Assembly: GCF_017495225.1 (NCBI RefSeq)
Contig: NZ_JAFEIG010000004.1
Coordinates: 1 to 64,000 of the forward strand
Origin: Daejeonella sp.
Lineage (GTDB): Bacteria; Bacteroidota; Bacteroidia; Sphingobacteriales; Sphingobacteriaceae
Direction: 5' to 3'
Length of the DNA: 64,000 bases
Shown here: positions 1-64,000 of the stretch, in pieces
Position numbering within the stretch: position 1 is the first letter of the stretch
Layout: every line of letters begins with the position of its first letter
Notes under the pieces: model-generated
Databases searched by the model: none
What the model was told of the DNA's origin: nothing
The model's input: the letters and a program-made list of their open reading frames with translations, nothing else
Made by a program: the position numbers and the translations under genes

Positions 1-227
1 TTGCTCATAAAATTTAAAAATAAGTCTTTATCATTTCAAAGATATATCTTTTACTTTACTGTTATTAGATTTTCTTTCGTTTAACGAAATTGATTTTCCA
101 GTACAACAGTCAAATCGTATCTTCTATTGACTTTCAGAAGAGGCCCGCTTAATAAAACTGATATTTTAATACGAACGGCAATGCAAATTTCTTCTTACTT
201 TTACTTTGTATAAATTATGATGGAAAA

Positions 228-635
228 ATGAATCGTCCAATACGAATACTTGTTGCCAAAGTTGGCCTTGATGGCCATGATAGAGGAGCAAAAATCATAG
301 CCACTTCACTAAGAGATGCGGGAATGGAAGTAATTTATACAGGCCTCAGACAAACACCTGAAATGGTGGTTAATACCGCTCTTCAGGAGGATGTTGATGC
401 TATTGGCGTTTCCATTTTATCTGGTGCACACATGACAGTTTTCCCCAAAATTATGCAGTTTATGAAGGAAAAAGGTCTAAACGATGTCTTAGTAACTGGA
501 GGTGGGATTATTCCTGAAAATGACATGAACGCACTCCATTCAATGGGGGTTGGTAAGCTTTTTCAACCTGGCACAAATACTCAAGAAATCGTATCTTATA
601 TTAGCAATTGGGTGAAAGAAAACCGAAATTTTTAA
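228..635 (+). CDS. Cobalamin-binding protein, methylmalonyl-CoA mutase small/C-terminal domain type
   Basis: B12-binding motif region [35 protein letters not shown] (DxHxxG) plus [13 protein letters not shown]. Confidence 0.9.
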
Positions 636-676
636 AATTCGAATAGCTAAAACCCTTCATTTAAATCAATTATATT

Positions 677-1459
677 ATGGATTTGACCAACCTACTTGTA
701 GAAACACGCGACCGCATTTTATACATTACTATCAATCGTGAAAGTAAATTAAACGCTTTAAATAAACTAACTCTTGCCGAGCTTCATGATGTAATTACAC
801 AATCTTTTCATGATGATGCTGTTGGAGGAATCATCATCACTGGTGCTGGTCCCAAAGCATTTGTTGCAGGTGCAGATATCTCCGAATTTTCTGATTTCAA
901 TTCGGATGAGGCAAGAGAACTGGCACGCGAAGGTCAAACCAAAGTGTTTGACGTAATTCAAAACAGTGAAAAACCAATTATTGCAGCAATTAATGGCTTT
1001 GCCCTTGGTGGGGGATTAGAACTCGCCATGGCCTGCCACATTCGGGTAGCCTCTACAACAGCAAAAATGGGACTTCCAGAGGTCAGCCTAGGTTTAATAC
1101 CCGGCTATGGTGGCACTCAACGATTAAGTCAGCTAATTGGCAGAGGAAGAGCCTTAGAAATGATTCTAACAGCGGATATGGTCAAAGCGGATGAAGCCTA
1201 CAGAACCGGTTTGGTAAATCATACCGTTGAACCCGATCAACTAATCCCCAAATCAGAGGAAATACTTAAGAAAATGATGAGTCGCTCACCCTTTGCCATA
1301 GGATCAGCCATTCGAGCAGTAAATGCTGCCTTTATTGAAGGTGAAAATGGATTTGAAGCAGAAATTACTGAGTTTTCAAATTGTTTTGGTTCCGACGACT
1401 TTAAGGAAGGTGTTTCTGCATTTTTAGAAAAAAGAGCTCCCGAATTTAAAGGAAAATAG
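677..1459 (+). CDS. Enoyl-CoA hydratase/isomerase family protein
   Basis: Crotonase motifs AFVAGADISEF and NGFALGGGLELAMACHIRVAS. Confidence 0.93.
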   Translation: MDLTNLLVETRDRILYITINRESKLNALNKLTLAELHDVITQSFHDDAVGGIIITGAGPKAFVAGADISEFSDFNSDEARELAREGQTKVFDVIQNSEKPIIAAINGFALGGGLELAMACHIRVASTTAKMGLPEVSLGLIPGYGGTQRLSQLIGRGRALEMILTADMVKADEAYRTGLVNHTVEPDQLIPKSEEILKKMMSRSPFAIGSAIRAVNAAFIEGENGFEAEITEFSNCFGSDDFKEGVSAFLEKRAPEFKGK

Positions 1460-1584
1460 TATTTCTGTCTTTTTTCTAGGCAAGACTCTTTATTACGAGT
1501 GTAGAAAATATTTCCCAATTGTTAATAAAATTTATAAATTCGACCTGGTTTAGTCTATCCCAAATTAAAGGCTAGGCATTTACT

Positions 1585-2988
1585 ATGAATAAAATATTAA
1601 TAATTGACGATGAGGTAAACATCGGCATACTTCTTTCTAAGTTTTTAACAAGAAATGGATTTGAGGTTAGTACAAGCACTAGCGGTACAAATGCCCTTGA
1701 ATTAATGACTAAGGAGTCTTTTAACCTAGTTTTATGCGATTATAGGCTTGAAGATACCGATGGGAGAGAAATATTAAGAACAATTAAGAATACCTATCCT
1801 AATACAGGAGTTATCATAATAACTGGATACTCAGATATCAAGCTAGCCGTTGAACTAATAAAAATGGGAGCTTATGATTATATCACCAAGCCTCTTTATC
1901 CAGATGAAATACTGAATACCATTAATAAGGCTATTGAAACACAAAGGCTTATTAATCAGGCTAATAGTGAGCCTCTAGAAACAGAAAAAGATGGCAAAGT
2001 AGAGCTGGCTGTAATGCCAGAAGAATTTGTAGTTGGTAAAGGCTCCGCATCGCAAGAACTCTTAAAACAAATAAAGCTTGTTGCTCCTACAAATTTTAGT
2101 GTGATTTTAAATGGAGATAGCGGAACAGGTAAGGAGTCTGTTGCTAAAAGCATTCACTTCAATAGTAAACGTAGAGATATGCCTTTTATTGCTATGGACT
2201 GCGGTTCATTAACAAAAGATCTTGCGGGAAGTGAATTTTTTGGTCATGAAAAAGGCTCATTTACTGGCGCGCTCTATACCAAAATTGGTCATTTTGAAAT
2301 GGCAAATGGCGGTACTCTGTTTTTGGATGAGGTTGGAAATTTATCCTATGAAATTCAGGCCGCACTTCTTAGAACTGTCCAAGAACGAAAAGTTAAACGA
2401 ATTGGTAGCACAAGCGAAATACCCCTTGATGTTCGCATTATTGTTGCAACCAATGAAAACCTGAGTGATGCCATTCAAAAAGGTAGGTTTAGAGAAGATC
2501 TTTTCCACCGCTTCAATGAATTTAACATTGTTGTGCCTCCACTACGTGAAAGAGGTAAGGATATTTTAATTTTTGCGGAACATTTTCTAGAGCAAACCTG
2601 TGAGGAGCTCAATAGAAAAGTGCCCATTTTTTCAGTTGAGGTTAGCGAATGTTTATTAGGCTATAGCTGGCCGGGTAATGTTCGCGAGCTTAAAAACGTA
2701 ATCAGACGTGCGGCTTTATTAAGCGAGGGAAATGTAGTCCAGTTAAAGGCCCTACCACTCGAAATCTCTACTTTTTCGAAAGGTACAGACCTAGAAATTA
2801 CACTTGAAGCAAAAATTGCTAAAAACTCCAACAAGTACGACCTCAAAAATGCCGCATTAGAGGCAGAATACGAAACCATCTTACAAGTATTAAAAGAGGT
2901 AAATTTCAACAAAACAAAAGCTGCCAAAATTTTAAATATTGATAGAAAAACCCTCTACAATAAAATGAAATTAATAAATCTGGAATAA
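1585..2988 (+). CDS. Sigma-54-dependent response regulator (NtrC/AtoC family)
   Basis: Receiver domain, AAA+ GDSGTGKESVAKSIH, GAFTGA-type ESFTGALYTK, C-terminal Fis-type HTH. Confidence 0.95.
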   Translation: MNKILIIDDEVNIGILLSKFLTRNGFEVSTSTSGTNALELMTKESFNLVLCDYRLEDTDGREILRTIKNTYPNTGVIIITGYSDIKLAVELIKMGAYDYITKPLYPDEILNTINKAIETQRLINQANSEPLETEKDGKVELAVMPEEFVVGKGSASQELLKQIKLVAPTNFSVILNGDSGTGKESVAKSIHFNSKRRDMPFIAMDCGSLTKDLAGSEFFGHEKGSFTGALYTKIGHFEMANGGTLFLDEVGNLSYEIQAALLRTVQERKVKRIGSTSEIPLDVRIIVATNENLSDAIQKGRFREDLFHRFNEFNIVVPPLRERGKDILIFAEHFLEQTCEELNRKVPIFSVEVSECLLGYSWPGNVRELKNVIRRAALLSEGNVVQLKALPLEISTFSKGTDLEITLEAKIAKNSNKYDLKNAALEAEYETILQVLKEVNFNKTKAAKILNIDRKTLYNKMKLINLE

Positions 2989-3244
2989 AACCGAAAAGCC
3001 TTAAAACCTAATCATTTATTTGTTGTTCTATTAATAGTATAAATTGAATGATAATCAGGTGGCAGACAATATTGGCTTGATTATTGGGTTAATATCTTAG
3101 GATTTATAATTGCATATAGCTACGAACATCAATCCCTAATTACTTGGTTTATATGCATTTACTAAATTAATTATGCCTAAGGTTTATAATTTTAGATTTA
3201 GAGAGAAATAGTAAATTTTATAATTTTTAACCAAAAAGAAGATC

Positions 3245-3562
3245 ATGAGCGATAACACAAAAGTTTTAGCAGCCTTGCTAGCAGGAGTAGCGGCAGGAGT
3301 AGCAATCGGAATTTTATTTGCCCCAGATAAGGGATCAGACACCCGCGATAAATTAACAGATTCTCTAAAAAATCTGGGAAATAGCATAAAAGATCGAGCA
3401 GCGGATGAAATAAATAATTTAAGTAATTTCAAAGAAAAAGTTGTTGACGGCATAAAATCAACCATAAAAACAGCAGAAAAGGAGTACTCAAAAACTCGCC
3501 ACGACTTTGATTCGGCTTTAGATAAAACAGAAGGGGATTTAAATTCGATAATAAAATCTTAA
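3245..3562 (+). CDS. YtxH domain-containing protein
   Basis: Short N-terminal glycine-rich TM segment AGVAAGVAIGILFAPDKGSDTRDKL typical of YtxH. Confidence 0.8.
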   Translation: MSDNTKVLAALLAGVAAGVAIGILFAPDKGSDTRDKLTDSLKNLGNSIKDRAADEINNLSNFKEKVVDGIKSTIKTAEKEYSKTRHDFDSALDKTEGDLNSIIKS

Positions 3563-3574
3563 ATTTAAATTCTT

Positions 3575-3922
3575 ATGGAAGAAGAATTTGAACATCAAAA
3601 GCTTATTGAAAAGGTTACCGACTACGTAAACGTTCGTAAAGAGCTAACACTACTCAAGACTGTTGATAAAGGATCGCAAATATTTGCCAATTTCTTAAGC
3701 GATATCCTCGTGCTGGTATTTGCAATCCTAGCATTCTTGTTTGGTAGCTTTGCTTTAAGTTTTTACCTATCCGAGATTTTGGGAAACTCATACAGTGGAT
3801 TCCTAATTGTTGCCGGATTTTATTTGCTAGTGGCGATTATTCTAAATTCCATTAAAGACAAATACCTCGAAAAGAAGATTATGAATGTCATCATCGCAAA
3901 GTTTTTCAGAGATAGGAAATGA
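3575..3922 (+). CDS. Holin-X-like / phage holin family membrane protein
   Basis: Two hydrophobic segments after a short cytoplasmic N-terminus; sits in a YtxH-holin-like-hypothetical cluster. Confidence 0.55.
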   Translation: MEEEFEHQKLIEKVTDYVNVRKELTLLKTVDKGSQIFANFLSDILVLVFAILAFLFGSFALSFYLSEILGNSYSGFLIVAGFYLLVAIILNSIKDKYLEKKIMNVIIAKFFRDRK

Positions 3923-4371
3923 GAGCTAAAATTCAAAACATAGACGATTTACGAGCGGAGATTCAGCGTTTAGGTCAGGTCCGGGTAGAAATGGAGACTG
4001 ACCTTAAAATTGAAGCAGAAAAAATCACGGCCAAAATCAAGGCCCCTTTCCTTCTTTTAAATAAGTTAAGTCAGTTTTTAGGCATTAGCAAAGGAAAAGA
4101 AGATGGTAAAGATGATGGCGATTGGGTATCAAGTATCTTCCGTATCGGATTACCTGTATTGATGAATAAATTTATTTTTCCGAAATCTGGTTTTCTCATG
4201 AAAGCGCTTTTAGCATTAGTCACACAAAATGCGGCAAAAGCTTTTAACAAAGATTTCATGGGTAAAATGATAGATAAACTAAGTGATTGGCTAAAAAAGC
4301 GTGGTGATAAAAGTAAAAAAGATCCAGAAATGGCAGATTATGGAATTCCACCAGATAGTGAAACATATTAA
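3919..4371 (+). CDS. Hypothetical protein, third gene of the YtxH cluster
   Basis: ORF overlaps the previous stop by 4 bp and is followed by a terminator. Confidence 0.7.
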   Translation: MRAKIQNIDDLRAEIQRLGQVRVEMETDLKIEAEKITAKIKAPFLLLNKLSQFLGISKGKEDGKDDGDWVSSIFRIGLPVLMNKFIFPKSGFLMKALLALVTQNAAKAFNKDFMGKMIDKLSDWLKKRGDKSKKDPEMADYGIPPDSETY

Positions 4372-4407
4372 AAAAACCCCTTTTGATGAATCAAAAGGGG
4401 TTTTTTT
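4371..4407. terminator. Rho-independent (bidirectional) terminator between convergent genes
   Basis: AAAAAACCCCTTTTGATGAATCAAAAGGGGTTTTTTT. Confidence 0.9.
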
Positions 4408-5335
4408 ATGCATGGTTTTTAAGGAAATCTTGATAAACAAGCTTTATTCCTTCTTCTAATTCTATTTGATGTTTCCAGCCCTTAGCATGAAGTTTTGAAA
4501 CATCCATCAGCTTGCGAGGTGTGCCATCAGGCTTTGTGGTATCAAAAACTAAATTGCCTTCAAAGCCAATAACCTTCTGAATTAATAAAGCCAAATCCTT
4601 TATGGAGATATCGCTACCTGTACCAATATTTATAAAGCCAGTCTCATTGTAATTTTCCATTAAATAGAAACAGGCATTTGCTAAATCATCAGAAAATAAA
4701 AATTCACGCTTCGGACTCCCAGTACCTAAAATTGTGACCTCCGAAGCAGAATTTACCTTTGCCTCGTGAAATTTTCGAATTAAGGCTGGTAAAACATGTG
4801 AATTTTGAGGATGATAATTATCACCATAACCGTATAAATTGGTTGGCATTACCGAAATAAAATTGCAGTCATACTGTTCGCGATAAGCTTCACACATTTT
4901 AATTCCCGCAATCTTGGCAATAGCATAAGGCTCATTGGTAGGCTCGAGTAAACCGGTAAGTAAATACTCCTCTTTTAGGGGTTGTGGTGCCATTTTAGGA
5001 TAAATACAGCTCGATCCCAAAAACATAAGCTTCTTAACTCCATGAACGTACGACTGATGAATAACATTCATTTGAATAGCCAAATTTTCATAGATAAAAT
5101 CAGCCTTATAGGTACTATTTGCCAAAATACCACCCACTTTTGCAGCGGCCAAAAACACATAGTCGGGCTTCTCCATCGCAAAAAAATCGGCAACAGCCTG
5201 CTGATTTCTAAGATCAAGCTCCGCAGAAGTTTTAACCAGTAAATTAGTATAGCCCTCGGCTTCCAACTTACGTAGTATGGCAGAACCCACCATCCCTCGG
5301 TGCCCTGCAATATATATTTTTTGTCCTTTTTCCAA
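4406..5335 (-). CDS. fcl: GDP-L-fucose synthase
   Basis: [20 protein letters not shown], YxxxK active site; conserved N-terminus begins [11 protein letters not shown], so a TTG start near 5335 is preferred over the longer track ORF (to 5551) that overlaps trmB. Confidence 0.88.
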
Positions 5336-5390
5336 TATTATAGAGTATTGAAGCAAAGATAAATTATTTTTACAGGCTTTAAGACATGAA

Positions 5391-6041
5391 ATGGGTAAGG
5401 ACAAACTAAAACGCTTTGCTGAGATCGCTACTTTTGATAATGTGATCGAGCTTGATAATGGAAAAATATTAAAAAGCCAATGGGCACAAACGCATTTTAA
5501 GAATAACAATCCAGTAATTCTTGAATTGGGATGTGGAAAAGGCGAATACACCGTAAATCTGGCACGTCTTTTTCCGGAAATTAATTTTATTGGTGTTGAC
5601 TATAAAGGAAATAGGATATGGAGGGGAGCCAAAACAGCCATTGAAGAGAATATTCCCAATGTTGCCTTTTTAAGAATCCAAATAGAAAATCTATTGGATT
5701 ATTTTACTGAAAAAGAAATCACTGAAATCTGGATTACTTTTCCCGATCCTCAACCTCAAATTAGCAGAGAAAAGAAAAGACTCACATCCCCAAGATTTTT
5801 AGAGAAGTACAAAACAATCTTAAAAAAGGGGGGACCTATTCACTTAAAAACGGATAGCGACCTTTTATATGCCTATACAAAAGAAAAAATTGAAGAATTA
5901 GGATTAAAAGTACATGTAATTACCAACGATCTTTATAAATCTGATTTGGTAGATGAAGTGCTTTCAATCAAAACATATTATGAGAAGAAGTATCTTGCTC
6001 ATGATAAGAACATTAACTATTTAAAGTTTAGCTTCGAATAA
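5391..6041 (+). CDS. trmB: tRNA (guanosine(46)-N7)-methyltransferase
   Basis: [39 protein letters not shown]. Confidence 0.93.
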
Positions 6042-6383
6042 ATGGAGGAACTTGGTTTTTATGATCAGGTTTATCAGGTAGTTAGGCTGATACCCAGTGG
6101 AAGGGTGAGCTCCTATGGTGCCATTGCATCGTATTTAGGCAGCAGAGGCTCAGCAAGAATGGTAGGTTATGCCATGAATGCAGCGCACAGCGTCTTCCCA
6201 CCGGTGCCAGCACAAAGAGTAGTGAATAGAAATGGTTTACTAACTGGTAAATTCCATTTTGGCTCTGAAAATTTGATGCAGCAACTATTAGAAAATGAGG
6301 GTATTCGGGTTGAAAATGATAAAATTGTAGATTTCAAAAATATCTTTTGGGATCCTTCAATTGAACTTGACATGAACAAATAA
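6042..6383 (+). CDS. Alkyltransferase-like protein (MGMT family lacking the active-site Cys)
   Basis: MGMT DNA-binding fold RLIPSGRVSSYGAIASYLGSRGSARMVG; active-site PCHRV replaced by PAQRVVNRNG. Confidence 0.85.
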   Translation: MEELGFYDQVYQVVRLIPSGRVSSYGAIASYLGSRGSARMVGYAMNAAHSVFPPVPAQRVVNRNGLLTGKFHFGSENLMQQLLENEGIRVENDKIVDFKNIFWDPSIELDMNK

Positions 6384-6402
6384 AAAATAAAATTATAAGG
6401 AT

Positions 6403-6747
6403 ATGGGAAAAATGGTCGAAGAATTCAATGCTTATCGCACAAAAATGAATGACCGCATCATGGAAACAGCAGACACCAATATCAAGCGATTTTTAGCACT
6501 TGATACCACTTGCTATGCTGATGGCGCACTCAATGTAAAGACAAAAGAAATGCTTGGTCTTGTTGCATCTATGGTTTTACGCTGCGACGATTGTATAAAA
6601 TATCACCTCGGCAAATGCCATGAAGAAGGAGTTAGCCATGAGGAAATGAATGAAATATTTATGATTGCAAACTTGGTTGGTGGATCAATTGTTATTCCCC
6701 ACTACCGTAGAGCACTCGAATATTGGGATGAACTTCACGAAGCTTAA
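6403..6747 (+). CDS. Carboxymuconolactone decarboxylase / AhpD-like protein
   Basis: KEMLGLVASMVLRCDDCIKYHLGKCHEEGVSHEEMNE (CxxC...H CMD motif). Confidence 0.88.
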   Translation: MGKMVEEFNAYRTKMNDRIMETADTNIKRFLALDTTCYADGALNVKTKEMLGLVASMVLRCDDCIKYHLGKCHEEGVSHEEMNEIFMIANLVGGSIVIPHYRRALEYWDELHEA

Positions 6748-6810
6748 AAAAACCGATATTTGAACGCGCTGTAAATTCAATTAGCTTTCTACCCTATAAT
6801 AAATATTAAA

Positions 6811-7380
6811 TTGGAATCGGATAAAAAATCAATCAGGTGCACATGGTGCGGTTCTGATTCTCTTTATGTAAAATACCATGATGAGGAATGGGGCAAGCCT
6901 ATTTATGATGATCAAACTTTATTTGAATTTCTTATCTTAGAGAGCGCACAGGCGGGATTAAGCTGGATTACAATCTTAAGAAAACGTGAAAATTACCGAA
7001 AGGCATTTGCTGGTTTTGATGCTCAAAAAGTTGCAAGCTTTTCCGAATTGGATGTAGAGCGATTATTGCAAGATGAAGGGATCATTAGAAATAGATTAAA
7101 AATTATTTCATCCATAAAAAATGCCAAATTGTTTTTAGACATACAAAAAGAATATGGTTCATTTTCAGAATTTATTTGGGGATATTTACCTGATAAAAAG
7201 CCAATTATAAATAATTTTTCTGATCATAAATCTATGCCCGCTCGTACAGAAATTTCTGACCGCATCAGCTCAGACATGAAAAAACGGGGCTTTAAATTTT
7301 TTGGAACTACCATCTGTTATGCATTTATGCAGGCTACAGGAATGATAAATGATCATATTGAAGGCTGTATAGCCAGATAA
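6811..7380 (+). CDS. tag: DNA-3-methyladenine glycosylase I
   Basis: RCTWCGSDSLYVKYHDEEWGKP, ESAQAGLSWITILRKRENYRKAF, C-terminal NDHIEGC; TTG start. Confidence 0.94.
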   Translation: MESDKKSIRCTWCGSDSLYVKYHDEEWGKPIYDDQTLFEFLILESAQAGLSWITILRKRENYRKAFAGFDAQKVASFSELDVERLLQDEGIIRNRLKIISSIKNAKLFLDIQKEYGSFSEFIWGYLPDKKPIINNFSDHKSMPARTEISDRISSDMKKRGFKFFGTTICYAFMQATGMINDHIEGCIAR

Positions 7381-7411
7381 AAACGGGATGATTCCCAAAA
7401 TAAAAACACCA

Positions 7412-10228
7412 ATGAAAAAACTATTTCTTCTAGATGCTTTTGCACTAATATATCGGGCACATTTTGCGCTAAGTAAAAATCCTAGGTTCACTTCTAGCGG
7501 ACTAAACACTTCAGCCATAATGGGTTTCACAAATACCTTACTTGAGGTTCTCAAAAAAGAAAATCCAAGTCACATGGCCGTAGTATTTGATACCGCAGCA
7601 CCAACTGAGCGCCACACCGATTTTGCCGATTATAAAGCACATCGCGAAGCAATGCCAGAAGATTTATCGGCCGCAATTCCATACATCATCCGATTAATTG
7701 AAGGTTTTAACATTCCTGTAGTTTTTGCTGATGGATACGAAGCCGACGATTTGATAGGAACATTAGCTAAAAAAGCCGAAAAAGAGGGTTTTACAGTCTA
7801 TTGCATGACTCCCGATAAGGATTTTGGACAGCTAGTTTCTGAAAATATTTTCATCTACAAACCCGCAAGAATGGGAAATGGAATGGAAATTTTAGGAGTG
7901 AAAGAGATACTTGAAAAATGGGAAATTGAACGTGTTGATCAGGTAATAGATATTTTAGGCCTTTGGGGCGATGCCGTAGATAATATCCCAGGAATTCCTG
8001 GAATTGGTGAAAAAACCGCTAAACTACTCATTAAGCAATATGGCTCCATTGAAAATATCATCAAAAACAGTCACGAGCTGAAAGGTAAATTAAAAGAAAA
8101 CGTTGAAAATTTTGCTGAACAAGGGCTAGTTTCCAAAAAACTTGCCACCATCCTGCTTGATGCCCCAGTAGAACTTGATGTAGATGCTTTACATATTGAT
8201 GAACCTAATCGCGAGGTCCTTGAAGCCTTATTTGCAGAGCTTGAGTTTCGTACACTTGGCCGTCGTGTTTTTGGTGAAGACTTCCAAGTTGCCGAGGTAA
8301 AATCGGCGGCAGCCATGAACGGACAAATGGATCTTTTTGGATCAAACAATGATAATCCTGGGCGCCAAGACTCAAATCAAGAAGATACAAAGCAGAACGA
8401 TACTCCTGTAAGCTTCAAAAACATAAATAATACCACACACCATTACGTCTTAGTGGATAGCTCCGAAAAAAGAGCCGCGCTAATTGAAGAACTAAATTCA
8501 CAAAAAGCCATCTGTTTTGATACAGAAACTACTGGATTAGACGCTAATGATTGTGAGCTTGTGGGACTTTCATTCAGCGTAAAACCAGGTGAGGGTTGGT
8601 ACCTCCCCCTACCTGCTGATCAAGAAGATTGTAAAAAATTAATCAATGAGTTTAAGTCGCTTTTTGAGAATCCTCAAATCGCAAAAATTGGACAGAACAT
8701 CAAATATGATATTTTAGTCCTAAACTGGTATGGTATTCATGTTCAAGGAGAACTATTTGATACCATGCTTGCCCATTACCTTATCGACCCAGATTCTAGA
8801 CATAATATGGATCTGCTAGCCGAAAATTACCTTCAATATACTCCGGTAAGTATTACAAGCCTTATCGGACAAAAAGGTAAAAACCAAGGCAGCATGAGAG
8901 ATATTGACGTGGAATTGGTGAAAGAATATGCTGCAGAAGATGCAGACATTACGCTGCAATTAAAAAATACTTTTGAGCCATTGCTTAAAACATTAAATGC
9001 TTGGAAGTTGGCAATGGAAGTTGAAAATCCACTCGTTTATGTCTTAGCAGATATTGAGCGGGAAGGTGTAAAAATTGATCAAAACGCACTTGCAGAGGTT
9101 TCAAAAACTCTTGAAATTGATTTAAGACAGTTAGAACAAAGTATTTACGAAAAGGCGGGTGTGAAATTTAATATCGCCTCTCCTAAACAGTTGGGTGAAG
9201 TGCTATTTGATAAGCTAAAGCTTGATCCATCAGCAAAGAAAACAAAAACCGGACAATACCAAACCGGTGAGGATGTTTTAAGTAAGCTTGCTAATAAAAG
9301 TGATATTGTTGCCGATATTCTTGATTTCAGACAAATCCAAAAGCTTAAATCAACCTATGTGGACGCACTTCCACAAATGATAAACAAGAAAACTGGGCGA
9401 ATCCATACCTCTTATAATCAGGCAGTTGCAGCTACTGGAAGATTGAGTTCAAACAATCCTAACCTGCAAAATATTCCTGTACGTACAGAGCGTGGAAAAG
9501 AAGTTAGAAAAGCTTTTATTCCTAGAGATGAAAACCATGTTCTACTTTCTGCCGATTATTCACAAATTGAATTAAGAATTATTGCAGAAATCAGCGAAGA
9601 CGAAAATATGATGGAAGCCTTCGTTCAAGGCCATGATATTCATACCGCCACTGCAGCCAAGGTTTACGGTGTTAGTCTGGAAGAAGTGACCTCCACACAA
9701 AGAAGAAATGCAAAGGCAGTAAACTTTGGAATTATTTATGGGCAGTCGGCATTCGGACTTTCGCAGAACCTCGGCATACCACGAAAAGAAGCTGCAGAAA
9801 TCATTGAGAACTACTTCAATACCTATCCTGGAATAAAACAATACATGAGCGATACCATGAACTTTGCAAGAGAAAATGGATATGTGCAAACAATTATGGG
9901 TCGCAGACGTTATCTACGAGATATAAATTCGGCAAACCAAACGGTACGTGGTTTTGCAGAGCGAAATGCAATAAATGCACCAATTCAAGGATCGGCGGCA
10001 GACATGATTAAAATTGCGATGATTCGTATTCATCAAGACATCATTGATCAAAAGCTGAACTCTAAAATGACCATGCAGGTTCATGACGAATTAGTGTTTG
10101 ATGTACTGAAATCGGAAACTGAACAAATGAGGAAAATCATTCAAGACAGAATGCAAAATGCAATTCAAATGAAGGTGCCCATTGTAGTAGAGATTGGAGA
10201 AGGTTCAAACTGGCTGGAAGCACATTAA
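7412..10228 (+). CDS. polA: DNA polymerase I
   Basis: 5'-nuclease N-terminus MKKLFLLDAFALIYRAHFA, 3'-5' exo DTETTG, polymerase motifs DYSQIELR, RRNAKAVNFGIIYG, MQVHDELVFD; track ORF starts at 7388 but ATG at 7412 fits the family better. Confidence 0.96.
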   Translation: MKKLFLLDAFALIYRAHFALSKNPRFTSSGLNTSAIMGFTNTLLEVLKKENPSHMAVVFDTAAPTERHTDFADYKAHREAMPEDLSAAIPYIIRLIEGFNIPVVFADGYEADDLIGTLAKKAEKEGFTVYCMTPDKDFGQLVSENIFIYKPARMGNGMEILGVKEILEKWEIERVDQVIDILGLWGDAVDNIPGIPGIGEKTAKLLIKQYGSIENIIKNSHELKGKLKENVENFAEQGLVSKKLATILLDAPVELDVDALHIDEPNREVLEALFAELEFRTLGRRVFGEDFQVAEVKSAAAMNGQMDLFGSNNDNPGRQDSNQEDTKQNDTPVSFKNINNTTHHYVLVDSSEKRAALIEELNSQKAICFDTETTGLDANDCELVGLSFSVKPGEGWYLPLPADQEDCKKLINEFKSLFENPQIAKIGQNIKYDILVLNWYGIHVQGELFDTMLAHYLIDPDSRHNMDLLAENYLQYTPVSITSLIGQKGKNQGSMRDIDVELVKEYAAEDADITLQLKNTFEPLLKTLNAWKLAMEVENPLVYVLADIEREGVKIDQNALAEVSKTLEIDLRQLEQSIYEKAGVKFNIASPKQLGEVLFDKLKLDPSAKKTKTGQYQTGEDVLSKLANKSDIVADILDFRQIQKLKSTYVDALPQMINKKTGRIHTSYNQAVAATGRLSSNNPNLQNIPVRTERGKEVRKAFIPRDENHVLLSADYSQIELRIIAEISEDENMMEAFVQGHDIHTATAAKVYGVSLEEVTSTQRRNAKAVNFGIIYGQSAFGLSQNLGIPRKEAAEIIENYFNTYPGIKQYMSDTMNFARENGYVQTIMGRRRYLRDINSANQTVRGFAERNAINAPIQGSAADMIKIAMIRIHQDIIDQKLNSKMTMQVHDELVFDVLKSETEQMRKIIQDRMQNAIQMKVPIVVEIGEGSNWLEAH

Positions 10229-10383
10229 ACGAATTTGAATTTAATGAGCTAGAAAGCCAAAGGCATCGCATTCATAAATTAAGCGTGTGGCATGGAGAAA
10301 TCTAATGCTATGAACACAAATGGTATTAACAGCACGATACAGTTGTTATTGACATTTCCGCTCATAGCCGCGGGGGCCTTTCC

Positions 10384-10455
10384 GGATCAAGTCCGGAATG
10401 ACAAAACGGATCAAGTCCGGAATGACAAAAAGAATCAAGTCCGGAATCACAGCAG
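10384..10455. repeat. Three tandem 24-bp units GGATCAAGTCCGGAATGACAAAAC
   Basis: Units at 10384, 10408 and 10432, the third degenerate. Confidence 0.9.
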
Positions 10456-10651
10456 CGTCAAGTCTAGAAGGGTAAAGTTTGGTAAGACAGGGGAATGCCT
10501 TTATTGTCTTTCCGGGCCTGAACCGGAACGGAAGAGAGGTGGGGAAAAGACAGTGCTTTTATTCCTGCTAAATAATGAGATTTTTTAGATACCTGAATGA
10601 GATTTCTCCACTCATCACGTTCTTGTTTAGATTCACGGTGCCAGCGGAGTG

Positions 10652-10699
10652 TTCGAAATGACGGGCTAAAGTCAAGCCACCACCGCGTCATCTCGAACA
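10652..10699. repeat. Inverted repeat GTTCGAAATGACG...CGTCATCTCGAAC (intergenic palindromic repeat)
   Basis: 13-bp arms with one mismatch; flanked by related copies of CGTGTGGCATGGAGAAATCTCATGC at ~10283 and ~10731, and an inverted relative near 10590-10620. Confidence 0.75.
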
Positions 10700-10824
10700 T
10701 GCGAGTCAAGATGTGTTATTTAAGATTAACGTGTGGCATGGAGAAATCTCATGCTATTATAAATTAACTTCAAATGTACCTGGGTTTAGGCGTCATGCTT
10801 TTTCCCTCAACAGCTCTGTTAAAC

Positions 10825-10867
10825 TGTCATCCCGAAACCTGCCCTTCAGCAGGTGAGGGACCTTCGC
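10825..10867. repeat. Dispersed intergenic repeat TGTCATCCCGAAACCTGC...CAGGTGAGGGACCTTCG
   Basis: Relatives (reverse orientation) at ~38779-38855 and ~38894-38990. Confidence 0.75.
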
Positions 10868-10980
10868 TTTCTTAGCACAAGACACCCCTTACCCAAACCC
10901 TCTCCTTCCAATCCTGTCCTTCCAGGGCCCCGACCCGGAACAAATCCCCCAAAAAATTGTTATACCCCCAAACCAATACC

Positions 10981-12402
10981 ATGAATGTAATCCACCTTAG
11001 CGCAGAATGCTACCCAGTCGCCAAAGTTGGCGGACTAGGAGATGTTGTCGGTGCCCTACCAAAATACCTCTGCAAAGCAGGAGTAAATGCCTCAGTAGTT
11101 TTACCCTATTATAATCGCAAATTTGTTCAAGAAAACTCATTCGACCTCGAGTTTAAATCAAGCATAAATGTTGGAAAGCAAGTTTTTGATTACCAAATTC
11201 TAAAAGAAAGCAAAGGGCAACTCGGTTTTGATTTATTCTTAATTTATATCCCCAGACTACTCGACCGCCCCGAAATTTATTCCTACCCCGATGAAATTGA
11301 ACAGTTTATAGCTTTTCAAATATGCTTTCTTGACTGGATCGTTAAATCGGGAAATAAGCCAGATATCATTCACTGTCATGATCACCACACCGGACTCGTA
11401 CCATTTTTAATTTTACATGCATATCCCTTCAAATCACTTGCAAACATAGCCACGGTTTGTACCATTCACAATGCAGAATATCAAGGCTGTTTGGGCTGGG
11501 ACAAAATAGACCTATTGCCCGAATTTGACCGTAGCAAATCCGACTTACTCAATTGGGATACTTGCATTAATTCACTTGCTACATCAATTAAATGTTCTAA
11601 AAAATTCACTACGGTATCCCCATCCTATCTTGAAGAACTTTCGCAAAAATCGAGCGGACTTGAAAGACTATTTAAAGAGCAAAAGCAGAAAGGTTTAGGA
11701 ATAATAAATGGGATTGATACAGAGGTTTGGGATCCAGAACAAGATCATTTGATTTATAAAAACTATTCTATCGAAACGCTTATTGAAGGTAAAGAACAAA
11801 ATAAAAAACAATTATGTGAAGGTTTTGGATTAGAGCCCCAAAAACCATTATTTATTTTTATCGGGCGATTGGTAACAGAAAAAGGCGCAGACCTCTTAGC
11901 CGAGACGATAAATACCAGCTTGGAAACCTTGAAAGACCAATTAAATATACTTGTCCTTGGCTCAGGAAACCCAATTACCGAAAAAGAACTAAGTAAAATT
12001 AAATCAAAACATAGCAAACATTATGGCCTTCATATTGGTTATAATGAAGAACTAGCGCATCAAATGTATGCTGGAGCAGATTTCTTGCTTATGCCATCAA
12101 GGGTTGAACCCTGCGGTTTAAACCAACTTTATGCCCTCCGATATGGAACAATTCCTATTGTTCATAAAACTGGAGGATTAAAAGACACAGTAATTGATAT
12201 AGAAAACAAAGAGGGCTATGGATTAAGCTTCGAAACACTATCCATCGAAAACATCGTCCATTCCATTGAAAGAGCTATTTCGCTATTTGCAAATCGCGAA
12301 AAGCTTGTAAAAACAAGGAAAAAAATGATGGCATTGAACTTTTCTTGGGATAAGTCAAGCAAGGAGTACATCAAACTATATGAAAATTTATTAAGCGGGT
12401 AA
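10981..12402 (+). CDS. glgA: Glycogen synthase (ADP-glucose)
   Basis: HLSAECYPVAKVGGLGDVVGALPKYL, GRLVTEKGADLL, PSRVEPCGLNQLYALRYGTIPIVHKTGGLKDTV; internal ATG 10981 preferred over 10957. Confidence 0.94.
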   Translation: MNVIHLSAECYPVAKVGGLGDVVGALPKYLCKAGVNASVVLPYYNRKFVQENSFDLEFKSSINVGKQVFDYQILKESKGQLGFDLFLIYIPRLLDRPEIYSYPDEIEQFIAFQICFLDWIVKSGNKPDIIHCHDHHTGLVPFLILHAYPFKSLANIATVCTIHNAEYQGCLGWDKIDLLPEFDRSKSDLLNWDTCINSLATSIKCSKKFTTVSPSYLEELSQKSSGLERLFKEQKQKGLGIINGIDTEVWDPEQDHLIYKNYSIETLIEGKEQNKKQLCEGFGLEPQKPLFIFIGRLVTEKGADLLAETINTSLETLKDQLNILVLGSGNPITEKELSKIKSKHSKHYGLHIGYNEELAHQMYAGADFLLMPSRVEPCGLNQLYALRYGTIPIVHKTGGLKDTVIDIENKEGYGLSFETLSIENIVHSIERAISLFANREKLVKTRKKMMALNFSWDKSSKEYIKLYENLLSG

Positions 12403-12403
12403 A

Positions 12404-13669
12404 ATGAATTCGAAAGTGATAACAGTAGTGTTAGGTGGCGGACAAGGTTCGCGTTTGTATCCATTAACAGATACCCGTTCAAAGCCTGCAGTACCCATAG
12501 CTGGAAAATATCGCTTGGTGGATATTCCTATTTCAAACTGCCTTAATTCTGGAATCGAACGGATTTTTGTCTTAACCCAGTTTAACTCGGCTTCCCTCAA
12601 TAAACACATCAAAAACACCTATCATTTTAGCTTTTTTAGCGAAGCATTTGTAGATATCCTGGCGGCCGAACAAACTCCCGGAAATAGCACTTGGTTTCAG
12701 GGTACGGCCGATGCGGTAAGGCAAAGTCTTAATCACTTAGAGCAACATGAATGTGATTATATTTTGATCCTTTCTGGCGATCAATTATACCAGATGGATT
12801 TTAATGAGATGATTAAAAACCATGAGAAAAATGGGGCCGACATCAGCATCGCCACCATTCCAGTCCATGAAAATGATGCCAGCGATTTTGGGATTTTAAA
12901 ATCAGACGAAAATAACATCATCACCTCCTTCATCGAAAAACCCAAACAAGAAGTACTCCACGATTGGAAATCAGACGTTAGCGAAACATTGAAAGCGAAG
13001 GGCAAAGAGTATTTAGCCTCCATGGGGATTTACCTATTCAATAGAAATTTACTGTTTGAGCTACTCGAAAATAATACGAGAACTGATTTTGGGAAAGAAA
13101 TAATACCACAATCCATCGCTTATCACAAAGTACTGAGCTATCAATTTGAAGGATACTGGACGGATATTGGAAATATCAACTCCTTCTTTGAAGCAAACAT
13201 TGGCTTAACAGATGATATCCCCGAATTTAACCTCTTCGAAAGAAAGCCCATTTTTACCCGAGCTCGGATGCTTCCCCCCTCAAAAATTCTAGGTACCACC
13301 CTCGAAAAAACTATTGTTGCCGATGGCTGCATCATTCACGCCAGCCGCATTGAACGTAGCGTAATTGGCATCAGAACCCGCATCGGGACCGGTACCACCA
13401 TTGTAAACACTTATGTAATGGGTGGCGATCGCTATCAAACCCTCAAAGAATTACAAGAGTCTGAAGAGTCACAAACACCCATCATGGGCATTGGCGAACG
13501 TTGCTATATCAAAAATGCCATTATTGATAAAAACTGTTTCATTGGCAACGATGTCCGCATCAATGGGGGTACGCATCTAAACGACGGCGATTTTAAAACT
13601 CATACCATTAAAAATGGTATTATCGTGGTCAAAAAAATGGCGGTGATTGCAAATGGGACGATTATTTAG
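12404..13669 (+). CDS. glgC: Glucose-1-phosphate adenylyltransferase
   Basis: VVLGGGQGSRLYPLTDTRSKPAVPIAGKYRLVDIPISNCLNSGI. Confidence 0.96.
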   Translation: MNSKVITVVLGGGQGSRLYPLTDTRSKPAVPIAGKYRLVDIPISNCLNSGIERIFVLTQFNSASLNKHIKNTYHFSFFSEAFVDILAAEQTPGNSTWFQGTADAVRQSLNHLEQHECDYILILSGDQLYQMDFNEMIKNHEKNGADISIATIPVHENDASDFGILKSDENNIITSFIEKPKQEVLHDWKSDVSETLKAKGKEYLASMGIYLFNRNLLFELLENNTRTDFGKEIIPQSIAYHKVLSYQFEGYWTDIGNINSFFEANIGLTDDIPEFNLFERKPIFTRARMLPPSKILGTTLEKTIVADGCIIHASRIERSVIGIRTRIGTGTTIVNTYVMGGDRYQTLKELQESEESQTPIMGIGERCYIKNAIIDKNCFIGNDVRINGGTHLNDGDFKTHTIKNGIIVVKKMAVIANGTII

Positions 13670-13698
13670 GGGGGCGCGGAGTTAAAAAATATTAATTT

Positions 13699-13735
13699 GA
13701 ATTAAGAGGAGTTTGGAGAGTACTGATATTTATAA
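13699..13735 (+). repeat. Short remnant of the MITE-like family (3' part)
   Basis: GAATTAAGAGGAGTTTGGAGAGTACTGATATTTATAA matches AGAATTAAGAGGAGTTTGAAGAGTCCTGATATTTATAA of full copies. Confidence 0.6.
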
Positions 13736-13812
13736 GATGATTTTTTAAATTATAGGATAGTGGTGATTTTTATCAAGTTTTTTTACTGACCCGATATAAA
13801 ATCTCACAACTA

Positions 13813-14505
13813 TTACCAAGGATTAGCCAATATTCTCGCCGCTTCTTCTCTACTTACCTTCCTGTTTTCCATTATTTCCTGTATAATTTGTTCTTTGAAC
13901 TCCATGTCTCTATTTTTCGCCATATCTTTTTTCAAAATTATTTTTGAGTGAGTTCTAGGTTCTTGACCTTGTGTTTTTGTTGGCCGCTGATTGATACCAA
14001 GTTCTGACAGGATTTGTATTGCTTTTGAAAGTGTTAGACTTCCATGTTCATTATTTTTAATATTTTGTCTGGTTTCTCCATTATCTATTTTTTTTAACTG
14101 ATGGGCTGGTTCTTGACCTTGTGTTTTTGTTGGCCGATGCGTAAAGCCACGATCTAACTCTGCTTGCCTAGCCACTGAAATAGTTAGTTTTTCCATTGAA
14201 GAAATTTTAATATCCTGTCCAATTTTTCCATTGTCTATTTTTTTTGACTTAAGGTCTGGTTCTTGACCTTGTGTTTTTGTTGTCCGATTCGTGAAGCCAA
14301 GTTCTGACGATATTCGTCTCGCTTCTGTAATTGTTAGGCCTCCATCTTCATTATTTTTAATATTTTGTTTAATTCCTCCATAATCTATCCCAGTTTTACT
14401 TTTCGAAAAATTCTTGAAATATTTAATTAATCTTAAAATTAGTTCGTCAAGATTTTTCAACATTTTATTTATGAATTTTCCATAGATTTCTTTCATGTTT
14501 GTCAT
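13813..14505 (-). CDS. Hypothetical protein built of three 50-residue tandem repeats
   Basis: Repeats NIKNNEDGGLTITEARRISSELGFTNRTTKTQGQEP... x3, each exactly 50 aa. Confidence 0.7.
   Translation of the reverse strand: MTNMKEIYGKFINKMLKNLDELILRLIKYFKNFSKSKTGIDYGGIKQNIKNNEDGGLTITEARRISSELGFTNRTTKTQGQEPDLKSKKIDNGKIGQDIKISSMEKLTISVARQAELDRGFTHRPTKTQGQEPAHQLKKIDNGETRQNIKNNEHGSLTLSKAIQILSELGINQRPTKTQGQEPRTHSKIILKKDMAKNRDMEFKEQIIQEIMENRKVSREEAARILANPW
13915..14364. repeat. 3 x 150-bp intragenic tandem repeat
   Basis: TTCTTGACCTTGTGTTTTTGTTG recurs at 13961, 14111 and 14261 (period exactly 150 bp). Confidence 0.92.
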
Positions 14506-14510
14506 ATTTA

Positions 14511-14690
14511 TTAAGCTGAATATTGTTTTAAATACGTAATAACTTGTTGATGATTGAATTCAAGAAATAATGGTAGAGTACCATTTTGAAGTTCATGCAC
14601 TTTAAGAAAAGTGTCGGATATTGTTTTAAACGTGGCCTCAGACTGAATTTGAGTTCGGTCTTTCATTGTAATTTGAACGGATTTTTTCAC
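14511..14690 (-). CDS. Small hypothetical protein, below the ORF-track threshold
   Basis: GTG-start ORF MKKSVQITMKDRTQIQSEATFKTISDTFLKVHELQNGTLPLFLEFNHQQVITYLKQYSA*, ending just upstream of the repeat-protein gene; an alternative ATG lies at 14666. Confidence 0.45.
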   Translation of the reverse strand: MKKSVQITMKDRTQIQSEATFKTISDTFLKVHELQNGTLPLFLEFNHQQVITYLKQYSA

Positions 14691-14992
14691 ACAAAAAACA
14701 AATTAAATGAATAATATTTTTTGTATTCCGATAAATAAGGTGTCTGGGTAAATAACGTTTATTTTGACTAGACTGTCCGTATTGTTTTACCACCGTGGTG
14801 TCTTCACTCGGTTGGTACCCTAAATGGGTTCGAAATACTGTGTAATGATAGGAAAGATTTTTTACTTTACAAAATTTTATTATGGGCTAGTTATAAAAAA
14901 ATAGCAAATTAAATATTTAATAAGGCTTGCTCAAGATGTACTTTTTATAAATAGATATCTCTCTTTACTCATAATTGTTATGTTAAACTTGC

Positions 14993-15068
14993 TCATAACG
15001 TTTTATGTGTAGAAGAGTTAGACCTATGTTGCGTCTGCAACAGTGGTATATTTCTTACGCGCCGTTAG
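14993..15068. repeat. attC-like imperfect palindrome S0
   Basis: Minus-strand GCTAACGGCGCGTAAGAA...TTCTACACATAAAACGTTATG immediately after a minus-strand stop codon. Confidence 0.55.
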
Positions 15069-15070
15069 CT

Positions 15071-15505
15071 TTAGTTATTTGTTAACAACAATTCAATAGG
15101 TTCACTTTTAAGTTTAATTTCTACTGTGACAAAACCTTGTTCAACTATTTTTTTGTAATGACTTGAGGTGATTTTGTTGTATAATAATACATTTAAAGTT
15201 TCTAAATCAATTATGTTTTTTGAAGTGTAGCACGCCCAAATTGAAATTTGATTACCTTTATATTTGGCCAAAATTTCAAAGTGTACATTTAATTCTCCAG
15301 TATCTGATTTCAAAGGCACTTGATTGTAATTCACTATTTTTTCGAAAAAGAACCCGTTCACTTTGCTAATAAACTTACCTATAAATGCCCCAATTATACC
15401 TGATATGACACTAATTATTGTAAATTCAAAACCAAATATTAGACCTGCAATGCTATAAAATATTACAAAGCCAAAAAACTCATATATGTACTGTCTGATA
15501 TTCAT
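15071..15505 (-). CDS. Hypothetical membrane protein
   Basis: N-terminal hydrophobic/glycine-rich TM segments; 12 bp downstream of the next ORF. Confidence 0.65.
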   Translation of the reverse strand: MNIRQYIYEFFGFVIFYSIAGLIFGFEFTIISVISGIIGAFIGKFISKVNGFFFEKIVNYNQVPLKSDTGELNVHFEILAKYKGNQISIWACYTSKNIIDLETLNVLLYNKITSSHYKKIVEQGFVTVEIKLKSEPIELLLTNN

Positions 15506-15517
15506 AGTTTTGTTTAT

Positions 15518-15892
15518 TTAGATAATAAATAGGCCAAATATGAAACCAATGATTGGCGAAAAATTAAGGCTAAACTCATATGCAACAGGTTTTGTTTTGT
15601 CCCAAGATGTAATACTCAAATAGGATAATAAAACGATTGTCGTTACAATCCACCAAAAACTTACTTTAGTTTCAAATAATGATAACAGATAGGAAATTGA
15701 ATAAACAACAAGAAGTCCCCTTACTATTCCTTGTATTAACATATCAGGTCTAAATCTATAAATCATGGGATTATTTTCGACTTTCGCAATTATCCATGTT
15801 ATTGGTAAAGTAATAAGCGGTGTAGCAAAACTCAGCAATAAATTAATAATGTAGGCTCCAATTGGTGTCAAAACGTAGAATAATATCTCCAT
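15518..15892 (-). CDS. Hypothetical multi-TM protein
   Basis: Four predicted hydrophobic segments by eye; co-oriented with 15071-15505. Confidence 0.65.
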   Translation of the reverse strand: MEILFYVLTPIGAYIINLLLSFATPLITLPITWIIAKVENNPMIYRFRPDMLIQGIVRGLLVVYSISYLLSLFETKVSFWWIVTTIVLLSYLSITSWDKTKPVAYEFSLNFSPIIGFIFGLFII

Positions 15893-16181
15893 ATTTAGTT
15901 TTCTTTAAAACAAGTCATTTTTATAAGAAACAAAATTTCTTTCAAGCACTTAAAATTAATAATATTGGCGAAATTGTTTTACTTTTTTAGGAATCTAATA
16001 TATTAATTTATTACTATAAATAGTAAAAAAGGATATAACTACAAATCCTACATAAGCAGTAGAAACTAATATTCAGTTTCATAAAACCCTTAGAACAGTA
16101 CTAATGTTTAGATTTTAACATATTGATATTCAAGTGTAATTTATGTACTGTTTCGTAATAATCTAGCAATTTGAACATGGT

Positions 16182-16583
16182 TTAAACTAAAATTAATAAT
16201 TCAGGAGTACTATCAATTTTTCCATAAACTATTGCGTTTTGTTCAAATTTTTTCCCAATCAGGATTGCTTCTGCCTTACTGATACCAATTACAAGTAAAC
16301 TTAGTTCAGGCTCCCAAGATGAATCGGTTCCAACTCCATGCCCTTCATATGTAAAAAATGATTTAGTAACTTCTTTAAGTTGAAGATGTCGGTCTTTGTT
16401 CTCTATTTCCGTCAATGCCTTTGAATAGGGATTAAATGCCGTAATATATGCCCATTCAGAAGCATTATTCTTACCCATTAAATCGTTAAGATCATTATTT
16501 ATCACACCAATTTCAATTACCAAATTGGGATTAAACACCTTGTATTTAGTGTTTTTATACGCTTGTATTAAGTTATTTATCAT
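16182..16583 (-). CDS. DUF3293-like protein
   Basis: WAYITAFNPYSKALTEIENKDRHLQLKE and EGHGVGTDSSWEPELSLLVIGISKAEAILIGKKFEQNAIVYG. Confidence 0.75.
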   Translation of the reverse strand: MINNLIQAYKNTKYKVFNPNLVIEIGVINNDLNDLMGKNNASEWAYITAFNPYSKALTEIENKDRHLQLKEVTKSFFTYEGHGVGTDSSWEPELSLLVIGISKAEAILIGKKFEQNAIVYGKIDSTPELLILV

Positions 16584-16651
16584 TTTTTAGCTGTTTTTAA
16601 TTGTTTTAATAAAATTTCCCACAATCTATTCAATTTTTTGCATTCTTCAAT

Positions 16652-16895
16652 CCCCACTGTCCGTAAACTTCAGCGCAGCGGTGTCTACGGATTATTCAAT
16701 GATTGGAGTCTTCAGACTCATTAAAACCCCACCGCTTGAGGCTAATACTATACAACAGCCCTTCTGTTGTATTAGAAAATCAATTTTTGAAATCGAAGGA
16801 AAATTATCGGGTACTGGGAGAATTAAAAGGAGTCTGAAAACTCCTGATATTTATAAATTCTTGGAGACCGCTGCGCTAAACTCTAACGGACAGTG
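16652..16895 (+). mobile_element. MITE-like element, full copy B
   Basis: Ends CCCCACTGTCCGTAAACTTCAGCGCAGCGGTGTC and (revcomp of right end) CACTGTCCGTTAGAGTTTAGCGCAGCGGTCTC; internal hairpins GAGTCTTCAGACTC and ACAACAGCCCTTCTGTTGT. Confidence 0.8.
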
Positions 16896-16995
16896 AAAAC
16901 GAAATCAGAGGTACAGTTTGCCCTTTCATTAATAATTAAAAAACAAGCAATAATTAAAATTTTACATTAACTTTAACGACACAAATTTATCTCCT

Positions 16996-17193
16996 ATGTC
17001 TGTTGCACTTCGCATTAAAGAAATCATTAAAGAAAAAAAGATACATCAAAAAGATTTAGCCCAACAAGTGGGTGTGTCTAAAGTAACTATGTCCTATTGG
17101 TGTAGTAACCAAACAATGCCGAGTATTGAAACATTGGGTTCAATTGCTAAGGTGTTGAATGTTAGAATTGCTGATTTAATTGTAGAAAACTAA
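16996..17193 (+). CDS. XRE-family HTH transcriptional regulator
   Basis: KIHQKDLAQQVGVSKVTMSYWCSNQTMPSIETLGSIAKVLNV. Confidence 0.92.
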   Translation: MSVALRIKEIIKEKKIHQKDLAQQVGVSKVTMSYWCSNQTMPSIETLGSIAKVLNVRIADLIVEN

Positions 17194-17205
17194 AATAATA
17201 TTTAA

Positions 17206-18558
17206 ATGGAAGAAAAGTACTTAACCCCTGATGAAGAGTTGGAAATTGACGAAGTTGGAGAAGATGATGCTGAATTAGATATTGAGGCAGGCCAAAGGAA
17301 AATAATTTGGCAAGCCAAGGATTTTTCAATTCGTGAGTTTTTAACGATGAAAAATGACGGAGAGTTAGTTCTGCAGCCGTTGTATCAGAGGAATTTCGTC
17401 GCAACAGACTCGATTGCGAGCAAACTTATAGAGTCAATTTTATTAGATGTCCCAATCCCCGTTGTTTATTTAGCCGAGGAGCAAGATGGAAGTTATTCTG
17501 TTATTGATGGTCAACAAAGATTAACGTCATTTCTCTCATTTCTTGAAGGAAAGTTTCCTGATACACGGCCATTTAAGTTATCGGGATTAAAGGTATTACC
17601 TGAGCTTAATCGTAAATCATTTACAGAATTAGATAATGAACTTCAAAAAAAGATAAGAAGTACCACAATTCACTCAATCATTATTAAAAAGGAATCTAAT
17701 CCTGATATCAAGTTCGAGATTTTTGAAAGATTAAATACAGGTTCTACAAAATTGAACGAGGATGAAATCAGAAATACTGTTTATAGGGGAAGTTATATTG
17801 AACTTTTATCAGAGTTAAGTGAAAATGCGGTGTTTCATGGACTGGTTAAAAAGGACAACTTCAAAAAAAGGATGATTTATAGAGGTATGATTCTTCGATT
17901 CTTTGCATTATCTGAAAAATCATATATCAATTACAAGTCTTCAATGAAACAGTTCTCAAACAAAGAATTGCGAGATAACAGAGACCTTTCGCTAAATAAG
18001 GTGAAAGAATATAGGGCACGATTTGAACATTGTTTAGACCTTGTTAAGGTGGTTTTTGGGGACATGGCATTTAGAAGATATAAGCCAGGAAATGATGGGG
18101 AGTCAGGAAAATGGGGAGAAACTCAAATTAATATGGCACTTTACGACATTCAAATGGTCGGTTTTGTTAATTTTAGTAAAAATGATGTGCTGGCGAAAGC
18201 AGATTTAATTAGAGAGGGATTGTTAGATTTAATGACAACCAACCAACAATTTAAAGAACAATTAATTTGGCAAACTTCAGATACAGAAGTCCTTAAAAAA
18301 CGATTCAGAACGTATATGGATATGTTAGATTCAATCATAGGTGACCCGCAATATTCTCAAAGAACATTTTCATATTCAGTTAAAGAACAACTCTTCAATA
18401 ATAATCCTTATTGTGCCATTTCAGGACAAAAGATTTTAGCAATTGAGGATGCAGAAGTTGACCATATTGTACCTTATTCTAAAGGTGGAAAAACCGAAAT
18501 TTCAAATGCTCAATTAGTACTTAGATATTTTAATAGAGCAAAGAGTGATAAATTATAA
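17206..18558 (+). CDS. DUF262 domain protein with C-terminal HNH nuclease motif
   Basis: PLYQRNFVAT...YSVIDGQQRLTS (DUF262 DGQQR); CAISGQKILAIEDAEVDHIVPYSKGGKTEISNAQLVLRYFNRAKSD. Confidence 0.9.
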   Translation: MEEKYLTPDEELEIDEVGEDDAELDIEAGQRKIIWQAKDFSIREFLTMKNDGELVLQPLYQRNFVATDSIASKLIESILLDVPIPVVYLAEEQDGSYSVIDGQQRLTSFLSFLEGKFPDTRPFKLSGLKVLPELNRKSFTELDNELQKKIRSTTIHSIIIKKESNPDIKFEIFERLNTGSTKLNEDEIRNTVYRGSYIELLSELSENAVFHGLVKKDNFKKRMIYRGMILRFFALSEKSYINYKSSMKQFSNKELRDNRDLSLNKVKEYRARFEHCLDLVKVVFGDMAFRRYKPGNDGESGKWGETQINMALYDIQMVGFVNFSKNDVLAKADLIREGLLDLMTTNQQFKEQLIWQTSDTEVLKKRFRTYMDMLDSIIGDPQYSQRTFSYSVKEQLFNNNPYCAISGQKILAIEDAEVDHIVPYSKGGKTEISNAQLVLRYFNRAKSDKL

Positions 18559-18570
18559 TAACCAAAAGAT

Positions 18571-18963
18571 ATGAATTCAACAAATAATTCTGTTATTGAA
18601 TTTTACGTTAAAAATAATTTAACGGTAAGATTTAATCTTGAAAAAGTTACAAGTTTAATAAGTGACTTATTGAGTGAGGGAGATAGGGTAGTTTATTATA
18701 TTCCCGGAAACAAACTCACCTCTGAAATATTTTTTACCGTTGAGAAAGTAATAATAGCTCAAAGATTTGATGGAGAATGGGGAGGAGATTTAATTCTACC
18801 CTACAAAGAAATTCATAAGCTAAAAATAAAACGTCAAAACAAATTTTTATTTCTATTTAAGTTGGATTTAATGGTTGAATTAGAAGAAGTAACCTTTTAT
18901 GTAAAAAAATCTGAAGCGGATGATTTTAGAAAACTAATGTGGAATGTGTTTAAGGTTAAATAA
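18571..18963 (+). CDS. Hypothetical protein
   Basis: ORF 13 bp after DUF262-HNH gene and just before hsdM. Confidence 0.65.
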   Translation: MNSTNNSVIEFYVKNNLTVRFNLEKVTSLISDLLSEGDRVVYYIPGNKLTSEIFFTVEKVIIAQRFDGEWGGDLILPYKEIHKLKIKRQNKFLFLFKLDLMVELEEVTFYVKKSEADDFRKLMWNVFKVK

Positions 18964-18988
18964 ATTATAGAAAACTAAACAACCCCTA

Positions 18989-20497
18989 ATGACTCAAGAT
19001 TTAGAAAAGACCCTTTGGGCAACCGCAGATAAACTCCGCAACAATATGGATGCTGCCGAATACAAACACATTGTACTCGGTTTAATTTTTCTAAAATATA
19101 TCTCTGATAGTTTTGAAGAACTTCATTCAAGATTACAGGGTGATAAATTGTCTGATGCTGAGGATAAAGATGAATACCTGGCAGAGAACGTATTCTTTGT
19201 ACCTCCAACAGCTCGATGGAAATATCTACAATTTGAGAGAGCCAAACTCCCAACCATCGGAAAAGATATTGATGATGCGATGGATGCCATTGAGAAGGAA
19301 AACCCCAATTTGAAAGGTGTTTTACCGAAAGATTATGCTCGTCCTGCATTAGATAAAAAACGATTAGGTGAATTGATTGACCTAATTGGAAATGTTGGTT
19401 TTTATGAACCTGGTCTAAATAGCAAAGACCTATTGGGTAGAGTTTATGAATACTTCCTTGGGATGTTTGCTGATGCCGAAGGAAAACGGGGAGGTCAATT
19501 TTATACTCCCGAAAGTATTGTAAAGTTATTGGTTGAAATGTTGGAGCCTTACAGTGGCCGTATCTATGATGGATGTTGTGGTAGTGGTGGAATGTTTGTG
19601 CAAAGTGAAAAATTCCTTCAAGCACACGGTGGAAGATTAGATGATATTTCTGTTTACGGGCAAGAGAGTAACCCAACTACCTATAAATTGGCAAAAATGA
19701 ACCTCGCTATCAGGGGAATTGATGCTAAAATTGAATTGGGTGACACTTTTCATAACGATAGACATAAAGACCTTCAAGTAGATTATGCCATCATGAACCC
19801 CCCATTTAATGTTTCCGATTATGGTGCTGAAACCTTACAGGATTCTCACTTGTGGAAATATGGTGTACCCCCTTCAGGGAATGCTAACTATGGATGGTTA
19901 CAATTAGTGATTAACAAACTAAGTCCAAGTGGAATGGCAGGTATTGTACTTGCAAATGGTGCCATGACTTCAAACTCTGGTGGAGAGAATGAAATAAGAA
20001 AGAATATGATTTTGGATGGTATGGTTGATTGTATGGTTGCCCTACCTACCCAATTATTCTTTAATACTCAGATTCCTGCCTGTTTATTCTTTTTGGCACG
20101 CAATAGAACCAACGGTAAATTCAGAAATCGTAAAGATGAAATACTCTTTATTGATGCTCGTAAATCAGGGGCATTAGTATCAAGAAAAAACAAAGCGTTT
20201 ACAGATGAGGATATCTCCAAAATCTCTGAGGTGTATCATAATTGGAGAAGTAAAGATGGAAACTATGAAGATATACAAGGTTTCTGCAAATCAGCCACAT
20301 TAAAAGAAGTTGAAGCGAACAACTTTGTTTTAACTCCTGGCCGTTATGTAGGAACTGAAGACGTAGAAGATGATGGGGTTTCATTTGAAGATAAGGTTGC
20401 AGTAATTTCTGAGAACCTAAAATCTCATTTTGAGAAATCCATTGAACTGCAAGAACGCATTAAACTTAACCTAAAAAAAGTGGGGATTGAGATATGA
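18989..20497 (+). CDS. hsdM: Type I restriction-modification system, methyltransferase subunit
   Basis: GQFYTPESIVKLLVEML, IYDGCCGSGGMFVQ, DYAIMNPPFNVSD (NPPF). Confidence 0.96.
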   Translation: MTQDLEKTLWATADKLRNNMDAAEYKHIVLGLIFLKYISDSFEELHSRLQGDKLSDAEDKDEYLAENVFFVPPTARWKYLQFERAKLPTIGKDIDDAMDAIEKENPNLKGVLPKDYARPALDKKRLGELIDLIGNVGFYEPGLNSKDLLGRVYEYFLGMFADAEGKRGGQFYTPESIVKLLVEMLEPYSGRIYDGCCGSGGMFVQSEKFLQAHGGRLDDISVYGQESNPTTYKLAKMNLAIRGIDAKIELGDTFHNDRHKDLQVDYAIMNPPFNVSDYGAETLQDSHLWKYGVPPSGNANYGWLQLVINKLSPSGMAGIVLANGAMTSNSGGENEIRKNMILDGMVDCMVALPTQLFFNTQIPACLFFLARNRTNGKFRNRKDEILFIDARKSGALVSRKNKAFTDEDISKISEVYHNWRSKDGNYEDIQGFCKSATLKEVEANNFVLTPGRYVGTEDVEDDGVSFEDKVAVISENLKSHFEKSIELQERIKLNLKKVGIEI

Positions 20498-22161
20498 ATA
20501 ATTGGCAGGAAGATAGTAACATAGATTTCAAGAGCTTAAAAAAAGCATTGGGGCCTAAGTCAGATGTTGAATCCTTAGCTGAAACTTGCGTTTGTTTTGC
20601 AAATGCTCAAGGCGGCAAGTTGGTTATTGGTATAGAAAACAAAGAATCAGAACCACCAGCTAATCAGAAGATAAATATTGAAGAAATGAATAAAGTAGTG
20701 AGCAGACTTCGTTCATTGACAGATGGTGTTGGCTTAGTTAATCCTGAAATTATTAAACACAATAATGGAGGTGAATATTTTGCAATTAACATTTTACCTT
20801 CAACTCGTATTATTGCCACAACATCATCTGGAAAAGTATTTGTTCGTATTACTGACAACTGCTATGCTGTCAAAAGTGAAGAGTTAACCGACCTTGCAGC
20901 TGAAAAAAATGCCTTTCAATGGGAATTGGTAGTTGCTCAAAAAATAACTATACAACAAGCAGATGCAGAGCAATTTAATTTTTTCATTAATCAAATTCGT
21001 AAATCAAATAAAGTATCTGATTTTATTAAAGATAAATCAGATATTGAAATATTAGAACACTACCAACTACTTTCTCCCGATGGTTATTTAACCAACTTAG
21101 GCATTCTTTGGTTGGGTACACCAGCTCAACGAGCAAGATTAAGTTATCCTATCACTTTTCAATATTTGGTGTATAACGAACGTGAAGAAAAAATAAGAGA
21201 AAAAAAATATCATTTTCATCAATATAACCCTATGCAGTTATTATTGGAAATTGAAAAAGAAGCCGTAGAACTTACCTACTCATCTGAATTAAGCAATGGC
21301 TTATTTAGAGATACTATCCGTAACTATCCAAAAGAAGTGATTAGAGAACTTTTAATAAATGCTATTGCTCATAAACGCTACACAAGTTCAGGCGATATTT
21401 TTTTAGAGGTTTATCCTGATAGAATTGTATTTACAAACCCTGGCGGTTTACCTTTGGGCATTTCAAAGGATAATATCTTGCACGAAAGACAAAGACGAAA
21501 TCCTCACTTAATACAAACACTACATGACCTAAAATTAATGGAGGGTGAAGGCTCTGGTTATGACCTTGTGTATGAGAAATTAAGTTTGGATGCAAAACCA
21601 TTCCCTGAAATAGAGAGTACATTTAATAAAATGTCTGTTACTGTACAGTCTGGAATTATTGACGAAGAGGCATTGTCAGTCATTGATTATATCAAAAAAC
21701 ATTTTCAACTTACGCAAAAGGAAACAATCACTTTAGGTATAGTTGCTACAAGAAAGAAAATATTAGCTACACAGCTATCTGTGGCTTTGCAATTAAACCA
21801 AGAAGACAAACTCAAATATTGGTTAGGCTCTTTATTAGATAAAAATATATTAATTAGTAGAGGTGTAAAAAAAGGAACGGAATATTTACTCAATCCCGAT
21901 TTATTCTCCCAAGCAAAACTAAACCTTACTCCAAGTCTTAAAACCATTGAACCTCATAAATTAGAGGCTTTGATTTTAGAAGATTTAAAATACAATGGCA
22001 AAAGCGGTATGGTAGCAATTAAAGAACGATTAAACGAAGTTTATCCTGATGATATTCAAAAAATAGTGTACAAAATGGCTCGTAAGGGAATTATTGAGAA
22101 AGAAGGAGCAGATAAAAAAAGAGCATATTTTGTAAGCATAAAAAAAGCAAATGAAAAGTAA
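20494..22161 (+). CDS. AlbA_2/Schlafen-like DNA-binding plus HATPase-type ATP-binding protein
   Basis: SLAETCVCFANAQGGKLVIGIENK and EVIRELLINAIAHKRYTSSGDIFLEVYPDRIVFTNPGGLPLGI; overlaps hsdM by 4 bp. Confidence 0.85.
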   Translation: MNNWQEDSNIDFKSLKKALGPKSDVESLAETCVCFANAQGGKLVIGIENKESEPPANQKINIEEMNKVVSRLRSLTDGVGLVNPEIIKHNNGGEYFAINILPSTRIIATTSSGKVFVRITDNCYAVKSEELTDLAAEKNAFQWELVVAQKITIQQADAEQFNFFINQIRKSNKVSDFIKDKSDIEILEHYQLLSPDGYLTNLGILWLGTPAQRARLSYPITFQYLVYNEREEKIREKKYHFHQYNPMQLLLEIEKEAVELTYSSELSNGLFRDTIRNYPKEVIRELLINAIAHKRYTSSGDIFLEVYPDRIVFTNPGGLPLGISKDNILHERQRRNPHLIQTLHDLKLMEGEGSGYDLVYEKLSLDAKPFPEIESTFNKMSVTVQSGIIDEEALSVIDYIKKHFQLTQKETITLGIVATRKKILATQLSVALQLNQEDKLKYWLGSLLDKNILISRGVKKGTEYLLNPDLFSQAKLNLTPSLKTIEPHKLEALILEDLKYNGKSGMVAIKERLNEVYPDDIQKIVYKMARKGIIEKEGADKKRAYFVSIKKANEK

Positions 22162-22361
22162 ATCTAAAAAGAAAATAACATAAGTTATTGATAATGAGGT
22201 ATTTAATTTCGTTTCATCTAAAAGCAAATGAAAACAAAACAACAGTTCTTTAAAAAATAAATGAAATTTAAAATCAACGACAAAAATATTCAATTGACTA
22301 ACATACAGAATTTTATGTCATTTATTACGTCCTTGTTTTTTAAAATAAATAGTCAAAGATT

Positions 22362-23510
22362 ATGAGTGAGTGGAAAGAATATAAATTAGGGGATTTGGTA
22401 ACATTTCAAAGGGGTCATGATTTGCCTCGTGATGATATGAAGGACGGTGTATACCCTGTAGCTGGCTCAAATTCAATTATAGGTTATCATAATAAATATA
22501 CATCCGATTTCCCTGGTATAACCATTGGGAGAAGCGGAAATATTGGGAATCCACAGTTACACAAAACTAAATTTTGGGCACATAATACAACTCTGTTTGT
22601 TAAAGAATTTAAGAATGTAGACCCTATTTTCTTTTATTATCTTCTTAAAACTTTAGATTTTTCACAATTAAATTCAGGGAGCGCTGTTCCAAGTTTGAAT
22701 AGAAACTTTATTCATCCATTTAAAGTTGAAATACCGTCCTCCATCCCAACCCAAACCGCCATCGCAGAAATCCTCTCCTCTCTTGATGATAAAATTGAAC
22801 TCAACAATAAAATCAATTATGAATTAGAGACCCTTGCTCAAACCCTTTTCAAACAATGGTTTATTGATTTTGAGTTCCCAAATGAAAATGGAGAACCCTA
22901 TAAATCATCAGGTGGTGAAATGGTGGAGAGTGAATTGGGGGAGATTCCGAAGGGGTGGGAAGTGAATAGATTAAATGATATTGCTGATTGTTTTGATAAT
23001 AAAAGAATACCATTGTCTTCAATGGAAAGAAATGTCAGAAAAGGTAATTACCCATATTACGGAGCTGCATCCCTAATGGACTATATTGATGATTATCTGT
23101 TTGATGGTGTTTATATTCTAATGGGAGAAGATGGTTCAGTTACCGACAACACAGGGTATCCTGTTTTACAATATGTCTTTGGAAAATTTTGGGTAAATAA
23201 TCACGCACATGTTTTGAAAGGACGAAAAATATCAACTGAACTTGTTTTATGTTTATTAAAAAACACTAACATAAGTGATTTAGTAACAGGCGCGGTACAA
23301 CCAAAGTTAAATCAAGGTAATATGAATAAAATTTCAATCCCATTACCTAAGGATTTATTAATAATATCTGACCTTGAAAAATTAATTACAGAATATTACA
23401 ATCTCATTCGGAATAACATTTTGGAAATTAAAGAATTAGTTAACATCCGTGATATTCTTCTTCCAAAACTAATCTCAGGTGAATTAGAAATTAACGAAAT
23501 CAACAATTAA
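22362..23510 (+). CDS. hsdS: Type I restriction specificity subunit
   Basis: Two target-recognition halves with conserved central and C-terminal repeats ([33 protein letters not shown]). Confidence 0.93.
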
Positions 23511-26500
23511 TGGCAGCAGTAATATCCGAAGACCATATAGAACAAATCGTCATTCAAGAGTTTATTGAATTGGGGTATTCCTACGTCAATGGAGCAGATA
23601 TTTCACCTGATGGTATTGCCCAAGAACGAGAGTTTGATGAGGTAGTCTTGAAACAAAGATTACAAACTGCAATTGCTAAACTTAATCCGAATGTGCCTTT
23701 TGAAGCACAGGAAGAAGCCATTAAGAAAGTTCTTAGAACAGATAGCCCCAATTTATTTCAGAATAACTATCAGGTTCATAAATACCTAACCGACGGTGTT
23801 GATGTAGAATATAGAAAAGGAGACCGTATTGCAGGTGATAAAGTTTGGTTAATTGATTATGAAAATCCATCTAATAATGAATACTTGGTGGTTAATCAGT
23901 TTACCATTATTGAAAACAATATCAATAAAAGGCCTGATATCATCTTGTTTGTAAATGGTCTTCCATTAGTTGTTATTGAACTAAAAAACGCGGTTGATGA
24001 GAATGCGACGATACATTCTGCATTCAATCAATTACAGACCTATAAATCGGCAATTCCATCCTTATTCCTTTACAATGCCCTACTCATTATCTCAGATGGT
24101 TGGGAAGCTATGTATGGTTCTTTAACCTCACCAAAGCAATTTTTTGTGCCTTGGAAATCCATAGATGGGAATATAGTCGCAGATGAAGACATCCCCCAAA
24201 TGGAGGTGATGGCAAAGGGCATGTTGAATAAAAAAGTACTGACTGACCTTATCAGACATTATATCCTTTTCCATCAAAATAAAGAACAAATCACCAAGAT
24301 TGTCCCACGTTACCACCAATACTTTGCAGTAAATAAGGCTGTAGAAACTACAAAAACGGCTACAGCTATTGATGGAGACCAACGTGCAGGAGTAATTTGG
24401 CATACGCAAGGGAGTGGTAAAAGTTTGAGTATGGTTTTTTATGCGGGAAAATTAGTTTTGGCATTAAATAACCCAACACTTGTTATTTTAACCGATAGAA
24501 ATGACTTAGACGACCAGTTATTTGATACTTTTTCACAAAGTCAGGATATACTTCGTCAAACACCTGTGCAAGCAGAAAACCGTGATGACCTTAAAAAGAA
24601 ATTAAGTGTAACATCAGGAGGCATCGTGTTTACAACCATTCAAAAATTTCTTCCTGAGGTAATTGAGAAAATTGATATCGGCGAAGGGAAAACCAAAAAT
24701 ATTAAAGGTCAATTTGAATTACTATCAGACAGAAGAAATATTGTAGTTATTGCCGATGAGGCTCATAGAAGTCAGTACGACTTTATGGACGGATTTGCTA
24801 AACACATGAGGGATGCACTTCCAAATGCGTCCTTCATAGGTTTTACAGGAACCCCGATTGAGAATACCGATAAGAATACACAAGCCGTATTTGGAGATTA
24901 TATTGATGTTTATGATATACAACAAGCTGTAGAAGATGGGGCTACTGTACGGATTTTCTATGAAAACAGATTGGCAAAAATTAGTATCAGAGAGGAAGAT
25001 AAACCGAGAGTAGATGCTGAATTTGAAGAACTCACCGAGAGTGAAGAACAAGATGACCGTCAGAAACTAAAATCTAAATGGGCAAGATTAGAAGCCATAG
25101 TTGGTAATGAACACCGACTGGAACTAATTGCCAACGATATTGTCAAACACTTTGAAACTCGTAATGAAATATTAGACGGTAAGGCTATGATTGTGTGTAT
25201 GAGTAGACGTATTTGCGTGGATTTGTATGCCCAAATAATTAAAATTAGACCCGACTGGCATAGCGATGATGATAATGAAGGAACCATTAAAGTAGTTATG
25301 ACGGGTTCATCTTCTGACCCCTTAAATTTCCAACCACATGTTAGAAACAAAGGGAAACGGAAAGCATTGGGTGAAAGGCTTAAAGACCCTAAGGACACAT
25401 TAAAACTTGCTATTGTGAGGGATATGTGGTTAACGGGATTTGATGCCCCATCTATGCACACCCTCTATCTTGATAAACCTATGCAAGGACATAATTTGAT
25501 GCAAGCCATTGCAAGGGTAAATCGGGTTTATAAGGATAAAGAAGGTGGTTTAATAGTCGATTATATTGGTATTGCTAACGATTTGAAACGAGCCTTGGCA
25601 TTGTACACCGAAAGTGGAGGGAAAGGTAAACCTGCATTCGACCAAGAAGAAGCCGCATCAGTAATGATGGGAAAATATGAAATTGTGGCTCAAATGTTTT
25701 CAGAACAACCTACTGATAAAACCGTTCAAAAGGGACTGGACTATAAATCATTTTTCACCTTAACATCAAAGGAAAAACTATATTTCCCGATTAAGGCTGC
25801 CAATTATATTTTAGGATTGGAGAATGGAAAAGACAGATTTGTAAATTCGGTAACTGCGCTGTCTAAATCATTCGCCATATCTGTCCCCCACCCCTACACC
25901 ATAGATATTAGAGATGAGGTTGGATTATTTCAAGCCATTAAAGCTCGAATTGTGAAGGTTACCCAAAGTGGTAAAGGAAAGTCAGATGAAGAGCTAGAAA
26001 CAGCCATTAAACAAATTTTGTCTGACGCTATTGTATCCGATGAGGTGATTGACATTTTTGATGCTGCAGGTATAAAAAAACCTGATATTTCCATTTTATC
26101 TGACGAGTTCCTTGCTGAAGTTAAGGGAATGACACATAAAAATCTCGCTTTAGAGTTACTAAAGAAGTTGTTAAATGACGAGATAAAAACAAGAAACAAG
26201 GTAAACTTGGTTCAATCCAAGAAATTCTCTGAGATGTTAGATAGCTCTGTAAGAAATTATCAATATAACCTGATTACATCCGCACAGGTTATTGATGAGA
26301 TGATTCGACTTGCCAAGGAAATAAAAGAAGCCGATAGACGTGGAGAGGATTTAGGTCTTGATTTCAGGGAATATGCATTCTATTCGGCTTTAGAGGTTAA
26401 TGATAATTCGGTAGCAGTTTTGGGGGATGAAATACTCAGACATATTGCCCGTGACTTAGTTGATACCGTAAGAAAAAACACTTCAATTGATTGGACGGTT

Positions 26501-26701
26501 AGAGAGAATGTACAAGCCAAGATGAGGCTTGCGGTCAAGAAGATACTTCGTAAACACGGCTATCCACCTGATATGGAATTGAAGGCTACAGAGACGGTTA
26601 TTGAGCAGGCTAAATTATTGGCAAATGATTTTTCAAGGACTCAAACAGTTTATCCATTAAAAGGAGATGATAATTTATTTTTAGCTGCGGACAGTGAGTG
26701 A
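23510..26701 (+). CDS. hsdR: Type I restriction endonuclease subunit R
   Basis: [44 protein letters not shown]-terminal nuclease [19 protein letters not shown]. Confidence 0.96.
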
Positions 26702-26743
26702 TTTTTTGGAGATAGATAAGTTAGTTGAATAAAAGTTAATTAT

Positions 26744-27358
26744 ATGGAAGACTTTATATTTGAAAAGCCGAAGCATGGTTTTTTTGATGAGTTAGTAAGC
26801 TATTTTGCCTCAATATCTTCATTAGGAACAAACTTCGAACTACAAAAGACGGGAAGAGCAGAAAAATGGTTACCGGAACATTATTTAACTATCGAAGGAA
26901 TAAAATCAGTTACAAATTGTGAAATTAGATTTTATCCACATGATACATTAAATGAAATTTCAATTAATAGTTGGCCAAATAAAATCAGGTTACAAAAAGC
27001 TCCTTTAACAAAGAATATACCTGAACACCCTATTGTTTTAAATGGTATACAAAAATTGCATGGTTCAATGATACAATCTGCATTTATACATTTTTATGAG
27101 AGGTATGTATCTGAAGTAAAATTAAAATTTGGAGAAAATACGATGAATTGGCCAGCGGTTTGGAACTTTGGTAGAGTTATAAGAAATGCTTTCGCTCATG
27201 GAGGGGAAATAAAGATAGAAAATCCAAATTCTCCAAAAGTTTCATGGAGTTCATTAGAGTATGACTCCACTTTTAATGGCCGAAATATTATGTATAAAGA
27301 CATTACACCTGTTGAAACAATTTTTCTTATGGATGAAATGGATAAACAAAGGAGATAG
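26744..27358 (+). CDS. Hypothetical protein with a HEPN-like RNxxxH motif
   Basis: GRVIRNAFAHGGEIKI (Rx4H as in HEPN RNases); located directly after hsdR. Confidence 0.55.
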   Translation: MEDFIFEKPKHGFFDELVSYFASISSLGTNFELQKTGRAEKWLPEHYLTIEGIKSVTNCEIRFYPHDTLNEISINSWPNKIRLQKAPLTKNIPEHPIVLNGIQKLHGSMIQSAFIHFYERYVSEVKLKFGENTMNWPAVWNFGRVIRNAFAHGGEIKIENPNSPKVSWSSLEYDSTFNGRNIMYKDITPVETIFLMDEMDKQRR

Positions 27359-27801
27359 GAATCCTATACCAAAATCATCTTAGCAAAATAACAGATGTAA
27401 TATTAAGTTTAACGGTAGTTCCCCAAATAAACTTTTGTGCAAAAACTGTCTTTTCGTACTTCAATATTCGCCAGTCGTCAAAACTTTATTATAAGCATAT
27501 TCTGCTATCTACTTAGTAAGTCAGCTTAGTTATAGGAATTTAATACTTAAAAATTTCCAACCGTAGATTTACATCAAAATAAACGAATGTACTATTCAAT
27601 ACAGATTTAGTTTAAATTAAATCGGTAATCTGTCGTTTTTAGAAGGTTTCTATTGGTAACCTTTATTTTGAGATAGATATTTTAATACAAGTTATTCAAG
27701 CTCTTAATTATTAAAAAAACGATTTTTGATTATCCTTTAAAATAATAAAACATCCCAAAAAACTAGTTAATTTCGGGAAATGAAATAATTTTTTACCTCG
27801 A

Positions 27802-28689
27802 ATGTTTGAAATAGAATTTATTGTAATTTTCCTAGTGGTTATTTTTTTCCTTTATCAATCGAATAAATCAAAACCCATTAAAGTAAAAATAGTTACTCAA
27901 GTACCAGTACCCAAAGAACAACCAATAAATGCACCGATAACAATCCCTACGGTCTCCAAAAAAAATGAAAAAAGAAATAATTTACTGAAAGATAAATGGG
28001 TTGAAAAAATATTAAATGAAATTATAAATTTTAGCAATGTCCCAAATTTGCTTAAAAATACACCAATCAATAATATCAGATATTATAACCTTTTAAATTG
28101 TTTTGAATGGCAATTTAAAAGATTCAAGATATTGGTAAGAGATAATTTTACTTGTCAAGATTGTCAAGAAAAGGGTGATAGATTACATGTTCACCATAAA
28201 TATTATTTAAGCAACTTTTTACCATGGGAAATTGATGATTCAGCATTAGTTTCACTTTGTAAAAACTGTCATAGCCAACGACATTTAAGAGAAACTATTA
28301 ATATTTACGAAAAGGTAGGAAATCAATTACAACTATCAAATCATGCTTACTACATATGCTGGAAATGTAATGGTACAGGATATCTACCGCAATATGCCTA
28401 TTATGAAAATGGAGTTTGTTTTGCTTGTTCAGGAAATGTAATCAATGCGACCATCTTCAGCAATCGATTAAATCAAATATCCGCTGATTTTAATTTGTAT
28501 GACATAGGAAATATAGAAAATGAGTTTTTAGATTTCTGTAACTCAATTACGGTCGATTACTTTATGAATAATATTCACAATAATCTATACAGCGAAGAAG
28601 AATCAGAGATAAATGACTTTTTTTCGCCTGATAATAAAAATCTTCAAAAACAAAGTGAAGAAGCCCATGACGACGATTTACCCTTCTGA
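27802..28689 (+). CDS. HNH endonuclease domain protein with N-terminal TM segment and a second zinc-binding CxxC module
   Basis: TM FIVIFLVVIFFLYQS; RDNFTCQDCQEKGDRLHVHHKYY...LVSLCKNCHSQRH; CWKCNGTGY...CFACSG. Confidence 0.8.
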   Translation: MFEIEFIVIFLVVIFFLYQSNKSKPIKVKIVTQVPVPKEQPINAPITIPTVSKKNEKRNNLLKDKWVEKILNEIINFSNVPNLLKNTPINNIRYYNLLNCFEWQFKRFKILVRDNFTCQDCQEKGDRLHVHHKYYLSNFLPWEIDDSALVSLCKNCHSQRHLRETINIYEKVGNQLQLSNHAYYICWKCNGTGYLPQYAYYENGVCFACSGNVINATIFSNRLNQISADFNLYDIGNIENEFLDFCNSITVDYFMNNIHNNLYSEEESEINDFFSPDNKNLQKQSEEAHDDDLPF

Positions 28690-28769
28690 CTTATATTTTC
28701 CAATTAAAAATTTACCAAAGCCAACATTCATTGCGTCACCTTTTTGCGTCACCTTTAGGTATATTTTGA

Positions 28770-29008
28770 CCCCACTGTAGACTTCAGCGCAGCGGTGTCT
28801 ACGGATTATTCAATAATTAGAGTCTTCACACTCATTAAAACCCCGCCGCTTGAGGCTAATACTATACAAAGCTCTTCTGTTGTTTAGACAATCAATTGTT
28901 GAAATTGAAGGAAAATTATTGGGTAGTGGGAGAATTAAGAGGAGTTTTAAGACTCCTGATATTTATAAATCTGTAGAGACCGCTGCGCTAAAACTAGCGC
29001 TCAGTGGG
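28770..29008 (+). mobile_element. MITE-like element, full copy C with candidate 7-bp target-site duplication
   Basis: Flanked by ATTTTGA at 28763-28769 and 29009-29015; ends CCCCACTGTAGACTTCAGCGCAGCGGTG / CCGCTGCGCTAAAACTAGCGCTCAGTGGG. Confidence 0.8.
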
Positions 29009-29060
29009 ATTTTGATGGTACATTAATAAATTCACCAAATCTTAATTCCACATTTATAGC

Positions 29061-29933
29061 TTAATAGCAGTCAATTATATACTGAATTCGCTCCTTGTAA
29101 CTATCAACTGTTTTGTGCTGAAGGTTGTCGAGATAAGAAACTCGATTTTTCACTGTAGAACTGTTGGTATACCCTCCATGTAAAATTGATCTTTTCCTTT
29201 GAATGTTAGTTAAAATTAAGGCTTCGATTTCAGCTATTACAGCTGGGAGATTTTCAATAGTAGTTAAGGATAAATGCGATGCTCTACCTTGCTTAATATT
29301 TTCCCAAACCACCACAACACTGTCCTTTTTTGTTAAGAAACGAAATATAATACTCTCTTCCCTTCCAATACTATTAACCTCCAAAATCGGTATGATGGGG
29401 AATTGGGGATCTTGAAGGCTAGCTAGATATTTAATAAAAGGTTCTTTTTCCTGACTTACATTAAAAAAGTCAGATATTTGTTCCCTTGCAATTGTGACCC
29501 CAATTTTAGAGTTTGAAGATGTTTTGAATTCGTACCTATGGATGGCGATTGTTATTGCCTCAGTTAGCTTTTTCCAACCACGTGAAAATTCCTGGTTAAC
29601 CACTCCTTTAGCATGACAAAGCCGATAGGCTTTTCCCTTATAAACCCTTAAAAAGTAATCTTCTCGAATAGTATTTAATCCACTATGTACTCCCTTTAGG
29701 GTAGTAGGTTTTAAACTATATTTCGAATTTTTAAATATCAGCTTATCTTTTTCAAACCAAATGTCTGCCCACACTACGTGAATGTCTTGATACTTATCCT
29801 CTGGAAAGGATAAAGTCGGTTGTAGCGAATCAATTTTATGACCATGGCGTTTATTTAAATGTTGTTCCATGGAAACTGGATCCATAACCACACCACAAAC
29901 TGGACATATCTTTTTATCAGGTCTTGAAACCAT
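29061..29933 (-). CDS. Hypothetical protein with N-terminal C2H2-like zinc finger
   Basis: CPVCGVVMDPVSMEQHLNKRH. Confidence 0.65.
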   Translation of the reverse strand: MVSRPDKKICPVCGVVMDPVSMEQHLNKRHGHKIDSLQPTLSFPEDKYQDIHVVWADIWFEKDKLIFKNSKYSLKPTTLKGVHSGLNTIREDYFLRVYKGKAYRLCHAKGVVNQEFSRGWKKLTEAITIAIHRYEFKTSSNSKIGVTIAREQISDFFNVSQEKEPFIKYLASLQDPQFPIIPILEVNSIGREESIIFRFLTKKDSVVVVWENIKQGRASHLSLTTIENLPAVIAEIEALILTNIQRKRSILHGGYTNSSTVKNRVSYLDNLQHKTVDSYKERIQYIIDCY

Positions 29934-30016
29934 AGAGTGAGCTCAAATAATTCAATTCTACCTGACAAGATAAGAATTAAATGTCGCTTATTACTCCGTT
30001 CAATCTATATAATCAA

Positions 30017-30091
30017 TGTCTTTAGAATTTAGCGCAACGCTTCTGCGAGTTATTCAATGATTAGTCTCTTAGGACTAATTAAAATCCCGTC
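30017..30091 (+). repeat. Diverged 5' remnant of the MITE-like family (copy I), forming the 3' end of the neighbouring CDS
   Basis: TGTCTTTAGAATTTAGCGCAACGCTTCTGCGAGTTATTCAATGATTAGTCTCTTAGGACTAATTAAAATCCCGTC aligns with the MITE 5' end. Confidence 0.65.
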
Positions 30092-30847
30092 ATCAATTTT
30101 TTCAAGTTCTTGAGCAAATCGTTTCCATTCCCCTTTGGTCTTTGTTGATAGCTTGTCGTAAAGTTTTTTTATCAATTCTAAAGGCAAATTTTCAATTTCG
30201 TCTTTAGGAATTAAAATCCATTCTAAAGGATAATATTCTGGTGGAAACTTAGTGTCCGAAGCCAGTATTTCAAGTTTTTCAATTGTTGTTGAGTTTTTAT
30301 ATTTCTCTAAAAGTTCATTACGAATTTCTCCTCGCCTTTCAGGACTTAATTTCCTAAGTTCAGCAATTGCTTCTGCTCGTTTTTCTTTTCTGCCCTCAAC
30401 TCTCTTTATAACTTTTTCATACCGGTCAGCTTTCACTTTGCTCTCACTAACCTTTGCAGTTCTGAAAGAAAAGTAGTCTTCAATTGTCCTATTGCCGTAA
30501 TATGAACCACCAAATGGAACCCAAGGATTATCACAATTGCGTAGTCCAAAGTCAGCAATTTTATATTCTCTGTCTAAGCCACGATTTTGTATTACTCCAT
30601 AAACCCAAATTGCACCAGCAACTGAACCACCAATCCATTTTAATTCTCGTTCAATACAAACAAGTGCTTTAAAAACAGAAATTAAATTATTGTGAGAAAG
30701 ATTTGCAACAAGTTCTCTCCAAGTGTTACCGTGTTGTCGATTTATATAGTCTCTCGGCATGAAATACTTCAATACGGTTTCGTGAAGTTTGTCGATCGAT
30801 TTGCCTATTAAAATAAGTTTCTGTATGTCTTGCGTTGTCAGTTGCAT
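30050..30847 (-). CDS. Hypothetical protein
   Basis: 265-aa ORF with cassette-junction palindrome upstream; C-terminal ~12 residues and stop lie in the MITE remnant. Confidence 0.6.
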   Translation of the reverse strand: MQLTTQDIQKLILIGKSIDKLHETVLKYFMPRDYINRQHGNTWRELVANLSHNNLISVFKALVCIERELKWIGGSVAGAIWVYGVIQNRGLDREYKIADFGLRNCDNPWVPFGGSYYGNRTIEDYFSFRTAKVSESKVKADRYEKVIKRVEGRKEKRAEAIAELRKLSPERRGEIRNELLEKYKNSTTIEKLEILASDTKFPPEYYPLEWILIPKDEIENLPLELIKKLYDKLSTKTKGEWKRFAQELEKIDDGILISPKRLIIE

Positions 30848-30900
30848 TTGTTTGTTTCTTACTGTTCGTTCAGGTTTTGCAGTGTCGTCATAGAGTTAAA

Positions 30901-31033
30901 GGTAACAGTTTTGCAGTTTCAAGTAGTTGGCGATTTCGAAGAACAAAACTGGCTGCGAGAACTGAACTTGATACGAAGAACAAAGCTTCACTTATCCGCT
31001 GAACCGCCAATTTCTTGTAGGTGCTGTTGGTGG
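30901..31033. repeat. attC-like imperfect palindrome S1
   Basis: Plus GGTAACAGTTTTGCAGTTTCAAGTAGTTGGCGATTTCG... and minus CCACCAACAGCACCTACAAGAAATTGGCGGTTC. Confidence 0.65.
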
Positions 31034-31045
31034 CTGGTTTTCTGT

Positions 31046-32068
31046 CTATAAAGGTTCTGCACTTCCCCATCCTCTTTCTGGAAATAAATTTGTTGTCGAG
31101 TTAATATGTTTTGAACCTCCTTTGTGTGTGCTATATGTTTTACAATTAGGAAGATTTTTTTTGATACATTCTATCACAGCTTTTCTTGGATGTTTTTTAT
31201 TTCCAGCTGCTGAAACCCAATACTGTTTTGGATTAAAATTGCAAATCCAATTAGTATTAACATTTCGTCTGCTGCCGTGATGAGGAAGTTGGGCAATGTG
31301 AAAGTCTTTCATATTAAACCCATTGTTTTGTGCTGATTCATATGAATCAACGCCACTGTCAGCAGTGAACAAATAGCGTCTATTACTACTGTCTGTTAAT
31401 TGTATTATTGTACTTGTTAGATTTTCAGCTGATGTATCATTTTTTTCATCCACCACTACACAAGGTTTATTTCCCTCTTCAACCTCATTAACGTCTTCTT
31501 CTGCTTCTTTAAGTTGGTGCATTCTTTCTAATGAAGTCTTGTCAGTAAAAAATTGAACTTTCTGTTTATAAAAAGCTTCGCTTGGTCCTAACACCTTAAA
31601 CAAACTGTGTTCAAGATTTGTGTCTGAAAATATTGGCTGCGGTGTTAGTCCATAATTTTTAAGTAGCGTTTTAAAATCATCAACATCTTTTAGTGATTCA
31701 TACAATCCATTAATTTGTCTGTTTGCTATATATTTTTGATGGTATTCGGTTATTAAATTTCTCTGTATTAAATTAATATAAGCAAGAGGGTCATTGAAAT
31801 AAACTCTTTTAATGTCAGTCCCGAAATGATTAATAATTTCAGGTAATCCACCAATATGGTCACGGTGCGGATGTGAATTTATTACAATCATTATTGGCTT
31901 TGCTATCAAATGTGGTTTTATATAAGCGTTGTAATGCTTTACAACTTCATTTCCGTCTCCAGGTTTGCCACCATCAAGAAAAATGATAAAGTCACCACCG
32001 TCCTGCTTTAACCATAAAATTATTGCGTCTGCGTCTCCAACGCTTAACATATCTATACTGAAGTCCAT
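31046..32068 (-). CDS. MBL-fold metallohydrolase (ComEC/Rec2 C-terminal-like)
   Basis: SVGDADAIILWLK, INSHPHRDHIGGLPEII (HxHxDH), LFTADSGVDSYES, HIAQLPHHGS. Confidence 0.88.
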   Translation of the reverse strand: MDFSIDMLSVGDADAIILWLKQDGGDFIIFLDGGKPGDGNEVVKHYNAYIKPHLIAKPIMIVINSHPHRDHIGGLPEIINHFGTDIKRVYFNDPLAYINLIQRNLITEYHQKYIANRQINGLYESLKDVDDFKTLLKNYGLTPQPIFSDTNLEHSLFKVLGPSEAFYKQKVQFFTDKTSLERMHQLKEAEEDVNEVEEGNKPCVVVDEKNDTSAENLTSTIIQLTDSSNRRYLFTADSGVDSYESAQNNGFNMKDFHIAQLPHHGSRRNVNTNWICNFNPKQYWVSAAGNKKHPRKAVIECIKKNLPNCKTYSTHKGGSKHINSTTNLFPERGWGSAEPL

Positions 32069-32078
32069 ATTTTATATT

Positions 32079-32531
32079 TTATTTACTGTCTTTTGATGCT
32101 CTTGATTTTTCTATGCCCCAAGTAGCTTGGGCTAAGTCTTCAATTTTTGAAATGAATTTATCTACATTAAGTCCTGCAATAAAAGCAAGTGCATAGAACC
32201 CAAAATTTGAGGAGGTTGCTTCTGTTTGCGATTCAAGAAATAACAGTCCTGCTTTTAAGAATAAAAAACTAACTCCACCCGTCAAAATACTTACAAGTGG
32301 TCGGATAATATACCATGGATACCACTCGCTGCTCCATTGCTTTTTTACACTATAATTTAGATACAAACCTCGCAAGCAATATAGCACACCACCAAAGCCA
32401 CCTGCTAGTCCGCAAGTAATTGGTAACTGAAAAGGTGTTGTCCAGTCTGGAAATTGTCCGCTAAGTAAGCAAACAACAAGAGTAAATAGTCCTGCTAAAA
32501 AAAGTAAAAGATAAATCGCTATTCCTATCAT
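32079..32531 (-). CDS. Small multi-TM membrane protein
   Basis: ~4 hydrophobic segments; 10 bp upstream of MBL gene, same strand. Confidence 0.7.
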   Translation of the reverse strand: MIGIAIYLLLFLAGLFTLVVCLLSGQFPDWTTPFQLPITCGLAGGFGGVLYCLRGLYLNYSVKKQWSSEWYPWYIIRPLVSILTGGVSFLFLKAGLLFLESQTEATSSNFGFYALAFIAGLNVDKFISKIEDLAQATWGIEKSRASKDSK

Positions 32532-32575
32532 TTTGTTTGTCGTTTTATGTTGTTATGTCGATCGTTATGCTTGCA

Positions 32576-32710
32576 GCTAACGGTTTGCAGCTACCCGAAG
32601 GGCGGGACTTTTACCACAAAACTTGATTTGAAAAACTAATGTTCGTTTAACCACAAAACTGTCTTTGGAAAACGAAACCCCGCCTTTTGAGTAGGTGCTG
32701 TTATAAGCCG
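32576..32710. repeat. attC-like imperfect palindrome S2
   Basis: GCTAACGGTTTGCAGCTACCCGAAGGGCGGG...CCCCGCCTTTTGAGTAGGTGCTGTTATAAGCCG. Confidence 0.7.
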
Positions 32711-32727
32711 TTTTTCTGTTTTTCATT

Positions 32728-33750
32728 TCAAACTGTCGCAGGTGTCAGATGTGCTTGAAGTCTGGTTTCAATAATATTTAAAGGTGAAGCAATTGCATTT
32801 ACATATTGAAAATTACCATCCCTTTTATTGTCAATAGAAAGCTGAATCGGACAAGCTTGACTTTGAATTGCATTGACTTTGAATTTGTCTGTTTCGCTGT
32901 CATAAAAAACGTACGGTGCACCGGATGAACCAAACCTAAAATATCCTTTTATTAAATATCGAATGCCCTCGAATGTATAGTTGCCTCCAATTCTGTCGGG
33001 GAAAATTCCAAAATGATCAATAAACCCCTCAATCTGTGCTTTGTTCAACAGTTTGCCAACTTCACTACTAGGAGAACTTTGTAAACAATAGAAGTTCAGT
33101 TTATCGTCATCAAATATTGTGTAATCAACTTCAACACTTGGTAGGCGATCAATAATATCTTTGTTAGTATTTACAATTTTGTACAATGCGATATCCTCAT
33201 TATAAAATGCTTTAACTAATTCTACCTCTATGAAATAGGTATGTCTATTTGCTGCTGGTTCTGCCAAATACGTATTTGCATTGAAATGGGCAGTTAGTAT
33301 AGGGTCGTTGTAAAATTGATTGTTTTTAAACTGAACGATTAAATGAGGTTTACAAATATTATTTTGAGCCAAAGTAATCCAACGTGTATCGTAATTAATC
33401 CGTTTTAATTCTCCAATTATTTTTTGTGCATCTGTTTCATTTATTTGCGTTATGTATCTTTTATTAGTTGCTGGGTCGAGCAGATATGAAGAGTCAAACA
33501 ATGCTACTAATGTCGGATCAATTTTAGAAATGATGTCCGCTTGAAATGAAGTTTCAGTAATTGATTTGAACGCAGTTGCTTCAGTTCTCAAATTATGTGC
33601 TACGCTTAAAATAAATCCATTGCCAATGTGAAATGCACATATATTATTGTCATATTGTCTCCTTGTTGGTTCGTTAGGATTTTGTATCCACATTATTCTA
33701 AATAAAGGGGATTTTTGTTCATTTGTTAATTCTAACTTCTTTGCTATCAT
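32728..33750 (-). CDS. Trypsin-like serine peptidase
   Basis: GNGFILSVAHNL (His), NEDIALYKI (Asp), FRFGSSGAPYVFY (GxSGxP Ser). Confidence 0.75.
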   Translation of the reverse strand: MIAKKLELTNEQKSPLFRIMWIQNPNEPTRRQYDNNICAFHIGNGFILSVAHNLRTEATAFKSITETSFQADIISKIDPTLVALFDSSYLLDPATNKRYITQINETDAQKIIGELKRINYDTRWITLAQNNICKPHLIVQFKNNQFYNDPILTAHFNANTYLAEPAANRHTYFIEVELVKAFYNEDIALYKIVNTNKDIIDRLPSVEVDYTIFDDDKLNFYCLQSSPSSEVGKLLNKAQIEGFIDHFGIFPDRIGGNYTFEGIRYLIKGYFRFGSSGAPYVFYDSETDKFKVNAIQSQACPIQLSIDNKRDGNFQYVNAIASPLNIIETRLQAHLTPATV

Positions 33751-33768
33751 ATGTTCTGTTTTTTAAAA

Positions 33769-33791
33769 TGGCTTATAACTCCTTTATACCC
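33769..33791. repeat. Half attC-like site S3 upstream of the protease gene
   Basis: GGCTTATAACTCCTTTATACCCG, same end sequence (GTTATAAGCC) as S2. Confidence 0.4.
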
Positions 33792-33993
33792 GATAAAAAA
33801 TTTCACCCATCCACCCAAATCTAACCATATTAACGAAAATTTTTATCGTTTTAATTAGCTTCGAATATATAATATTATCTCAAAAAGACACAAAAAATAA
33901 TAAATAAGAAACATAATATACTAAAAAATTAATAAATTTCAAAATATGCAATCTGTAATCGCCTAAAAAAGACGCCATTACAAGCTAAGCCTT

Positions 33994-34229
33994 CCCACTG
34001 TAAACTTCAGCGCAGCGCTGTCTACGGATTATCCAATGATTGGAGTCTTCACACTCATTAAACCCTTTTTCAATGATTATCGTCTTCACACTCATGAAAA
34101 CCCCGCTTCTTGAGGCTAACACTCTACAAAGCTCTTCTGTTGTTTAGACAATCAATTTTTAAAATCGAGGGAAAATTATCGGGCACTGGGAAAATTAAGA
34201 GGAGTTTGAAGAGTCCTGATATTTATAAA
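33994..34229 (+). mobile_element. MITE-like element copy D (right TIR lost; long subtype)
   Basis: CCCACTGTAAACTTCAGCGCAGCG...CTGATATTTATAAA; contains an extra internal hairpin unit CAATGATTATCGTCTTCACACTCATGAAAACCCC. Confidence 0.75.
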
Positions 34230-34249
34230 CTATTAATTTCTATTGAGTT

Positions 34250-34294
34250 TCTATTGAGTATTTGTTGTTTTTCTAACATAATCTACTCAATAGA
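34250..34294. repeat. Perfect 11-bp inverted repeat TCTATTGAGTA...TACTCAATAGA
   Basis: Between MITE copies D and E. Confidence 0.6.
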
Positions 34295-34314
34295 ATATCT
34301 TGCCCAACGATTAA

Positions 34315-34589
34315 CCCACTGTCCGACTTCAGTGCAGCGGTGTCTACGGATTATTCAATGATTGGAGTCTTCAGACTCATGAACCCCTTTTTCAATGATT
34401 ATCGTCTTCACACTCATGAAAACCCCGCTGTTTGAGGCTAACACTCTACAAAGCCCTTCTGTTGTTTAGAAAATCAATTTTAAAAATCGAAGGAAAATTA
34501 TCGGGCACTGGGAAAATTAAAAGGAGTCTGAAAACTCCTGATATTTATAAATCTGTAGGAGACCGCTGTGCTAAAAATAGGGGATAGTG
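34315..34589 (+). mobile_element. MITE-like element copy E (long subtype)
   Basis: CCCACTGTCCGACTTCAGTGCAGCGGTGTC...GGAGACCGCTGTGCTAAAAATAGGGGATAGTG. Confidence 0.75.
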
Positions 34590-34628
34590 AAAGAATTAAG
34601 AGGAGTCTGAAGACTCCTGACATTTACA
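34590..34628 (+). repeat. MITE 3' fragment F
   Basis: AAGAATTAAGAGGAGTCTGAAGACTCCTGACATTTACA directly abuts copy E. Confidence 0.6.
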
Positions 34629-34646
34629 GCAATAGCTATAGGTTTT

Positions 34647-34991
34647 TTACGAATTAACCACGTTTAAGAAATCTTCAACATCTTTCTTTAGTAAAGTTAG
34701 TGCATCATAGTTCCGTTTTGCTTTTGTAATTCTTGCGGCTAATTCTGTGGCCTCCTCTTTTTTATCATGTGTAAATCTATCAGGATGCACTTTAACTATT
34801 AATTCCTTATACAATGCCTTGCTCTTAGAGATACTATTTGCTATGTTTTGTGCAGTACGAATGTAGTCGTTAGTTCCATCTGCTAGTACTTTTTTCCTTA
34901 GGTTGGATTTTTTTCGTTGACTAATAATTATTTGTATGATGAAAGGTACAACTGTGATAATTGAAAGGACCTTTAAAATTTTTGATTTCAT
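34647..34991 (-). CDS. J-domain (DnaJ-like) protein with N-terminal TM
   Basis: LYKELIVKVHPDRFTHDKKEEATELAARITKAKRNYDAL (HPD motif). Confidence 0.75.
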   Translation of the reverse strand: MKSKILKVLSIITVVPFIIQIIISQRKKSNLRKKVLADGTNDYIRTAQNIANSISKSKALYKELIVKVHPDRFTHDKKEEATELAARITKAKRNYDALTLLKKDVEDFLNVVNS

Positions 34992-34994
34992 ATA

Positions 34995-35426
34995 TTATTT
35001 ATTTAACATATAACTGTGAAGATTAGCAATTTCTTTTAGTGGTATGTGTACGCCCATGTATGAATTTTTACCTTTGATAATTAAGGTATCATAACCTAAT
35101 GCCATTAATTGTCTAACAAAAGCTGCACTTTCAATAACATAACGTGAGATTTCTACAAAATCATTTTCTTGTAAATTATTATCGTTTTCAATTGTTATTT
35201 TAAAACCACTTCTTAAATAAAATGTGCTTAATTCGTGTTTAAAATTTGGATTCCCAGGTGATGTTGTTACTGTACAAAGCCGGTCAATATCACGACCAAA
35301 ATAAGCTTCTTTGAAAACTAAGTTAAATTCTCTTATTATCCTTACTCTTTCAAGATTACCTTGAGAAACAACATCAACTACTCTGTTTAAAAGTTTTGCT
35401 AGTCGGGAAAAAATGTTTTCTGCCAT
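34995..35426 (-). CDS. Hypothetical protein paired with the J-domain gene
   Basis: 3-bp intergenic gap to J-domain gene, same strand. Confidence 0.6.
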   Translation of the reverse strand: MAENIFSRLAKLLNRVVDVVSQGNLERVRIIREFNLVFKEAYFGRDIDRLCTVTTSPGNPNFKHELSTFYLRSGFKITIENDNNLQENDFVEISRYVIESAAFVRQLMALGYDTLIIKGKNSYMGVHIPLKEIANLHSYMLNK

Positions 35427-35480
35427 ATTTTATTTCTATTTAGTTTTTATTTAATATACTATCTATTCAAACTCAACAAC

Positions 35481-35608
35481 AACGATTAGTGCCTCTCATG
35501 CAGTAGAGATTTTGCCACAAATATTGAAGAGAAGTGATAATGTTTACTTAACCACAAATGTCTTTGAAAAACACTTAACCCTCACTTTTTCATTATCCGG
35601 TCTATAAG
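35481..35608. repeat. attC-like imperfect palindrome S4
   Basis: TTTTGCCACAAATATTGAAGAGAAGTGATAATGTTTACTTAACCACAAATGTCTTTGAAAAACACTTAACCC is homologous to the S2 core. Confidence 0.65.
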
Positions 35609-35613
35609 TAGTT

Positions 35614-35883
35614 TTATCTTCTTGCAGCTGAACCACCGCCACCAAAACCACCTATTCCAAAAATAAAACCTAACCAATAGAAGAAGCCTGTATTGTGTTC
35701 TGCATAAATGCCAATATCAGCACCAAACAGCTTGCCTATTATAGAAAATGCGATAATAAATCCGTGCCAAATTCCAGAGAAAAATCCTGCTTCATTTGAT
35801 TCATAGCCATTCGGCGCACAAGAAGAAAACGTTGTAATACAAACCAATAAAATTAATCCAAGGACACTATTTTTTACTTTCAT
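35614..35883 (-). CDS. Small putative lipoprotein/membrane protein
   Basis: Signal LLVCITTFSSCAPNG (lipobox-like) and one further TM. Confidence 0.55.
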   Translation of the reverse strand: MKVKNSVLGLILLVCITTFSSCAPNGYESNEAGFFSGIWHGFIIAFSIIGKLFGADIGIYAEHNTGFFYWLGFIFGIGGFGGGGSAARR

Positions 35884-35884
35884 T

Positions 35885-36175
35885 TTATTTTTGTTTTAGA
35901 GTGAATGTTTTAATTAAAAAAAATAAGCCACTAATAATATCAAGTGGCATCCAAGCTGATTTATCATTTAGATAAATTGGGATTAGCGGATTAAATAAAA
36001 TTGCAATTAGGCCAAAAGTAATAACCCAAAAGTTTAGTCCATTTTCGAATTCCGTTACAACAACTATAACTGAACCGATTGTGACTGCTATTCGCAATAA
36101 AGTATAATACCCTATCGGCAAGTCTAATAATCCAATAAACAATAGCCCTGCACAGATTAATAAAAGTATTTTCAT
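35885..36175 (-). CDS. DUF6804-like small membrane protein
   Basis: YYTLLRIAVTIGSVIVV...FWVITFGLIAILFNPLIPIYLNDKSAWMPLDIISGLFFL. Confidence 0.55.
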   Translation of the reverse strand: MKILLLICAGLLFIGLLDLPIGYYTLLRIAVTIGSVIVVVTEFENGLNFWVITFGLIAILFNPLIPIYLNDKSAWMPLDIISGLFFLIKTFTLKQK

Positions 36176-36638
36176 ACAATTTAAAGTCTATTAATTTACC
36201 TACACAATTTTCCAATTCGATTTCTGATTTAATATTCAAAATCGCTATTTTCGATTTGCAATTTGATTAGATAGTTGAAAAATCAGACTTATACACTCAT
36301 AATAAGATATATAAGTCAAATTAATCCCATAAAATATAATTTCTCTAAACTATAATAATTAATTAAAATCAACAATTATAATGCCCAAAAATCAAAAAAA
36401 TTTATTTTTTAAATAAAAAATAAGTTGCATTAAGTACTAAACGATTCAAAATCAATACATTCCAATAGCGGCTAATCTTTTGCTTTACAAACACCATCAT
36501 TTAAAAAGCTCTCTAAAATTTTACCTTCAAGTAAATTAGCTTTAAATCACAAATAAATAAGAATTCTAAAAATATTGCTAATCGGGGTAAATAACTTACG
36601 GGAAACCGTATTCTATTAAGTATTTACTTTTATACTTG

Positions 36639-36691
36639 GTAACGTTTTGGGGCTTGGCGAAGAGGCGGATTTCGAAGCACTAAACTTTCTG
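36639..36691. repeat. Half attC-like site S5, interrupted by MITE copy G
   Basis: TAACGTTTTGGGGCTTGGCGAAGAGGCGGATTTCGAAGCACTAAACTTTCTG then CCCACTGTCC... of the MITE; homologous to S6 and S1. Confidence 0.6.
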
Positions 36692-36887
36692 CCCACTGTC
36701 CTTAGACTTCAGCGCAGCGGTTTCTACGGATTATTCAATGATTGGAGTCTTCAGACTCATTAAACCCTTTTTCAATAATTATCGTCTTCCCACTCATTAA
36801 AACCCCGCTGCTTGAGGCTAACACTTTACAAAGCCCTTCTATTGTTTAGAAAATCAAGTTTTAAAATCGAGGGAGAATTATCGGGCA
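36692..36887 (+). mobile_element. MITE-like element copy G (3' truncated)
   Basis: CCCACTGTCCTTAGACTTCAGCGCAGCGGTTTC...GAGAATTATCGGGCA. Confidence 0.7.
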
Positions 36888-36909
36888 TAAACATCAATTA
36901 ATTTGAAAA

Positions 36910-36937
36910 CCCCGTAGGGGCAGGTCGCGACCTGTCC
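36910..36937. repeat. Palindromic repeat CCCCGTAGGGGCAGGTCGCGACCTGTCC
   Basis: Contains GGCAGGTCGCGACCTGTCC; second copy at 38635. Confidence 0.85.
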
Positions 36938-36989
36938 GCTATTTATTAGAGCTAACAATTTATGCTGGTAAAATAGTTAGAATGACTGT

Positions 36990-38243
36990 TTATAATATAT
37001 TAAAAGCGGTTTCCATAATAAGTTGTTCACTTCTTGAAATACCAATTTTATTGGCAACAAATTTCCATTGAGCAACAGCAATGTTTACCTCCATGCTTAT
37101 TTGTATCATTTTCTCTTGATCCAATCTAAAATATTCACCTACACTCATTGCCAAATTAAGATCTAAGGCATTATTGTCCATGTCAATATTTAATGAAAGT
37201 CCATGTTTATCTATTGATGGATTTAAATCATAAGCAGGCGATAAAATCCAACCTTCATTAGTCAAAATGAAACCATGATTTCTTAGATGGTCATCTGTAT
37301 TGGAAATTGCAATATTAAAAACTATTCTACGCCAAAGCTGATGTAAATTGGCTTCAATATTAACACCATAATTACTAATAAATTCGGCTATTTCTAAATA
37401 ACTAGGCTGTTTATCTTTGATGCTTTCTTCGTTATTCCCAGTCATGGTCATGGCAGATGCGAAATGAATTCTTTTTCCTTGGTCTCTATCAAAACGTTTT
37501 GTGAAAAAGGTGTTGTACTTGCCACTAATTCGCTCTATCCTACAGGGTGCCATTTCTATACCCGCTTGTATCGCCAATTCATAAGCTAAGTATTCCCAGG
37601 CAGCTTTATCCGTAGTATCTGATTGGGAAGGGAATTTGGCTATCCAAAGACTTTTATCTATATCTAAAATATTAGCTTTCGGTCTTGCTCCACCTAAGGA
37701 AGAACCCGGTGCTATTAAAATGGAAAGCCATTTTCTAATTTCGTCATTGTCATTATCTTCCTCAATACATTCTGCGGCGTATTGCAGTTCTCTAATCGAC
37801 GACCAAGGCGGAGTAGATGTAGTTTTATTCGAATCTAAAAAATCTCCGTTTGGATCTATTTTAAAACGCAATGCTCCCATTCGACTTTCATCATAAACAC
37901 CTAAAAGAAAATCGATATCATAAAGTATTGCTGTTTTTATTTTTTTTTCGTTTGCTTCTTGGGTAGCTTTTCGTTTCATCAATGTTTTACCCCAAGTATC
38001 AGGCATACTATCTAAAAAAACTCCGAAATTTTCTTTTTGATTTGGGTATTGTGCACCCGCATAAAAACTTATGTCGGGGTCGAATAAAAATTTTAGACCA
38101 CCTTTGAGCCAAATCTTATCATATTGGAAACTAAATGCCTTTTTACCCTTTGCTTGTTGGGCTGAAAGAATTCCAATAATCTGGGGTTCTTCCATACCTA
38201 ACCAATCAGCATAAACGTAAATATCCGTTTTGTTTAGTGCCAT
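36990..38243 (-). CDS. hipA: HipA-type serine/threonine kinase toxin
   Basis: GSSLGGARPKANILD, SNTDDHLRNHGFILTNEGWILSPAYDLNPS. Confidence 0.92.
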   Translation of the reverse strand: MALNKTDIYVYADWLGMEEPQIIGILSAQQAKGKKAFSFQYDKIWLKGGLKFLFDPDISFYAGAQYPNQKENFGVFLDSMPDTWGKTLMKRKATQEANEKKIKTAILYDIDFLLGVYDESRMGALRFKIDPNGDFLDSNKTTSTPPWSSIRELQYAAECIEEDNDNDEIRKWLSILIAPGSSLGGARPKANILDIDKSLWIAKFPSQSDTTDKAAWEYLAYELAIQAGIEMAPCRIERISGKYNTFFTKRFDRDQGKRIHFASAMTMTGNNEESIKDKQPSYLEIAEFISNYGVNIEANLHQLWRRIVFNIAISNTDDHLRNHGFILTNEGWILSPAYDLNPSIDKHGLSLNIDMDNNALDLNLAMSVGEYFRLDQEKMIQISMEVNIAVAQWKFVANKIGISRSEQLIMETAFNIL

Positions 38244-38248
38244 AATTC

Positions 38249-38563
38249 TTAATTTAGAAGCTCAAGGTCTTGTAACCTTCTACCTAATTCATCATCAGCG
38301 GCTAACTTAAGGAAGTCTTCTTGTAATCCTAATACCCTCAACACATTAAAATAAGCACCCATGGCCACACCAGGATTACCCGACTCTATGAGGTATAAGG
38401 TTGACCGCGCAATATCTGCACGCTCAGCCACTTGTGTTGTTGTTAGCTTACGTCTTTTACGGGCCAATTTTATATTTTCTCCCATTTGTTCCAATAGAGA
38501 ATTATACTTGGGAAAAATTGATTGCCTCCTACTATTCATAAAATTGATTGTTATTATAAACAA
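38249..38563 (-). CDS. hipB: HipB-type XRE antitoxin
   Basis: LARKRRKLTTTQVAERADIARSTLYLIESGNPGVAMGAYFNVLRVLGL; directly upstream of hipA. Confidence 0.88.
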   Translation of the reverse strand: MFIITINFMNSRRQSIFPKYNSLLEQMGENIKLARKRRKLTTTQVAERADIARSTLYLIESGNPGVAMGAYFNVLRVLGLQEDFLKLAADDELGRRLQDLELLN

Positions 38564-38634
38564 ATATAATATTTATGATTTAAATAACAATCAATTTTTG
38601 TTTTACGATTTTGTTGAATTTTATCCCCGACCCC

Positions 38635-38690
38635 GTAGGGACAGGTCGCGACCTGTCCACTTTACGCGACCTGTCCACTTTGCGCGACCT
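38635..38690. repeat. Palindromic repeat CCCCGTAGGGACAGGTCGCGACCTGTCC plus partial tandem GCGACCTGTCCACTTT units
   Basis: Second copy of the 36910 repeat, same orientation. Confidence 0.85.
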
Positions 38691-38778
38691 CTTTACAAGC
38701 GCTAGCTGAGGCCTCTGTAACGTCTTAAAAAATTTTAAAATTTTTGATTTAATCCTGCAATGAGTTTACAGTTTTAAA

Positions 38779-38990
38779 GAAGGTCCCTCACCTGCGGAAA
38801 AGCTACACCTGCGGAAGGTCCCTCACCTGCGGAAGAGCAGGTTTCGGGATGACATTGCTTTAATTTGACATTGTATTTTTATGCGCCATGCACCTGTCAT
38901 CCCGAACGTTTGAGGGAACTTATTTAAAGATGTTTTTTGTGTTAAACGAAGGTCCCTCACCTGCAGAAGAATAGGTTTCGGGATGACATT
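38779..38990. repeat. Cluster of dispersed GAAGGTCCCTCACCTGCgGAAgAgcAGGTTTCGGGATGACA repeats
   Basis: At least three partial units; reverse-complement relative at 10825. Confidence 0.75.
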
Positions 38991-39010
38991 GCTTTTTAAA
39001 CGTTAAAGAA

Positions 39011-39087
39011 AATTAGCAGGAGTTTAAAGAGTCCTAATATTTATATATACGTAGGAGATCGCTGCGCTAAACTCCAACGGACAGTGG
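39011..39087 (+). repeat. MITE-like element, 3' end only (copy H)
   Basis: AGGAGTTTAAAGAGTCCTAATATTTATATATACGTAGGAGATCGCTGCGCTAAACTCCAACGGACAGTGG. Confidence 0.7.
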
Positions 39088-39107
39088 TAGAGTGCTTATT
39101 TCAGTCG

Positions 39108-39410
39108 TTAAAGTTCTAGTGTCAATTTTAAGTGTCCGCCCAAACCTTGCTGAATTATTTTCATAAGCGTTGAAAGTCGTATGTCCGATGAGTTGTTTTC
39201 TATGCGTGAAATGTAAGATTTGTTTGTCCCACATTTGGTTGCAAGTTCCTCTTGTGTCATTCCAAGTTTTATCCTTGCTTCTTCAAGCAAAACACCAAGT
39301 CTAAAAGCTTCAAATTCTTGTTCCCATTGCTCACGTTTAGCTTGTCCTTTTTTACCGTACTTTTTGTCAAGTATTTGATCTAATGTTGTTATATTACTTT
39401 TGGTTTTCAT
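39108..39410 (-). CDS. XRE-family antitoxin (HigA-like)
   Basis: [38 protein letters not shown]; overlaps toxin gene. Confidence 0.9.
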
Positions 39411-39744
39411 TTTGATATTCCTCCATTATTTTAAGAGCTTTTTCTATTTCTTGTTTAGGTGTCTTTTGGGTTTTCTTTTGAAAAGCATTTCCCAGAACTA
39501 CCAAATTTCCTTTGTCGAAGAATGAGAAGATACGATAAATGTTGCTTCCTACTTCAACTCGAATTTCATAAAGGCCTTTCGTGCCTTCCAAGTGCTTAAA
39601 ATATTTTTCTGGAACTTGCCGAGTTACCCGAATTAGATTTAAGGTCCATTCAATTTTTGCTTGAACGTTATCAGACTGCTCCTCGTAGAAGTCGAGAAAA
39701 TAATTTTTATAAGCTATTAATGCCTGTCGTAAGTCACAATACAA
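39394..39744 (-). CDS. RelE/HigB-like (Gp49-type) toxin
   Basis: [53 protein letters not shown]. Confidence 0.9.
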
Positions 39745-39817
39745 AGTTAACTATTTAGACAACATATTGAAAAATTATTTTTACCAGTTTATTGAAGTTA
39801 TTTCGGTCATATTGCCA

Positions 39818-39908
39818 TTAACTTATAAAGCTTCGCCACTTGGCGAAAAAGCGGATTTCGAAGCACAAAACTTTCAACCCAGTGCAAAAGTTGATACGAG
39901 GTACAATA
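39818..39908. repeat. attC-like half site S6 upstream of the TA pair
   Basis: CTTGGCGAAAAAGCGGATTTCGAAGCACAAAACTTTCAACCCAGTGCAAAAGTTGATACGAGGTACAA matches S5 and S1. Confidence 0.55.
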
Positions 39909-39967
39909 TTCTTGAAAATCATACAAATCTCAAGAATCACCGTTCAGACAATTTCAACAACAATTTA

Positions 39968-40246
39968 TCACATCATATTCCTCATAACTGCCTGCATTTC
40001 AGTCTGATGCACATTATCTGCCTGCTCCAAAACCTTATTCATAGCAGTTAAAAGTAAATCCTCCAATTCTTCCGCATCGGCAGAAGCCAAAAATTGTGGG
40101 TCAATACTAACGCTCGTAATACGTTTATTTGCTGTTGAGCTAATCTTAATCTTGCCGCCTTCTACTTCTGCCACAACAGAAATATTATCTAAACGCTTTT
40201 TAATCTCTCCGGCCATTTGTTGAGCCTGCATTAATTTATCGAACAT
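39968..40246 (-). CDS. YbaB/EbfC family nucleoid-associated protein
   Basis: MFDKLMQAQQMAGEIKKRLD...VEGGKIKISSTANKRITSVSIDPQFL. Confidence 0.9.
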   Translation of the reverse strand: MFDKLMQAQQMAGEIKKRLDNISVVAEVEGGKIKISSTANKRITSVSIDPQFLASADAEELEDLLLTAMNKVLEQADNVHQTEMQAVMRNMM

Positions 40247-40315
40247 AATAAAATTTTAATCTTGCAAATTTAGGATACATAAATCATATCCGCTAAAGCT
40301 TTAAAATAAAGCTAT

Positions 40316-41527
40316 TTAATCTTCCTCGTCAGACGCTTGTCCACTGCCACTATAAGCACTTCTTCTAACTACTGGCATACCTGCCGCATTAAAAAGTTCA
40401 TCTAATTTCAGCAGACTACCATTGGTCAAATTGGTTAACAAAATTATAGTCACATCCTTATCTAACTGACGTAAATAGATATGTCGGAAACCATGCCACC
40501 AACCAGTATGATAAACAACTTTATGCTTAGCATCGGTAAAAGTCCGCCAGCCATAGCCATAATTAAAATGACCTTTTTGCATTTCATTATGTGGGGCATA
40601 CATTGAATCTAGAGTTGAATCATCAACTAATCTGCCCTTCCGCATCGCTCTATCAAAAAGATAAAGATCATGAATGGTACTATAAATTCCTTTATCACCA
40701 ACAGGGCCATCCAAAAAGTTTTGCGCCACCGAACGGCGCCAAGTACGATCGTGACCTACCACATCAACCGGTATTTTTTCATATTCGGCCTTCGAGTAAA
40801 CCGCCGTTTGCTTCATCCCAAGGGGCTTAAATATATTTTCGGCCATAAAAACAGAATACCTTTGTCCGCTAACCTTTTCAATAATAGCCCCCAAAACCAT
40901 ATAATTCGAATTATTATAGTGGAATTTTCGGTCTGGCTTCATGTATGGATTGGGTTTGTGCTCCGCTATCTGCTTCATCACCTCCATATTGGTGATTCCC
41001 ATGCGCTCATTTTTTTTCTGAGACTTCCATAAATCATCAATAAAATAAACATAATTCATCATACCCGATCGATGGGTGAGCAATAGCTTAACCGTAATTC
41101 CATCGTATGGGAAATCTGGGAAAAACTCTTTCACATCTTGGTCAAGTCTGAGCTTTCCACTTTCAACAAGCATCATTACAGCTGTAGAGGTAAAAGTCTT
41201 AGTGATGGAGGCTAATTCAAAAACAGAATTTATTTTTAAGCTATCGCGATGTAAATAATCTGCCCAGCCAATAGCCTTTTCATAAATAATTTTACCATCC
41301 TTGGCCACCAATACATTTCCATTAAAGCCAGATTTCTGATGTAATCTCATCATAATATCATCAATCTTTTTGTCGGCCTTCTTAGGATCATAAACCAAAG
41401 CAATACTATCTAATTGCTCATCTGTGAGGGTTCTCTCCTTTCGTTTTTTATCAGGTTCGGAACTGCAGCCTTGAATAAAAATAAAACAAGCTGAAACAAA
41501 AAGTAGGCGATGTAGGAAATTGTTCAT
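40316..41527 (-). CDS. Serine hydrolase, beta-lactamase/class C family, lipoprotein
   Basis: SVFELASITKTFTS (SxxK), YNNSNYMVLG (YxN), lipobox FIQGCSS. Confidence 0.92.
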   Translation of the reverse strand: MNNFLHRLLFVSACFIFIQGCSSEPDKKRKERTLTDEQLDSIALVYDPKKADKKIDDIMMRLHQKSGFNGNVLVAKDGKIIYEKAIGWADYLHRDSLKINSVFELASITKTFTSTAVMMLVESGKLRLDQDVKEFFPDFPYDGITVKLLLTHRSGMMNYVYFIDDLWKSQKKNERMGITNMEVMKQIAEHKPNPYMKPDRKFHYNNSNYMVLGAIIEKVSGQRYSVFMAENIFKPLGMKQTAVYSKAEYEKIPVDVVGHDRTWRRSVAQNFLDGPVGDKGIYSTIHDLYLFDRAMRKGRLVDDSTLDSMYAPHNEMQKGHFNYGYGWRTFTDAKHKVVYHTGWWHGFRHIYLRQLDKDVTIILLTNLTNGSLLKLDELFNAAGMPVVRRSAYSGSGQASDEED

Positions 41528-41708
41528 TATAAATGTTCTTGGTAGAATAATGTGGAAAATTAAAAAATATTATGCGCAGCATCACAAAAGAGTTATAAAC
41601 AATCTGAGCATTGTTATTTTTTATAGAAACATTGTAAAATCTGTAATTTTGACCCTAAGACTAGGTAAAAAAATCTAAATTTGCAGTTTAACAAATAATT
41701 CCATTACA

Positions 41709-43106
41709 ATGACTTACAGATTAGAACACGATACGATGGGCGAAGTGAAAGTGCCCGCAGATAAATACTGGGGAGCACAAACCGAACGCTCAAGAAATAA
41801 TTTCAAAATTGGTGCCGAAGCATCAATGCCAAAAGAAATAATTGAAGCTTTTGCTTACCTTAAAAAAGCTGCTGCATTTACAAATGCAGATAGCGGAATC
41901 TTATCAGTCGAAAAACGTGATCTTATCGCTCAAGTATGTGATGAAATTTTAGCAGGTAAACTTGCATCAGAATTTCCATTGGTAATCTGGCAAACAGGAT
42001 CAGGTACTCAATCAAACATGAACGTAAATGAGGTTATCGCAAATCGTTCTCATGTTTTACAAGGAAATAAATTGGGTGAAGGAACAACCTTTATTCACCC
42101 AAATGATGATGTTAACAAATCTCAATCTTCTAATGATACTTATCCCACAGCAATGCACATTGCGGCATATAAAATGGTGATGGAAGTGACTATTCCCGGG
42201 GTTGAAAAACTTCGTGATGCACTCCAGGTAAAAGTGGAAAAATTTAAAGATGTAGTAAAAATTGGTCGTACTCACTTAATGGATGCTACTCCATTAACTT
42301 TAGGTCAGGAGTTTTCGGGTTATGTTTCACAGCTTAACCACGGACTAAAAGCATTGAGAAATACCCTTGACCATTTATCGGAGTTAGCATTAGGCGGGAC
42401 TGCCGTAGGTACAGGAATTAATACCCCAAAAGGTTATGATGTTAAGGTGGCGGATTATATTGCTAAGTTTACCGGACTTCCATTCATAACTGCAGAAAAT
42501 AAATTTGAAGCACTTGCTGCACATGATGCAATTGTGGAAAGCCATGGAGCACTCAAACAAATTGCTGTTTCTTTGATGAAAATCGGAAATGATATTAGAT
42601 TATTAGCTTCTGGTCCGCGTTCTGGAATTGGAGAAATTCATATTCCTGATAATGAGCCCGGTTCTTCTATCATGCCTGGAAAAGTTAATCCTACCCAAAA
42701 TGAAGCCATTACCATGGTTGCTGCACAAGTTATGGGAAATGATGTAACAATTAGCATAGGTGGTTCAAACGGTCATTATGAACTCAATGTATTTAAGCCA
42801 GTAATGGCTGCTAACTTTTTACAATCAGCACGTTTAATTGGAGATGCATGTGTTTCATTTACAGATAATTGTGTTTCAGGTATTGAGCCAAATTATGAGG
42901 GTATTAAAAAACACCTTGAAAACTCTTTAATGCTTGTTACGGCTTTAAATCCGCATATTGGCTATGAAAATGCAGCAAAAATTGCGAAAAAAGCATTGAA
43001 AGAAAATAAATCGCTCAGAGAAGCTGCCCTTGATTTGGGTTTACTTACAAACGAACAATTCGACCAGTGGGTACGTCCTGAAGATATGATTGGTGGTTTA
43101 AAATAA
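41709..43106 (+). CDS. fumC: Class II fumarate hydratase
   Basis: [33 protein letters not shown]. Confidence 0.96.
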
Positions 43107-43114
43107 TTCACTAT

Positions 43115-43146
43115 GCCCTCCGGATTTATTTCGGAGGGCTTTTTAA
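43115..43146 (+). terminator. Rho-independent terminator after fumC
   Basis: GCCCTCCGGATTTATTTCGGAGGGCTTTTT. Confidence 0.88.
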
Positions 43147-43156
43147 AATATTAGCT

Positions 43157-43660
43157 ATGGCAAAACACGCTTATTGGTTTTTATTCGTATTAAGCGTCCT
43201 TGCTTTTACATCTTGTAAATTTAATCCCAACCTTCAAGGAAAGGGAAATGATAGTATTCAGGGTGTTTGGGAAGAAGATTCTGTTGATTACCAAGATCAA
43301 AAATTGCAATATTCGAAACATAAATTTCGATTTACCTGCGATTCGGTTTATGTAACTATCGAAACCTTTGCCAAGGTCAATATGTACCCAGATTCATGCT
43401 TCAACAATGGTAAATGGACCGAATATGCAAAAGGAACTTATTTAACCAAAGAGGATACACTGATGCTAACAGCTACTTTCACAAAGCCGAATTTTAAACA
43501 AAAAATTTCAGGTTGCTATCGTATCGGACAATATCTTCCTGCTTTTGTTATCAGAAAAACAAGTAAGGATAGCTTATATTTGGAGAGTATTCAACAGCAT
43601 CTACAATTAAAATTAGCATTAAAAGAAAGAACAACTTGCGTTCAAAAACCCCTAAACTAA
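43157..43660 (+). CDS. Hypothetical lipoprotein
   Basis: Signal/lipobox SVLAFTSCKF. Confidence 0.65.
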   Translation: MAKHAYWFLFVLSVLAFTSCKFNPNLQGKGNDSIQGVWEEDSVDYQDQKLQYSKHKFRFTCDSVYVTIETFAKVNMYPDSCFNNGKWTEYAKGTYLTKEDTLMLTATFTKPNFKQKISGCYRIGQYLPAFVIRKTSKDSLYLESIQQHLQLKLALKERTTCVQKPLN

Positions 43661-44464
43661 TTGATTATGAAATTCTGGTCCCTAAAAAAACTATTTTTTG
43701 CAGCCATTTTACTCAATATTCCCTTTCAAAGTATGGCATGGGGTATGCTTGGTCATCGTGTTGTTGCACATGTTGCCGAGAGCTATTTAACTAAAAAGGC
43801 TAGTCGCGAAGTAAAAAACATCCTTGGCAACGAGAGCCTGGCTATGGCTAGTAATTGGGCTGATTTTATAAAATCTGAACCAGCATACGATTATTTAGGA
43901 AATTGGCATTATATCAATTTACCAGCAGGGATGAGCACCGAACAGCTCCAAAATCACCTTCAAAATGATACTACAACCAATGCATACACTCGAATTAATT
44001 TTTTGAGTTCAGAGCTTAAAAACAAAGCCCTAGAACAAGAAAAAAAGGCGATGTACCTTAAAATCTTAATTCATTTAGTGGGAGATATTCATCAACCAAT
44101 GCATACTGGGCGTTTTGAAGACTTAGGTGGCAATAAAGTGCAGCTTAAATGGTTTGGTCAAAACACAAATCTTCACCGTGTTTGGGATAGTGATTTAATT
44201 GACTATCAAAACCTTAGCTATACAGAATACGCTCAATCAATCAATTTCCTTGATAAAAATAGATTGCATTCTCTTCAGCAAGAAGCTGCATCACAATGGG
44301 TTATCGATTCTTATAAAATTAGTGAGAAATTATACTCTGGAGTAAAAACAGATGATAAATTGAGCTATAGATACATTTATGATCATATCGATATCGCCAA
44401 TCAACAAATGTTAAAAGGTGGGGTACATTTAGCTGCACTTTTAAATGATATTTTTAAAAATTAA
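43661..44464 (+). CDS. S1/P1 nuclease family protein
   Basis: Secreted; AWGMLGHRVVAHVAE, HLVGDIHQPMHTGRFEDLGGNKV, NLHRVWDSDLI. Confidence 0.93.
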   Translation: MIMKFWSLKKLFFAAILLNIPFQSMAWGMLGHRVVAHVAESYLTKKASREVKNILGNESLAMASNWADFIKSEPAYDYLGNWHYINLPAGMSTEQLQNHLQNDTTTNAYTRINFLSSELKNKALEQEKKAMYLKILIHLVGDIHQPMHTGRFEDLGGNKVQLKWFGQNTNLHRVWDSDLIDYQNLSYTEYAQSINFLDKNRLHSLQQEAASQWVIDSYKISEKLYSGVKTDDKLSYRYIYDHIDIANQQMLKGGVHLAALLNDIFKN

Positions 44465-44484
44465 TAAAGTAACCGCTAAAATCT

Positions 44485-44928
44485 ATGAAGATCTTAATGG
44501 TTTGTTTAGGTAATATCTGTCGCTCGCCACTAGCTCACGGTGTTTTAGAACACATGGTAAAAGAAAGAAAGCTAAACTGGGAGATTGATTCGGCTGGCAC
44601 TGGTAACTGGCATATTGGTGAGCAACCCGACAGACGATCGATTGCTGTCGCTAAAAAATATGGCGTGGATATTAGCAATCAATCTTGCAGACAGTTTCAA
44701 ACTGATGATTTTGAAAATTTTGACCATATTTTAGTAATGGATCAAAATAATCTTTCGGATGTAATTTCTTTAGCACAAAGGGATGCTGACTTTGGGAAAG
44801 TTAGGCTTTTTCTCAAAAATGGCATCGTTCCAGATCCATATCATGACGACAAGCAATTTGATCCGGTGTATCACATGATCGAAAAGCGTTGTTTAGAACT
44901 TATTGAGGAGCTCGACACAAATCGTTAA
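44485..44928 (+). CDS. Low molecular weight protein-tyrosine phosphatase
   Basis: MVCLGNICRSPLAHGV (CxxxxxR), VPDPYH. Confidence 0.93.
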   Translation: MKILMVCLGNICRSPLAHGVLEHMVKERKLNWEIDSAGTGNWHIGEQPDRRSIAVAKKYGVDISNQSCRQFQTDDFENFDHILVMDQNNLSDVISLAQRDADFGKVRLFLKNGIVPDPYHDDKQFDPVYHMIEKRCLELIEELDTNR

Positions 44929-44956
44929 GCTTCTACTCTTTTTGTACATTTGACAC

Positions 44957-46348
44957 ATGGCAATTATTAAACCATCAATTCCTAAGGGAACCCGTGATTT
45001 TTCTGCAAGCGAAATGGTAAAACGGAACCATATTTTTAATACGATCAGTTCAGTATTTAAAAAATATGGCTACCAAGAGATTCAAACTCCAACAATGGAA
45101 AATCTGAACACCCTAACCGGAAAATATGGCGATGAAGGTGATAAGTTAATTTTCAAGGTTTTAAATTCTGGAGATTACCTATCCAACATCCCATCCGAAA
45201 AATTAGAAAGTCGAAACTCTCAAGCACTTATCTCAGAAATAAGTGAAAAAGCACTTCGATACGACCTTACCGTTCCTTTTGCACGCTATGTGGTGATGCA
45301 TAGAAATGATATTTCTTTCCCTTTTAAAAGATTTCAAATTCAACCGGTATGGCGTGCCGACCGACCACAAAAAGGAAGATACCGCGAATTTTATCAATGT
45401 GATGCAGATGTTGTTGGATCAGAAAGTTTAATTAATGAGGCTGAATTTGTTTTAATTTATCATGAAGCTTTAAGCAAACTCGGACTCAAAGATTTTACCA
45501 TTAAAATCAATAATCGCAAGATTTTATCTGGCATAGCTGAAATTATTGGTAAGCCGCAACTCATTGTAGATATGACTGTTGCCATTGATAAACTAGATAA
45601 AATTGGTTTAGATGGCGTAATTAAAGAATTGATAGAACGTGGTTTTACGGAACAAGATATTGAAAAACTAAAGCCAATTATCTTGCTCAATGGTTCAAAT
45701 GAAGAAAAACTAAAGAGTCTGAAGGAGGTACTTTCTTCTTCTCAAACTGGACTAAAGGGAATTGCTGAAATAGAAAGTATTTTTAATTATTTAGAAGTGC
45801 TAACAAGTGAGACTAAAACTTCAGTAAAACAAAATCTTGAATTAGATATTACATTAGCTAGAGGCTTAAACTATTATACCGGTGCAATTTTTGAAGTTAA
45901 AACTAATGAGGTTGCTATGGGTAGCATCGGTGGCGGTGGTCGCTATGACGATTTAACTGGTATGTTTGGCCTAAGCGACTTAACAGGTGTGGGGATATCA
46001 TTTGGTGCCGACCGCATCTATGATGTGTTAGAAGAGCTAAAACTATTCCCAGAGAGCACTTCTGAAAGTACCAAGGTGTTAATTAGTAATTTCGATGAAC
46101 AAGCTGAAATTTTTGCATTGCCTTTACTTCAAAAACTAAGAGCAGAAGGAATTAGCGCTGAGATTTATCCTTCATCTACAAAGCTCAAAAAGCAAATGAC
46201 TTATGCAGATGATAAAAAAATTCCTTTCGTAATTCTAATTGGAAGCGATGAAATGGAAAGCGGGTTATTAACATTAAAAAATATGAAGAGCGGTGAGCAG
46301 CAAATGCTTTCATCGAATCAAATAGTAGAATTATTACTAAATAAATAA
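44957..46348 (+). CDS. hisS: Histidyl-tRNA synthetase
   Basis: [53 protein letters not shown]. Confidence 0.95.
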
Positions 46349-46704
46349 GCTCAGTAAAATACATCACCAATTTATACGCTTAAACAATTATTGTTTAAAC
46401 AGCATAAATTTTCTATTATTTGTTAATAATAATAAATCCTGCTATCAAATTGGTCACCATATCCAAGCAAAATCCTTTTGTTGAATATTCATAATATTGT
46501 CATTAAATTTCTAGAACAATCTGTTTGAGCTTTTTAATCTGTAATTTTATTATACACCTTATTGTAAATCAGTTGTTTGTGTTTTAAAAACAATAATTGT
46601 ATCGCAATGGTTATACAATTAAAAAACATAGAAATCGATTTGATTAATTGTTTTGATTAATTAATTTTAAAGAAACATTATATAATCACTTATTAATTAA
46701 ATTT

Positions 46705-47142
46705 ATGGAACGTAAAGATTTTCTTGCCGCACTTGGATTAGGAGCTGGCTCATTAATAGTATCTTCATGCTTAGGGGCATGTGGTAAAGGCGATTCAGCA
46801 ACACCATCAACCTCAACAGGTGGCACTAATACCAAAGTTGATTTCACAATCAATGTAGGTACGAATGCAGACATCAATTCAAAAGGTTGGACAATTCAAA
46901 ACAATATAATTATTGCTAAAAATGGTTCAAATTATATTGCACTTTCAAGTGCATGTACACACCAAAATAATCCATTAACGTACGATTCTGCAAATAATAC
47001 ATTTCCCTGCTCACTTACAGGTCCATCACATGGTTCAGTGTTTGATGCAAACGGAAATAGAACTCAGGGTCCAGCCAACTCTAATTTAAAAAAATATAAT
47101 ACCTCATTAAGCGGTACTACATTACGCGTATTTGAAGCTTAA
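46705..47142 (+). CDS. Rieske-type [2Fe-2S] protein
   Basis: SACTHQNNPLTYDSANNTFPCSLTGPSHGSVFDANG (CxH...C..SHGS). Confidence 0.88.
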   Translation: MERKDFLAALGLGAGSLIVSSCLGACGKGDSATPSTSTGGTNTKVDFTINVGTNADINSKGWTIQNNIIIAKNGSNYIALSSACTHQNNPLTYDSANNTFPCSLTGPSHGSVFDANGNRTQGPANSNLKKYNTSLSGTTLRVFEA

Positions 47143-47154
47143 TAATCAGATATA

Positions 47155-48030
47155 ATGAAAAGAATATATTTGATATTATTACTCCTAATTCCACAGGCAC
47201 TAAAAGCACAAGATGAGCTGATGGATTTGCTTTCCGATAGCACAGAAGTGAGTTATAAGAGTGGAACATTCAAAGCTAATAGAATTATAAACGGACATTC
47301 AGTTGAAACCGTTGGTAAAAAAAATCTAGACTTTGTAATTTCACATCGCTTTGATAGGCTCAATAGAGGTTTTGATGAGTTTTTTGGCTTAGATGCGGCA
47401 ACTATAAGATTAGGTCTTGAATATGGGATCAATGATCGATTAATGGTAGGAATGGGTAGAAGCTCTTATCAGAAAGTATATGACTATTTTGGTAAATACA
47501 AATTACTTCGCCAAACATCCAATAGTGAAAAAATACCGCTTTCATTAACCTTAGTATCTGGCTATGCCATAAGAACGCAAAAAACTAATCCGAGTCTCTC
47601 ATCATTCGATCGAAGCAGTTACTTCGGGCAATTTTTATTAGCAAGGAAGTTTGACGCTGGATTTTCTCTACAAGTATCGCCAACGCTAATTCATAGAAAT
47701 CGTCCGGATACTTTTAATGATTCCGAAACAGTGTTTTCAACAGGTTTTGCTGGTATGTATAAAATATCTAAAAGAGCTTCAATAAATGGTGAGTATAATT
47801 ATGTTTTACCGAACCAGATTGATGACAGTTATACCAATAACTTCTCTTTTAGCCTAGATTTAGAAACGGGAGGACATGTTTTTCAATTATTGTTTACCAA
47901 TTCTTTTGGGATGACAGAAAGACAATTCATCACAGAAACGAATGGAGGCTGGGGTAAGGGAGATATACATTTTGGATTTAATATCTCAAGGACTTTCTCG
48001 TTCGAAAAGAAAAACAAAAACAAATGGTAA
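47155..48030 (+). CDS. DUF5777-family beta-barrel protein
   Basis: TVGKKNLDFVISHRFDRLNRGFDEFFGLDAATIRLGLEYGINDRLMVGMGRSS. Confidence 0.8.
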   Translation: MKRIYLILLLLIPQALKAQDELMDLLSDSTEVSYKSGTFKANRIINGHSVETVGKKNLDFVISHRFDRLNRGFDEFFGLDAATIRLGLEYGINDRLMVGMGRSSYQKVYDYFGKYKLLRQTSNSEKIPLSLTLVSGYAIRTQKTNPSLSSFDRSSYFGQFLLARKFDAGFSLQVSPTLIHRNRPDTFNDSETVFSTGFAGMYKISKRASINGEYNYVLPNQIDDSYTNNFSFSLDLETGGHVFQLLFTNSFGMTERQFITETNGGWGKGDIHFGFNISRTFSFEKKNKNKW

Positions 48031-48578
48031 AAAAACTATTTATAATAGCGTTTTTCTGTTTTGGGGGCAGTATTTTACCTGTTGAAGCTCAATTATATAC
48101 TGCCAAGAATAGTGAGGTCGACTTCTTTTCAAAAACACCAATAGAGGATATTAAAGCTTTAAATACAAAATCTAGCTCTATTATTAATACAGCTAATGGC
48201 GAAATTGTAGTGAAAATACCTGTCGACCAATTTCAATTTAGTAATAAATTGATGCAACAACATTTTAACGAAAATTACCTTGAAAGTGAAAAATATCCAT
48301 ATGCTACTTTCAAGGGAAAAATAAATGAAGTGATAAATTTTACTAAAACTGGTGTATATGAAGTTAGCGCAAGCGGAATTTTAAATATTCATGGTGTGAA
48401 TCAGGAAAGAACAATAAAAGGGAGCTTAACTGTTGGCGATGGAATAATAAACCTAAACTCTAAGTTTGATGTTTTATTAATTGACCACAAAATCGATATA
48501 CCAAAACTTGTGTTTAAGAAAATAGCTGAAAAAATAGCTGTATCTGCACGAGTAACATATATTTTGAGTAAAAAATAA
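48024..48578 (+). CDS. YceI family protein
   Basis: MQQHFNENYLESEKYPYATFKGKI, LNIHGVNQERTIKGSL. Confidence 0.88.
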   Translation: MVKKLFIIAFFCFGGSILPVEAQLYTAKNSEVDFFSKTPIEDIKALNTKSSSIINTANGEIVVKIPVDQFQFSNKLMQQHFNENYLESEKYPYATFKGKINEVINFTKTGVYEVSASGILNIHGVNQERTIKGSLTVGDGIINLNSKFDVLLIDHKIDIPKLVFKKIAEKIAVSARVTYILSKK

Positions 48579-48595
48579 ACACATTCCTTATTTAT

Positions 48596-48622
48596 AAAAA
48601 AAGCCCTTAAAAGGGCTTTTTT
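48596..48622. terminator. Bidirectional terminator between yceI-like and TonB receptor genes
   Basis: AAAAAAGCCCTTAAAAGGGCTTTTTT. Confidence 0.88.
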
Positions 48623-48643
48623 ATGCAATTTAGCTAAGTAATT

Positions 48644-50953
48644 CTATTTAAATACGAAAGGTAAGTACAAACCAACTGAAATGTTTCTTCCTTGATTATA
48701 ATATCCATTTGTTGGATCAGCTTCATCTAAACGACCAGGTTTAAACCTACTTAAATGGTCATAATAGGCCTTATCAAATAGGTTATTTGCTGAAACATTT
48801 AATCTTAATGGCTGGTTTTTAAGCATGAAGGTTGTCCCCATTGCCAAATTAACCAATGTATAACCAGCTGTTGATGTTTCAAAAACGTCAACTTTATTTT
48901 GCTTAAACACATTATCAAGAGCAAGAGAAAAATAAGTGTTTTTCAAGCCTTTTTTAAATTCTGGTTCAAGTCGAATTTCATTTCTTAATACAGCTGCTGG
49001 GATAAATGGAAGTGCCTTATTTGTGGCACGATTTACTCCTTTAGTATATGAAAAACTGTTTTCAAAGTGAATTAACTCAGCAGGGTGAAGTGTAAATCCG
49101 AGTTCAAGTCCCGAAAGATTTGCATTATCTTGAACAAATCTATAAACAGGAAACGTTTCGGTATCAACCACAATTGTTTCATTGCTCAATTGACGATTGT
49201 AGATATAATTATTAATATGATTATTAAATGCACCTACACTAGCACTTACCACATTATTGTTAAACTCAAATGCAAAATCACCATAATAGCTATTTTCAGG
49301 CTTTAAGTTATTGTTTCCAATCTCATACCTAAATGTGCCTTCATGTACCCCATCAGAGCTTAGTTCAGCTATATTTGGCGAACGGAAAGCAGAGCCAAGA
49401 TTAGCTTTAAAATTAAACTGCTCCGTAAACTCCTTTGTAAAACCTAAAGCTCCACTGAGGTTTGAAAAATTATTGGTGAAATTATTGAATTTAGGATTAC
49501 CGTCTTCCTCCATCTGTTCTGCTGTGATGCTGCGATAATCAAAACGTGCACCTACATTAAATGTGCTGCTGTTCCAAGATTTTTTAGCATAAGCAAAAAG
49601 ACCTAATTCATTAGAGCTATAATCAGGAATTAATAATTCTTCGGCTCTGTTTTTATTATCTTGTAAACTACCAGATAATCCAATAACAGGCTCCCAACCA
49701 TTATTCTCATTAAAATAGTATTTGAAATCGGAGCTATAAGTCTTTAAATCAAAAAATAAAGATGGGTTAATACGATCATCTTCCAACTCTCTTCTCTGAT
49801 TGTTCTGATAAGCTATGGTAGTTCTTAATCTTCCACTGTTGAACAAAAGGTGACTATTTAAAGCAACTTTATAATGTCGAATATCTTGAAAAGGCAAGAA
49901 TAAAGTACGATCTTTTAGCTGTTTATCAGTCAAAATTTCACCATTTTCATCTTCAAATTGACCATCATCATTTCTTGAAAAATCTGGCAGACCGATATTG
50001 TTTTTAAAACTTGAAAGATTTAAATGCGCATAACCCCACTTTTTGTTAAGTCCCAGCTGACCACTAAAATTTCTTTCATTAAATCCGGTATTAGCAATTC
50101 TGCCACCAGGTGCATTATAACTATAAGCACTTTTTACAGATCCTCGAGCGCGCCAAACAAATCCATTACTATTTCCTTGAAGCATTACAGAACTACCACT
50201 TAGTCCGTTATTAGATTGATAAGAACTCAATACCTCTCCCTTAATCTGACCTTCGGGCGATGGCAATGCATCAACCACATTGATCACACCTCCAAGAGCA
50301 TCAGATCCATACAATAAACTAGCTGCACCACGCAATATTTCTACACGTTCGGCACTGTATTGATCCACTTCCATTCCATGCTCATCTCCCCACTGTTGTC
50401 CTTCTTGCTTCGCTCCATCAACCAATGTTACTACACGGTTATAGCTCAATCCACGAATTACTGGCTTTGAAATACCTGCCCCAGTAGTAACCTGAGAAAC
50501 ACCAGGAACCTTAGCAATTGCATCAATTAGGTTTCCAGAAGGACGGTTTATTAATTGATCTTTATTTACTGCCGAAACCGATGTGCTATTTTTTCGATTA
50601 TCAGAACTAAACGCCGTTCCCGTTATTACCACCTCTTTAGTTTCAATAATACTAGGATACAACTCAAAAACAAGTGGCATTCTTGAAGAAAAATCAATGG
50701 TCTCAATAAGAGTTTTATAGCCAATATATCTAATTTCGACAAGGAATTTTCCCTTTTCAGGAATATTGTTAAATTGAAACTTTCCATTACTATTGCTAAC
50801 AACAGAGATTTTTAAATCCGGAATAGTAATAAGTGCGCCCGGTAAAGATTCTTTTGATTGGCCATCGATAACCTTACCTTCAAGCGATACTAATCTAGCA
50901 CTTGCGCTAGAAACTGATAAAAATAATAGTAGATATAGAATAATAGATTTCAT
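48644..50953 (-). CDS. TonB-dependent receptor with CarboxypepD-reg-like N-terminus
   Basis: LEGKVIDGQSKESLPGALITIPDL, plug QWGDEHGMEVDQYSAERVEILRGAASLLYGSDALGGVINVVD. Confidence 0.95.
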   Translation of the reverse strand: MKSIILYLLLFLSVSSASARLVSLEGKVIDGQSKESLPGALITIPDLKISVVSNSNGKFQFNNIPEKGKFLVEIRYIGYKTLIETIDFSSRMPLVFELYPSIIETKEVVITGTAFSSDNRKNSTSVSAVNKDQLINRPSGNLIDAIAKVPGVSQVTTGAGISKPVIRGLSYNRVVTLVDGAKQEGQQWGDEHGMEVDQYSAERVEILRGAASLLYGSDALGGVINVVDALPSPEGQIKGEVLSSYQSNNGLSGSSVMLQGNSNGFVWRARGSVKSAYSYNAPGGRIANTGFNERNFSGQLGLNKKWGYAHLNLSSFKNNIGLPDFSRNDDGQFEDENGEILTDKQLKDRTLFLPFQDIRHYKVALNSHLLFNSGRLRTTIAYQNNQRRELEDDRINPSLFFDLKTYSSDFKYYFNENNGWEPVIGLSGSLQDNKNRAEELLIPDYSSNELGLFAYAKKSWNSSTFNVGARFDYRSITAEQMEEDGNPKFNNFTNNFSNLSGALGFTKEFTEQFNFKANLGSAFRSPNIAELSSDGVHEGTFRYEIGNNNLKPENSYYGDFAFEFNNNVVSASVGAFNNHINNYIYNRQLSNETIVVDTETFPVYRFVQDNANLSGLELGFTLHPAELIHFENSFSYTKGVNRATNKALPFIPAAVLRNEIRLEPEFKKGLKNTYFSLALDNVFKQNKVDVFETSTAGYTLVNLAMGTTFMLKNQPLRLNVSANNLFDKAYYDHLSRFKPGRLDEADPTNGYYNQGRNISVGLYLPFVFK

Positions 50954-51038
50954 TTCTATGATTTAAGATTAATTAAAAAATAAATTAAATAAAAGCATCA
51001 CAAGAATTGTGATAGCTCAAAAAAAGAAAAAGAAAAAT

Positions 51039-51383
51039 TTATTCTGAAGGGGGACCTCTTAAACTAGTGAGGAGTAATTCTACAACATATCCTGTAACCT
51101 CATTGTTGAGAAATACAGACATAATAGGCGAAAGCCTAATTTTTTCAATGAAAGATGATTTGGTAAATGTTTTATCAAAATGAACTGCACAAACCCAGCA
51201 ATAATCGGTCTGGTTATGAACATTTACATCTTGCTTAGTACTAGAATTGATCTTCTCGGCACTAGAAACTGGTGGGATTGGAGCGTGATTATGAAAAACA
51301 TCTAAAGGCAGAAAAACAGCCGAAAAGGCCATCAGTAGAAATACTGATAGATAAAGGCTTAATGATTTTCTAATTCTTTTCAT
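51039..51383 (-). CDS. Hypothetical secreted/membrane protein, possibly metal-binding
   Basis: FHNHAPIPP and DYCWVCAVHFDKTF; directly upstream of the TonB receptor. Confidence 0.6.
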   Translation of the reverse strand: MKRIRKSLSLYLSVFLLMAFSAVFLPLDVFHNHAPIPPVSSAEKINSSTKQDVNVHNQTDYCWVCAVHFDKTFTKSSFIEKIRLSPIMSVFLNNEVTGYVVELLLTSLRGPPSE

Positions 51384-51511
51384 AAATATCTAATTACAAA
51401 ATTAGACAAAAGCCTTCGCATTACCTAATACATGAAATTTGAGATTGTAACAATTTAATGTTTTATTAAATATCTGAAAATAAGCTATGTAAGAATTGAA
51501 TGCATCAATAT

Positions 51512-52534
51512 CTACTTTGATTCCAAAATTTCAATTTGAGTTAATACCTCGATTTCTTTAATTGGAAAATCCGCTCCATTTCTAATCGTTTGAACAACAG
51601 CTTCAAAAAGATCCATGTATTTACCTTTAATTGAAGGCACCAAGTCAACAGTTTTAACTCCCTGATCAGTCATTAAAGTTAAACGACCCTCCTTACCAGC
51701 TTCCTCCTCGCCAAAACCAATATCACCTGGTTTCATTCCTGCAATAAGCTGATCTTCCTGCCTATCGCAAAAAGCCTTAACAAATGAGCCTTTTGTACCA
51801 TGTATAATTATTCCAGGCTGCGGATCAGCCACCAATAAACTAGTCGTAATAAATACATTAACTTGTTTAGGATAGCTTAAGTGAATATGCCCATAATCAT
51901 CAACAAGCGAGTTTTTACGATAAACGCCAGTAACCTTTCTAAAACTACTTGGCTGCCCAAAAATGCAAATCGTTTGGTCTAATAAATGAGCAGCAAGGTC
52001 ATAAACAATTCCCGCAGCAGGTAATGGGGTTTCTTTGAAAACTTTAGGTCCGATTTGTGCTCGATAACGATCATAACGCAAATGTACCTCAATAATATCC
52101 CCCAAAATTCCACTATTTATGGTATCTCTTGTAACCGCAAAATCACTTGAAAAACGTCTATTCTGATAAACCATAACCTTTCGGCCAAGCTTTCTACCCA
52201 AATCAAATATCTCTTGAGCCTCCTTAACAGTTGGAGCAAAAGGCTTTTCAACCAAAATATCCTTACCCGCCAATAAAGCCTTTTTTGAATAATCTACATG
52301 GGTATTGCTTGGCGTATTAACTATTACCAATTCAATTTCTGGATCATTTAGAATTTCTTCAAGCTTATCGTAGCTTTTTATTGCTGGATAATCGGCATTA
52401 ACTTTTTTGGTATTATGCTCTAAAACACCTTTGAAGTCAAATCCGGGATGTGCATGTACAAATGGGGCGTGAAATAACTTACCCGACATGCCATAGGCTA
52501 AAAGGGCGGTAACTATTGGTTTTTGCATAAACAA
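51512..52534 (-). CDS. Gfo/Idh/MocA family oxidoreductase
   Basis: NTPSNTHVDYSKKALLAGKDILVEKPFAPTVKEAQEI. Confidence 0.94.
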   Translation of the reverse strand: MFMQKPIVTALLAYGMSGKLFHAPFVHAHPGFDFKGVLEHNTKKVNADYPAIKSYDKLEEILNDPEIELVIVNTPSNTHVDYSKKALLAGKDILVEKPFAPTVKEAQEIFDLGRKLGRKVMVYQNRRFSSDFAVTRDTINSGILGDIIEVHLRYDRYRAQIGPKVFKETPLPAAGIVYDLAAHLLDQTICIFGQPSSFRKVTGVYRKNSLVDDYGHIHLSYPKQVNVFITTSLLVADPQPGIIIHGTKGSFVKAFCDRQEDQLIAGMKPGDIGFGEEEAGKEGRLTLMTDQGVKTVDLVPSIKGKYMDLFEAVVQTIRNGADFPIKEIEVLTQIEILESK

Positions 52535-52707
52535 ATATAATATTTGAAAGCAATTTCATGGCTTGATTTTAATTGTTCTATCCTGATTTTTCTTAAAAAT
52601 TTAACGCATAAGATTTAAAAAGAGCATTCATCCTTGATTTATCAATATCTAGTGGTTTAAAAACAAATCATTCCTCTAAATCGCTAATTTTTACTGACTT
52701 TTGCATC

Positions 52708-53046
52708 ATGACACCAGCAGAAATAAATAAAAAATGGAAAGAACTTCAGGAAAGAATCGCTAAAGATTTTGATTCAGAACTTCCCGACATGAAAGTGATG
52801 CTTTTTTTAATTGGTGTTCAGGAACTCGGAAAAGGGCCTTTAAAGTTTAGTAAACGCCAAAAAGAAGAATTAATGCATATCGCGAATTGCAGAATTTTTA
52901 GTGAATTGGGCTTTTATGAGCTTGAAGGCATCGATCAGGACGGTTGGCCGCATTGGAAAATAGTGAAAAAGATTCCAGCCTATACTCTTTTAGAACAAGA
53001 GATGATTATGCGATCTTTAATAATAAGCTATTTTGAAAATCTATAA
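52708..53046 (+). CDS. Hypothetical conserved protein
   Basis: ORF upstream of and co-oriented with a PPIase gene. Confidence 0.7.
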   Translation: MTPAEINKKWKELQERIAKDFDSELPDMKVMLFLIGVQELGKGPLKFSKRQKEELMHIANCRIFSELGFYELEGIDQDGWPHWKIVKKIPAYTLLEQEMIMRSLIISYFENL

Positions 53047-53058
53047 ATAATTTAAACA

Positions 53059-53760
53059 ATGAAAAAATACCTATTAATAATTCTATTTCTTTCTGTTAGC
53101 ACTGCTTTCGCAAAACCTAAACATCATTTTGTACGAATTAAAACCAATAAGGGTGAATGCATTATTATGCTTTACAATCAAACCCCAAAGCACCGTGATA
53201 ACTTTTTAAAACTTACAAAAGAAGGCTTTTATAATGGTACTTTATTTCATAGAGTTATTCAAGAGTTTATGATTCAAGGTGGCGACCCAAATTCTAAAAC
53301 CGCAAGTCCTGGTCAGGCATTGGGTTCTGGCGATTTAGGCTACCGCGTACCAGCCGAATTTAGAGATAGTTTATTTCATAAAAAGGGAGTATTGGCTTCT
53401 GCAAATGATGGTAATCCAGAAAAAGCATCTAGCGCAAGCCAGTTTTATATTGTTCAGGGTAAAAAGTGGACAGACGATAGCCTTGACGAACTCAGAAAAA
53501 AAAGAATGAATAACCGGGTAATTCCTGAATCACATCGCAAGGTTTATAAAGAAATTGGAGGCAGTCCTCACCTCGATCAAGGCTATACCGTTTATGGTGA
53601 AGTTGTAATGGGACTAGAAATGGTTGATCTTATTGCTGCTGTGCAAAAATCTGCTACTAATAGACCCTTAGAGGATATAAAAATGGAGGTCAGCATCCTT
53701 AAAAATAAAGAGGCTAAGAAAATTGAGAAAAAACTAGGCTTAAAAAATAATACTCTTTAG
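53059..53760 (+). CDS. Cyclophilin-type peptidyl-prolyl isomerase
   Basis: FYNGTLFHRVIQEFMIQGGDPNSKTASPGQALGSGDLGYRVPAEF. Confidence 0.94.
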   Translation: MKKYLLIILFLSVSTAFAKPKHHFVRIKTNKGECIIMLYNQTPKHRDNFLKLTKEGFYNGTLFHRVIQEFMIQGGDPNSKTASPGQALGSGDLGYRVPAEFRDSLFHKKGVLASANDGNPEKASSASQFYIVQGKKWTDDSLDELRKKRMNNRVIPESHRKVYKEIGGSPHLDQGYTVYGEVVMGLEMVDLIAAVQKSATNRPLEDIKMEVSILKNKEAKKIEKKLGLKNNTL

Positions 53761-53765
53761 AATCT

Positions 53766-54533
53766 ATGAAAATAATCTCTTATAATGTAAACGGCATCCG
53801 AGCGGCGCTCAGCAAAAATTGGTTAGACTGGTTAAAAGCGGCCAACCCAGATGTGATTTGTTTACAAGAAATAAAAGCAACACCCGATCAAATTACTGAC
53901 TTGGTTTTACTTGAGCAATTAGGCTATGAACACTATTGGAATCCTGCCGAGAAAAAAGGTTATAGTGGGACAGCTATTTTTACCAAAATTAAACCTAAAC
54001 ATGTAGAGTACACATCAGGAATGGATGATTATGACCGTGAAGGACGAATTATTCGAGCTGATTTTGATGGAGTATCCGTAATGAGTACCTATTTTCCTTC
54101 TGGATCAAGTGGTGATGAGCGTCAAGCATTTAAATATCGCTTTTTAGACGATTTTCAAGAATATGCCGATAAATTAAAGCTTGAATTCCCCAATCTGGTA
54201 ATCTCTGGTGATTATAATATTTGTCATAGGCCGATTGATATCCATAATCCGAAATCGAATGCTAATTCGTCTGGCTTCTTGCCTGAAGAAAGAGAATGGA
54301 TGGAAAATTTCATAAAAAGTGGTTATATCGATTCCTTTAGACATTTTAATGCCGAACCACATAATTATACTTGGTGGAGCTACCGCGCAGGTGCACGAAA
54401 TAAAAACTTAGGCTGGAGAATCGATTATAATATGGTGTCGGAGGGACTTCAAAATAAGCTAAAGCGGGCAGCAATTTTACCTGAAGCTAAACATTCTGAT
54501 CATTGCCCAATATTGTTGGAGTTAGATTTATAA
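53766..54533 (+). CDS. xth: Exodeoxyribonuclease III
   Basis: MKIISYNVNGIRAALSKNWLDWL, ICLQEIKAT, SGDYNICHRPID, AKHSDHCPILLEL. Confidence 0.94.
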   Translation: MKIISYNVNGIRAALSKNWLDWLKAANPDVICLQEIKATPDQITDLVLLEQLGYEHYWNPAEKKGYSGTAIFTKIKPKHVEYTSGMDDYDREGRIIRADFDGVSVMSTYFPSGSSGDERQAFKYRFLDDFQEYADKLKLEFPNLVISGDYNICHRPIDIHNPKSNANSSGFLPEEREWMENFIKSGYIDSFRHFNAEPHNYTWWSYRAGARNKNLGWRIDYNMVSEGLQNKLKRAAILPEAKHSDHCPILLELDL

Positions 54534-55106
54534 TTAAAAACGCCAAATTTTATCCGGACAAATACAGAGGTCGAGTTTGGTATCAAACTCATTTAAATCG
54601 CTGATTTGATTTACGGGTTCAAAAAATGAAATTCCTGCTTTTTGAACATCTGAGCGACATTTACTTAAAAATCGATCATAAAAGCCCTTTCCATAACCGG
54701 CACGGTTCCCCTGCTTATCAAATGCTAGTAAGGGGACAAAAACTAAATCAATCTGATCATTTGCTAGTATTCTGCCATGAATTGGCTCCGGAATATCAAA
54801 TTTATTTCGGACTAAAACCGTGTGATCATGATCATAAAGAACATTTTCCATTTCAAAGGTTTCGAAATTTGTTCTTGGGATAACTATCTGTAATTGAGGG
54901 TAATTGTGTTTAAAATAATTAAGAATAGAGAAGGTATCAATTTCTTGATGCTTCTTGATAGGCAAAAAAATATGAACCACCTTGTATTTAGACCAATCAA
55001 ATGATTTTATTTGATCCAATAAATTATCCATCAAGATCCAATACTGAGACCTTGATAAGCCCTGTCTCTTTTCTAGAAATTGTTTTCGCAAAGAAGCTTT
55101 ATCCAC
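54534..55106 (-). CDS. 5-formyltetrahydrofolate cyclo-ligase
   Basis: DLVFVPLLAFDKQGNRAGYGKGFYDRFL. Confidence 0.93.
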   Translation of the reverse strand: MDKASLRKQFLEKRQGLSRSQYWILMDNLLDQIKSFDWSKYKVVHIFLPIKKHQEIDTFSILNYFKHNYPQLQIVIPRTNFETFEMENVLYDHDHTVLVRNKFDIPEPIHGRILANDQIDLVFVPLLAFDKQGNRAGYGKGFYDRFLSKCRSDVQKAGISFFEPVNQISDLNEFDTKLDLCICPDKIWRF

Positions 55107-55198
55107 GATTCTAATTTATGAAACTATATTAAAAATAATCGAGGAAATTATGATTTAAAAGAGATAATATCCTGAATTAAAAAAGCTTATAAAAAACA

Positions 55199-55228
55199 AA
55201 CGGCCTTTCCAATTCTGAAAAGGCCGTC
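55199..55228 (-). terminator. Terminator downstream of efp
   Basis: AACGGCCTTTCCAATTCTGAAAAGGCCGTC hairpin followed on the minus strand by an A/T-rich tract. Confidence 0.7.
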
Positions 55229-55246
55229 ATATTAAAAAAAACAAAA

Positions 55247-55807
55247 CTATTTTACTCTTTCAATATAGTCGCCAGTACGCGTATCTACTCTTACCTTATC
55301 TCCTTGATTAACAAATAAAGGAACACGGATTTCAATACCTGTTTCAACAGTTGCATTTTTCAATGCATTGGTAGAGGTATCACCCTTAACAGCAGGCTCG
55401 GTATATGTGATTTCTAATTCAACACTTGCAGGTGCTTGTGCCATAATTGGCTCATCACTTTCAAAAGAAACAATAACATTCATTCCTTCTTTCAAAAATC
55501 TAGCGGCAGATCCGAAAAGAGTTTTTTCAACGCTAAATTGCTCGAATGAAGTATTATCCATGATCACAAAATAATCACCCTCTTCATAAAGATATTGGTA
55601 ATCACTTGTCTCTACACGACAAATCTCTACTTGCTCATCAGTCCCCATTCTAGCCTCTACAATTTTTCCGCTACGAATATTACGCAATTTACCAATGTAA
55701 AATGCACCCCCTTTACCGGGTGTACGGTGAATAATTTCATCAACAGTCACTAATTCGCCGTTGTAACGTAAAATGTTTCCTGATTTAATTTCTGACGCTT
55801 TTGCCAT
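55247..55807 (-). CDS. efp: Elongation factor P
   Basis: HRTPGKGGAFYIGKLRNIRSGKIVEARMGTDEQVE...VDTRTGDYIERVK. Confidence 0.95.
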   Translation of the reverse strand: MAKASEIKSGNILRYNGELVTVDEIIHRTPGKGGAFYIGKLRNIRSGKIVEARMGTDEQVEICRVETSDYQYLYEEGDYFVIMDNTSFEQFSVEKTLFGSAARFLKEGMNVIVSFESDEPIMAQAPASVELEITYTEPAVKGDTSTNALKNATVETGIEIRVPLFVNQGDKVRVDTRTGDYIERVK

Positions 55808-55903
55808 GATTTATTGAATTATTTCGAGGTGCAAAGATACAGGCATTTTGTTAAATTTCCAAAGGAAAACGCTTGATGTTATGGAGTTTAGGTGCTAGAT
55901 AGG

Positions 55904-56521
55904 CTATTTATAATCGGCAAGATTTATCTTATGCCGACAAAAACTGTATTCTTGCTCTTGATTGGAGCAAATAATTACCAAACGATCTGCACATTGACTT
56001 GATGCTAGTTGCAGGTACCATTCTAGCCCTTGTTGATCTAAATTGGAGCTCGGTTCATCTAGCAATAATAATTCTGTATCTGAACAAAAGGCTAAGGCTA
56101 ATTTTACTCTTTGCTTCATGCCCGAGGAAAAATGTTTAAGAGCCTTAAATTCTGAATTTTTTAAACCAAGTAAGTTTATCAGACTTCGCTTATCAAATCC
56201 TTCTCGGTATTTCTTGAAGCGAAAGTGGAAATCAATGATTTCTGATAGAGTAAATTCTTCTATTAATTCTAAATAAGGGGCCGCCATGCTTTGATGGATA
56301 AAAACCTGATCCTGATCAAGTAATGTATCTCCCTGAAAATACTTTATGGTACCTTCAGAATTAGTAAGACTCCCAGATATAAGCTGCAATAATGTTGATT
56401 TTCCGGCACCATTGGCACCTAAAATGGCATAGGTTTGACCACTTATAAACTCATAATTCACATCCCTAAAAATCCATTCGCGATTAAATCGTCTACCGAT
56501 ATGCTCTAAGCTGATTTTCAT
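55904..56521 (-). CDS. ABC transporter ATP-binding protein
   Basis: GANGAGKSTLLQLISG, HFSSGMKQRVKLALAF, LLLLDEPSSNLD. Confidence 0.93.
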   Translation of the reverse strand: MKISLEHIGRRFNREWIFRDVNYEFISGQTYAILGANGAGKSTLLQLISGSLTNSEGTIKYFQGDTLLDQDQVFIHQSMAAPYLELIEEFTLSEIIDFHFRFKKYREGFDKRSLINLLGLKNSEFKALKHFSSGMKQRVKLALAFCSDTELLLLDEPSSNLDQQGLEWYLQLASSQCADRLVIICSNQEQEYSFCRHKINLADYK

Positions 56522-56548
56522 ATGGAATGTAAATCCAAGGGTTTATTT

Positions 56549-57334
56549 TTAAGAATTACCAAAACCCTTCATAACACCTCTATTTGAATTACGGATAAAA
56601 TCAAGGATTTCATCACGTATTTCAGTAGGTTCACGCTCGGTCTCAATAATATCTAATGCCTTACTAACATTAAATTTCTTTAAGAAAATGGTACGGTAAA
56701 TATCTTGAATTTCATTAATCTGGTCAGAAGTAAATCCTCTACGACGTAATCCCACAGAATTAATTCCAACATAAGACAATGGTTCACGTCCAGCCTTAGT
56801 ATAAGGTGGAACATCCTTGCGGACTAATGAACCACCCGAAATTATAGAGTGAGCCCCAATAGATACAAATTGATGAACTGCCGAAGCCCCACCAATAAAA
56901 GCAAAATCTTGAACCTCAATGTGTCCGGCTAACTGAACCGAATTAGCAATAATTACATTATTACCAATAACACAATCATGCGCCACGTGCACATAAGCCA
57001 TTAACAAGCAGTTACTTCCAATAGTGGTAGTGTTTTTGTCAAGCGCCGTTCCACGGTTTAAAGTCACGCATTCGCGGATAATGGTATTATCACCGACAGT
57101 AACCGTTGATGGTTCGCCTTTATATTTTAAATCTTGTGGTGGAGCCGAAACAACCGCACCAGGAAAAATGCGGCAATTCTTGCCAATTCGGGCACCGTCC
57201 ATAATTGTAACATTGGATCCAATCCAAGTACCTTCACCAATTACAACGTCCTTGTAAATGGTAACAAATGGTTCAATAACTACAGTATCGGCTATTTTAG
57301 CCTGAGGATGTATATATGCTAAGGGTTGAATCAT
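56549..57334 (-). CDS. lpxA: UDP-N-acetylglucosamine acyltransferase
   Basis: Hexapeptide repeats IHPQAKIADTVVIEPFVTIYKDVVIG, YVHVAHDCVIGNNVI. Confidence 0.95.
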   Translation of the reverse strand: MIQPLAYIHPQAKIADTVVIEPFVTIYKDVVIGEGTWIGSNVTIMDGARIGKNCRIFPGAVVSAPPQDLKYKGEPSTVTVGDNTIIRECVTLNRGTALDKNTTTIGSNCLLMAYVHVAHDCVIGNNVIIANSVQLAGHIEVQDFAFIGGASAVHQFVSIGAHSIISGGSLVRKDVPPYTKAGREPLSYVGINSVGLRRRGFTSDQINEIQDIYRTIFLKKFNVSKALDIIETEREPTEIRDEILDFIRNSNRGVMKGFGNS

Positions 57335-58743
57335 ACGCTTTCTTCGGTTTCTTTTACTCTGATTATTTGGGCCATCATCTCTGCTTCAACCACAACTTTA
57401 TCTCCAACCATTCCCACTCCTCTCATCTGGCAAATACCTCTACGAATAGGTTCCATTAGGTCGCAACGGAAAACTATCGTATCGCCAGGTAAAACTTGAG
57501 CACGGAATCTAACCTTATCAATCTTTAAAAAGTAGGTGAGATAATTTTGTGGATCAGGAACAGTACTTAAGACCAATATTCCGCCGGTTTGTGCCATAGC
57601 TTCAATCTGGATTACTCCAGGTAAAACAGGCGCGCCAGGGAAATGACCTTTAAAGAACTCTTCGTTCATGGTGACATTTTTGACCCCAACAACATGCGAT
57701 TTTGAAAGTTCAAGGATTTTATCAATGAACAAAAATGGTTGTCTGTGAGGCAAAATATTCATGATCTGAACTACATCATATAGAGGTGTAGCGTTTGGAT
57801 CATAAACCTGAATGTTTTTTTTGGATTTTTCTTTCTTAATCTGCGCCTTAATTTTCTTTGCAAAGGCTACATTGGCGGCATGACCTGGTCTGGCAGCCAT
57901 AATATGACCCTTCAAAGGCACACCCACAAGGGCTAAATCGCCAATCATATCAAGCAGCTTATGACGGGCTGGCTCATTTTGATGACGAAGTTCAATATTA
58001 TTTAATATTCCTTCTCTAGCAACATCAATATCATCGCGGTTAAATAGTTTAGCCAGATTCTTCAACTCATCTTTACTAACCTGTTTATCAACAACTACTA
58101 TCGCATTGTTTAAGTCACCACCCTTAATCAAATCATGCTTTAATAACATCTCCAATTCATGAAGAAAACAAAAGGTACGGCATGAAGCAATTTCCTTTTT
58201 AAATTCTGAAAGTGTGGTTATAGCAGCATGCTGACTTCCCAAAACTGGCGAATTATAGTCGATCATGCAGGTAAATCGATAATCATCCAAAGGCATTGCT
58301 ACCATCTCAACCTTACGATCAGGCTCAGAATAGTGTATATTGGAAGGGATACTATAGTATTCACGATATGCTTCCTGATCCACAAATCCAGCTGTTTCAA
58401 GAGCTTCAACAAACATAATTGAACTACCATCCATGATTGGGATTTCTGGTCCGTCAAGCTCAATCATTATATTATCTACTTCTGTACCTACTAGACTAGC
58501 CAATACATGCTCCACTGTATGAACACTTGCACCGTTTTGAGTGATTGTTGTTCCTCTTGAAGTGTCTGTAACATTATCTACATCCGCATCAACAATGGGT
58601 GAACCGGGAAGATCGATACGCTTAAATTTATATCCATGATTCTCTGGAGCTGGTTTAAAGGTCATCGTAGCCGATTTTCCGGTATGTAAACCAACGCCAT
58701 TTACAGATATTTCAGATTTAATTGTTCTTTGTTTTACATTCAT
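57331..58743 (-). CDS. lpxC/fabZ: Bifunctional UDP-3-O-acyl-N-acetylglucosamine deacetylase / 3-hydroxyacyl-ACP dehydratase
   Basis: LpxC part TIKSEISVNGVGLHTGKSATMTFKPA, SVHTVEHVLASL; FabZ part LPHRQPFLFIDKI, FFKGHFPGAPVLPGVIQIEAMAQ. Confidence 0.95.
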   Translation of the reverse strand: MNVKQRTIKSEISVNGVGLHTGKSATMTFKPAPENHGYKFKRIDLPGSPIVDADVDNVTDTSRGTTITQNGASVHTVEHVLASLVGTEVDNIMIELDGPEIPIMDGSSIMFVEALETAGFVDQEAYREYYSIPSNIHYSEPDRKVEMVAMPLDDYRFTCMIDYNSPVLGSQHAAITTLSEFKKEIASCRTFCFLHELEMLLKHDLIKGGDLNNAIVVVDKQVSKDELKNLAKLFNRDDIDVAREGILNNIELRHQNEPARHKLLDMIGDLALVGVPLKGHIMAARPGHAANVAFAKKIKAQIKKEKSKKNIQVYDPNATPLYDVVQIMNILPHRQPFLFIDKILELSKSHVVGVKNVTMNEEFFKGHFPGAPVLPGVIQIEAMAQTGGILVLSTVPDPQNYLTYFLKIDKVRFRAQVLPGDTIVFRCDLMEPIRRGICQMRGVGMVGDKVVVEAEMMAQIIRVKETEESV

Positions 58744-58771
58744 AGTATTGATTTGTTCAGGTTGAAACTGA

Positions 58772-59809
58772 TCATAACAAACGATTTTTTATAATGTTTT
58801 CGAGTTCTTCGATTCTTTTTTCCAAATCAGGTAATCGTCTGGTTACCACTTGTACTTTTAAAGATTCACGCAAAGGGCTCAAAGGAAAACCATTCCAACT
58901 TTGATTTTCTTCCTTTATGGTATTGTTCACCGCCGATTTTGCACCAATATTACTACCATTAGCTATACTAATATGGCCCACAATTCCAACCTGCCCACCA
59001 ATAATACAGTTTTCCCCAATCTTTGTACTACCGGATATTCCTGTTTGTGCAGCAATTACGGTATTTGCTCCAATTTCAACATTATGAGCAATTTGTATTA
59101 AGTTATCTAGTTTAACACCTTTTCGGATAATTGTAGATCCCATTGTAGCTCTATCAATGGTAGTATTTGATCCAATTTCAACATTGTCTTCAATTACAAC
59201 ATTTCCAATTTGGCTTACTTTTTTGTAAGCACCCTCTGGTCCTTTTACAAAGCCGAATCCATCGCCACCAATAATGGCACCAGAATGAATAATGACATTA
59301 TCGCCAATAGTGCAATTAAAATATACCTTCACTCCGGCATATAGGGTAACATTTTTACCTATTACTACATTATCTGCTAAATAGGTACTCGGATAGATTT
59401 TACTTCCATCACCAATGGTAACATTAGGACCGATATAGGCTAAAGCTCCAACAAAAACATCCTTGCCAATCTTTGCAGTTGGATGAATGAAACTCGGAGT
59501 CTCAATACCACTTTTCTTTGATTTTATTAGCTCATCATACTTTTCTAAAAGCACCGAAAATGCACTGTAGGCATTATTAACCTTAATTAAGGTAGCTTTT
59601 ATGGGCTGAGTAGGTGAAAAATCATTATTTACAATAATCACAGAAGCACCCGAAGTGTAAACATACTGTTCATATTTTGAGTTTGCTAAGAAGGATAAAG
59701 AACCTTCACCCGCCTCTTCAATCTTTGAAAGTTGATTCACTGTCACCTCAGGATTCCCTTCTACGGTTCCCTCAAGTAATATTCCAATCTGATGTGCAGT
59801 TAATCGCAT
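58772..59809 (-). CDS. lpxD: UDP-3-O-(3-hydroxymyristoyl)glucosamine N-acyltransferase
   Basis: [32 protein letters not shown], hexapeptide repeats. Confidence 0.95.
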
Positions 59810-59867
59810 GCTGCAAATTTATGTGTTATTAGTTAACGAACAAATTTTGAGTTTAATTGCTTGTCTA

Positions 59868-61103
59868 TTATTTGACATTTTTCAACTCCTTTACATAACA
59901 TAGTATGTATTTTTGAACTGTTTTGGCCAAAGCCTCTAAGTTCGAATAATCTGAAGCACCGGCTATATCTTGAATAGAACCATCTTTCATCAATATTTTA
60001 ACACTTCCATCTCCCACACTATATGCCTTGTTTTTTATGGTATCAGTAAATACGAAATATGAGGTATCATCGTCAGAAATTTCATACTCATCAGTTACTT
60101 TGTCGGCCAAATTATTAATTCTCTCAATCGATGGAGGCTCATTACTTATCTCAACCTGATATAAATTTCTATCAATTAGGTGCGTACAAAGCGTTGATAG
60201 AATTAGATCTTCATCATTTACCCAAACCTTAATTGAGGTAAATATGTCATTATCGTCAAGTTTTGTAAAGCGCTCAATGTTTAGGGGATTATTTTTAAAA
60301 TCCTCCATGCTAATCGAATTCTTCAAGAAATATGAAAAACAAGGACTTGCAAAAAGGTTTCTGCCCTCATGGCTTAACTCTTTTGCTCTTTCCAGTATTT
60401 TAACAAGCATTTGCTCAGCAGCAATAACCGTTTTATGCAAATAAACTTGCCAGTACATTAAGCGGCGAGCAATTAAGAATTTCTCAATCGAGTAAATACC
60501 TTTTTCTTCTACAACTAACTGATCATCAACTACATCAAGCATTTTAATAATTCGGTCGAAGCTTATTACTCCTTCTGATACTCCCGTGAAAAAACTATCC
60601 CTGTTTAAATAATCCATTCGATCAAGGTCTAATTGACCCGAAACCAATTGGTATAAAAACTTTTTATGATAGCGATTATTGAAAATTTCAAGTGCTAATC
60701 CCAGCTTTCCATCAAACTCGTGGTTTAAATTATCCATCAATAAGGTGGAAATATGTTCGTGTGAAACGCCATCTACAATGGTATGTTCCAAGGCATGTGA
60801 AAATGGTCCGTGACCTATATCATGAAGTAAAATGGCAATAGTTACTGCTTGTTCTTCTTCAAAAGATATAGCTTGCCCCTTACTTTTTATAGTCTCTAAG
60901 GCAAGTCCCATTAAATGCATTGCACCCAATGCATGATGAAAACGTGTGTGAAGTGCCCCAGGATAAACTAAATGGGTCATTCCCAGCTGTTTTATATAAC
61001 GAAGTCGCTGAAAATATGGATGCTGAATGAGGTCAAACACCAATTCAGATGGAATGGTGATAAAACCGTAAACAGGGTCGTTTATAATTTTTTTCTTATT
61101 CAA
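59868..61103 (-). CDS. HD-domain phosphohydrolase
   Basis: TRFHHALGAMHLMGLA, ILLHDIGHGPFSHALEHT, DLDRMDYLNRDSF. Confidence 0.92.
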   Translation of the reverse strand: MNKKKIINDPVYGFITIPSELVFDLIQHPYFQRLRYIKQLGMTHLVYPGALHTRFHHALGAMHLMGLALETIKSKGQAISFEEEQAVTIAILLHDIGHGPFSHALEHTIVDGVSHEHISTLLMDNLNHEFDGKLGLALEIFNNRYHKKFLYQLVSGQLDLDRMDYLNRDSFFTGVSEGVISFDRIIKMLDVVDDQLVVEEKGIYSIEKFLIARRLMYWQVYLHKTVIAAEQMLVKILERAKELSHEGRNLFASPCFSYFLKNSISMEDFKNNPLNIERFTKLDDNDIFTSIKVWVNDEDLILSTLCTHLIDRNLYQVEISNEPPSIERINNLADKVTDEYEISDDDTSYFVFTDTIKNKAYSVGDGSVKILMKDGSIQDIAGASDYSNLEALAKTVQKYILCYVKELKNVK

Positions 61104-61197
61104 GTTTCAAACCTTATTTACAAAAATTGTTATTTTTAATGACAATTGAACGTTAAATTAATCTCAATGGTCTAATATTTGCTAATTTTACTGTGAA

Positions 61198-62751
61198 ATG
61201 CAGGAAACAACAATATTATGGGCCGACGATGAGATCGACCTTTTAAAACCACATATACTATTTCTGAACGAAAAGGGTTACAAAATAAAGACTGTAACTA
61301 ATGGAAATGATGCGCTCGACTGTTTCAAAAAGGAGAATTTTGATTTAGTTTTTTTAGATGAGAATATGCCGGGCTTAACCGGACTTGAAACTCTAGCCAA
61401 AATAAAAACAATAGATCCAGATATTCCAATTGTGCTCATCACAAAAAATGAAGAGGAATATATGATGGAGGATGCCATCGGATTTAAAATTGATGATTAC
61501 CTAATTAAACCGGTTAATCCCAAGCAAATTCTTCTGACTATAAAAAAGCTAATTGATAATAAGCGCCTAGTGAGTGAAAAAACATCCATGGCTTATCGTC
61601 AAGATTTTAGAACATTGGGAATGACCATTAATGAAAATCTTAATTTTTCGGAATGGATAGATTTTTACAAAAAATTGGTTTACTGGGAATTATCTCTAGA
61701 AAAATTAGAAGACGAAGGAATGCACGAAATATTAACCGTGCAAAAATCAGAGGCTAATGTTCAATTTTCGAAGTTTATTGAAAAAAACTATTTAAAGTGG
61801 ATGAAGGATCCTTCATCTGGCCCCATTACCTCCAACCAATTATTTACCAAAAAGGTTTTTCCGGCCATGGAGCCAAAAAAACCAACATTTTTCATTTTAA
61901 TTGATAATTTAAGATACGATCAATGGAAAATGATTAATTCCATTTTGGTAGATTATTATCGTGTGGAAGAGGAAGATACCTATTACAGTATTTTACCAAC
62001 TGCCACTCAATATGCTAGAAACGCCATTTTTTCTGGATTAACACCCTTAGAAATGGAACGCCGCTTTCCAGAAATGTGGCAAAATGATGAAGACGAGGGT
62101 GGAAAAAACCTATTTGAAGAAAAGTTTCTTGCCGATCAAATTCAAAGGGTAATGCGCAAAGACTGTAAGTATTCTTATAATAAGATTTTAACCTTTGAAC
62201 AGGGTAAAAGCATTAGTGAAAACATCAACAATCTAATGGCAAATGATCTTAATGTGATCGTTTACAATTTTGTGGATATGTTATCTCATGCACGTACAGA
62301 TATGGCGATGATTAGGGAGTTAGCCAATGATGAAGCAGCATATCGCTCATTAACGCTCTCTTGGTTTGAGCATTCACCACTTCTCGAACTATTAAAAAAA
62401 CTATCTCAAAAAAACATAAAACTTATCATCACTACCGACCATGGTACCATTCGGGTTAAACATCCAAGTAAAGTGGTTGGAGATAGAAATACCAATTCAA
62501 ATTTGCGTTATAAACAGGGTAAAAATCTGAGTTATAATCCGAAAGAGGTTTTCCATATTAAAAACCCACATGAGGCGATGCTTCCCAAATTGCACATGAG
62601 CTCAAGCTTTATTTTTGCAAAAGAAGATGGCTATTTTGTTTATCCGAACAATTACAATCATTTTGTAAATTACTTTAATGAGACTTTCCAGCATGGTGGC
62701 ATCTCGATGGAGGAGATGATTGTTCCTTTTGTAACTTATAGTCCTAAATAA
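61198..62751 (+). CDS. porX: Response regulator fused to PglZ/alkaline-phosphatase-like domain (PorX type)
   Basis: Receiver ILWADDEIDLLKPHILFL...PVNPKQILLTIKKL; PglZ FFILIDNLRYDQWKMI, IITTDHGTIRVKHP. Confidence 0.92.
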   Translation: MQETTILWADDEIDLLKPHILFLNEKGYKIKTVTNGNDALDCFKKENFDLVFLDENMPGLTGLETLAKIKTIDPDIPIVLITKNEEEYMMEDAIGFKIDDYLIKPVNPKQILLTIKKLIDNKRLVSEKTSMAYRQDFRTLGMTINENLNFSEWIDFYKKLVYWELSLEKLEDEGMHEILTVQKSEANVQFSKFIEKNYLKWMKDPSSGPITSNQLFTKKVFPAMEPKKPTFFILIDNLRYDQWKMINSILVDYYRVEEEDTYYSILPTATQYARNAIFSGLTPLEMERRFPEMWQNDEDEGGKNLFEEKFLADQIQRVMRKDCKYSYNKILTFEQGKSISENINNLMANDLNVIVYNFVDMLSHARTDMAMIRELANDEAAYRSLTLSWFEHSPLLELLKKLSQKNIKLIITTDHGTIRVKHPSKVVGDRNTNSNLRYKQGKNLSYNPKEVFHIKNPHEAMLPKLHMSSSFIFAKEDGYFVYPNNYNHFVNYFNETFQHGGISMEEMIVPFVTYSPK

Positions 62752-62772
62752 TTCTTCCTGTATTTTTGAGCT

Positions 62773-63198
62773 ATGGAAATTCTAGTTGAAAACGAAAATA
62801 AACTTAAGGATGCGGCAGAGTCGCTACTCAAATTCGCTGAAAATGAAAAAATATTCTTGTTTCAAGGGGAAATGGGTGCCGGAAAAACAACATTGATTAA
62901 ATCTTTATGCTTACAATTGGGAATGCTTGAAAACGTAAGCAGTCCAACCTACTCACTAGTTAATGAATATGTTTTCCACGAGGGGAGAATTTTTCATTTC
63001 GACTTCTTTCGTATTAAAAATGAATCAGAAGCTTTTGATCTCGGATTTGAAGAATACCTTACATCGGGCGATTATTGTTTTATTGAATGGCCGGAAATGA
63101 TTCCCAATTTATGGCCAGATAGCTTTTTAGAAATAAAAATAATTGAAACCGAAAGTGGAATTCGAAAAATATTTGCTCAAAAATATTCAGAATCTTGA
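62773..63198 (+). CDS. tsaE: tRNA threonylcarbamoyladenosine biosynthesis ATPase
   Basis: LFQGEMGAGKTTLIKSLCLQLG, VSSPTYSLVNEY, FHFDFFRI, FIEWPE. Confidence 0.94.
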   Translation: MEILVENENKLKDAAESLLKFAENEKIFLFQGEMGAGKTTLIKSLCLQLGMLENVSSPTYSLVNEYVFHEGRIFHFDFFRIKNESEAFDLGFEEYLTSGDYCFIEWPEMIPNLWPDSFLEIKIIETESGIRKIFAQKYSES

Positions 63199-63262
63199 TT
63201 TTGAACCTAGGCGAATTTTCAAAAAATTCGTATCTTCCTAAACCTTATTAAAAAACAGAACA

Positions 63263-64000
63263 ATGAGTGAATTGTCAGACATTGCAAGACAAGCTATGAT
63301 GCGTCCGCAAGAGGCGATGTTGGAAGTGAAAAACAAAAAAAACAGCCTCCATATTGGTATTCCAAAGGAAACATCATTTCAAGAAAATAGAATTGCACTT
63401 ACTCCATTGTCTGTAGGGTTGCTGGTTCAAAATGGACATGAAGTTGTGATTGAATCGGGTGCTGGTTTAGCGGCAAATTTTCCTGATAATCACTTTAGCG
63501 AACAAGGCGCGAAAATTACCTACGATAAAAAAGAGGTGTTTAAATCTGACATCATCATTAAAATAGCTCCTCCAACTGATGACGAGATTGCTATGATGAA
63601 AATGGGTCAGGTCTTGTTCTCAGCCATTCAAATGTCGACCACCAAGGTGGATTATCTGCAGTCATTAATGAAGAAAAATATTACGGCTCTATCATTTGAA
63701 TACCTCAGAGATGAGGGCAATGTATTAAGCGTAGTAAGAGCAATGAGCGAAATTGTTGGGGCAACTTCCGTATTAATTGCTGCCGAATACCTAAGCAATG
63801 TTTTTGAAGGGAAGGGCCTAATGTTGGGTGGCATCACGGGTGTTCCTCCAACAGAAATAGTTGTTTTAGGTGCTGGCACAGTTGGCGAATATGCCACAAG
63901 AACAGCACTTGCACTAGGTGCCGAAGTAAAAGTTTTTGATAGTTCTCTTTATAAGCTACGTAGATTACAAAACAATATTGGCAGCCGCGTTTTTACTTCA
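63263..64000 (+). CDS. Alanine dehydrogenase-like protein (5' part, runs off the window)
   Basis: Open frame from ATG 63263: LHIGIPKETSFQENRIALTPLSVGLLVQNGHEVVIESGAG..., VVLGAGTVGEYATRTALALGAEVKVFD; missing from ORF track because no stop in window. Confidence 0.85.
   Translation, partial: MSELSDIARQAMMRPQEAMLEVKNKKNSLHIGIPKETSFQENRIALTPLSVGLLVQNGHEVVIESGAGLAANFPDNHFSEQGAKITYDKKEVFKSDIIIKIAPPTDDEIAMMKMGQVLFSAIQMSTTKVDYLQSLMKKNITALSFEYLRDEGNVLSVVRAMSEIVGATSVLIAAEYLSNVFEGKGLMLGGITGVPPTEIVVLGAGTVGEYATRTALALGAEVKVFDSSLYKLRRLQNNIGSRVFTS

Follow-up and report, generated by a model that had tools for sequence, protein, structure and literature searches.

Gated MBL nucleases, of which two insertions are a hallmark (Tuck et al., PMC12799240), are switched on by partner proteases (PMC12799240). 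In Kiwa, Zorya, and SNIPE, a membrane component and a DNA-acting effector work at the DNA entry point (PMC12904381). A plan of one membrane protein (A) and one MBL protein (B) is represented in PADLOC as PDC-M48, which is a predicted candidate system only, and our literature search on PDC-M48 or '6A-MBL' found no paper. We analyzed a locus of Daejeonella sp. within a 64,000-nucleotide stretch of DNA (this whole stretch is called the window) and found an MBL family that is related to the gated nucleases and widespread, yet coupled to membrane proteins that appear swappable.

The first-pass annotation had read three minus-strand genes in an accessory island, encoding a trypsin-like protease, a small multi-TM protein, and an MBL-fold hydrolase, as one candidate conflict module. 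All three open reading frames are present at the positions in Table 1, and the island is rightly called accessory, with type I restriction and HipA/HTH-like genes close by. The TM and MBL genes lie on the same strand with 10 bp between the TM stop and the MBL ATG, and the HPHRDH motif occupies MBL residues 66-71. The term multi-TM is fair, as two strong (residues ~1-29 and 74-100) and some weaker hydrophobic segments were seen in the TM protein. We judged TM-MBL to be a two-gene unit and the protease to be an unrelated neighbour, not a member of the module.

Table 1. Positions of the genes, palindromes, repeats, and related loci (window coordinates unless a locus is named).
Feature	Position	Strand	Description
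MBL gene	31046-32068	minus	340 aa; MBL-fold, ComEC-like predicted DNase, PADLOC PDC-M48B family
TM gene	32079-32531	minus	150 aa; small membrane protein, type C membrane partner of MBL
Protease-like gene	32728-33750	minus	340 aa; probable serine protease, own cassette
Palindrome S1 (attC-like)	30910-31027	minus	End of TM-MBL unit
Palindrome S2 (attC-like)	32584-32701	minus	Boundary between protease unit and TM-MBL unit
GGCTTATAAC	32709-32700		Start of S2
GTTATAAGCC	33770-33779	minus	Protease unit start; perfect 10-bp complement of S2 left arm GGCTTATAAC
Shared block	31025-32571	minus	86.6% identical to Crocinitomicaceae MAG Ww9 (L040)
Other palindrome copies	L146 4765-4882; L147 5346-5463; L148 4983-5098
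265-aa protein	30050-30847		Directly after S1
Type I restriction hsdM/S/R-like ORFs	18989-26701		Identified by reading
Long repeat copies	16653-16886; 28744-28993; 34000-34626; 36700-36931
P2-like phage loci	L125 558-2146; L124 423-2011		Escherichia phage D8; P2_4E6b

We compared the MBL protein with known families and structures. It matched the PADLOC model PDC-M48B (PDLC04677) over its full length (residues 1-340 on model positions 1-339, 8.4e-104), which places it in a defence-candidate family and supports that part of the first-pass reading. Weaker matches were obtained to LmuA, RTasMBL, and the C-terminal part of Avs1a, with bit scores of 98, 68, and 30, respectively, versus 346 for PDC-M48B. 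A profile search of the PDB revealed the ComEC nuclease domain as the nearest solved relative by sequence. The AlphaFold2 model, built from 56 sequences, was confident (pLDDT 95.3), and its best PDB fold was the ComEC MBL domain 9ic4, with phosphorylcholine esterase domains ranking second. No housekeeping match for the TM and MBL genes was found: the MBL protein is ComEC-like, yet unlike ComEC/Rec2 it stands alone with 340 aa, has no channel domain, and has ~70 more residues separating its metal motifs, the distance from HxHxDH to HHGS being 197 residues where most ComEC-type proteins in the phylum have ~125. By the secondary structure of the model, the extra residues, about 70 (~72), lie at ~94-138 and 164-217. 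Gated immune nucleases carry inserts at these places, and the motif spacing agrees with the two-insertion plan of gated DNases. The two segments may restrain the active site; in the model the first of them consists of ordered helices and does not look like a disordered gate. The MBL query found no relatives among viral contigs.

We assessed the pairing of the MBL gene with membrane genes in 84 loci, of which 80 came from an MBL profile search and 4 from a search of the phylum, and scored the 75 loci in which the MBL gene was intact and not at a contig end. A pair was counted when a same-strand gene with TM segments, as predicted by a simple method, lay <=60 bp from the MBL gene. The results showed that a membrane gene pairs with MBL in 59/75 loci, compared with 68/515 other genes of the same loci (p 8e-31), the independent cases being slightly fewer than 59/75 since L011 and L047 are one locus and L095 and L100 are near-copies. 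By the same simple prediction, 16/75 MBL loci had no nearby membrane gene. The TM and MBL genes, proposed earlier to be operonic, are indeed so, and are conserved as a pair in at least 14 named phyla. No third same-strand gene lay within 60 bp in 35 of 61 pairs. In most loci the membrane partner comes second, but in the window group it comes first. The first-pass annotation had named a lack of co-occurrence of the three genes in other genomes as what would refute the module, and on that count the three-gene co-occurrence does not hold: TM and MBL are kept together, whereas the protease has no relative in the MBL loci (0/84).

Among the matches listed, the genes flanking TM-MBL loci coded for restriction specificity subunits, DNA methylases, and TIR and ubiquitin-like (E2/ThiF/JAB) proteins. 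The Pfam and PADLOC searches behind this cover the 25 commonest families, so that a protease of another, rarer family may also be present among the neighbours. Some loci (L041, L043) have ordinary neighbourhoods. Plasmids and P2-like phages also carry related MBL-membrane pairs, there with a membrane gene that can be convergent or divergent, and one plasmid copy carries the annotation 'competence protein ComEC'. In the P2-like phages, the site beside the replication gene gpA, plausibly a cargo site, holds an MBL relative and, convergent to it, a small PDC-M48A-like membrane protein. A second MBL-type protein adjoins the TM-MBL pair at L044, L051, L056, L082, L086, L088, and L094. Six flanking genes, among the matches listed, matched PDLC04673, another PDC-M48B model.

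At a phmmer threshold of E<1e-3, the membrane partners fell into four sequence types: A (n=35), B (n=16), C (the window, L040, L095, and L100), and D, which comprises patatin-like lipases carrying TM segments. Type A includes PDC-M48A as a subset, and the partners at L043, L054, L078, and L087 matched PDC-M48A at 1e-29 to 6e-62. In contrast, the window TM protein had no PADLOC match, with no detectable similarity to PDC-M48A, and in Pfam it had only a sub-threshold match. Comparison by hhalign revealed no similarity between type C and the other partner types, and a weak similarity of long type A proteins to type B. Relatives of the window TM protein are 91% identical in L040 and 48% identical in L095 and L100, and all lie upstream of an MBL gene. 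The window pair thus resembles PDC-M48 in its full-length PDC-M48B match, its two-gene membrane/MBL plan, and its adjacent same-strand genes; because its membrane subunit lies outside PDC-M48A, we filed it as a variant and not as a member.

We then considered how the partners are distributed over the MBL lineages. The window MBL is 54% identical to that of L041, whose partner is type A; the MBL of the Polynucleobacter locus L095, whose TM protein is of the window's type, sits far away on the tree. The MBL tree requires at least nine changes of partner type (shuffled mean ~18-20), and an AU test, carried out once the groups had been seen, rejected grouping the type C MBLs together (p 1e-67); the trees were quick searches, with long branches on some rows. 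These changes, together with the rejected grouping, suggest that the membrane subunit is interchangeable among MBL lineages. As far as the sequences tell, the window membrane family has been paired independently with a distant MBL lineage. At L011/L047, L044, L064, and L126, MBL relatives are coupled to patatin-like phospholipases with TM segments, and once (L011) a TIR-domain protein then follows; these loci are possibly a lipase-nuclease double effector. Two membrane partners, at L058 6944-7531 and L054 7007-7534, weakly matched Csx27, the type VI-B CRISPR membrane protein (7e-5 and 0.009).

We compared window positions 29000-35500 with L040 by blastn and found nothing in common outside the shared block, one end of which lies inside S1 and the other ~10 nt past the end of S2. 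On this comparison, the TM-MBL pair moves as a block. The palindrome S2, described earlier between the protease and TM genes, is real, and belongs to a family of imperfect palindromes of 116-118 bp that has five copies spread over four contigs of the genome; the reversed-pattern control gave 0. The arm ACAGCACCTAC is common to 5/5 palindromes and GTAGCTGCAAA to 4/5, and 4/5 fold the same bulged hairpin; S1 folded alone gave no clear hairpin. S2 starts with GGCTTATAAC, the complement of the protease unit start, and this 10-bp complementarity to GTTATAAGCC was reached by 8/5000 shuffles. Integron cassettes are built with complementary ends and attC-like palindromes in such a plan. Such an arrangement, attC-like palindromes of constant plan between same-strand genes together with complementary ends, was found here. 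In the 98.6% complete genome, the search for the integron integrase IntI gave a best TIGR02249 score of 79 bits versus a cut-off of 265, with weak Xer-level matches only. The palindrome family may mark cassettes that lack an integrase, or may point to another kind of cassette mobiliser in Bacteroidota. Each of the five copies adjoins accessory-looking genes.

The triad motifs of the protease-like gene were confirmed as LSVAHN (His52), DIAL (Asp186), and GSSGAP (Ser276), and the three residues are invariant in the window protease and its two relatives, each 60% identical, which were found in 375 class genomes. The query had 0 relatives in viral contigs, plasmids, and 346 phylum genomes, and none in Pfam, NCBIfam, PADLOC, or PDB. 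Structure prediction, which succeeded for the MBL protein, did not do so for the protease, whose single-sequence model reached a pLDDT of 33. Both relatives stand alone: the 13-15 kb examined contain neither an MBL gene nor a type C membrane gene. The gene is probably a serine protease in its own cassette, and the suspicion in the first-pass annotation that it is independent was correct. The three-gene module was rejected: the L040 block carries no protease, the scan of 84 MBL loci gave no protease relative, and neither of the two relatives has an MBL or TM gene as a close neighbour. The related MBL proteins of the gated nuclease-protease pairs (HamM, Avs1a, Lamassu, DRT) and of Canu also have extra segments between the metal motifs. 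However, the window MBL scores far lower against LmuA, RTasMBL, and Avs1a than against PDC-M48B, its partner is a membrane protein and not a protease, and, unlike in Avs1/HamM/Lamassu, the window protease is unfused, lies in another cassette, and does not co-occur. TM-MBL is not a nuclease-protease pair.

Because of the nuclease type and its regular pairing with a membrane protein, we propose, with about even confidence, that TM-MBL is a membrane-anchored or membrane-controlled predicted DNase acting on incoming phage or plasmid DNA. The restriction, methylase, TIR, and ubiquitin-like neighbours, the spread over phyla, the block shared with L040, and the occurrence on plasmids and phages speak for this reading; the 16/75 loci with no nearby membrane gene, the ordered helices of the first insert, the candidate status of PDC-M48 itself, and the ordinary neighbourhoods at L041 and L043 speak against it. 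The MBL protein would be a ComEC-like DNase of the cytoplasm, its active site likely held back by the two inserted segments. The small membrane protein would contact it, tethering it to the inner membrane and/or lifting the restraint. Delivery of phage or plasmid DNA, or membrane disturbance, would be the trigger, and the released nuclease would cut either the incoming DNA or, in an abortive response, all DNA, giving an anti-phage role in which the protease cassette would not be needed. This working principle would be like that of Kiwa, Zorya, and SNIPE, although no common protein families were detected and the effector here is an MBL; neither the TM nor the MBL protein had a PADLOC match to KwaA or KwaB of Kiwa. 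More tentatively, and with less than even confidence, we suggest a protease-independent branch of the gated immune nucleases in which control would have passed to an exchangeable membrane subunit of at least four sequence types, one of them a patatin-like lipase with TM segments. Membrane events during DNA entry, and not proteolysis, would arm this nuclease, and the window's own subunit is not covered by the PDC-M48A models of PADLOC. Should the membrane protein act as the switch, the same nuclease chassis would be under two different controls, and PDC-M48 and its relatives would be testable with a two-gene construct.

The main rival to the DNase proposal is a toxin/restrainer pair, in which a toxic MBL nuclease would be silenced at the membrane by its partner, and loss or disturbance of the partner would kill or arrest the cell, stabilising mobile DNA as much as defending the host. 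The two-gene layout on plasmids and phages, the partner swapping, and the toxicity of opened gated nucleases (PMC12799240) are consistent with this, but the variable gene order and the patatin-like lipases of type D are unusual for an antitoxin, and we consider it unlikely. The same lipases, like the phosphorylcholine esterase domains among the fold matches, point to another reading, that of a membrane-linked MBL hydrolase acting on a non-nucleic-acid substrate (a lipid, a phosphodiester signal, or a phosphorylcholine-like group) with the membrane protein as its locator. This is improbable, as ComEC comes first by a clear margin in sequence and fold and the other MBL families matched are immune nucleases.

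The closeness of the ComEC MBL domain in fold and sequence, and the single plasmid copy annotated as ComEC (n=1), would also suit a DNA-uptake accessory, in which the MBL and membrane proteins process incoming DNA for transformation in a split-ComEC-like manner. We hold this to be very improbable: the ComEC channel domain is absent, the membrane partner has only 150 aa and varies between loci, the phylum has separate full-length ComEC proteins of ~800 aa, and the distribution of TM-MBL is patchy and mobile. Most improbable is a three-component system in which the protease cuts the MBL inserts and thereby activates the nuclease, as in the nuclease-protease pairs of Avs1, Hachiman, and Lamassu. 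The adjacency of the genes on a single strand, a gated-type MBL, and a probable trypsin-like triad would fit it; against it are the separate cassettes of protease and TM-MBL, the lack of protease relatives in the MBL loci (0/84), the stand-alone position of the protease's two relatives, and the fusion of published partner proteases to a sensor (PMC12799240), which the window protease does not share.

Two further features of the surroundings were observed. The 265-aa protein directly after S1 has no Pfam family and is probably a third cassette of the same array. Around the island there is a long repeat with inverted ends, ~226 nt in length, whose copies are 60-95% identical.
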